NCBI GenBank assembly: GCA_023301565.1
Contig: JALZUO010000174.1
Location: 1-32,621 of the forward strand
Length of the DNA: 32,621 nt
From: Oligoflexales bacterium
Lineage (GTDB): Bacteria; Bdellovibrionota_B; Oligoflexia; Oligoflexales; JALZUQ01
Reading direction: 5' to 3'
In this document: positions 1 through 32,621 of the stretch, piece after piece
Layout: each line of letters opens with the position of its first letter
Numbering within the stretch: the first letter of the stretch is position 1
Program-made: the position numbers and the translations under genes
Notes under the pieces: model-generated
The model's database searches: none
What the model was told of the DNA's origin: nothing
Seen by the model: the letters and a program-made list of their open reading frames with translations, nothing else

Positions 1-1251
1 AGCCTCAGCCACCACAGCGCCAAGACCAAAGAAAGATCACAGTATTGGTTGAACGATGAAAAAACCGATGCTGTCTACAGCCGCCTAAGCCAAAACCACC
101 CTGAATCGATTGTTTTGAGCACCTGCAACCGCACGGAAATATACCTTCGCAGCGAAACTAAAATCAGCAAAGAACAGATTCTAGACCTGGTTTACCCAGG
201 CCCTGACCAGGGCACTCATGGATCCGAAGAGGGTTTCTTAGAAAAAGATCACTGGACGTACTTTAAAGGCAAAGAGGCTATCCGCCACTTTATGGACGTC
301 ACTTGCTCTCTTGAAAGTATGATTGTAGGTGAGACCCAGATCACCGGCCAAGTAAAGTCAGCTGTAGATCAAGCCATAGACCAGGGGTTTGCTAGTACTT
401 ATTTTGTAGACCTGTTAAGCCTAAGCCTTAAAGCAAACAAAGAAATTCGGGTAGGAACAGACATTGGAAGTCTACCAGTGTCGGTATCGCATGCGGGGTT
501 TGATCTAGCATCTAGAGTTGTATCCAACCTAGAAAGCAAAAAAGTTGCGATTGTAGGTGCCGGCGATATGGCTAAGCTCTGTTTGGAGATTCTTGCTAAA
601 AAAGGCTCCCAGGATGTGACCCTCTTTAATCGTTCTATTAAAAGCGCTGCAAAGCTAGCGGCACTAATGCCTGAGCTAGATTTAGCTGTATTCTCTTTGG
701 AAAACCTAAAGCAGCAGCTACCCAATTTTGACCTGATCGTGTTTGTAACCAATGCACCTCAGCACCTGCTAGCTGCCAACGATATTACCTATCAACCTAG
801 CCTCCCGCAGGTTGTATTAGACTTTTGCGTACCTATGAACGTCGACACAAGTGTTCGAAGCTGTGAAGGCATCTTTTTGTTTAACCTAGAAGACATTCAG
901 CAGCACTCGAAAGCAAACGCCGAAGCACGGCGATCTTGCCTGCAAAAAGCGTACGGCATTGTCGGAGAGCAGGTGCAGCTGTTTTTAAAAAGGCAAAAAG
1001 AAAAAAGCTATTCTGGAAAGATATCGGATCTGATCGAACAGTTTAACGCACCTTTTGAAGCTTTTTCAGTTTCTATTAGAAAGTCAATCCGACGATCACA
1101 GCAAAAAAATGCAAACAAAGTAGATCTGGACATAGAACTGGGCATAGATCCGGGCTTACAATCTGAGATTGAAAAAGACTTAAAGGTCTTACGCAAGAAG
1201 CTACAATCGGTTCTGGTTCAGCGTGAAAAAGGTAGCCTTAGTGATGAGTGA
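1..1251 (+). CDS. hemA: Glutamyl-tRNA reductase HemA, 5' end outside the window
   Basis: Reduces glutamyl-tRNA(Glu) to glutamate-1-semialdehyde with NADPH, the first committed step of C5-pathway tetrapyrrole synthesis. The frame is open from base 1 and reads SLSHHSAKTKERSQYW, the family's N-terminal GLSHHxA segment, so only about ten residues are missing. The TTG at 49 is an internal leucine codon, not the start. Visible residues 38-48 read VLSTCNRTEIY, with the catalytic cysteine at visible residue 42. Downstream are GETQITGQVKSA (tRNA and substrate region) and a Rossmann motif VGAGDMAKL near residues 184-192. The C-terminal dimerisation helix is charged and rich in Lys and Arg. The stop overlaps the start of hemC, so the two are almost certainly cotranscribed. 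416 residues are visible, close to the usual 415-430. Confidence 0.96.
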   Translation, partial: SLSHHSAKTKERSQYWLNDEKTDAVYSRLSQNHPESIVLSTCNRTEIYLRSETKISKEQILDLVYPGPDQGTHGSEEGFLEKDHWTYFKGKEAIRHFMDVTCSLESMIVGETQITGQVKSAVDQAIDQGFASTYFVDLLSLSLKANKEIRVGTDIGSLPVSVSHAGFDLASRVVSNLESKKVAIVGAGDMAKLCLEILAKKGSQDVTLFNRSIKSAAKLAALMPELDLAVFSLENLKQQLPNFDLIVFVTNAPQHLLAANDITYQPSLPQVVLDFCVPMNVDTSVRSCEGIFLFNLEDIQQHSKANAEARRSCLQKAYGIVGEQVQLFLKRQKEKSYSGKISDLIEQFNAPFEAFSVSIRKSIRRSQQKNANKVDLDIELGIDPGLQSEIEKDLKVLRKKLQSVLVQREKGSLSDE

Positions 1252-2176
1252 AACTAAAAACTGCAAAAACATTCGAATAGCAACGCGTGCAAGTACACTT
1301 GCTCTTTGGCAAGCAAACCAGGTATCTGGGCGCCTGCAAGATAATGGATATTCTACGACCTTAGTAAAAATCCTAAGCACCGGCGATAAAGTGCTAGATA
1401 AACCTCTAGATGAAATTGGCGGCAAAGGGCTTTTTATCAAAGAGCTTGAGCAAGCTCTTTTAGATGATCAAGCCGACATAGCTGTACACAGCCTAAAAGA
1501 CCTGCCTGCCGTGCTTCCCGAGCCTTTTAAGCTCGCAGCCCTAGCCGGATTCGGAGCTAGCAGAGGCGACCTGCTGATGCTTCACCCGCGGCATGCAAAC
1601 AGTTACAGCCGCGCAAGCGATGCCTTAAAACAGATAAATATCGTAGCTACCGGCAGCGCTCGCCGCAGATTTTTTTTAAAACATGCATACCCACACATCC
1701 AAACACCACTTTTGCGTGGAAACATGCAGACACGCTTTGAAAAGCTTCTGAACTCAGAGCACTGGGATGCGATCATCCTAGCTGCTGCGGCAGCCGAACG
1801 CCTGCCCGAAACAAAAGAGTTTATCTTGCTTGAAATCGACCCGTCTGAGCTCACCCCTGCTGCCGGTCAGGCCATCGTAGGAATAGAGTGTAAGAAAGAT
1901 GCGATCTTTGACCTTAGTTTTCTTGCAGACGAGCAAGCTACCATCGCCGGAACCACAGAACGCACGTGGATGCGGGCCATGGGGGCTGCTTGCACAACCC
2001 CTGTCGGCTGCCACGCATATCAAAAAGACTCCGCTTGGAAGGTGGATTTATCGTTGTGGTCTGCAAACAAAAAATTTCAGGCGACAGGTCTCTGCATAGA
2101 AACCACTTGGCCTGAAATTCTTGAGTTGCCAGATTGTAAAAAGCTAGCTCTGGAGCTTACCCTAAAGGGAACTTAG
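1244..2176 (+). CDS. hemC: Porphobilinogen deaminase (hydroxymethylbilane synthase) HemC
   Basis: Condenses four porphobilinogen molecules into hydroxymethylbilane, downstream of HemA in the same pathway. Family motifs in order: IRIATRASTLALWQA near the N-terminus, GGKGLFIKELEQALL and DIAVHSLKDLP (substrate and catalytic Asp region, residues 59-88), ATGSARRR (135-142), LLRGNMQTR (156-164), and ERTWMRAMGAACTTPVG (239-255). Cys250 aligns with the cysteine that carries the dipyrromethane cofactor. I chose the ATG at 1244, which overlaps the hemA stop by 8 bases and has AAAGG about 11 bases upstream. A GTG at 1223 would add seven residues but has no visible ribosome site. Length 310 is normal. 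The stop codon overlaps the stop of the convergent gene at 2173. Confidence 0.96.
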   Translation: MSETKNCKNIRIATRASTLALWQANQVSGRLQDNGYSTTLVKILSTGDKVLDKPLDEIGGKGLFIKELEQALLDDQADIAVHSLKDLPAVLPEPFKLAALAGFGASRGDLLMLHPRHANSYSRASDALKQINIVATGSARRRFFLKHAYPHIQTPLLRGNMQTRFEKLLNSEHWDAIILAAAAAERLPETKEFILLEIDPSELTPAAGQAIVGIECKKDAIFDLSFLADEQATIAGTTERTWMRAMGAACTTPVGCHAYQKDSAWKVDLSLWSANKKFQATGLCIETTWPEILELPDCKKLALELTLKGT

Positions 2177-2832
2177 TTTTTAGTTTGCATGATAATGGCT
2201 GATTTATTGCCAACTCCAGCACCACTTTCTTCAGCTCTTTGCATCATTCCGTTCTCACAGAACATAATTGTAGCTTCTGTATTGCTTTCTGGATTTGCAG
2301 CAGCGATTCCAACGCAGGATCCTAAATTTGCTCGTCCATGGGCAAGAGTGCCAGAAACATTTGCCTGAACCGCTTCATACCTTGGGTAACCTTTTCCGTT
2401 CTTACTCAATGTGTTTTGCAAAACAATACAAGCAGCACGTACTAACTCGCCATGATCAAATTCTTCATGAGGAGGAAGCATCAACTGTGAGCTTCGGCTG
2501 TACTCATTGTATTGCCCAGATCTCAAAAGTTTACCTGCACTATCAAGTGCCAAACCGTAAGATGCTCCAACATTGTCAAAGTCTTGTGTATAACCAGCTT
2601 GGAAATGAACCTCAGCGTTTCTACCAAGCTTCGAAACAAGAGCCTGCCCATGGTCACCGCAGTATTGTTGCACTGCTGTGGTAGCTTGCTCATCTGAAAT
2701 CGGCGTAGAACCCTGTAGTGCCACATCTAGAAGGCTGCTAGCAGAGCCTCCAGCAAACGGGATACAAGCGTGAGTTGCAAAGCCAAGGGCCACTATACTA
2801 ATAAATAATATGTTCTTTTTAGATAATTTCAT
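2173..2832 (-). CDS. Exported protein of unknown function (219 aa)
   Basis: I do not recognise a family. Residues 1-22 form a signal peptide: positively charged MKLSKK, a hydrophobic stretch through residue 18, then THA before Cys23. The -3 residue is Thr20 rather than Leu, so this is a poor lipobox. It may be a lipoprotein with an atypical site or a normally cleaved secreted protein. The mature part has further cysteines at 58, 135, 173 and 192, compatible with disulfides in the periplasm. The start lies 2 bases after the stop of the calcium-binding lipoprotein gene, so the pair should be one transcript and may work together. The gene is convergent with hemC, and the two stop codons share bases in a TTAG tetranucleotide. 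Confidence 0.75.
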   Translation of the reverse strand: MKLSKKNILFISIVALGFATHACIPFAGGSASSLLDVALQGSTPISDEQATTAVQQYCGDHGQALVSKLGRNAEVHFQAGYTQDFDNVGASYGLALDSAGKLLRSGQYNEYSRSSQLMLPPHEEFDHGELVRAACIVLQNTLSKNGKGYPRYEAVQANVSGTLAHGRANLGSCVGIAAANPESNTEATIMFCENGMMQRAEESGAGVGNKSAIIMQTKN

Positions 2833-2834
2833 TT

Positions 2835-4220
2835 TCAGCTACCTTTTTTCTGCAGTTTGATTTTAGTTGGAACTTTAAGTGTATTCTTAAGCTTTTTGTT
2901 TAGAGTTGCCGTAGCACGCTGGCGCGAGAACCATACATCTCCGAGGAGGTACTTACGGTTGTTTGCGGCTCTGTACTGGCTGGTAAAAGCAAGAATGTTG
3001 CCTTCGTTCCAGCGTCTTGGGTCGCTTTTGCGCACAAGCTTACTACGCAGATAGAGTCGTTTTACCCCAGATTCTGCCAGCGACTTGAGTTCGCCTTTTT
3101 GCGAAACCCCGTCCGAGTTCTTGTCTTGCCATACGAGTAGTTTATTAAACACCTTGTCTTTGGCGTCGATTTTTTTATCTGCATTATCATCATAGATAGC
3201 AAGGGCTGCGAAGCCATGCTCAAAGTTTTTTGCGCGAATCTTCTTTTTAGGTGCAGGATCAAACGAGTGCTCACCGAAAAGCTCTTTTCCAGAGTCAATC
3301 GTTTTATTGCCATTAAGGTCTAAGGCTAAAAGACCATCTTGTGGTGCAATCCAGCCGATCTTATCCGCTGTAATCTTGCTTTTGGCGTCACCAATCAGAT
3401 CAAACATAGATTTGTTGATGGGATTAGCAGAAGAAAGAAGGTCTAATTTACCGTTCTTATCTAAGTCTAAAATAAGCGGCGAACTAGCATCCACCAAGGT
3501 AGCAGACCTAGAAGCAGTCGCAGCCATTGCAATTGGATGAGCGTAAGAAACTGCAAACTGCAGATCATCGCCGTTACCGTAGGCCCTGTTGTTTACAGTT
3601 ACAATATTGCCTTGAACAGCATAAGGAACACTGCGGTTTTCCCAGTGAATCGGCCTACTGCCTTGAGTACTTGCTCCTACACAGCGAAAGGTAGTTCTAT
3701 CTGCTACAGGGCACATCGAAAGAAAACCCGTTCCAGACGTAGATCCTGGCTGTAAAAGGTCAAGAGCAACTGAAATTTGTGTTCCAGGATATGCTCCAAG
3801 CATACCTAGTGGTTTTCCGTTGATTGCTGAATCCAGGCCCACAGGTCCGGCTGCAATCACTCGCTGGCTGCCGTCTCGTAGAACCGCATAACTATCTTTA
3901 CCAACCACATGCCGAGCATGCTCCATATTATGAACCAAAATTGCGTTTATCGTCATATTGCCCGTGATCGGAGCAACTGGTTGCACAGGAGTAATTGGTT
4001 GTAGAGGGGTTGGCGTTGACTGAATGATAGGCGTTGGAACCGCCGGCTGTATAGGAGTAGGCAAAACCTGCGGCTGCGTAATTACAGGCTGCTGCGTCAC
4101 GGCCAGATTCGGCTGTACCTGTGGTGCAGTCGGATTCTCCGAAAAGTTTGATTTGGAACAAGAAAAGCTGAATGCCACCAATGGTATGATTGCTATCCAT
4201 GCACGTTTTTTGAAAGTCAT
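2835..4220 (-). CDS. Lipoprotein with Pro-rich linker and RTX-associated Ca-binding (EF-hand-like) region
   Basis: 461 residues. A signal peptide ends FSFSC, with Cys21 as the likely lipidated residue. A Pro/Thr/Gln-rich linker spans about 29-86 (repeated PTPIQP, PITPVQP type units). An unrecognised globular part covers 87-240. Residues 248-392 resemble the region found in large RTX proteins: PLILDLDKNGKLDLLSS, then GWIAPQDGLLALDLNGN, GKELFG, GFAALAIYDDNADKKID, and VWQDKNSDGVSQKGEL. These give four Asp/Asn-rich loops near 252-260, 301-309, 344-352 and 366-377 that look able to bind calcium. The basic C-terminus (433-461) is Lys-rich. A GTAGG ribosome site precedes the ATG. The gene probably has a long structured leader. 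Surface or periplasmic location is inferred. Confidence 0.85.
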   Translation of the reverse strand: MTFKKRAWIAIIPLVAFSFSCSKSNFSENPTAPQVQPNLAVTQQPVITQPQVLPTPIQPAVPTPIIQSTPTPLQPITPVQPVAPITGNMTINAILVHNMEHARHVVGKDSYAVLRDGSQRVIAAGPVGLDSAINGKPLGMLGAYPGTQISVALDLLQPGSTSGTGFLSMCPVADRTTFRCVGASTQGSRPIHWENRSVPYAVQGNIVTVNNRAYGNGDDLQFAVSYAHPIAMAATASRSATLVDASSPLILDLDKNGKLDLLSSANPINKSMFDLIGDAKSKITADKIGWIAPQDGLLALDLNGNKTIDSGKELFGEHSFDPAPKKKIRAKNFEHGFAALAIYDDNADKKIDAKDKVFNKLLVWQDKNSDGVSQKGELKSLAESGVKRLYLRSKLVRKSDPRRWNEGNILAFTSQYRAANNRKYLLGDVWFSRQRATATLNKKLKNTLKVPTKIKLQKKGS

Positions 4221-4249
4221 TTTCCTACCTCTAGCTTGAGTTGTTTACA

Positions 4250-4326
4250 CAAAAAACCGTGGCTGCGCGCAGAGGAAAGGGCATAACAAAAGGAGCTTGG
4301 AGGTCAGCTGGCCTATGGTTTTTTTA
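4250..4326. other. Long-range stem in the non-coding stretch upstream of the Ca-binding lipoprotein gene
   Basis: Bases 4251-4263 pair with 4311-4324: eight consecutive pairs (six A-T, two C-G), a G-T wobble, T-A, one bulged T, then three G-C pairs, closing a 47-base loop. On the plus strand a run of seven T (4319-4325) is the 3' arm. On the minus strand the 3' arm ends in six T just before the gene at 4220, with one pair lost as A-C. Only 30 bases separate the stem from the lipoprotein start, too few for a whole promoter. The stem could therefore lie in that gene's leader and act as an attenuator, or belong to a small plus-strand RNA. No known riboswitch was recognised. Confidence 0.35.
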
Positions 4327-4420
4327 TTTAGTTCAACTTAGAGGTTGCAAGAGCTGTGCTCGCTTAAAGAGTGGTAAAAAAGGACGCAAATACGGAAAAA
4401 ACCCTTATATATCTACAGTT

Positions 4421-4453
4421 AACCGCTCTTTAAAAGTAAAGAGCGGTTTGTTT
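4421..4453. terminator. Perfect 12-bp hairpin, probable intrinsic terminator
   Basis: AACCGCTCTTTA (4421-4432) and its exact complement TAAAGAGCGGTT (4437-4448) flank a 4-base loop. On the plus strand the tail is TTTGTTT; on the minus strand the tail is only TTAACTGT. It lies 60 bases beyond the leftward lipoprotein gene ending at 4508, so it may end the Omp85-lipoprotein transcript. The better T-tract faces right, where no upstream plus gene is evident, which leaves room for an unannotated small RNA ending here. Confidence 0.5.
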
Positions 4454-4507
4454 AAGACCTGACTATGAAGATTATTTTGACACTTTTTCAAGCAAACTAT
4501 CTAAACA

Positions 4508-4921
4508 CTATTTTGACTCTTCTTCACCACCACCAAAAGCACCGTCCCAGTGGGTTTCTGTGTCTATAGCACTACCGGGAATAGAAAGCTCGATATCGCC
4601 TTTGAACAAATCGTCGACCTCGATGGCCTTCTTAATTTTTTTTCGTTTGAACTTTTTACTCTTAGCCTTAGCATTCTTTTTTACAGGTTCTGCAAACTCG
4701 CCCGAGTCTTCTGGAGGTGGAGCGTTGATTGCACTCTCACAGGCCTCGGTCCAATCGGCAGCGCACTGCGCTACCGTCACTTGCTCGAGCGGTGACTTCG
4801 CGGGTTCAGCCTTGGGGTTAGACTGGCATCCAGTTAAAGAGAAAGCACATATAAAAGGGGCTAATTGCAATACCCGCGCTACACGCAATACTTTCACCAT
4901 TGATTTTTGAAATGCTTGCAT
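4508..4921 (-). CDS. Small lipoprotein of unknown function (137 aa)
   Basis: The signal peptide has a hydrophobic core near 19-28 followed by the lipobox LTGC, giving Cys32 as the lipid-bearing residue. The mature part is short and charged: a Pro/Glu-rich stretch, a very basic segment of alternating Lys (KKNAKAKSKKFKRKKIKK, near 84-101), and an acidic tail ending GGGEEESK. Cys53 and Cys61 could form a disulfide. AGGAGG sits 7 bases before the ATG at 4921. Met8 is an alternative start that would give a more compact signal peptide. The gene follows the Omp85-like gene by 39 bases on the same strand, so the two are probably cotranscribed. No enzymatic motif is visible. Confidence 0.75.
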   Translation of the reverse strand: MQAFQKSMVKVLRVARVLQLAPFICAFSLTGCQSNPKAEPAKSPLEQVTVAQCAADWTEACESAINAPPPEDSGEFAEPVKKNAKAKSKKFKRKKIKKAIEVDDLFKGDIELSIPGSAIDTETHWDGAFGGGEEESK

Positions 4922-4960
4922 ATCATTGCCTCCTGGATGATTTTAAATGAACAAAATACT

Positions 4961-6379
4961 TTAGTCGTGAATGCGATGCGACTGAAAAAAACCATTAAAC
5001 CCGGCACTAATACCAGCCTCTTTCTTGCCGTTTAAACCCATCCCATAGTCGACACGGATCACCATGCGGTTTACGAGCGGACAAGCAAAGCGCAGTCCTA
5101 GCCCCCCACCCCAGCGGATGTCGTCTCCAAAATTATCCCATTTTTGTCCAGCGTATCCAAGGTCTGAAAACGCTGCTGCCTGAAGCCAAAAATACTTTGA
5201 TTTAATCACAACTTTTCTTAGCTCCGTATTAAGAAAAGCATACCTCGGCCCATATAAAGTACCGTCGGCATGCCCACGTACAGAACTAAATCCGCCTAAA
5301 TAAAACTGATTTTCCGCAAAGTTAGCCTTAGCTTCACGCGCCCGAAAATGTGTCGCTAGCACCCAATGTGGCCGCCAAAGTTTGTAGTAAAAAAGTTCTA
5401 GCTCGGCAAAAGGATGGCCACCACCACTTTGCAGCATCCCACCAAGCTTTGCGACCCATTTAAGGCCGTCAAAGTCGAGATAGTCTATCTCGATTCCGTC
5501 TTTTTCAGCCATAACTGAAAGCCAAAGACTATGGGCCTTCGAGTCCCGTAGGTCAAAATCAACACTGGCCCCATCACCAAGACGGGTAGGTTTTGTCCGA
5601 TAAAAACCAATTTCCGCACCAAGACGCAGCGGAGATTTAGCCCATTGTGGGTCTCTTCCACCAAGCAGAGGAGTTAGGAGGCGAACCTGCGTCTTCAGAA
5701 TATCGGTTTGAATCGTCGGGTCTTCGCCGTCGGAGTTTTCGGGCAAAGAAGGTAGCGAGCGTATGCGAAAAACACGCTCTGCTTGCAGCTGTAGGTTGTG
5801 ATGACCCTGCTTCCAGCGCGGGTTATTAAGCCACAAAAGGTAGCTGCTAGGTGCGTCACCGTAGCGAAATACCTCGGCGCCTGCATTCCACAAGGCACCA
5901 CCAAAATGGCTGTCATAGGCTCCCAATTGATACAAAGGGACGCCGCCGCCGAACTTCACGGCAATGACCGGTATGATCGACCAGCGCTGTTGAAAACTAA
6001 GGACTAAGGTGTTTTGCCTTACTCCGCCATCAACTCCACTATCAGCTCTACTATCGCTGCGGCTTGGGTCCAGGCCTGAGTTGCCTCTAGAACCGGAACT
6101 AGAACCAGCACTGGGCTCAATAGAAGCCTTTACCCAAACAAAGACTGCTGTGGTCATCAAGCGTTCTTCCATTCGCCGAAGATCTTTGTTTGTAAAGGTT
6201 TCAGGGAACGAAAGACCCAAGTAGGTCTCAAACCAAGAGGTCTGGGTCCGGTTATTTTCAGACCTGATCTCAAGTGAGTGAACAACCTGGCCGCTTGCAA
6301 GCGCAATCTGTGCAAACAAGAGGCAAAAAAGATTTAAACGTAAAAAGAGCACAATGAATAGCCTATGTGTAAATTTCAT
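4961..6379 (-). CDS. Omp85-superfamily (surface antigen D15-like) outer membrane beta-barrel protein
   Basis: 472 residues. A signal peptide with a long hydrophobic core ends around ALASG (residue 30). Residues about 33-130 look like a single POTRA-type domain (SLEIRSENNRTQTSWFETYL, TFTNKDLRRMEERL). It is interrupted by a low-complexity Ser/Gly/Asp/Arg insert near 90-122. Residues 130-472 alternate like barrel strands and contain the family hallmark FYLGGFSSVRGH (359-370), the loop-6 VRG(F/Y) tip with His in place of the usual aromatic, followed by YAFLNTELR. The protein does not end in the usual C-terminal aromatic (it ends HRIHD). BamA has five POTRAs and TpsB two, so this is a short relative: an outer membrane assembly or translocation factor of unknown cargo. 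It is first in a unit with the small lipoprotein. Confidence 0.82.
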   Translation of the reverse strand: MKFTHRLFIVLFLRLNLFCLLFAQIALASGQVVHSLEIRSENNRTQTSWFETYLGLSFPETFTNKDLRRMEERLMTTAVFVWVKASIEPSAGSSSGSRGNSGLDPSRSDSRADSGVDGGVRQNTLVLSFQQRWSIIPVIAVKFGGGVPLYQLGAYDSHFGGALWNAGAEVFRYGDAPSSYLLWLNNPRWKQGHHNLQLQAERVFRIRSLPSLPENSDGEDPTIQTDILKTQVRLLTPLLGGRDPQWAKSPLRLGAEIGFYRTKPTRLGDGASVDFDLRDSKAHSLWLSVMAEKDGIEIDYLDFDGLKWVAKLGGMLQSGGGHPFAELELFYYKLWRPHWVLATHFRAREAKANFAENQFYLGGFSSVRGHADGTLYGPRYAFLNTELRKVVIKSKYFWLQAAAFSDLGYAGQKWDNFGDDIRWGGGLGLRFACPLVNRMVIRVDYGMGLNGKKEAGISAGFNGFFQSHRIHD

Positions 6380-6475
6380 TTTTAAGTTTTACTAAATACT
6401 CGGCTATATTCCTAGGCTAGATTATTCAAAGCATTTAATGGATAGTTTTAAAGTAAAAAAGGCAGGGAGTCGTTT

Positions 6476-7309
6476 GTGGCCAAATATAAAATAAAAATTA
6501 ACCCCAAAAATTTACCGGTGTTTGATAAGTACTGGCACTATCAAAAGAGCGTTCAATCTCCAGATATAGACGTAAAGTTCTTTCGTAAAGCCTATAAGGA
6601 AATCTTTGATAAACATGCGGTCCTGCTTAGAGAAGACTTTTGCGGAACCTTTAAGCTCTGCTGCGAGTGGGTAAAGCTGCGCGAAAGACATGAAGCCATA
6701 GGCCTTGATCTTGACCCAGAACCACTTGCCTACGGTAAAGAAAACTATTACCCCAAGCTAAACTCTAAAGAAAAAGACCGTCTGGTTACCTCTGAACAAA
6801 ACGTATTAACGGCAAAACTAAAAAAGCCAAGCGACGTTACGGTAGCTGTAAACTTTTCGTATTTCATTTTCAAAGAAAGACAGGTTTTGAAAGAATATTT
6901 TCAAAACGTATACGACAACCTTGGAGATCAGGGACTCTTCTTACTAGATATTTTTGGGGGCAGTGACATTTTTGACCTACCTGAGGAAGAAACAGAGTTT
7001 GAAGACGAAAACTTTTCTTACTATTGGGACCAAGAAGACTACAACCCTATTTTAAATCACGGGCTTTTTCATATTCACTTTAAGCGAAAAGGCGAAAAGA
7101 AGCGTAAAAACGTCTTTAACTACGACTGGCGGGTTTGGTCGATTGCAGAAGTGCGAGATATTCTCACAGAAGTAGGCTTTGCTGAAACTCGCTGCTATTG
7201 GGAAGGCACCGATAAAGACGGCGAAGGTGACGGAGAATTTAAGCCTTCTGAAAAAGGCGAAGCACACTGCGAAAGCTTTGTTGCCTATGTAGCTGGAATC
7301 AAGAAATAA
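6476..7309 (+). CDS. Class I SAM-dependent methyltransferase
   Basis: 277 residues, start GTG with AGGGAG about 7 bases upstream. The Rossmann fold is visible. Motif I is LREDFCGTFKLCCEW near 53-67, with the acidic residue and glycine that contact SAM. The second strand GLDLDPEPLAYGKENY has the acid that binds the ribose. VAVNFSYFIFKERQVLKEYF and LGDQGLFLLDIFGG are motif IV-V type segments. The substrate is not evident; I see nothing that marks a tRNA, quinone or protein target. A strongly acidic stretch (EEETEFEDENFSYYWDQED, near 171-189) is unusual. The gene diverges from the Omp85-like gene across about 96 bases and is convergent with alr, 16 bases away. Confidence 0.85.
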   Translation: MAKYKIKINPKNLPVFDKYWHYQKSVQSPDIDVKFFRKAYKEIFDKHAVLLREDFCGTFKLCCEWVKLRERHEAIGLDLDPEPLAYGKENYYPKLNSKEKDRLVTSEQNVLTAKLKKPSDVTVAVNFSYFIFKERQVLKEYFQNVYDNLGDQGLFLLDIFGGSDIFDLPEEETEFEDENFSYYWDQEDYNPILNHGLFHIHFKRKGEKKRKNVFNYDWRVWSIAEVRDILTEVGFAETRCYWEGTDKDGEGDGEFKPSEKGEAHCESFVAYVAGIKK

Positions 7310-7325
7310 CAGAATTAAAAAAAAG

Positions 7326-8465
7326 CTAAGAAACAATTTCTCTTGGAATAGACGGGTGTAAACGGGTCAGAACCTGATACTGAATCGTTTGCCCCCACTC
7401 TGCCAGGTTTTCGGCCGAGATCGACTCTTTGCCTTGGCTCCCTATAAGCACAACCTCTTCTCCAGCTTTAACCTCAGCATCTTTGTCCAGATGGGTTACA
7501 TCCACGACAAACATATTCATGGAAATCCTTCCCAACAGTGGACAGCGCTTAGCCCGAATAAGAACATAAGGCTGACCGAGTGTGTACTCTCTACAATACC
7601 CCTCAAAATAACCTACCGGTATCACCGCAATGGTCGTAGCAGCATTTGCTGTGTAAGTGCAGCCATAGCCAATTTGCGAACCTGCTTCCAGAGTTTTGAC
7701 TTGAGCAACCTTGGTTTGCCAAGAAAGCGCAGGGCTGAGCTTGCACTTCACGCCACTGGTCATAGCACTGAGCTTGGTCGCCTGAGAAGGCCAGCTTCCA
7801 TAGAGCGAAATACCCAGCCGCGCTAGGTTGGTTTGTGCATCAGCAAACAAAACATGTGAAGAGCTAGCGTTACAATGAACTCTCTCGCCCTTTATCCCAA
7901 GTGCCGCAAAGCTTTTGATGATTTGTGAAAAACGGCTTCGCTGCAAAGAGGCATACTCATGCTCCTGCACATCTTCGACGTTAGCGTAGTGCATGCAAAT
8001 CCCGGCAATAGAGCCCGACCATTTGTTTTGACTAAAAAACTGCTCCCAAAGGGCCGGCAAAGAGCCCTGCCTTCCAAGACCAGTGTCTACTTTTATATGG
8101 ATACGCGTAGCATCTAACGCTGCAATGTATATTTGCCATTGCTCCGGATCGTAAGCTTGCACGTCTAAATCTAGCAGGCGAGAGGCCTCAGCTGTTTCTT
8201 TGGGATCAACGCTTGGACCCACAATCAGAATACGGCCGTTAAACCCCAAATCCCGTAGCACCTTTGCTTCGCAGATATAGTTCACAGCAAGCCAAGACAG
8301 CGAAGGGGAGCCAGCCAAGCTTTTATAAACCTGTTCCAGCCCATGCCCATAAGCATTTGCCTTTAAAACTGGCACACAAATGCTAGCAGGGTTTGCGGAC
8401 AAGGAGGCAAGTTGCACTAGGTTTGACCGCAAAGCGTTTTGGTGGATTAATAGTCGACTCAACAT
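7326..8465 (-). CDS. alr: Alanine racemase
   Basis: PLP enzyme that interconverts L- and D-alanine for peptidoglycan. The PLP lysine is Lys35 in VPVLKANAYGHG. The C-terminal domain carries the catalytic tyrosine region SQIGYGCTYT and the family signature GRISMNMFVVDVT. HIKVDTGLGRQG and SLYGSWP are further family segments. Length 379 matches the family (about 360-380). The ATG at 8465 has no clear ribosome site, but the next residues (LLIHQNALRSNL) fit the normal N-terminus. No peptidoglycan genes are adjacent. The gene diverges from the unknown 298-residue gene across 93 bases. Confidence 0.95.
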   Translation of the reverse strand: MLSRLLIHQNALRSNLVQLASLSANPASICVPVLKANAYGHGLEQVYKSLAGSPSLSWLAVNYICEAKVLRDLGFNGRILIVGPSVDPKETAEASRLLDLDVQAYDPEQWQIYIAALDATRIHIKVDTGLGRQGSLPALWEQFFSQNKWSGSIAGICMHYANVEDVQEHEYASLQRSRFSQIIKSFAALGIKGERVHCNASSSHVLFADAQTNLARLGISLYGSWPSQATKLSAMTSGVKCKLSPALSWQTKVAQVKTLEAGSQIGYGCTYTANAATTIAVIPVGYFEGYCREYTLGQPYVLIRAKRCPLLGRISMNMFVVDVTHLDKDAEVKAGEEVVLIGSQGKESISAENLAEWGQTIQYQVLTRLHPSIPREIVS

Positions 8466-8558
8466 CGTTTTTACATTACGCTTTCACTGATTAGAAATCT
8501 ATGAGTTTGTTGGAATAAAAGCTTCTCCTGAAAGAAGGCTTTAGGCAAGGAATCAAAC

Positions 8559-9455
8559 TTGGAAACATCCTTTGAAGTAAAAAACCCGGTTAGCCAGCCT
8601 ATGATGCAAAATCGTGGGCCTGTTTTTTTATCGTATAGAGCTTGTGACCTGCATTTTTTAGAGCAAGTAAAAGAGTTTTTAGAAATTGCAGGTGTCCCTG
8701 AAATTCAGTTCGACAGTAGACCAAAAATGCTTGTTCGGACCCTGGAATCTTTGCAAACGCTTTGGGCACTGCTCGAGACAAAACAATTAAGCCAAGATTC
8801 TTGTGTATCCTTTGCTAGCGTCAAAGACGACTCAAACTACCTGCTAGAAAACTACAAGGACATAGACAAGTTCCGCTTGAGGTTAGACTTTTTTTGGATC
8901 CTCGAGCGTTTGGCAAAACTTTGCCTTTTAGCTGCCACAGACCCGGACATTAGACTGAAAGACAGCGACAAAATAAAAATACAGTACCCCGAAGCTGCCT
9001 CAACTTGGCTCTTTGAGTCCCAAAAGTTAGATATGCTTCCACTGGACCTTCCAGACCGCACCGAAGGTAAACACTTTTTTCACTGGGGTCACAAGTACTC
9101 GACCCAAGGGCTACGCCGCTGGATGGTCTGGAGTCCTGAAAAAATCAATAAGATTGCTGCCTTGCAGCCATCTTCTCTGCATGTACCCTGGGATAAGTTT
9201 CTCCTAGGCTTTAAATCATGGCTTCAACCTGAAAGCATCCCACCTCTAGAGTTTTCTTTGCGAGTCGACCAAGAAGATTCCTATGAAAAACTCCAAGAAG
9301 ATTTCAAAGACTTAGTGGTTTCGCTAAGGCAAATTACCCAACAGTCGTTGGACCAGAAAAACGCACTCGTGCTTTGGTTTGAAGACCCCAGGTTAGAAGA
9401 TCGGATGGCTTTGACCCCGGAAGAGTTGAATCCGCCTGAAGAAGAAGAGACTTAG
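8559..9455 (+). CDS. Protein of unknown function (298 aa)
   Basis: I recognise no family. The protein is cytoplasmic by appearance: no signal peptide or membrane helix. It has a mixed fold rich in Leu, Asp and Trp, with a predicted helical segment DKFRLRLDFFWILERLAKLCLLA (near 108-130) and an acidic Pro-rich tail PPEEEET. The start TTG has AAGGA 7 bases upstream. ATGs at 8601 or 8604 would shorten it by 14-15 residues. The gene is convergent with the CHASE2-SpoIIE phosphatase gene and may or may not relate to it. Codon use and the long uninterrupted frame support a real gene. Its end overlaps a near-tandem repeat (9449-9475). Confidence 0.7.
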   Translation: METSFEVKNPVSQPMMQNRGPVFLSYRACDLHFLEQVKEFLEIAGVPEIQFDSRPKMLVRTLESLQTLWALLETKQLSQDSCVSFASVKDDSNYLLENYKDIDKFRLRLDFFWILERLAKLCLLAATDPDIRLKDSDKIKIQYPEAASTWLFESQKLDMLPLDLPDRTEGKHFFHWGHKYSTQGLRRWMVWSPEKINKIAALQPSSLHVPWDKFLLGFKSWLQPESIPPLEFSLRVDQEDSYEKLQEDFKDLVVSLRQITQQSLDQKNALVLWFEDPRLEDRMALTPEELNPPEEEET

Positions 9456-9486
9456 GCAAAAGACTTAAGGCAAAAGCGGTCCTTAC

Positions 9487-11478
9487 CTAGGCTGCGGTTT
9501 TTTCGACTTTTTGGCTAGAAGAGCTTTTATCTAAATCGATGCAAAGCATGGTTATGTCGTCTGGCGCTTGCTTGCGTCCAAGGATCTTTGATGTTTCCCG
9601 AAACAACTCCATACTCATATCTTCGAGGGAGCTGTCCGCATATTTTTCAATTAGGCTAAAGAGCTTTTTGGTTCGAATGTTAGAAACCGCTTTATCTTGA
9701 CTTTCAACCAGCCCATCTGTGTAGGTAAACAGCCTTTGTCCTGCATAAAACTCTAGCGTCTTGGTGTTAAAAGAGACGGCTTCAGATACACCCAGAAGAG
9801 ACCCTGTAACTCGTATGGTCTTTGCCTTTCCGTTTTCGATCAAAACCGGAAAAGTATGGCCTGCATTTAGTATGTCGACCATTTTTCTATCTCGGCAAAA
9901 GGAAAAAGCTGTCAAACTCATACTTATCTTACCAGCAAAGGTTGCATACATAACCTGATTGAGTACAGTTGCAATTTGCTTAAGTGGCACGTCGCCTCTA
10001 GCAAGCTCCGAACGTACAATCGCACTTGCCATGGAAGTCACAAGAGCGGCCGAGATACCGTGACCCATCACATCGCCCAAAAACAAAAAGTCGTACTTGT
10101 CGTTTGAAATTTTAAACAGCCAATCGCCAGAGCACTCGGATGCACCAAGAAAAAGACCGTATGACTTAAAGTGCTTCCCGACATACTCACCATCTTTAAT
10201 AAAATGTTTTTGGACAGTGCGAGCCGTCTCTAACTCAGATTCCATCCTGATTTTTTGTACACGCAACGAGCTAGTGCGTTGCCCCATAGCAAAAAGAGAG
10301 GTTACTCCAAAGGAAATAAGTGGGTAAAACCACGGAATAGACAATGAATAATAAGTAAAAATGAGCATACCTGCCAATGGCACGCACCCAAACACAATAA
10401 ACAAACCAAACCAAAAAAAGCCACCGCTAGCTATCAGACCTAGCCATAGCCCCAAAAGTATGCCAACCAATACAAAAAATGGCCTGCCCGTATCCCATTT
10501 GTTGATATGCTTTCCGGTCAATACACTGTTGACCATCCCAGCAATGATCACACCACCAGGCATCGAGCCAAGAAGCGTAGCATGCCAATCAGAGCCGCCT
10601 GTATACATAGCTGGCAAGATCAGTACAGTATCACCTTCGTTTACAACACTTATAGGTTTCTTGCTTCGGGTTGCTCTTAAGTAGAGCGGGGTCATTCCAA
10701 AACTGCTGGCCGCGAGCGACTCTTTCGTGCCATGGTTAACGAGCATTCTTCCACGGCTGTCTAAGTTCACTTTTTTAGTGTTAACGGTAATAGAATTCTC
10801 TTTGACATCATAGCTATCAGATACTGCTGAGCTCAAGTGTGGAAAAATTGTTTTTCTTCCTGCCTTAATATAGCCAGGAATATGACTTTGGTTCATATAC
10901 TGAACATGACCTGCACCATCAAAAAATCTTCGCAGCTGCTTGCTAGCCCCATAAATAAATGGTGTAGCCTGCTTCTGTTCAAAAGAAACTTCACGAAAGA
11001 TTGGCTCTCGGTACCCTGCTTCCCCTATGTTTTTTACTTCGCTACGCCCTGTTATATTTACTGACGTTGAAAACCCTGCAGTGTATATTTTTGTTTGAAT
11101 GTCATCTCTTTTGCTCAACAGATCTAGAACGTCTCCACCAGGAAAGCTAAAAATTTTATCAATAAGAATGGCTCGAGGCTTGCGAGCATCCAAAGATTTA
11201 AATATAGCTGCCCACTCTGCAGTGGATAAGTCAGGCTTGCCTAAAGCAGCAAAGGTTTTATCGTCGAAGAAAAAGACTTTTAGTTTGGGAGATAGTTTAG
11301 GGTTTTTACCCAGCCAGCTCCTCATCTGATAGGATCCGCCTACGGCAATTTCATTTTCTAAAATATCACCAAATTTAGAGCGTTCAAAAACAACCAATGA
11401 AAGCCATACGAGCGCCGCTGCAAGTATGGTCGTCCGAAGGTTGAAATTTGCTACTGTGATTTTAGGCAGCCAACGCAC
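9487..11478 (-). CDS. CHASE2 sensor - transmembrane - SpoIIE/PP2C-type Ser/Thr phosphatase
   Basis: 663 residues. A membrane helix at about 16-33 leads to a periplasmic CHASE2 domain (about 40-320; KVFFFDDKTFAALGKPDL and LDARKPRAILIDKIFS are typical). Three more membrane helices lie near 333-351, 353-377 and 383-398. A short helical linker (403-425) precedes a SpoIIE phosphatase domain (430-650). Metal-binding acids are visible in ECSGDW (Asp452), LGDVMGHG (Asp469), YTDGLVES (Asp588) and PDDITML (Asp640/641). The family dephosphorylates STAS-domain anti-sigma-factor antagonists; a STAS gene lies divergently 231 bases away. Inferred role: an envelope signal controls phosphatase activity on that STAS protein. 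The start codon is GTG with only a distant AAGG. Confidence 0.92.
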   Translation of the reverse strand: MRWLPKITVANFNLRTTILAAALVWLSLVVFERSKFGDILENEIAVGGSYQMRSWLGKNPKLSPKLKVFFFDDKTFAALGKPDLSTAEWAAIFKSLDARKPRAILIDKIFSFPGGDVLDLLSKRDDIQTKIYTAGFSTSVNITGRSEVKNIGEAGYREPIFREVSFEQKQATPFIYGASKQLRRFFDGAGHVQYMNQSHIPGYIKAGRKTIFPHLSSAVSDSYDVKENSITVNTKKVNLDSRGRMLVNHGTKESLAASSFGMTPLYLRATRSKKPISVVNEGDTVLILPAMYTGGSDWHATLLGSMPGGVIIAGMVNSVLTGKHINKWDTGRPFFVLVGILLGLWLGLIASGGFFWFGLFIVFGCVPLAGMLIFTYYSLSIPWFYPLISFGVTSLFAMGQRTSSLRVQKIRMESELETARTVQKHFIKDGEYVGKHFKSYGLFLGASECSGDWLFKISNDKYDFLFLGDVMGHGISAALVTSMASAIVRSELARGDVPLKQIATVLNQVMYATFAGKISMSLTAFSFCRDRKMVDILNAGHTFPVLIENGKAKTIRVTGSLLGVSEAVSFNTKTLEFYAGQRLFTYTDGLVESQDKAVSNIRTKKLFSLIEKYADSSLEDMSMELFRETSKILGRKQAPDDITMLCIDLDKSSSSQKVEKTAA

Positions 11479-11626
11479 TCAAAAAAACCTTTTTTGTTCT
11501 CACTTATTTTCGGTAAAAACCTAAGGCTGGTTTAATCAGAGAAAACCCTCGTCCCGTAGCCAGTTAAAACACCCCTCAAAAGAGACCTCCATGGGCCTTA
11601 GGACGACCACCCTTTTTAAGTTTTTA

Positions 11627-11632
11627 TATAAT
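11627..11632 (+). promoter_or_regulatory. Candidate -10 element of the STAS-GGDEF operon
   Basis: A perfect TATAAT lies in an AT-rich patch (11616-11643), about 78 bases before the STAS start. There is no good -35 hexamer at 16-18 bases upstream, so it may need an activator or be fortuitous. The rest of the 231-base divergent region (11479-11709) shows no other strong element. Confidence 0.3.
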
Positions 11633-11709
11633 AATTTAAGGTATTTAGGACAAACCCCTATGCATCCGCCAACCTTCTTCCGATCTATCACACATAAAGG
11701 AGATTGTTC

Positions 11710-12201
11710 ATGGCATCAAATATCACATACACCATCCATCACGATGGAAATATGGAAATGGCTATTAATGGAAGCCTAGATGAAAACTCGGAAGTATTTC
11801 TGACTAAAGCACTTACTGAGATGAAGTCTTCTTGCTTAATTGACTTTTCAGGTACCACCAACATCAACAGTTGTGGTGTCCGAGCCTGGATCCAGTTTTT
11901 ACAAAAAGCAGAGCAAAAAGCAGAGATTAGATATACCAACTGTGTCCCAGATATCGTGATTCAGATGAATATGATTCCGGCTTTCAAGGGTTCAGCAAAG
12001 GTAATTTCTTTACAAGCCCCCTTCTTTTGCGAAAGATGCGGAACCACAAAAAACATCACGCAAGAAATGAAAGGTGCTTCCTTAGATAAACTAGTGTCAG
12101 ATACCGAGAGTGTTCAATGTGAAACGTGCAAAGAAAGCATGGAGTTCGAAGAAGTTGTAGAAGACTACTACGCTTTTCTTGAAGAGGACCTTGCCAGTTG
12201 A
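11710..12201 (+). CDS. STAS-domain protein (anti-sigma antagonist-like) with C-terminal zinc-ribbon-like motif
   Basis: 163 residues. Residues 1-100 form a STAS fold: MEMAINGSLDENSEVFL, then SCLIDFSGTTNINSCGVRAW. In the SpoIIAA family the phospho-acceptor serine sits in DSSG; here Ser54 in NSCG occupies that place and the preceding Asp is Asn. Residues 107-140 carry two CxxC pairs (Cys107/Cys110 and Cys137/Cys140), spaced like a zinc ribbon, then an acidic tail. I chose the ATG at 11710 because AAAGGAGA ends 6 bases before it; a TTG two codons earlier would overlap that site. The stop overlaps the start of the GGDEF-kinase gene as TTGA, so translation is coupled. It is the likely common target of the neighbouring phosphatase and kinase-like domain. 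Confidence 0.85.
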   Translation: MASNITYTIHHDGNMEMAINGSLDENSEVFLTKALTEMKSSCLIDFSGTTNINSCGVRAWIQFLQKAEQKAEIRYTNCVPDIVIQMNMIPAFKGSAKVISLQAPFFCERCGTTKNITQEMKGASLDKLVSDTESVQCETCKESMEFEEVVEDYYAFLEEDLAS

Positions 12202-13889
12202 GCGCAGTAAAAGTCATAGAGTCCCCAGAGCAGAAACTCTTTGAGTATTTTCAAAACTACAAACAATTCTGTCGTAGTCTTCTAGATGCATATGTACTCA
12301 TCGACCAAAACGGGACCATCCAAGCGAGCAACCCGTTGTTTGGCTTACTCGTTGGCAAGCCAAGCCGGCAACTTTTGGGTAAAATGAAGCTCGGTGAAAT
12401 CATCGATTTCTCAAATGCCAACAATGACCTTCTTTTGGCTAGCCTCCAAAACCTAAAAAGGCCATCTCGATTTGATGAAGTCCAGGTTCGAATTACCACG
12501 CAAAAAGAAGAAAAAAAGCTGATTATGGGTGTTTTTCCGTTTTTAGAAAAAGACTCGCAAGGCAAACAAACATATCTTGGCAGCCTGCTGCATATTCGAG
12601 ACATTACTGCCGAAGCAAGCCTGCAAGGAAAATACATAAATAAGGCATTGGAATCTGTCACCGATTCGCTCACGGGCCTAAAATCTAGAGCAATACTAAG
12701 CACCCCCGAAGCTGTTTTTGAAAAAGAGCAGCAGCATGCTGTTTTTTTGTTAGACATCGATCACTTTAAGAGTGTGAACGACCAGTTCGGCCACCCCTGC
12801 GGAGACTATGTCATCAAAGAGCTAGCCAGGGTCATGCAAGAGCATTTTGGTAGCCGCCCCACTTTAGTGCGATATGGTGGCGAGGAGTTTTTAGTGATTG
12901 CTCCCGGAATAAGCCTGCAAGAGGCAAAATCACACGGCAACAAGCTTATTCAGCGCGTGGCTTCGCACCCATTTGAGTACGAAGGAGTTAGCCACAAAGT
13001 TACGATCAGCTGTGGTTTAATATCGCTCGCCAAAAACACGCCCTACAGCCAGCTCGATGACCATATATCTGCAGCAGATAAGGCGCTGTATGCCGCGAAG
13101 AACGCGGGGAGAAACAGGGCCCACTATGTCTACGATAGCAAAGTAAGCGCCTGTGGTGATTACGAAACTCTTACCGAGACGAAGCCTTCGGTTTCCGGGG
13201 AGTTTTTAACAGATGCGTCTAAATATAAAAAATCTATTTATTGGAACCAAGTTCGCCCAGATACTTTCTCCATACGTTCTACTTTAGTTGAAAAATGGGG
13301 TGAAAGCTCCGATCACTCGGCCTATGGCGAGAACCAGTTTTGTGTATCTCGCTCAGGCCAGCAAAAAAAGCTGGTACAGTTTTGCTTAGACAGCTTGGGG
13401 CCAAATCAAAGACCTGGCATTCAACGCGCTCTAGTAAACACGGCTGAAGAGCTGTACACAAATATTCTCTACGATGCACCTTGCGCTGCTTTTGAGCAGA
13501 GTGGACACAAACATTGTGGACCAAACAAATTTTTGCGCGGAACAAACCTCGAGCTTAGCTCAACCGAACAAGGTCATATCTATATAGAAGAAACTGCAAA
13601 CTTCTGGCAAATTTCAGCCGTTGATCCTTGGGGCAGCTTTACGGCAGCATCTTTTTGGCAACACTACTCAAAATCCCAACAACTCGATCCAAAGTTTAGG
13701 TCTGCAAACGGACTCTCAAAAGGTGCTGGTCTCGGCCTGTTACGGATTCTTTACTTTAGTTCGGCAGTGACCTGTAGGGTTTGGCCGAATATACGTACGG
13801 AGCTGAGTGTATTTATTTCAAAAAAAGAGGCTCCTAGGCCCTTAAAGAACCAAGATCGCTCTGCTGCATACTTCCTCTACGAGTCCTAA
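12198..13889 (+). CDS. PAS - GGDEF diguanylate cyclase fused to an RsbW/SpoIIAB-like HATPase domain
   Basis: 563 residues, TTG start overlapping the STAS stop. Residues about 20-140 form a PAS-like sensor (LLDAYVLIDQNGTIQASNPLFG). Residues 153-313 form a GGDEF domain with intact catalytic features: LTGLKSR, DIDHFKSVND (Asp186, Asn194), RYGGEEF (227-231) and ADKALYAAKNAGRN. The inhibitory RxxD site is absent (GSRP at 218-221). Residues about 380-540 resemble anti-sigma-type GHKL kinases: N-box NTAEELYTNILYDA (Glu418, Asn422), G1-like DPWG (476-479) and G2-like KGAGLGL (508-514). There is no histidine-kinase H-box between the domains, so Ser/Thr kinase or pure switch activity is more likely than histidine kinase. 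Inferred role: couples c-di-GMP synthesis to partner switching with the STAS protein. Confidence 0.87.
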   Translation: MSAVKVIESPEQKLFEYFQNYKQFCRSLLDAYVLIDQNGTIQASNPLFGLLVGKPSRQLLGKMKLGEIIDFSNANNDLLLASLQNLKRPSRFDEVQVRITTQKEEKKLIMGVFPFLEKDSQGKQTYLGSLLHIRDITAEASLQGKYINKALESVTDSLTGLKSRAILSTPEAVFEKEQQHAVFLLDIDHFKSVNDQFGHPCGDYVIKELARVMQEHFGSRPTLVRYGGEEFLVIAPGISLQEAKSHGNKLIQRVASHPFEYEGVSHKVTISCGLISLAKNTPYSQLDDHISAADKALYAAKNAGRNRAHYVYDSKVSACGDYETLTETKPSVSGEFLTDASKYKKSIYWNQVRPDTFSIRSTLVEKWGESSDHSAYGENQFCVSRSGQQKKLVQFCLDSLGPNQRPGIQRALVNTAEELYTNILYDAPCAAFEQSGHKHCGPNKFLRGTNLELSSTEQGHIYIEETANFWQISAVDPWGSFTAASFWQHYSKSQQLDPKFRSANGLSKGAGLGLLRILYFSSAVTCRVWPNIRTELSVFISKKEAPRPLKNQDRSAAYFLYES

Positions 13890-13907
13890 AAACATAGCTT
13901 TAAATCA

Positions 13908-15029
13908 TTAACTTTGTTTTTCAGCGTAATCACGCATAAAGCTTGCCAGAACTTTTACCTGTGCTAGCCGTGTCGCGTTGTACATCGAAACCCGGACCCC
14001 ACCCATGGAACGGTGCCCTCGAAGGCCTATCATTCCTTGCTTACGGCAAAGCTCGATAAATTCTTTTTCGGTTTGTTGATCCCGCATACGAAACACTGCA
14101 TTTATATTCGATCTTTGGGCTTTGTTTTTTACGCAAGCCTGAAATGTTTCTGGAAAGCTATCTACTACGTCATATATAGCCTTGGCTTTAGCTTCCGACT
14201 CTTTTTTAACGGCTGCAAGAGAGCCAAACTCACTTCGAACCCAGTCACTCACCAGCCGGCTAACAAATACAGCAAACACCGGTGCCGTGTTGTAACAACT
14301 CTTTGCTGCAGCAAGCTTCTTTAAAGAGAACATTTCTGGAAGACCTTTATCTTCCATGTTCTCGACAAATGAATCTCTGGTAATTGCTACGGTTACCCCA
14401 GCTATGCCAAGGTTCTTTTGGGCACAAGCAAAGGCCATTTGAAAGGGTGAAAAATCCACAGGATAGCTGAGCAAATCACTAGACATATCCGCAACCAGGT
14501 TCGTTTGCCCCCATGACTTCCAAGTAGGCTCATGGATCTGAAGCCCCTGCACAGTTTCATTAGTCACAAAGTAGGTATAGGCGGCATCTTTACGAAACTG
14601 TCCCGCACCTAAGTCTGGGTATTCAGGGAACCGTTTTTCACTGGTATCAGCGACGCGCTCAATGGGCCTGACGCGCTCAGCATCGGCTGCGGCTCGTACC
14701 CCCCACCTTCCTGAAATGACAAACTGAGGGTCTTTTAGGTGGCGTGTCCCAATCGGAACCATGCCAAAAATAGTGTGCGAGCCCCCTTGAAGAAAGGTGA
14801 TGGAAAAGTCCTCAGGCAGAGCATAGAGCTCACGGATGTTCTGCTCTAAAGGCCGCAAAATATCCTCAAAGGCTGGCGTTCTGTGACCAATCTCCAAAAC
14901 AGACTCAAAACGCTCCTCCGCGTCTGGTATAGCCGCCTTGATTTGGCGCAAGACTTCGGCCGGCAAAGCCGCTGGACCGGCGTTATATATTGATTTTACT
15001 GCTTTTTTTTGATTTTCAGAGAGGAGCAT
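13908..15029 (-). CDS. serC: Phosphoserine aminotransferase
   Basis: PLP enzyme of serine (and pyridoxine) synthesis: converts 3-phosphohydroxypyruvate and glutamate to phosphoserine. The N-terminal IYNAGPAALPAEVL, EIGHRTPAFEDIL and FLQGGSHTIFGMVP follow the family order. The PLP-binding lysine is Lys205 in FACAQKNLGIAG, and the C-terminal GLRGHRSMGGVRVSMYNA is the characteristic end. Length 373 is slightly longer than E. coli SerC (about 362). The ATG at 15029 has TAAGG about 9 bases upstream. Other serine-pathway genes are not nearby. The gene is convergent with the GGDEF fusion gene (18 bases) and divergent from trhO. Confidence 0.95.
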   Translation of the reverse strand: MLLSENQKKAVKSIYNAGPAALPAEVLRQIKAAIPDAEERFESVLEIGHRTPAFEDILRPLEQNIRELYALPEDFSITFLQGGSHTIFGMVPIGTRHLKDPQFVISGRWGVRAAADAERVRPIERVADTSEKRFPEYPDLGAGQFRKDAAYTYFVTNETVQGLQIHEPTWKSWGQTNLVADMSSDLLSYPVDFSPFQMAFACAQKNLGIAGVTVAITRDSFVENMEDKGLPEMFSLKKLAAAKSCYNTAPVFAVFVSRLVSDWVRSEFGSLAAVKKESEAKAKAIYDVVDSFPETFQACVKNKAQRSNINAVFRMRDQQTEKEFIELCRKQGMIGLRGHRSMGGVRVSMYNATRLAQVKVLASFMRDYAEKQS

Positions 15030-15045
15030 TGTATTTTGCCTTATG

Positions 15046-15071
15046 TTCTTTACAGATCTTCTTTACAGATC
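15046..15071. repeat. Perfect tandem duplication of a 13-base unit between serC and trhO
   Basis: TTCTTTACAGATC occurs twice back to back (15046-15058 and 15059-15071) in the 99-base divergent region. Each copy contains TTTACA, five of six matches to a -35 hexamer, but no matching -10 was found. It could be a two-site operator or a replication-slippage duplication. Confidence 0.6.
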
Positions 15072-15128
15072 CATGGTGTGATGTTTACCATGTCCGCTAC
15101 GGGCGATCCCAGTGTAACCGAGGTAGGT

Positions 15129-15962
15129 ATGGTTTATAAAGTCGTAAATTTCTATTCGTTCAAAAAAATAGAGCGATCCCTTGAAGAAACCCAAGAGGTT
15201 CTCCAGTCGATTTGTGAAAATCAAAATGTTTTAGGCACGATTCTGCTATCGCCTGAAGGAGCTAATTTTGCTTTGGCCCCAGACACAGTAGACGAAACTG
15301 AGCAAAACAGTTGTTTCGAAAGTTTGATCGATCAGATTAAAGAGCGAACAGAATTTAAAGAGTTCGTGCCTCGCTATAGCACTGGCTCGCAAAAACCCTT
15401 CCCGCGTTTAAAAGTGCGCATACAAGAGTCTGTCATTACGTTTAGAGGCGACCAAGACCCGAAGGTCAGCGCCATCAAAAACGGAGGAAGACTTCTTCCG
15501 GAGGAGTGGGCTGCAAAAATAAAAGATGGCTCGGCAGTTATTGTAGACACCCGCAACCAATATGAATGGGAATGGGGGAAGTTTAAAAATGCAGACACCT
15601 TTGCCATTGATAAGTTCTCGGAGTTTCCAGAGGTTTTTACAAAAAAGTATGCAGACCAAAAAGATAAGACCTACTTAATGTATTGCACGGGCGGTATCCG
15701 CTGCGAAAAAGCTGTTGCCTGGGCAAACGATCTTGGCTTTGATCAATGCTACCAGCTAGAAGGCGGCATACTACGCTTTTTTGATGACCTCGACCAAGAC
15801 TCAGAAAAGTATTATGAAGGTGAATGTTTTGTCTTTGATCGCAGGTGGGCTCTAGACCAGAACAAAGAAGAAGTCTCTGCACCGTCTGCAGCAAACCAGG
15901 GTGCGATCAAACAACCAAAACAGTACTTTGAACCACAGTCGCAGCAGGGGTTTGATGAATGA
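15129..15962 (+). CDS. trhO: tRNA uridine(34) hydroxylase / rhodanese-like protein TrhO
   Basis: TrhO (YceA, UPF0176) hydroxylates U34 of tRNAs on the way to 5-methoxyuridine-type modifications. The start was moved to the ATG at 15129, with GAGG 5 bases upstream. From there the protein begins MVYKVVNFYSFKKI, matching the family N-terminus. Longer forms from 15009, 15081 or 15090 would run through the tandem repeat. The rhodanese domain shows VIVDTRNQYEWEWGKFKNA (137-155) and the active-site loop YCTGGIRCEKA (185-195; Cys186 and Cys192). The tail after about 245 is Gln-rich and poorly conserved. 277 residues is shorter than E. coli (350). Its stop overlaps the next start in ATGA. Confidence 0.9.
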   Translation: MVYKVVNFYSFKKIERSLEETQEVLQSICENQNVLGTILLSPEGANFALAPDTVDETEQNSCFESLIDQIKERTEFKEFVPRYSTGSQKPFPRLKVRIQESVITFRGDQDPKVSAIKNGGRLLPEEWAAKIKDGSAVIVDTRNQYEWEWGKFKNADTFAIDKFSEFPEVFTKKYADQKDKTYLMYCTGGIRCEKAVAWANDLGFDQCYQLEGGILRFFDDLDQDSEKYYEGECFVFDRRWALDQNKEEVSAPSAANQGAIKQPKQYFEPQSQQGFDE

Positions 15963-16255
15963 TCTCTACAATTGCCATTATTTTAGGGTATTTTGCCATG
16001 GCTGCAGGTGGCTTACTGTCTGGGATTTGCCGTCCAAGCTGGAGTCTAGGGAGGCCCTTGGATCTTTTTCTCGGCCTAGCCGGAGCTAACCTAGGCACTC
16101 AATTGTGGAGCATGATCGGGGTTGCTGCTGGAAACAGCTTTGAGCTGAGCCTGTGGAGCATCTTGGGAAACATCCTTGCTGGTTTTTTGGGCGCGCTAAC
16201 GCTGCTACTTATTATTTCTCAGTACAAGAAAATATTCGTTCGAAAAAAATCTTAG
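15959..16255 (+). CDS. Small membrane protein, about three transmembrane helices
   Basis: 98 residues, start overlapping the trhO stop (ATGA), so translationally coupled. Hydrophobic segments lie near 4-22, 34-56 and 65-87, and the end is basic (KKIFVRKKS). Gly-rich helices (GYFAMAAGGLLSG, GNILAGFLGALTLLL) recall small GlsB/YeaQ-type membrane proteins, but the match is too weak to assign. The stop shares bases with the stop of the convergent ung gene as TTAG. Function unknown; a link to tRNA modification is not implied by the overlap alone. Confidence 0.68.
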   Translation: MISTIAIILGYFAMAAGGLLSGICRPSWSLGRPLDLFLGLAGANLGTQLWSMIGVAAGNSFELSLWSILGNILAGFLGALTLLLIISQYKKIFVRKKS

Positions 16256-16938
16256 AACCAAGAAACCTGTTTTTGACCTGTTTTTTTTAAATACAGGTTA
16301 CAGGTGGAAAAGTGATCACACCCCAAAAAACCACGGTATGCAGACAGAGGGCTTGGATGCACCGTTTCCAAGATACAGTGTTCTCTTTTGCTTAGAAAAC
16401 CTGCTTTTTTTTGCGCATAGCTGCCCCACAAAAAAAACACCAAACCCTTTTTCTCCTGTGCCAAGCAGCGGATCACAGCGTCAGTAAACTCTTCCCAGCC
16501 TTTTTTTTGATGAGACCCTGCCTTGCCCTCTTCGACCGTAAGAACACTATTTAACAGTAAAACACCTTGCCCCGACCAGCGATGAAGCTCTCCACTCTGA
16601 AAGGGTTCAAGTTCGGGTGAGACGTCAAAATCTCGCTGTATCTCTTTATAAATATTTCGAAGCGACGGCGGCACCCTCACCCCGTCTGGGACAGAAAAAC
16701 TGAGCCCGTGTGCCTGGCCTGGACGGTGATAAGGGTCTTGACCAAGCAGCACCACTTTAACGTCATCAAATTTAGTTTCAAAAAAAGCCCTAAACAGGTC
16801 ACCTTTGGAAGGATAGATTTTAGCGCCACTATCTTTTCTCGTTTTAAGAAAAGCATTTAGAGATTTCATATAAGGCTTCTTAAACTCGCCCGAAAGGTGC
16901 TGCTGCCAACAAGGTGGCAATGGTTTGGATTGAATCAT
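16252..16938 (-). CDS. ung: Uracil-DNA glycosylase, family 1
   Basis: Removes uracil from DNA as the first step of base excision repair. The water-activating loop is VVLLGQDPYHRPGQAHGLSFSV, with catalytic Asp68 and His71. GVLLLNSVLTVEEGKAGSH is the uracil-recognition segment with Asn, and HPSPLSAYRGF is the Leu-insertion loop with the catalytic His. Length 228 fits the family. The ATG at 16938 has AGGGGT about 7 bases upstream. plsC lies 14 bases upstream on the same strand, so ung is the second gene of a two-gene unit. Confidence 0.96.
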   Translation of the reverse strand: MIQSKPLPPCWQQHLSGEFKKPYMKSLNAFLKTRKDSGAKIYPSKGDLFRAFFETKFDDVKVVLLGQDPYHRPGQAHGLSFSVPDGVRVPPSLRNIYKEIQRDFDVSPELEPFQSGELHRWSGQGVLLLNSVLTVEEGKAGSHQKKGWEEFTDAVIRCLAQEKKGLVFFLWGSYAQKKAGFLSKREHCILETVHPSPLSAYRGFLGCDHFSTCNLYLKKTGQKQVSWF

Positions 16939-16952
16939 AAGCTTACCCCTAC

Positions 16953-17804
16953 TTATCTCTTCTGTTTTTTGAGCCAGACCTCTTTAGCAGCAAAGCTTTT
17001 TTCAAGAAACTCCGCCGGGCTGATCTCATGTGTTAACGGAACAGGGTGTAGGTTAGCTCGCACTCGAACCTCCGGGCACATACCTGCTAAAAAGGAGACA
17101 AAAGAAAAGTTCTCTCCACAATAAGAAATAGAAACATCCAAAACATCTGTGAGCTCTGGCAGTTCGTTCAGCAAAGCAGAGAACCCCTTCACCCGAGGCT
17201 GGAGAACTTCGGAATGCACCGCAAGACCCCTTTTCTTTTGAAATTCCTGCGAAGCTTCTAAGGCCCTTGCCTTTAACCGGGTCCCTTCTGGAAACAAATA
17301 GACCCAATAACCAAACCTGTGATCAACAAACCTTTGAGTGGCACGCTGAATCATGTTTTTATCGGACTTCCAGCTGCGCCTAAGCATCATCATTCCGGCC
17401 AGGTACATCCCCCACCCTACGACAGGGACATAAATCAGGCTTCTTTTGGCTAGGTAGACACTATGTTTCGTTGAACCAGCTTTGTGTGCAAGCCACGACA
17501 AAACAAATATGTCAGCCCAACTGCGGTGGTTTGCTACAACCATGATCCTCTTTTTAGTGCGCAAGCTAGTCAGCAGATCTTGCTCGTTTTCACATGTAAA
17601 TTTGGTTTTCCAAAAAGCAAACGTAACCCATCCCCAAGCAGACCATACACAGCCACACATACTCCGAGCTGCCAAAAAATAAGCCCTTTGACCTGACCTA
17701 CCAAAAAGCAAAAAAGGGGTCAGTAAAAACATCCCAAGCACAGCCGGCAAAGCCACAACAACCACAGCCAGGCTAGAAAAGAAAAAACGTAGAGACAATA
17801 ACAT
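16953..17804 (-). CDS. 1-acyl-sn-glycerol-3-phosphate acyltransferase family protein (PlsC-like)
   Basis: Membrane acyltransferase of the LPLAT family. An N-terminal hydrophobic region (about 3-60) is followed by the catalytic motif NHRSWAD (NHx4D) and, later, the phosphate-binding LFPEGTRLKA. The layout is closest to PlsC/YihG lysophospholipid acyltransferases. The exact substrate (lysophosphatidate or another acceptor) cannot be told. The longest frame begins at a GTG at 17810, but GAGG lies 8 bases before the ATG at 17804 and only 2 bases before the GTG, so I chose the ATG (283 residues). ung follows 14 bases downstream. Confidence 0.88.
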   Translation of the reverse strand: MLLSLRFFFSSLAVVVVALPAVLGMFLLTPFLLFGRSGQRAYFLAARSMCGCVWSAWGWVTFAFWKTKFTCENEQDLLTSLRTKKRIMVVANHRSWADIFVLSWLAHKAGSTKHSVYLAKRSLIYVPVVGWGMYLAGMMMLRRSWKSDKNMIQRATQRFVDHRFGYWVYLFPEGTRLKARALEASQEFQKKRGLAVHSEVLQPRVKGFSALLNELPELTDVLDVSISYCGENFSFVSFLAGMCPEVRVRANLHPVPLTHEISPAEFLEKSFAAKEVWLKKQKR

Positions 17805-17903
17805 GTACACATCCTCAGACTCTTGAACACACTTACTTAAGGGGGCTTACTCAAGGGACTAGCTCAAAAAGAGCTTACCTCAATCGAAGTGTTTGGCCTC
17901 TGC

Positions 17904-17938
17904 ACAAAAAAAATGCTGGCCTAAAAGCCAGCATTTTC
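17904..17938 (-). terminator. Rho-independent terminator of the KYxTV-repeat lipoprotein gene
   Basis: ATGCTGGC (17913-17920) and GCCAGCAT (17927-17934) pair around a 6-base loop, extended by A-T pairs to 11 bp. Read leftward, the stem is followed by eight T (17906-17913 on the complement). It lies 17 bases past the lipoprotein stop, the expected place. Confidence 0.88.
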
Positions 17939-17954
17939 TAGATTTGAGTAGTTC

Positions 17955-18872
17955 TTAGTGTGCGTGTTGGTTTAGTCCAAGCTCAGAAAGTGTCTCGAAA
18001 GTCACTGCGCCCTGAGGTAGGCCTTTAGAACGTTGGAAAGACTTCAAAGCAGTCGCTGTAGACTCGCCCAAAACACCGTCGTTTGTACCTGGGTTGTAAC
18101 CAGCAGTACGAAGTGATGTTTGAATGTCTTTAACCAAAGAAGCAGTCATGTTTGTTTGGCACAAAACCTTTTTCCATACAATTTGCGATGGGTTTGTAAC
18201 AACCTGACGCGCAACATATGTGTACTTAGGGTTTGTTTTTTGCTGTTGAACTTTTGCTTCAGCAACAAGCTTTTGAACTTCAACTGTTTTGTACTTAGCA
18301 GCATGCGTAACTTTTTTTACAGTTGGCCCAGAAACCATAACTCTTTGCTTTACAGTTTTATAAGTTGCAGGCACTTCAACCTTACACATTACATCAGAAC
18401 CCATAGAAGTATCTTTTTTAAGGATAGTGTGCTTAGGACGATCTACAACAGTTACTGTTTTAGTCGTATACTTAGCAGCAACTGGAACCATTTCTACTTT
18501 TTCAGGCGTAACCATAAGTTTCTGCGTAACGGTTTCGTATTTTGCAGGAATGATACTTACAGAAGACTCACCCTCAGATTGCAAAACTTTTTCTTGAACA
18601 GTTTTGTACTTTGCAGGCATAACTACTTTTCCGTAGCACTCGCCAGGGCGGATGTTTGTAGGTGCCTGGTTGTAAAAATCAGGACCCTTCGCAACACTTA
18701 CCATGCTCGCTGCTTTAGCTTTTGATGCTGCATTAGCGTTTCCATTTTGGTAGCTATACGTTGTAGGTGGAGCTACCGGCTCTTGTGACTGCGTACGGTC
18801 AGCACCTGTGCTGCATGCAGTAACTGCTGCAAGTCCTGTGATGTACAAGTACTGGTTCAGTTTCAATTTCAT
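17955..18872 (-). CDS. Lipoprotein with repeated KYxTV motifs and C-terminal peptidoglycan-binding domain
   Basis: 305 residues. The signal peptide ends AVTAC, giving lipidated Cys20. After a short disordered linker (21-60) come six variations of a P/A-A-K/T-Y-x-T-V unit: residues 86-96, 109-119, 132-142, 168-178, 191-203 and 214-225. Each is followed by a beta-prone basic/hydrophobic stretch (such as QRVMVSGPTVKKV). Residues 246-302 form a PG_binding_1 domain (VKDIQTSLRTAGYNPGTNDGVLGESTATALKSFQRSKGL). Cysteines 79, 163 and 238 remain. Likely periplasmic, bridging outer membrane and peptidoglycan. GGAG lies about 10 bases before the ATG. It is a single-gene transcript, bounded by a promoter candidate and a terminator. 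Confidence 0.88.
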   Translation of the reverse strand: MKLKLNQYLYITGLAAVTACSTGADRTQSQEPVAPPTTYSYQNGNANAASKAKAASMVSVAKGPDFYNQAPTNIRPGECYGKVVMPAKYKTVQEKVLQSEGESSVSIIPAKYETVTQKLMVTPEKVEMVPVAAKYTTKTVTVVDRPKHTILKKDTSMGSDVMCKVEVPATYKTVKQRVMVSGPTVKKVTHAAKYKTVEVQKLVAEAKVQQQKTNPKYTYVARQVVTNPSQIVWKKVLCQTNMTASLVKDIQTSLRTAGYNPGTNDGVLGESTATALKSFQRSKGLPQGAVTFETLSELGLNQHAH

Positions 18873-18930
18873 GTTTCTTCTCTCCTCTAGAACTTACGAA
18901 ACAACGATGTCCGACTCCCTAGCCCACATC

Positions 18931-18959
18931 TAGATAAGGTTTCGGGGGGAAACGGTAAA
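18931..18959 (-). promoter_or_regulatory. Candidate sigma70-type promoter of the KYxTV lipoprotein gene
   Basis: On the minus strand TTTACC (18954-18959) and TATCTA (18931-18936) are exactly 17 bases apart, about 60 bases before the start codon. The spacer is a small inverted repeat (GTTTC, five C, GAAAC), which could be an operator. Hexamers match only 4 of 6 each. Confidence 0.45.
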
Positions 18960-19032
18960 TTGTTTAAAGAAAAGTTAAGGAGTCCAAGCTAGACTAGAAT
19001 AATCTATTAATATTAGGGTCTTGTAGATAAAA

Positions 19033-19176
19033 ATGGCCGACTGGCCAACAAAGATAGCAGTTTTGTATCAAAATGAATTTTGTTTCACGCGGTGTTTCCG
19101 CCTGTTAGAAAAACATGAAAGACCAATACTTTCTATAAGTTATACAAAGAAAGGGCATTACCAAAGACATCTCTAG
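19033..19176 (+). CDS. Possible 47-residue small protein in the 346-base gap
   Basis: In the gap between the KYxTV lipoprotein and the AMP nucleosidase, an ATG opens a 47-codon frame (MADWPTKIAVLYQNEF to GHYQRHL). It is basic, with two cysteines, and lies 42 bases before the next gene. The only purine-rich site (AGGG) is 14 bases upstream, too far to be convincing. Frames this long arise by chance, so I rate it weak. A small hairpin (TGGCC, 4-base loop, GGCCA at 19034-19047) sits on the start. The rest of the gap shows only promoter candidates. Confidence 0.18.
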   Translation: MADWPTKIAVLYQNEFCFTRCFRLLEKHERPILSISYTKKGHYQRHL

Positions 19177-19218
19177 CGTATTTTGGCAAACTAGTGCGAA
19201 AAGAGGCGGGATAAAGAA

Positions 19219-19992
19219 ATGAAGACAAAAGCAGAAATCGTAGGAAACTGGCTCCCCAGATACACGGGTATGCCACTCGAAAAGTTTGGTAAGTACATTT
19301 TACTGACCAATTTTTTTAATTACGTCGAGCAGTTTGCTTCCATGCACGGTGCAGATATTTACGGAATTGACCGGACCATGCAAGCCGCCACCAGTAGCGA
19401 AGGCATTACGATCATCAACTTTGGGATGGGTTCGGCAAATGCTGCCACAATCATGGACTTACTTACTGCGGTTCAGCCAGAGGGAGTCTTGTTTCTTGGC
19501 AAATGTGGAGGCCTGAAACCGTCGACTGAGCTAGGTCATTTTATTTTGCCTATTGCCGCCATACGTGGAGACGGTACTTCAGATGACTACCTAGACCCTA
19601 AGGTCCCAGCCATGCCTTCCTTTAAACTACATAAGTTTGTTTCTGAAAAAATCATGGCACACAACATGGAGTACCGAACCGGCACGGTCTACACCATGAA
19701 CCGAAGAGTCTGGGAGCATGATGACAATTTCAAGGACCGCCTTAGAGACCTACGAGCGCTAGCTATCGATATGGAAACAGCCACGATATTTGCCGTCGGA
19801 CATTACAATGAAATATCACGTGGCGCCCTTCTTCTAGTAAGCGACACACCAATGACACCCGACGGCGTAAAAACGGAAGCTTCTGACAAAAAAGTCACAC
19901 AAAACTTTGCACACTTACACCTGCAGATAGGAATCGAAGCGATGCGCGACATAGGTGAAAAAGGTGAAAAGATTAAACACTTCCATTATTAG
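19219..19992 (+). CDS. amn: AMP nucleosidase, short (Bacteroidetes-like) form
   Basis: Hydrolyses AMP to adenine and ribose 5-phosphate. 257 residues correspond to the catalytic phosphorylase-like domain only; the enterobacterial enzyme carries an extra N-terminal domain (about 480 residues). Recognisable stretches are MKTKAEIVGNWLPRYTG, TIINFGMGSANAATIMDLL, LFLGKCGGLK, PIAAIRGDGTSDDY, GTVYTMNRRVWEHD, AIDMETATIF and LLLVSDTPM. From memory these read very like the short AMP nucleosidases of Bacteroidetes and Chlorobi. Role: adenylate pool control or purine salvage. A GGGAT site precedes the ATG. yebC follows after 30 bases, so it probably heads a rightward operon with yebC, the coiled-coil gene and trmH. 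Confidence 0.9.
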   Translation: MKTKAEIVGNWLPRYTGMPLEKFGKYILLTNFFNYVEQFASMHGADIYGIDRTMQAATSSEGITIINFGMGSANAATIMDLLTAVQPEGVLFLGKCGGLKPSTELGHFILPIAAIRGDGTSDDYLDPKVPAMPSFKLHKFVSEKIMAHNMEYRTGTVYTMNRRVWEHDDNFKDRLRDLRALAIDMETATIFAVGHYNEISRGALLLVSDTPMTPDGVKTEASDKKVTQNFAHLHLQIGIEAMRDIGEKGEKIKHFHY

Positions 19993-20022
19993 TTATTAGG
20001 TCACTTTCAGGAGAAGAAAGAC

Positions 20023-20751
20023 ATGGCAGGTCACAGTAAATGGTCCAACATAAAGCACCGTAAAGGCGCGCAAGACAAAAAACGTGGAAAGATCTTCTCT
20101 AAGATCGCCAAAGAAATTGCTGTTGCAGTTAAGATTAGTGGAGATGACCCAACTGCGAACCCTAGGTTGAGGCTAGCACTTACCAAAGCTAGGGCAGCAA
20201 ATATGCCGCGTGACAACATTGCTCGAGCTGTAAAAAAAGGCTCGGGAGACATGGATGCAAGTGCCTTTTCTGAAAACATTTATGAAGGCTACGGGCCTGG
20301 CGGAGTAGCCATGATGGTCGAATGTTTAACGGATAATGTGAACCGAACGGTAGGAGATATCCGACCTGCTTTCACCAAGTTTGGTGGGAACCTCGGAAGC
20401 GAAGGCAGTGTTGCATGGATGTTTAAAAAACTCGGGCAGATTGTATACGACCGCAAAAAAATCACAGACTTTGACTCCTTTTTTGAACAAGCCCTTGAGG
20501 CTGGAGCCGACGACGTCGAGGACTCAGAAGAAATGGTGGAGGTTCGCTGTGACTGGACTCATTTCTCTGCAGTAAAAGAAAAGCTAGATGAACTAGATAT
20601 TGAGCCAGAGCTGGCTGAAATCTCTCAAATACCCGAAAACTACTCGGAAATCACCGAAGATCAAGAGTCGACTCTGCAAAAGCTTGTGGACCGTCTCGAA
20701 GACCTTGATGATGTGCAGAGTGTGTTTCATAACGCTTTATTGAATGGATAA
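20023..20751 (+). CDS. yebC: YebC/PmpR/TACO1-family protein
   Basis: 242 residues matching the YebC family end to end: MAGHSKWSNIKHRKGAQD at the start, then RLRLALTKARAANMPRDNIARAVKKG, YEGYGPGGVAMMVECLTDN, and FGGNLGSEGSVAWMF. Family members are reported as transcription regulators, and as translation factors that relieve stalling at proline-rich sequences; which applies here cannot be read from the sequence. AGGAGA lies about 8 bases before the ATG. In many bacteria yebC neighbours ruvC; here it sits with amn and trmH instead. Confidence 0.95.
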   Translation: MAGHSKWSNIKHRKGAQDKKRGKIFSKIAKEIAVAVKISGDDPTANPRLRLALTKARAANMPRDNIARAVKKGSGDMDASAFSENIYEGYGPGGVAMMVECLTDNVNRTVGDIRPAFTKFGGNLGSEGSVAWMFKKLGQIVYDRKKITDFDSFFEQALEAGADDVEDSEEMVEVRCDWTHFSAVKEKLDELDIEPELAEISQIPENYSEITEDQESTLQKLVDRLEDLDDVQSVFHNALLNG

Positions 20752-20754
20752 AAA

Positions 20755-21516
20755 ATGTACCTATTGTTTGCCGCTATCGCTCTTTTGGTTTGTCTCGTAG
20801 CGTATCTGCTGCCTGACGCAATGAAGACAAAAAAATTACGCAAAAATCTAAGTTTGGCAGAAGAGCTATTTCACAAGCAAAAAGAACGTATCTCGTCCAT
20901 GCAGACCAGGCTTGAAAAGGGTCAAAAAGGCTATGAGTCTCTATCTCAGAAGTGGGAGAAGATTAGCAATGACACAGAATTAAAAAACAGAAAAATAGAG
21001 CTTCTAACTAGCAGCAACCAGAAACAAAGCGCTGAAATTGATTTATTAAGAAGCCAGTCGGTAGAACAGATCACAAAGCTGCAGCAATCGCAGAAGAAAT
21101 TAGAAGAAGAGATAGCTCAAGAAAAACTGCTCCTAGAAGAATTTAAAAAAAGCGCGCAGGAATCTGCTGATAAAAGGTCAAAAGAAAGCCTGAAAGCAAA
21201 AAAAGCGGCTATAACAACAGACAAGGCACAAAAAGAAGCTGCAGAGAAACTAAAACGAGCCGTCAACCCTGAAGAGTTCTTGAAGCTAAAGCGAAAGTGC
21301 CGTGATTACGCAAGGCTACTCAAAGGAACAAAAGGCCTACGAGACTTAAGCGATGCTCGAGCTGACAACATGCAAACGGCCGCCCTACAACTAGCAAAAC
21401 ACCTTCATGGAAACCCGAAAGAGTTAGAAAGCATTGCAGAAGGACAGATCATTGCTAGTGCTTTAGAAAAAGTCGGCGGAACCTTTTTTGTAGAAACCGA
21501 AGACACACCAAGCTAA
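20755..21516 (+). CDS. Membrane-anchored coiled-coil protein of unknown function
   Basis: 253 residues. One N-terminal membrane helix (about 2-19, LLFAAIALLVCLVAYLL) is followed by a long Lys/Glu/Gln-rich region (about 27-175) with heptad character (TRLEKGQKGYESLSQKWEKI, EEEIAQEKLLLEEFKKSAQE), a probable coiled coil facing the cytoplasm. A more globular C-terminus (about 178-253) contains a basic stretch LKLKRKCRDYARLL. The start lies 3 bases after the yebC stop, so it is cotranscribed. I recognise no family; the shape recalls RmuC-like or scaffold proteins but no nuclease motif is present. Confidence 0.78.
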   Translation: MYLLFAAIALLVCLVAYLLPDAMKTKKLRKNLSLAEELFHKQKERISSMQTRLEKGQKGYESLSQKWEKISNDTELKNRKIELLTSSNQKQSAEIDLLRSQSVEQITKLQQSQKKLEEEIAQEKLLLEEFKKSAQESADKRSKESLKAKKAAITTDKAQKEAAEKLKRAVNPEEFLKLKRKCRDYARLLKGTKGLRDLSDARADNMQTAALQLAKHLHGNPKELESIAEGQIIASALEKVGGTFFVETEDTPS

Positions 21517-21566
21517 ACATTTATTTTTTTAATTTTAGTTAAAAACCAAGATATTAGAGACAAGCT

Positions 21567-22229
21567 ATGAGCCTAGAAAAGTTTAAAGATGTTCTTGCGC
21601 ACATCCCCACCGGGCACGAGTTTTTTTTACTAAATGAAAACCGGCAAAAAAGACTTTTAGATACAGCCTCAAATCGCATCTATAAAATCCGTTTGGTTGT
21701 CCAAGACGTGATGGACCCTCACAATGTTAGTGCATGTTTTCGCAGCGCTGAAGCCATGGGCATCATGGACGTACACAGCGTGCACGAAACTAAAGAGTAC
21801 AAATCGAGCTCGGTCTCAAGAGGTGTCGATCGCTGGCTCAACATCCACAGTCACCCCTCAATCGACGCCTGCGCTTTGGCCTTAAAAAAAGATGGTTTTT
21901 GCATCGCGGCCGGCTTTCCTACAGACGACGCTGTCCCCATTGACAAACTTCCGGTCGACAAGCCTGTTGCACTGGTTTTTGGTAACGAACGTAGCGGTGT
22001 TTCTAGTCAGTGGACCCCTCATTTAGACTATAAGTTTACAATCCCTATGCAAGGCATGGTTGAAAGCATGAATATTTCCGTAAGCGCTGCCATCAGTCTT
22101 TACGAAGCAAGAAGAAGGCTTCCGGTAAACCCACATGGGTCAGAGCAACATGAAAAGGCAGCAAAGACAGTGCGGCGTTGGGCAAAGGAGCATTTCGAGC
22201 GCTTGCGGCATAAGGAACCCAAGAGATAA
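21567..22229 (+). CDS. trmH: tRNA/rRNA 2'-O-methyltransferase of the SpoU family, TrmH-like
   Basis: 220 residues with the SPOUT knot motifs: VVQDVMDPHNVSACFRSAEAMG (44-65; Asn53 and Arg59 of motif 1), ALVFGNERSGVS (motif 2) and IPMQGMVESMNISVSAAISLYEARRR (motif 3, with the conserved SxN and the SAM-binding knot). Length and the N-terminal helix fit TrmH, which methylates G18 of tRNA. A basic C-terminal tail (ARRRLPVN onward, HFERLRHKEPKR) is also typical of TrmH. Target specificity within SpoU enzymes cannot be fixed from sequence alone. It is the last gene of the amn-yebC group; a 69-base AT-rich gap follows. Confidence 0.9.
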   Translation: MSLEKFKDVLAHIPTGHEFFLLNENRQKRLLDTASNRIYKIRLVVQDVMDPHNVSACFRSAEAMGIMDVHSVHETKEYKSSSVSRGVDRWLNIHSHPSIDACALALKKDGFCIAAGFPTDDAVPIDKLPVDKPVALVFGNERSGVSSQWTPHLDYKFTIPMQGMVESMNISVSAAISLYEARRRLPVNPHGSEQHEKAAKTVRRWAKEHFERLRHKEPKR

Positions 22230-22298
22230 GTCTCTAGAAGAATTACTTTAATTAGCTATTAATGTTAAAATTTTCGGGCAACCGATGAGAGTAACTAT

Positions 22299-23621
22299 AT
22301 GAAAAAACAACTTGGAACAACTTTAGTTGAGCTGATGATAGCCATTTTCGTATTGGGTGTCATAGGCTATTACGGATCTCAGTTTGCAGCGCACCTTTTA
22401 GAAGGCACCACTCGTGCAAATATAGACATGGGCAGGCTTGACGCCAAAAAAACTCTGTTTGAACGTCTCGATTGCTGCACCACGCTCGGCGGTCCTGATA
22501 TTTACGATATTGACTACAGTGCTGGTGAGCCGCCCTTCCAAGCCGCCATCAGTGACAATAGCTTAGATTGTAGCGACATTTTTGACGCTGCCCATACGGC
22601 CCCTACTCTAACAGTTGCAGAGTTAAACCCTGCTCCCGACGTTTCGGTGACTAACACTTGGATCTTACGCGAGTTCGACGGCTCTCCTATTGGCAAGTTC
22701 AATGACGTTTCTATACCGGGGCCAAGCTTTCGCAATGAAGTTCCTTTTGGAGTGGAAATAGGCTCGGGCATCCAAAATAAATCTTTTCACTACCAGGTAA
22801 CTTGCCAAGAAAACCCTGCTTTGGATTTTAAGTGGCTCCAGCTTTCGCTTTCTTCCGAAGATGACGATGTACTCGTAAAAGACAACGACTTAAGTGTTCC
22901 GACCGTGTACCCAACCCAGCTTTGTGGTCACATATTTAAAGATGGTCTAAGAGCCCACTGTTCGAGAAGAAAAGCTGTACACACAACTACAGCAGGGTCA
23001 GTGCCCACAGGAGCAGTCGCTGCAGCAGGAACCGGTGCTGGCTGTGGTCCAGGCGGTGATGGAAGTGCCTGCGTGCCACAAACCTGTGAAGGGTCTCCTT
23101 TAACGGACCCTAATTTTTGCTTCAACGATATTAGCGTCATAGCAGAAACGGTCTTGGGAACCTTGCCACACGCCGCACCAAACTGTGCAGGTGTTAGTGG
23201 ACCTTGCACCGAGTGCAACCTTGCTCTTTCAGACTTTGGCAGTGGTCCGCTGCAGTGTTTTGTGGGTGATTTTTGGTGCCCTAGCAGAAACCTAGTTATG
23301 AGCTTTGATCAAGTAAGTGTTGCTGCTAGCGACAACAATACGTCTGCTCAATCAGATGATACCGGTTGTCCTGGTGGAGCTCACCCTTGCTTAAACACTT
23401 CTATATGCGGCTGCAGGCCAGCAATCACCGGCTCACCGACAAACAAATTCTTTGCTTGTAATGAGGGGGTAGCGAGTTGGCCGATGGGGCGCATATTCTT
23501 TGTCGAAGGTGACATTGACACCTCTCCGCTAACATCAACCTCATACCCGAACCCTGACGGCGGTGCGCCATATACATGTAGTGCTTCTAATGTAATTGAA
23601 AAAATATGTCCCGGCGGATAA
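22299..23621 (+). CDS. Type IV pseudopilin-like protein with a cysteine-rich C-terminal region
   Basis: 440 residues. The N-terminus is a class III (prepilin) signal: MKKQLG, cleavage after Gly6, then TTLVELMIAIFVLGVIG with Glu at mature position 5 and a long hydrophobic helix. This is the substrate pattern for PilD-type peptidase. The rest is a large secreted part with 22 cysteines (5%), dense in 231-430 (AGCGPGGDGSACVPQTC, CPGGAHPCLNTSICGC). No other pilus or type II secretion genes are in the window. It could be a minor pilin, adhesin tip or type II secretion pseudopilin. The next gene, a lipoprotein, starts 2 bases after its stop and is probably a partner. Confidence 0.82.
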   Translation: MKKQLGTTLVELMIAIFVLGVIGYYGSQFAAHLLEGTTRANIDMGRLDAKKTLFERLDCCTTLGGPDIYDIDYSAGEPPFQAAISDNSLDCSDIFDAAHTAPTLTVAELNPAPDVSVTNTWILREFDGSPIGKFNDVSIPGPSFRNEVPFGVEIGSGIQNKSFHYQVTCQENPALDFKWLQLSLSSEDDDVLVKDNDLSVPTVYPTQLCGHIFKDGLRAHCSRRKAVHTTTAGSVPTGAVAAAGTGAGCGPGGDGSACVPQTCEGSPLTDPNFCFNDISVIAETVLGTLPHAAPNCAGVSGPCTECNLALSDFGSGPLQCFVGDFWCPSRNLVMSFDQVSVAASDNNTSAQSDDTGCPGGAHPCLNTSICGCRPAITGSPTNKFFACNEGVASWPMGRIFFVEGDIDTSPLTSTSYPNPDGGAPYTCSASNVIEKICPGG

Positions 23622-23623
23622 AA

Positions 23624-24325
23624 ATGGCCTTACAAAACCAGTTAAAGCTGTGCCTAGCTCTTGCACTTGTTGCCGTTTCTTGTGAACACAACAACGGGCG
23701 TTGGGGTATGCAAGATGCATTTATTGGCGAGATACCAGCGCAAATCGCGCTGTTGCCGTGTGTAAGCCTTGTTAACCCTTCTGCACCTGCCACATCCAAA
23801 GAGTGCAGGCAAATTGACTCTTTTGTTGAAAAAAGCTTCCTACCGCAGTCCATGCTAAGAGCTTTAAGCAACCGGCTAGTGCAAAAAGTCTCCCTGGAAA
23901 ACAGTATAGACATTAGCCAGAAAACTGTTGCTAGCTACTTTAAGTGGCCGAAACGTGAGTTCAAAAACTCGGCAAGCTTTTTAGAACGCTATTCATTTCG
24001 CACAGGAAAAAACCAGGACTGGCTACTTACCTTGCGCAAACTGCGCCTCAAAACAAGGTTTAGCGACGCTGTTTTCTTGCCTCTACTTTTAGAAAACGAA
24101 GGGTCTAAAGTCGCACCCAGCAGCACAAACAATGGACCAAACCTTGAACAGAAAACATCTTGGACGGGCATCCTCATAGACCCGCTGACTGGAAAGATAA
24201 CCTGGGCGAAAAAAGCCGTAGCCACGGTCCGTGGCCAGGACAGTGCTGCTGCTCATCAAAAAGCCTTGGTAGCGCAACTTTTCCGAGAAGGTTTTTGGAC
24301 AGAGTTCCCTGGCTGGGTAAGGTAA
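23624..24325 (+). CDS. Lipoprotein of unknown function paired with the pseudopilin
   Basis: 233 residues from the ATG at 23624. The signal peptide LKLCLALALVAVSC ends in a lipobox (AVSC, Cys20). The longest frame starts at 23606 inside the pilin gene and adds six residues (MSRRIK); I prefer 23624, just past the pilin stop with GGCGG 6-10 bases upstream. The mature part has no recognised domain. A segment SWTGILIDPLTGKITWAKKAVATVRG (near 184-209) looks like beta strands of a periplasmic assembly-type lipoprotein, and it ends FWTEFPGWVR. Close coupling to the pseudopilin suggests a shared role at the envelope. A 135-base gap with no clear promoter separates it from the carboxylase genes. Confidence 0.72.
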   Translation: MALQNQLKLCLALALVAVSCEHNNGRWGMQDAFIGEIPAQIALLPCVSLVNPSAPATSKECRQIDSFVEKSFLPQSMLRALSNRLVQKVSLENSIDISQKTVASYFKWPKREFKNSASFLERYSFRTGKNQDWLLTLRKLRLKTRFSDAVFLPLLLENEGSKVAPSSTNNGPNLEQKTSWTGILIDPLTGKITWAKKAVATVRGQDSAAAHQKALVAQLFREGFWTEFPGWVR

Positions 24326-24460
24326 GTAAAAATGAACCGCATACATGCGATTTATTTAAGCAACACCTTCTAAAAGCACCTAAGAACAAACTTAGATTCG
24401 ATCTACCCCATGATTTCGACTATGCTCTAGCTCCAAAAGCAAATGGAGACATAGACTTTT

Positions 24461-26020
24461 ATGGATGCTGCCTTCGAAAAAAAAGCTGCTAAAGCTAAAG
24501 AAACCCTCGATCTCATGCGCGCTCAAAGCACGCTAGGTGGTGGTGAGAAAAGACAAAAAGCACAGCACGACCGTGGGAAGATGACAGCCCGAGAGCGTAT
24601 CACCTATTTACTGGACGACGGAAGCTTCCAAGAGCTTGACGCATTTGCCAAACACGATTGCACGGATTTTGGAATGGAAGAAAAATCATTCCTCGGTGAC
24701 GGCGTGGTTACAGGCTTTGGAACGATCGAAGGCAGGCTTGTATACGTATTTTCACAAGACTTTACTGTTTTCGGCGGCAGCCTAAGCGCTATGATGGCCA
24801 AAAAAATAGTTAAGCTGCAAGATCTAGCTATGCAAAACGGTGCTCCAGTAATTGGAATCAATGACTCTGGCGGTGCGCGCATCCAAGAGGGCGTAGCCTC
24901 ACTGGGTGGGTATGCCGATATCTTCTACCGCAACGTCCAAGCTAGCGGGGTAATCCCACAGATCAGCCTAATTATGGGGCCTTGTGCTGGCGGTGCTGTT
25001 TACTCGCCTGCCATCACAGACTTTGTCTTTATGGTCGATCAAACAAGCCATATGTTTATCACCGGCCCAGAAGTTATCAAGACCGTTACAGGCGAAGAGG
25101 TTACGTTTGAAAAACTTGGTGGTTCTGTAACCCATACGCGAGACAGCGGCGTGGCAGACATTCGGTTTAGCTCGGAGGCTGCAGCCATATTAGGGCTAAA
25201 GCAGCTTCTTAAATATATCCCGTCTTCTAACAGAGAAAAACCAGCCAAGCTAGAAACAGCCAAGGCACCCACAACAAACATTGCATCGATTGTCCCGGCA
25301 AACCCAAACCAGCCTTACCAAGCAAAAGAGCTGGTCGAAGCAGTAGTAGACCAAGGATCTTTTTTTGAAATCAAAGAGCACTATGCCAAAAATATTTTGA
25401 TTGGTTTTGCACATATTGACGGTCAAAGTGTGGGCGTTGTGGCAAACAACCCTGGGGCACTGGCCGGAGTTTTGGATATAAATGCTTCGGTGAAGGCGGC
25501 CCGCTTTGTCCGCTTTTGTGACGCTTTCCATATTCCACTTGTAACCTTCGTAGATGTTCCGGGGTTTTTACCTGGAACAGACCAAGAAAGCGGGGGAATC
25601 ATAAGGCACGGAGCTAAGCTACTTTACGCCTACTGTGAGGCCACTGTCCCCAAACTCACAGTGATCGTGCGTAAAGCTTATGGTGGAGCTTATGATGTGA
25701 TGAGTTCCAAACATATTGGTTCAGACTTAAACCTTGCTTGGCCCAACGCAGAAATCGCCGTGATGGGAGCTGCAGGCGCGTGCAACATTATTTTCCGTAA
25801 AGAGATTAGCGCCGCTGCTAACAAAGAAGAAAAAAGAGCAGAGCTTGTCAGTCAGTACACAGAAAAGTTTGCAAACCCATACATCGCAGCTAGTAAAGGC
25901 TTTATTGATGCTGTCATCCACCCAGAAGAAACCAGGGCAAAGTTGATGGCAGGTTTAGCAGCGACCAAAAACAAAGAGCAAAACAGGGCTAACCGCAAGC
26001 ATGGGAACATCCCACTATGA
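24461..26020 (+). CDS. pccB: Acyl-CoA carboxylase, carboxyltransferase (beta) subunit, propionyl-CoA type
   Basis: 519 residues with both halves of the carboxyltransferase fold. The N-half has [32 protein letters not shown] and [17 protein letters not shown] (oxyanion-forming Gly-Gly). The C-half has [42 protein letters not shown] and [18 protein letters not shown]. These match propionyl-CoA carboxylase beta chains best; acetyl-CoA or 3-methylcrotonyl-CoA cannot be ruled out. It transfers carboxyl from biotin on the alpha subunit to acyl-CoA, giving methylmalonyl-CoA if the substrate is propionyl-CoA. GGAG lies 12 bases before the ATG. The stop overlaps the alpha start by 4 bases, so they are made together. 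Confidence 0.93.
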
Positions 26021-28071
26021 TCCAGACGCAACTGCAAAAAATACGAAGAGTGCTCATTGCTAACCGCGGTGAAATTGCCGTACGCATCATCCAGGCCTGC
26101 CGTAGCCTCGGAGTCGAGTCGGTTGTCCTTTATAGCGATGCAGACGCACATACTGCTGCTGTAGAGCTAGCCACCTTTGCAATATCCATCGGTGGGAACA
26201 CGCCTGCAGAATCTTATCTAGATGTAAAAAAAGTTTTGCACGCAGCAAAACAGACCAAAGCAGATGCGGTTCACCCTGGGTATGGTTTTTTGGCAGAAAA
26301 TGCTGACTTTGCTTCTGCATGCATAGAGGCAGGACTTGCTTGGATAGGCCCGTCTGCTACTGCCATTCAAAGTTTAGGCGATAAGATTGCGGCAAAACGC
26401 ATGATGCAAAGCGCCGGAGTCCCTACAGTCCCAGGTTCTGACGGTGCCGTGAAAACCAAAGAGGATGTCCTTGAGGTCATCGAAAAAATAGGTCTACCAG
26501 TCATCGTAAAAGCAGCAGCAGGTGGTGGTGGCCGCGGGATGAGGATAGTTAAATCACCAGACGAGGCAGAAGCCTCTGTGGAAGCTTGCCAAAGAGAAGC
26601 TCTAGCCTATTTTGGGAACCCTGAGGTCTTTGTTGAAAAATACATAGAAAACCCTCGGCATATCGAGGTTCAAATACTTGCCGATAGCCACGGCAAAACT
26701 CTCCACCTATTTGAACGCGACTGTTCTATCCAAAGGCGCCACCAAAAACTCATCGAAGAAGCTCCTAGTGTGTTCTTGACCGAAGCGCTCCGAGAGAAGT
26801 ATGGCAAAATTGCGGTCAAAGCTGCTGAAGCTGCTAACTACGAGGGTGCTGGTACGGTTGAGTTTATTTGTAACTCTCCTGAAGAGTTTTACTTTATGGA
26901 GATGAATACCCGCATCCAGGTCGAGCACCCAGTTACGGAGTGGATCACCGGGGTAGATCTTATTGCCGAACAAATCCGCGTGGCTGATGGTCAGAAGCTA
27001 GGCTTTGAGCAAAAAGATTTAGCCGTACGCGGTTACGCGTTTGAGTGCAGGATCAACGCAGAAGATCCTGTGCGCGGGTTCTTGCCGCAAAGCGGCGACA
27101 TTGGCCACCTGTATTTTCCTCGCGACCCGTTTTCCAGGGTAGATACTTTTTTAGAAAAAAGATCAAAGGTGACAGGCTACTATGACTCGATGATAGCCAA
27201 GCTTATCTGCTGGGGCGAAACCCGTGAAATAGCCATGAACAGAATGCAGCATCTCTTAGGGCAACTACAAATCCAGGGGATAGCGACTACGGCTATTTTA
27301 CATGAATGGCTTTTACAACATACAGACTTTCGCGCCGGAAAATTTACAACCCGCTTTTTAGAGGACAACTTAGAAAGCTTTGAGCGTTGGGTGGAAGATC
27401 CTAGGCCTACTCAAAGCGAAAAAGATATTTCGGACGAAAAACTAGCTCTAGGTATATCTACCTATTTGGTTGCGACTAAAAATTATGCGATATCTGGAAC
27501 ATGGCAAGTAAACTGGACCGAGGAACAAAAATATTGTGTTCGCCTCCCTGCAATCACTGAAGGGGTTTGGCACAGCTTGGGCGAAGACCAACAAAAGCTA
27601 ACCGGAATTGCTCAAGTAAAAGCTGTCTCAAGCAAAGGTCAGGTTTTCTTCAAAAGCTCGGACGGGGTCCAGACTCAACTGCGTGTGCGCATGCAGGAGT
27701 TAAGCACTTATAAAAAAACGGGCGCCCTACAGGCAATCCTTGAAGTTTGCGGGCAGTTTGGCACCAAAAGAATCACGCCTCTTTTTTGTCCTTACAGCCC
27801 GGTATTGGAGCTGCGAGGCAGCTTGCTAGCAGGCGCACCGATGGACTTAGACGCTCCAATTACTGGAAAAGTCCTCCAAGTATTGGTCGAAAAAGGTGCT
27901 GTAGTGGAAGAAGGTCAGGTGGTTTGCATCATCGAAGCGATGAAAATGGAGAATAAGATAGGGGCTCCTATGTCTGGGCTTGTCAGTGAGATTCATACCG
28001 CCGGAGGCGATCAGGTCAAAGCTGGGGACCCTCTAATGGGGTTTGCTGCACAAGATGAGGTTAAAAGCTAA
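26017..28071 (+). CDS. pccA: Acyl-CoA carboxylase, biotin carboxylase plus biotin-carrier (alpha) subunit
   Basis: 684 residues. Residues about 5-450 are biotin carboxylase: [35 protein letters not shown], the ATP loop [48 protein letters not shown] and ECRINAEDP. After a linking region (about 455-610) the C-terminal biotinyl domain ends with [11 protein letters not shown], where Lys643 carries biotin. With the beta subunit upstream this makes the standard two-subunit propionyl-CoA-type carboxylase. The gene starts inside the beta stop (ATGA). No epimerase or mutase genes follow, so the rest of the methylmalonyl pathway would be elsewhere. Confidence 0.93.
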
Positions 28072-28144
28072 ATCATACGTGCCGGCTTGCCTTTAAGAGC
28101 CTGTAAGCTGATTTTGTACTTATTTTATACAGACAAAGTGAGCA

Positions 28145-28172
28145 TTGATTTTTTTGCCGCAAACACTATCTT
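28145..28172 (+). promoter_or_regulatory. Candidate sigma70-type promoter of ndk
   Basis: TTGATT (28145-28150) and TATCTT (28167-28172) are 16 bases apart, about 54 bases before the ndk start. The intervening leader contains a small hairpin, CACAC, five A, GTGTG (28186-28200 region), just before the ribosome site. Independent transcription of ndk fits the 154-base gap after pccA. Confidence 0.4.
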
Positions 28173-28225
28173 GTAGGGGAAATACACACAAAAAGTGTGA
28201 GAAATAAACATACTGGAGTAAGACT

Positions 28226-28627
28226 GTGGAAAAAACTTTTTCAATCATCAAGCCAGATGCGGTTGAACGCAATCTAATTGGAAAAATCGTACAAAAATTT
28301 GAGGGTGAAGGCTTAAGAGTTGCCGAAATGAAAATGAAGCACCTTAGCAAGCAAGAAGCTGAAGGGTTTTACGCAGTTCACAAAGAACGCCCTTTTTATG
28401 GCGAACTCACTGAATACATGTGCAGTGGTCCTGTAGTACTTATGGTTCTCGAAGGTGAAAACGCCATCAAGCGAAACAGAGAGATCATGGGCGCCACAAA
28501 CCCAGCCGAAGCTGCAGAAGGTACTATCCGAAAGCAGTTCGGAATTGATTTAGGCAAAAACACAGTCCACGGTAGCGATGCACCTGAGACTGCTGCTGAA
28601 GAAATCACTTTCTTTTTTGGTTCATAA
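28226..28627 (+). CDS. ndk: Nucleoside diphosphate kinase
   Basis: Transfers phosphate from ATP to NDPs through a phosphohistidine. 133 residues; start GTG with GGAG about 8 bases upstream. The family begins [15 protein letters not shown]. The active-site segment is [17 protein letters not shown], with catalytic His115. The conserved [19 protein letters not shown] (P-loop-like substrate region) and [20 protein letters not shown] are present. Slightly short of the usual 140-145, as in many bacterial Ndk. It stands between the carboxylase genes and tex on the same strand, followed by a GC-rich hairpin. Confidence 0.96.
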
Positions 28628-28633
28628 TCACAC

Positions 28634-28666
28634 GCTCGGTTTGGTTTCCTAACAGCCAGGCCGAGC
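28634..28666 (+). other. GC-rich inverted repeat between ndk and tex
   Basis: GCTCGGTTTGG (28634-28644) pairs with CCAGGCCGAGC (28656-28666) over 11 bp, two of them G-T, around an 11-base loop, directly after the ndk stop. No T-run follows, so it is not a classical terminator. It may protect the ndk 3' end or partly terminate; tex starts 46 bases later and has no clear promoter of its own. Confidence 0.45.
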
Positions 28667-28711
28667 CTTCATCCGGCGTTTCAATATTGAAACTGCTATG
28701 CGAGACTGCTC

Positions 28712-31315
28712 ATGACCTCTTCGTCGACACTAAATGACATCATTGTAGAAAACGTTGCAACGGAAGTCGGGTGCAAACCTGTACATGCCACGACTGTTTT
28801 AGAGATGCTACGCATCGAAGAGCTGTCCGTACCCTTTATTGCCCGCTACCGGAAAGAAAAAACGGGTTCGATGCGAGAAACCATGATTCGCGCGCTGCGT
28901 GATCGCTACCAAACACAAGCCGTCCTGCAAGCAAGCGTTGAGAGGTTTTCTCAAGCTGTCACCCAACTTGCTGAACGCAAACCAGAACTTAAAAAAAACC
29001 TAGCAGCCGTTTTAAAGTCTTTTGCAGATGCCAAAACAAAGACGCAGCTAGATGATTTATATGCGCCCTACCGCCCAAAAAGGCAAACCAAAGCCTCTGT
29101 AGCAAAAGAAAAAGGCTACGAAACACTTTTAGAAAAACTCTTAGAAGATAGTCCAGAACAGGACTTTGGGGCAATCTGCCTAGCCTTCTTAGATAAAAAG
29201 TTCCCGGCACCGGAGACAGAGGAAGAAAAAGAAAGAGCAAAAACAAACCCAAGACCAAACGTCGAAGACGTACTGCAAGGGTGTAGAGATATCTTTGCTG
29301 AACGCATCCAGGACAATCCTTCCGTCCGCGCGAGCTTGCGTAAGTTCTTTTTAGACACTGCTGTGGTCAAAAGCGCAGAGAACAAAAAATTCACGCAAAA
29401 AGACGTAGACGAGAGGGTCAAGCGCAAGCATGACTCCATGGTCAAAAACTTTTCGGATTATTTTGAGTATCAAGAAGCCCTGCACAAGATACCAAGCCAC
29501 CGCCTTCTGGCGCTTAGGCGTGGGCAAACCAGGAAGGTACTCAAGCTAGAAATAGAAGTAGATCCAGACCAAGTTAAAAAACTTGCTGATAGCGCGGGTG
29601 TTATAGCTCCAGAAGCATCGGTTCAGCTGCGCAAATTCTACGAGATAGCCCGAGACGACTCGCTCAAGCGTCTGATTTATCCGTTAATGGAAAACCAAGT
29701 ACGCCTAAGCATGAAGGAAAAATCAGATGGTGACGCCATCCGTGTATTCACAGAAAACCTAAAGAACCTCCTGATGCTTCCACCTATACCCACGGCTGTA
29801 GTCATGGGGATAGACCCAGGCTACAAAACAGGCTGTAAAATTGCAGTTGTATCCCAGGCCGGTGGCTATTTGGCTTCTGAAATCGTCAAGCCAAACCCAA
29901 AAAACCCAGAAGCAGATGCTTCTGTTGCTGCTGCTGATAAAATCAAACAACTGATCAAACTACATTCGGTTGAATACATTGCGATTGGAAACGGAACTGG
30001 ATCACGGGAGATCAACCAGTTAGTAGTCAGCGTGTTGAAATCTGAAAAATTTGAAAAAAGCGTCGTAAGGCTAATCGTCAACGAAAGCGGAGCGAGTATA
30101 TATTCGACCAGCGAACTTGCTGGCGAGGAGTTCCCAGACCTTGACCCAACCATCCGAAGCGCGGTAAGCATTGCCCGCAGGCTACAAGACCCTCTTTCTG
30201 AGCTAGTAAAAATAGACCCAAAATCCATTGGTGTGGGCCAGTACCAGCACGACCTACCCCCGGCTAGTCTTGATAAAAGCCTAGGGGAAGTCGTCGAGTC
30301 TTGCGTAAACAGAGTGGGCGTCAACCTTAATACGGCTTCTTCCAAGCTTCTTTGCTACGTTTCTGGTATCAAAGAAAACATGGCCCGCAATATAGAGTCG
30401 TACCGGTCAGCAAACGGCAGCTTCACTTCGAGATCAGACCTTCTGAAGGTCGACGGTGTGGGCTCAAAAACATACGAGCAAGCAGCTGGGTTTTTGCGTA
30501 TTTCTGACGGTGCAAACCCACTAGATAACACCGGAGTGCATCCAGAGCGCTACGATGTCGTACAGAAAATAGCTTCAGACTCAAACATGAGTGTAGGTGA
30601 ACTTTTAGGGAACCGGGACGCACTGCGCGAGCTTGACATGGAAAAATACGTAGACGATCAGGTGGGCATGCCGACCCTAAAAGACATGATGTTTGAGCTC
30701 CAAAGACCTGGAAGAGACCCTCGGGTCCAAGGTTCGCGGATGCGCACCACAAAGGGCGTGGACACTTGGGCAGACCTAAAAATGGGAATGGTCCTGCAAG
30801 GGACTGTCACCAACGTCACCAGTTTTGGTGCTTTTGTGAATGTAGGCATCCACGAAGAGGGCCTTGTACATATCAGCGAGATTTCCAATAAGTTTATCCA
30901 AGACCCTACTTCGATGATTCCTGTAGGCTCTGTCGTCCGCGTAAAGGTGACCGAGCTTGATAACGAACGCAGTAGGTTGGGACTCAGCATCAAGCAAGCA
31001 GCCCAAAGCTCCAAAAGAGAAGGCGCCGGCAGGTCCCGAGGCGAACGATCTGGTGACAGGTCTGGAGAAAGACGCCCAGGAAGTGATCAGAGAAATGGAC
31101 AGAGTAGCGGCCAGAACGGCAGATCCCCGCAAAACCGCGCTGGAAGCTCCGATCGCAAGAGGGCTTTTTCCGGTAAAGACCGCAAGCCGTCTAGAGGCAA
31201 GCCTGGCCAAGGGCAAAAATCGAACCGCCCGTTTAGCGTAGGTCACAAAAAGAAACAACAGGACAAAAAAGACGGCTTTAGCATAGACGACCTGATGAGC
31301 AAATTTGGGAAATAA
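28712..31315 (+). CDS. tex: Tex-family RNA-binding transcription accessory protein
   Basis: 867 residues. The N-terminal Tex region holds VPFIARYRKEKTGSM; the middle is a YqgF-like RNase H fold (VVMGIDPGYKTGCKIAVV, near 360-377); helix-hairpin-helix repeats follow (VNLNTASSKLLCYVSG, LLKVDGVGSKTYEQAAGFL). An S1 domain at about 690-765 reads MGMVLQGTVTNVTSFGAFVNV and EEGLVHISEIS. After it, residues about 766-867 are a low-complexity tail rich in Arg, Gly, Ser, Gln and Lys, ending FSIDDLMSKFGK. Tex affects transcription and RNA binding; its exact function is not settled. The ATG at 28712 has only a weak ribosome site. Length exceeds the usual 720-780 because of the tail. Confidence 0.95.
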   Translation: MTSSSTLNDIIVENVATEVGCKPVHATTVLEMLRIEELSVPFIARYRKEKTGSMRETMIRALRDRYQTQAVLQASVERFSQAVTQLAERKPELKKNLAAVLKSFADAKTKTQLDDLYAPYRPKRQTKASVAKEKGYETLLEKLLEDSPEQDFGAICLAFLDKKFPAPETEEEKERAKTNPRPNVEDVLQGCRDIFAERIQDNPSVRASLRKFFLDTAVVKSAENKKFTQKDVDERVKRKHDSMVKNFSDYFEYQEALHKIPSHRLLALRRGQTRKVLKLEIEVDPDQVKKLADSAGVIAPEASVQLRKFYEIARDDSLKRLIYPLMENQVRLSMKEKSDGDAIRVFTENLKNLLMLPPIPTAVVMGIDPGYKTGCKIAVVSQAGGYLASEIVKPNPKNPEADASVAAADKIKQLIKLHSVEYIAIGNGTGSREINQLVVSVLKSEKFEKSVVRLIVNESGASIYSTSELAGEEFPDLDPTIRSAVSIARRLQDPLSELVKIDPKSIGVGQYQHDLPPASLDKSLGEVVESCVNRVGVNLNTASSKLLCYVSGIKENMARNIESYRSANGSFTSRSDLLKVDGVGSKTYEQAAGFLRISDGANPLDNTGVHPERYDVVQKIASDSNMSVGELLGNRDALRELDMEKYVDDQVGMPTLKDMMFELQRPGRDPRVQGSRMRTTKGVDTWADLKMGMVLQGTVTNVTSFGAFVNVGIHEEGLVHISEISNKFIQDPTSMIPVGSVVRVKVTELDNERSRLGLSIKQAAQSSKREGAGRSRGERSGDRSGERRPGSDQRNGQSSGQNGRSPQNRAGSSDRKRAFSGKDRKPSRGKPGQGQKSNRPFSVGHKKKQQDKKDGFSIDDLMSKFGK

Positions 31316-31354
31316 GTTTGGAAAGCATGCCTTCCTGACACCCTTTAAAACGGT

Positions 31355-31591
31355 CTAATCAAAACTGCACTCTGACCAAACAACGTCATTGCTGCAGGTA
31401 GAATCACTGTTTTCTTTGATGCAAAAGCTGAGCTTTAGATTTGGCACCTTTTTGAAGATGCAGTGATGCATTGTATTCAAAGCTACAGCCTCAAGCTTTT
31501 GAATGCTTATAAATCGATCAAAAACTCCTTGAGACTCAGATTCTCCATCGATTTCGTCTATTTCAAGCCTGATGCGACGGCTGTTTAGATC
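31355..31591 (-). pseudogene. In-frame continuation of the right-edge gene beyond an amber codon
   Basis: Directly after the TAG at 31592-31594 the same frame stays open for 78 codons to a second TAG at 31355-31357. It begins DLNSRRIRLEIDEIDGES and ends SNDVVWSECSFD, and contains four cysteines. There is no ATG, GTG or TTG near the TAG to start a separate gene; the first internal ATG would leave 38 residues. It therefore reads as the severed C-terminus of the upstream gene. It ends 39 bases from the convergent tex stop, a normal gene spacing. Read-through or a sequencing error are alternatives. Confidence 0.55.
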
Positions 31592-32621
31592 CTATTCCAC
31601 GTCTTTCACGGCTTCCATCACAGATTCTAATTTGAAATAAGGGAACCCCTTAGACTTAATGCAATAATCAGAGACATAATCACCCTCTACTTTTTTATAC
31701 TTAGAAGAGAGAGCTCCGTTGTCTTGGTTTGATCCAATCTTAAACTTTTCGCTCCTAACAAAACCAAAGGTTATCTGAAGATCAGCGTAACCTTCAGGCA
31801 TATTGTTATTGTCATCTTTTATCTTTGCCAGCTCATCCTCGTCAATGCAGTACTCTATATTGAAAAACACGTAGCTGTCTTTGTTATATTTAAATAGTTT
31901 TTTCTTGTTCCTGGTAGCTTCAGCATTTTTTTTCTGGTTCTTCTCTACGGCAATCAGGCTTCGATAGCTATTGCTTTGCAGAGGGCCTCGCAGCGCACTC
32001 AATAGTTCCTGCGCGCCATCAAGAGACGAGTCTACAACTTTAGGTCGATAATCACTGTGTACATCCTCTAAAAAATCTCTTCGCATCAGATAAGGGGTAA
32101 GATCACCTTTTTTGACTAGCCCCCCTTGGAAAAGCTTCTTATCTCTAACTTCTTTTTCAAAAATAGAATTGTAAACTACTTGCTTATGAATGTAGTAGGG
32201 CTCTTTTACAAAGTCTTTTTCTCTATAGTCTATGTATACTGGAGAATACAAAGGGCGATGTTTATGATGGCTCCACGTACCTTCAACCTTTGCACCCGCA
32301 ATAATCGGACCAATATAAAGCCAATCACTGGCACCACTGAAACGATGACCAGAACTTCTAACATTACCAAAAACATACAGACCGCTGTTAGGCAGCAGCA
32401 GGGTGGATTTTATTCTGGCAGCTTCGGCAATAGAGACGCCCAACTTATGGCCAAAAGGGGCGAACATAACTTTGGAGAGCCTATGTGATGCAATAATAGG
32501 TTCATCAAACAGCTCGTAAAACGTAAGTGTCTCTAGGATCTTTTTAGGCAAGTCCAACTTAAGGCTCTCATAGGCTGACTTTACTTTAATGTAGCTCGGC
32601 GTTAGAGCGTCAATCTTCTCT
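31592..32621 (-). CDS. Protein of unknown function, 5' end outside window, possibly truncated by a nonsense codon
   Basis: The frame is open to the right edge (first visible residues EKIDALTPSYIKVKSAYESLK), so the TTG at 32557 is an internal leucine codon rather than the start. 342 residues are visible. I recognise no family. Seen features: a Gly/Ser/Trp segment FSGASDWLYIGP, a basic KKN-rich stretch (EKNQKKNAEATRNKKKLFKY), then an acidic one (IDEDELAKIKDDNNN). No signal peptide can be judged. The gene ends at a TAG, but the frame stays open for 78 more codons that look coding. It is convergent with tex. The base composition seems more AT-rich and Lys/Asn-rich than the neighbouring genes, a weak hint of a different origin. 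Confidence 0.65.
   Translation of the reverse strand, partial: EKIDALTPSYIKVKSAYESLKLDLPKKILETLTFYELFDEPIIASHRLSKVMFAPFGHKLGVSIAEAARIKSTLLLPNSGLYVFGNVRSSGHRFSGASDWLYIGPIIAGAKVEGTWSHHKHRPLYSPVYIDYREKDFVKEPYYIHKQVVYNSIFEKEVRDKKLFQGGLVKKGDLTPYLMRRDFLEDVHSDYRPKVVDSSLDGAQELLSALRGPLQSNSYRSLIAVEKNQKKNAEATRNKKKLFKYNKDSYVFFNIEYCIDEDELAKIKDDNNNMPEGYADLQITFGFVRSEKFKIGSNQDNGALSSKYKKVEGDYVSDYCIKSKGFPYFKLESVMEAVKDVE

Follow-up and report, generated by a model that had tools for sequence, protein, structure and literature searches.

The three genes at positions 9487–13889 probably encode a partner switch, normally of four proteins, in a compact form that would set cyclic di-GMP (c-di-GMP), resembling SiaABCD with SiaB fused to SiaD. 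This reading, held with somewhat better than even confidence, was built from the sequence and from analogy to described systems. The window, which is the whole stretch of 32,621 nucleotides that was analyzed, lies on contig 174 of one MAG of an uncultured Oligoflexales bacterium (2.78 Mb, 92% complete, 184 contigs). The domains, catalytic residues and gene order of the locus, as well as the relocation and fusion of the kinase gene described below, were read from the DNA itself.

Gene order and protein domains at the locus

A CHASE2-SpoIIE gene was confirmed as divergent from a STAS gene, which in turn overlaps a PAS-GGDEF-HATPase gene, as the sequence-only reading had described. The phosphatase gene (9487–11478, minus strand) encodes a PP2C-type Ser/Thr phosphatase with Pfam matches to SpoIIE (2.9e-36) and CHASE2 (2.6e-7). 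The PP2C motifs were found at GDW451, GDVMGHG468, NAGH538, YTDG586 and PDD639. The protein also contains hydrophobic segments and was read as membrane anchored, with CHASE2 as a predicted extracytoplasmic sensor. Its orthologue (E = 7.7e-105) in G001, the one other genome examined from the taxonomic family, also adjoins the STAS and PAS-GGDEF genes. The two genes are therefore side by side in each of the two genomes from this family, and their adjacency is confined to that family. A second weak PP2C match in the source genome was rejected as a rival partner; it adjoins a protein-kinase-like gene.

The intergenic region between the divergent genes spans 11479–11709. The STAS open reading frame opens at TTG 11704; the likely start, judged from the sequence, is ATG 11710, which is preceded by an aaaggag ribosome site. 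A promoter scan of the locus performed no better than shuffled sequences, and terminator counts were also near shuffled levels. The annotated neighbor genes in the window were metabolic or unassigned.

The STAS gene (11710–12201, plus strand) was assigned from its family profile and an AF2 model. The Pfam STAS model (PF01740) gave a sub-threshold value of 0.014 for this protein, and the family profile matched solved anti-anti-sigma proteins. The AF2 model (pLDDT 89) showed SpoIIAA in the SpoIIAB complex 1th8 as its top structural match, and it also matched RsbV and RsbS. Ser56 (ORF numbering) aligns with the Ser of DSAG in TM1442, at the beginning of helix 2, which follows the central strand. 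The predicted phospho-acceptor is the Ser of NSCG, codon 11869–11871, and this putative site is conserved in nearly all relatives. A C-terminal CxxC...CxxC motif, part of a zinc-ribbon-like tail and missed by the sequence-only reading, is common to the relatives of this protein. The Pfam search detected no DUF1987, the SiaC-type target, in the STAS protein. Another STAS match in the genome was rejected as a rival partner and sits in a SulP-like transporter.

The fusion gene (12198–13889, plus strand) is a single open frame of 563 amino acids, and its TTG start overlaps the STAS stop as TTGA at 12198–12201. The PAS domain (residues about 21–137, 12258–12608) was weak, with values of 0.0077 for Pfam PAS and 2.8e-4 for TIGR00229, and it is homologous to the PAS of conserved STAS-linked cyclases. 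The GGDEF domain (residues 154–307, 12657–13118; Pfam 1.6e-34) was aligned to 11 orthologues. Its catalytic signature is complete, with D186, N194 and GGEEF at 227–231 intact as first read, which by sequence predicts an active diguanylate cyclase. The inhibitory I-site RxxD is missing in the fusion, a loss that the sequence-only reading had overlooked, and most of the 11 aligned orthologues carry RKTD at that position. A linker between the cyclase and kinase domains (13119–13334) showed pLDDT <50 over most of its length.

Identity of the C-terminal GHKL domain

The C-terminal domain (residues 380–563, 13335–13886) is a kinase-type GHKL domain, as judged from sequence conservation and the structural model. 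Its boxes are the N-box EELYTN (E418/N422), DPWG476 and KGAGLGL508. Surveying species genomes yielded 80 related GHKL loci, from which an alignment of 79 members was made. E418, N422, D476, G479, G509, G511 and G513 (window numbering) were invariant throughout, the window included. The N-box, DPWG and KGAGLGL that had been reported without an H-box were all present; a Pfam search for an H-box or HisKA dimerization domain in the fusion found none, and GGDEF and the linker stand before the ATPase. An orthodox histidine kinase was rejected for the fusion, as it has neither HisKA nor a phospho-acceptor His.

A domain search had been expected to show an HATPase at residues 380–540, and this held only in part. 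The direct Pfam search of the window C-terminal domain gave no match, and none above the gathering score of PF13581 (RsbW/SpoIIAB), which by the refuting condition set earlier would speak against the domain, but HATPase_c_2 was matched by 27 of the 79 family members and the fold is that of GHKL kinases, including SpoIIAB. The AlphaFold core of the domain has pLDDT >90. The best solved Foldseek matches were the pyruvate dehydrogenase kinases PDK1-4 and SpoIIAB, with a TM score by target length of 0.67 for SpoIIAB versus about 0.2 for the PDKs. The N-box, the G1 and G2 boxes and the Bergerat fold of the GHKL superfamily were all found. A chance motif match is excluded because of the invariant boxes, the HATPase_c_2 matches in family members and the GHKL-kinase fold.

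Other searches were less informative. The PDB sequence search with the C-terminal half returned nothing useful, and DUF6272 gave no match with the window kinase domain and weak matches with two family members. The profile-profile comparison, whose set consisted of local RsbW-like proteins and histidine kinases, placed the N- and G-boxes in register with the RsbW-like proteins of the order, in a weak and uncalibrated match. The window GHKL sequence is very divergent, with an end branch of 4.26. The GHKL tree grouped it with Oligoflexales genes (96/96, 14-row set), at an exact position that is unsure given long branches.

Gene arrangement and proposed partnership across Oligoflexales

Among 17 loci holding the best STAS orthologues of other Oligoflexales, 16 had a PAS-GGDEF gene next after STAS, about 325 codons long and without an ATPase. 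The ATPase of these relatives is a separate gene of similar length (about 325 codons), whose N-terminus is receiver-like but degenerate. It is typically located between TolQ and isocitrate dehydrogenase (IDH; both names read from sequence), close to IDH and co-directional with it. The conservation of the STAS/PAS-GGDEF pair across the order and the normally separate ATPase gene had both been missed earlier. Upstream of the pair there is often a gene that was read, from its sequence, as arginine decarboxylase.

In the source genome, the TolQ-IDH interval contains TolQ, aldehyde dehydrogenase and IDH, with no ATPase gene. The STAS family and the GHKL family each have a single member in this genome, and there is one CHASE2-SpoIIE, all at the locus, so that the sole GHKL-family copy is the fusion; a search elsewhere in the genome found no second clear anti-sigma-type HATPase. 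Because the interval lacks the ATPase and the fusion is the only copy, the kinase gene appears, from sequence comparison, to have moved away from its ancestral site and joined the cyclase, with loss of the receiver-like part. The earlier proposal that the kinase is replaced by a fused enzyme was supported by these results.

A survey for the same three-gene neighborhood had been proposed. The gene order was SpoIIE-STAS-PAS-GGDEF in G001, and a SpoIIE-STAS-GHKL trio was found at L135. No ORF at any of the 80 related GHKL loci contained a GGDEF, and the kinase-cyclase fusion is known from a single MAG.

This single occurrence speaks against the proposed switch, as do the divergence of the window GHKL sequence, the confinement of the phosphatase adjacency to one family, and the position of the ancestral GHKL gene, which adjoins IDH and TolQ rather than STAS in most of the order. 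In SAR324, Myxococcota and unassigned genomes, STAS and GHKL families were immediate same-strand neighbors at six loci (L119, L122, L135, L139, L147 and L159), compared with a chance expectation of about 0.16 in 80 loci based on the measured STAS density. At L038, of the same class, the GHKL and STAS genes overlap. Four of 43 genomes of the order were without both families and one was without STAS only. This co-absence gave a Fisher p of 4e-5, which is uncorrected for kinship and reflects losses in two lineages. In addition, the STAS and GHKL models matched both partners of one solved complex, SpoIIAA-SpoIIAB.

The fusion (as a Rosetta stone), the neighboring genes in distant genomes, the joint loss and the single copies found together suggest that STAS, GHKL and PAS-GGDEF proteins would form one signaling pathway across Oligoflexales. 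We tentatively extend this, at slightly below even confidence, to the whole GHKL family, which is poorly covered by Pfam and occurs across Oligoflexales, SAR324, Bdellovibrionota and Myxococcota. It may be the dedicated Ser kinase of the zinc-ribbon STAS family, either standalone or as the output domain of sensors (HAMP, cNMP-binding, CBS-receiver, 7TMR-DISM). In Oligoflexales, it may drive c-di-GMP via the STAS-linked PAS cyclase, with kinase and cyclase as one enzyme in the window genome. Through the fusion, two unnamed families, which are conserved throughout the order and reach other phyla, can be placed in a probable pathway. It also predicts that separately encoded STAS and GHKL versions act together on a cyclase.

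Proposed mechanism and comparison with known systems

In RsbW/SpoIIAB logic, a GHKL kinase phosphorylates a STAS protein and a SpoIIE enzyme reverses the reaction. At this locus, the C-terminal GHKL domain would phosphorylate STAS at the NSCG Ser, and the divergent CHASE2-SpoIIE phosphatase would take the phosphate off upon an envelope signal; we infer both reactions, and STAS binding with them. Depending on its phosphorylation state, STAS would either remain bound to the GHKL domain or dock on the PAS-GGDEF half, and docking would switch cyclase activity. Either free STAS or phospho-STAS could be the activator. Fusion of the kinase would make STAS loading local. By analogy to SiaC with SiaD, we infer direct contact of STAS with the PAS-GGDEF half, since the STAS gene stays with the cyclase gene also in genomes whose kinase gene lies far away. 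The output of the locus is likely c-di-GMP, as had been suggested, and it is a cyclase that STAS is conserved with across the order. Sigma-factor output was also considered. The neighbors are metabolic or unassigned, which together with the conserved cyclase partner speaks against this output, and a sigma factor encoded remotely could still be a target.

The main rival, unlikely but a real contender, is direct control in cis in the style of Moorella MtT-MtG. The GHKL domain would bind and inhibit the cyclase half, STAS would mainly pull the GHKL domain away, and STAS phosphorylation would end this relief. Both GHKL anti-sigma kinases and cyclases function as dimers, and covalent joining makes direct contacts likely. 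According to PMC7647112, the RsbT-like kinase MtT of Moorella binds and attenuates the cyclase MtG. However, STAS is paired with PAS-GGDEF also in genomes with the kinase gene at another site, and this pairing is more in line with direct STAS-cyclase contact than with control in cis. It is improbable that the GHKL domain is a non-catalytic ATP/ADP-binding dock for STAS, with another substrate for the phosphatase. Although the domain evolves fast and the kinase activity of the family is predicted from sequence, every residue for binding ATP and Mg, like the catalytic-type Glu, is invariant in the 79 members, window included, and nearly all relatives retain the putative phospho-Ser of STAS.

The fused domain might instead keep another ancestral job, for example on IDH, with the cyclase joining incidental. 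The co-directional standalone gene near IDH in relatives and the top Foldseek matches to mitochondrial pyruvate dehydrogenase kinases favor this, but we consider it very improbable: the IDH site of the source genome has lost the gene, the family adjoins STAS and not IDH in distant phyla, and SpoIIAB is the better structural match by target length. The least credible explanation treats the in-frame fusion as an assembly chimera or as a recent, non-functional misfusion. Its occurrence in a single MAG of 184 contigs would allow this, but the 563-codon frame is uninterrupted with active sites intact in both halves, and the lack of the gene at the ancestral site, with no second copy in the genome, argues against a chimera.

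The partner switch acting through STAS docking on the cyclase half remains our preferred reading, and its elements, namely STAS, a GHKL kinase, a SpoIIE/PP2C phosphatase and a cyclase, were found encoded together. With kinase and cyclase outputs on one polypeptide, this compact system could serve to examine how partner switches talk to c-di-GMP enzymes. The sequence-only reading knew of no described system of this type, which was not supported, since PMC8457831, PMC7647112 and PMC5085249 describe cyclase-controlling partner switches from P. aeruginosa, S. meliloti and Moorella. Searches of the open-licence literature found no GGDEF-HATPase_c_2 fusion and no report on Oligoflexales c-di-GMP.

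In SiaABCD of P. aeruginosa, a kinase and a phosphatase set the phosphorylation of a STAS-fold protein and thereby cyclase activity (PMC7647112, PMC8457831), and free SiaC activates SiaD (PMC8457831). A PP2C/SpoIIE phosphatase, a GHKL-like kinase, a STAS-fold target and a diguanylate cyclase are encoded together, as at our locus (PMC7647112, PMC8457831). However, SiaABCD consists of four separate proteins, whereas the locus has PAS, cyclase and kinase in one chain. SiaC is DUF1987 and phosphorylated on Thr, in contrast to the zinc-ribbon-like tail and predicted Ser site of the locus STAS. SiaD is without an N-terminal sensory domain, while the locus cyclase has PAS and the sensor of the phosphatase is CHASE2. 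In NCBIfam equivalog comparisons, the SiaA model scored 14.9 bits (cut-off 700) and the SiaD model 121 (cut-off 290), and the SiaB and SiaC models gave no match with the locus proteins. On these scores, and with a STAS that is not DUF1987, the locus falls outside the SiaABCD family, although it would work in a similar way.

HsbR-HsbA-HsbD of P. aeruginosa is similar in that phospho-HsbA, a phospho-Ser STAS protein, binds the diguanylate cyclase HsbD, and a kinase and a PP2C act on the STAS (PMC5085249). HsbR differs as a fusion of kinase, phosphatase and receiver, the cyclase being separate, and FlgM and the flagellar sigma factor are under the control of HsbA as well (PMC5085249). Moorella thermoacetica MtS-MtT-MtG and S. 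meliloti BgrSTUWV-BgrR, as cited in PMC7647112 and PMC8457831, share an RsbT/RsbW-like kinase, a STAS protein and cyclase output. As cited there, kinase and cyclase are separate in both, MtT contacts the cyclase directly, and the Moorella system is a stressosome. SpoIIAB/RsbW and SpoIIAA/RsbV share the kinase and STAS folds, the N-box E-x3-N and the phospho-Ser position with the locus, but their output is a sigma factor, whereas the locus has a cyclase joined to the kinase. Thus, cyclase control by a partner switch is already known, and the covalent joining of kinase and cyclase and the unnamed protein families appear to be new.

The GGDEF domain and links to c-di-GMP

The RxxD inhibitory site was lost in the GGDEF domain of the fusion protein (window 12849-12890). 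Most GGDEF orthologues carried RKTD at this site, and RxxD was likewise lacking in G001, the only other genome analyzed from the taxonomic family of the window. Judged from these residues, product inhibition may therefore be absent in the family of the window and G001. In G001, the standalone GHKL gene adjoined a PilZ-domain gene (L030:6276-7800; Pfam, 8.6e-6), and this neighbor hints further at a c-di-GMP connection.

Contexts of the GHKL family

In SAR324, Bdellovibrionota, and Oligoflexales, many sensor-like proteins also ended in a domain of the GHKL family, which is poorly covered by Pfam (L095, L100, L105, L111, L118, L031, and L034). These proteins included cNMP-binding, HAMP, HisKA-HATPase-receiver-GAF, 7TMR-DISM, and CBS-receiver domains; many of the family's loci came from a single SAR324 MAG, PL25a_bin.125. 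The standalone gene was located near the isocitrate dehydrogenase gene, in the same direction, in many genomes of the order (L041, L014, L007, and other TolQ-IDH loci). Pyruvate dehydrogenase kinases were among the family's best fold matches.

One protein combined zinc-ribbon STAS and Ser/Thr protein kinase domains (L122:2681-5191), and its gene adjoined a GHKL-family gene in a genome labelled Deltaproteobacteria. Other STAS proteins of 750 aa were found in L139, L147, and L159, with no domain assigned to the C-terminus.

Neighboring gene and family f3

The gene convergent with the phosphatase gene (window 8559-9455) encodes a 298-aa protein with no significant Pfam matches.

Both the GHKL and zinc-ribbon STAS families were absent from family f3. 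In f3, a canonical RsbW-like HATPase gene adjoined a SpoIIE gene (G003:C1:1939455-1941013). The pattern looks as if the GHKL/zinc-ribbon STAS switch had been replaced.

Follow-up and report, generated by a model that had tools for sequence, protein, structure and literature searches.

The window, by which we mean the whole stretch of DNA analysed, is an entire contig (C174) of 32,621 bases and belongs to a 2.78-Mb draft genome (184 contigs, 92.12% complete). An open frame of 342 codons on the minus strand (31592–32620) enters the window from the contig end, and since the window is the whole contig, the 5' end of the gene is cut off. The frame ends in an in-frame TAG (31592–31594, minus strand), a candidate premature stop located about 1 kb from the contig end. 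Past this codon the same frame stays open for 78 codons (31358–31591, minus strand) up to a second TAG (31355–31357, minus strand), which was probably the original end of the gene. The original prediction of a TAG that interrupts a frame continuing for 78 codons to a second TAG was thus reproduced at these coordinates. The TAG at 31592–31594 is the only stop within the 421 codons of the joined frame. It had also been claimed that no new start codon follows the TAG; this is true of codons 1–37 of the extension, which are free of ATG, GTG and TTG, but not of the codons after them, where TTG at 31480, ATG at 31471 and GTG at 31447 lie in frame.

The portion of the gene upstream of the TAG, hereafter the body, had a codon score of 37.7 over 342 codons, and four windows taken from it were each coding-like in the same frame. 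The first possible start in the body is TTG at 32557; since the 21 codons ahead of it also scored as coding (4.2), the gene probably starts beyond the contig. The last 150 bases were also compared with the contigs of the genome for an overlap that would extend the gene, but they matched only the window's own end.

The interrupted gene converges on a plus-strand gene (28712–31315), which we take to be tex-like from its protein sequence and which had homologues of 46–47% identity in five of the eight related genomes asked. The gap between the two genes is 276 bases when counted from the first TAG and 39 bases when counted from the second. Nine of 76 crudely called convergent pairs, the present pair included, were separated by at least 276 bases, and the comparison of the two gaps lends weak support to the second TAG as the original end. 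Within the 39-base interval that separates the second TAG from the tex-like gene (31316–31354) lies a hairpin-like palindrome (31320–31335, minus strand), a candidate shared terminator identified by consensus match only. A terminator scan returned five sites against a shuffle mean of 1.1; the evidence for a terminator is weak because the four other sites fall inside the gene body. Folds of a longer stretch did not single out the palindrome. It is possible that the palindrome serves as a shared terminator of the convergent genes.

The original prediction had ascribed a coding-like composition to the sequence after the TAG, and this was borne out by a codon score much nearer to those of real gene windows than to those of out-of-frame ones and by the comparison with other genes described below. 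The G+C contents at the three codon positions were 0.46/0.33/0.41 in the extension and 0.49/0.32/0.41 in the body. When the bases of the extension were shuffled, the frame stayed open in 77 of 20,000 shuffles (79 of 20,000 in a second run of the same script). The score of the extension was reached by none of 20,000 shuffles under a codon model derived from the 28 genes of the window, and by two of 20,000 under a model derived from the gene's own body. A genome codon model was trained on frames of at least 300 codons in 422,621 bases, contrasted with their other five frames, and under this model the extension scored 4.9. Among real 78-codon gene windows, 199 of 994 scored no higher than the extension, while three of 429 open out-of-frame windows scored at least as high; its whole score was also attained by 17 of 400 shuffles that stayed open.

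This signal is distributed unevenly. By thirds, the extension scored 6.3, −0.6 and −0.9; divided at the first possible start, its first 37 codons scored 8.3 and the other 41 about −3.4, so that the support for coding is concentrated beside the TAG. Training the model without this gene altered neither the score of the whole extension nor that of its first 37 codons. The amino acid composition also differed between the two parts: tyrosine is absent from the 78 residues of the extension versus 6.4% of the body, and cysteine makes up 5.1% versus 0.6%, with four of the six cysteines in the visible protein falling in the last 78 residues. On the whole, the extension is unlikely to be open by chance. 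An independent small gene downstream of the TAG was considered as the whole explanation and rejected, since the coding signal peaks right after the TAG and precedes the first possible start.

The interrupted gene was compared with other genes using a sample of 267 coding-like frames in 423 kb of its own genome. When ranked by the score of the whole continuation, it stood 21st of the 40 genes whose frame stays open for 40 codons or more past the stop. Nineteen of the 20 genes ranked above it have a start codon at most 11 codons past the stop, and these continuations look like separate in-frame neighbour genes; the other has 25 start-free codons scoring −6.0. Because the higher-ranked continuations look like in-frame neighbours, the comparison was restricted to the codons before the first start, a post hoc test designed after the ranking of whole continuations had been seen. 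At least 20 start-free codons follow the stop in 33 of the 267 genes, and among these the interrupted gene scored highest (8.3 over its 37 codons; second-best score 2.8). The other 32 genes had a mean of −1.70 and a standard deviation of 2.60, which places the interrupted gene at a z of about 3.8. As a positive control, real gene ends were scored in the same way: of 265, 96 have 20 or more start-free codons within the final 78, and of these 96, 67 scored above 2.8 and 13 reached 8.3. One clear case of interrupted coding signal was found among the 267 genes.

Two other openings were seen in these comparisons. The second-best start-free stretch, of 31 codons, lies at L072 (31634–31747, minus strand, in the numbering of the joined stretches L072–L074), where the first stop is also TAG; this may be a further interrupted gene, but as a candidate it is weak. 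In the window, 63 codons stay open (2177–2368, plus strand) after the TAG of a presumably hemC-like gene, whose name was taken over from the original prediction. These codons have a score of 0.7 and overlap a convergent frame (2173–2832), and the opening is an ordinary chance opening.

The use of TAG in this genome was examined. The genome carries prfA, the gene of RF1, with a 515-bit match (cut-off 423.25). TAG is a common stop here: it ends seven of the 28 window genes and, in the 423-kb sample, 87 of 242 coding-like frames; for E. coli, the accessible text of PMC11126739 gives TAG a share of 8% of stops. No CTA anticodon was present among 35 tRNA matches (150 of 165 candidates scored), whose anticodons were read with ARAGORN in 30 loci and five stretches. 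PylS was matched at 31.8 bits at best (cut-off 178.15); matches were likewise obtained in 13 of 14 control genomes, one of them above the cut-off. As the draft is 92% complete, neither absence is proof. TAG is therefore a normal stop in this genome. Reassignment of TAG, including its decoding as pyrrolysine, was rejected on the strength of the RF1 gene, the ordinary use of TAG as a stop, the lack of a CTA tRNA among the matches and the lack of a PylS match above the cut-off, and the earlier judgement that reassignment is unlikely was upheld.

Relatives of the gene were sought in several collections. A search of the gene's own genome with the body as the query returned no paralogue at E up to 1. 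At E 0.001, none of 95 other genomes gave a homologue. Of these 95, 57 make up both the class and the phylum, and a search of these at a limit of 0.1 gave two weak partial matches (E 0.0046 and 0.0471), of which only the first was returned at a limit of 0.01. Judged by eye, one match covers 45 residues of a 1292-codon frame and one covers 57 residues of a HAD-like protein; both were rejected as unrelated proteins. Pattern scans of genome_contigs and viral_contigs, which reach close relatives only, confirmed no relative, and a 22-base pattern from just past the TAG had no match in viral_contigs. Phages and plasmids yielded no relative of the body or of the extension, which were queried apart. 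None of these homologue searches of genomes, contigs, phages and plasmids returned a protein running through the junction.

The joined protein had no credible match in Pfam, NCBIfam, PHROGs or PADLOC. The extension alone had none in PADLOC, and its sub-threshold matches to other families (RSD-2, E 0.067; TraG, 0.048; V-type ATPase, 0.26; phrog_18783, 0.26) were judged to be due to chance. A search of the PDB gave one weak match, a cytochrome c oxidase subunit of 58 residues (E 0.0089), which was likewise put down to chance. A single-sequence structure model of the joined protein had a mean pLDDT of 29.0 and was uninformative. In the one genome of the same family, the order of an ndk-like and the tex-like gene is kept, but by eye the sequence past tex is different. 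Having no credible relative in the collections searched, the interrupted gene appears to be a lineage-specific orphan.

Based on these results, we consider, with a probability of ca. 0.55, that a lineage-specific gene carries one recent in-frame TAG, 78 codons upstream of the point where it originally ended. A protein-coding gene of at least 421 codons, the interrupted codon counted, would have acquired a single in-frame TAG, at which RF1 would terminate translation, so that the main product would be without its last 78 residues. The base would be real in the organism, and the truncated product may be impaired or may represent a strain variant. The change was presumably recent, since no second stop has accumulated in the 421 codons and the coding signal is kept beside the TAG. 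This explanation builds on the TAG itself, the coding signature just past it and the standard use of TAG in the genome. Counting against it are the low score of the 41-codon tail, the 17 of 400 open shuffles that reach the score of the extension, a composition of the extension unlike that of the body, and the failure of the homologue searches to return a protein spanning the junction.

Single nonsense changes and single-base errors in drafts are both common. The main rival is a consensus or assembly error, or the base of a minority strain, in the draft contig, the gene being intact in the organism. We regard this as rather unlikely. In its favour, the site lies close to the end of a contig in an incomplete and fragmented draft, the gene is the single clear case among 267, and there is no second stop in it. 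PMC7918605, in the text accessible, demanded the same stop in at least two genomes as a guard against sequencing errors, while the stop described here is seen in one. On the other hand, the gene bears no other sign of error, its four body windows being coding in the same frame. It could also be that the TAG is an old and accepted protein end, with the extension as the decaying remnant of an ancestor that was longer. The loss of codon signal past the first 37 codons and the divergent composition of the extension would fit such decay, but 78 codons without a further stop would not, given how rarely shuffles of the extension stay open, and we consider an old end improbable. An extension that is non-coding and open by chance is the least probable of the explanations considered. 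The open shuffles that match its score and the poor score of its last 41 codons would agree with chance, but few shuffles are open at all, few out-of-frame open windows score as high, and the start-free codons rank highest of 33.

Programmed or tolerated read-through of the stop, yielding two protein forms, one short and one long, would account for a coding signature that carries on past the TAG, but we hold it to be very unlikely. A G follows the TAG, and according to the available part of PMC11126739, G in this position lowered termination accuracy in E. coli; the same source, as far as accessible, places TAG below TGA for read-through in E. coli reporters and detected none for TAG genes in its proteome data. 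Downstream of the stop, the RNA folded slightly better than its shuffles (z −2.17, 1/200), as did a stretch that included the stop and the preceding codons (z −1.79, 10/200), but these z-scores are weak and the four folded stretches were chosen by the analyst. No suppressor tRNA and no PylS above the cut-off were found, although leaky read-through does not need a dedicated decoder. Moreover, the searches returned no relative that would show conservation of the stop and the extension, and the gene is the one clear case among 267. That the TAG is deliberately leaky, so that a lineage-specific protein exists in two forms, the rarer and longer of which has a cysteine-rich C-terminal segment, is more doubtful still.

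With a recent nonsense change as the favoured explanation, the interrupted gene is an ordinary finding and in itself has little significance. A coding score limited to the start-free codons past a stop can, however, flag an interrupted gene without a homologue at hand, and such a case would escape homology-based pseudogene finders. With one in-frame stop near its 3' end and coding signal before and just after it, the gene resembles a nonsense-type bacterial pseudogene or a nonsense polymorphism. Unlike a nonsense pseudogene that has an intact relative, it had none in the collections searched, and a loss of function is putative. The accessible text of PMC7918605 describes in-frame stops as widespread among the genes of bacteria and argues that many of them do not mark pseudogenes. 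The cases in that text come from at least two genomes and allow dN/dS to be calculated after the stop, whereas the interrupted gene described here is seen in one genome, which gives no dN/dS. It resembles those in-frame stops with suspected read-through in having coding sequence past the stop, and the case illustrated in the same text is likewise a TAG.
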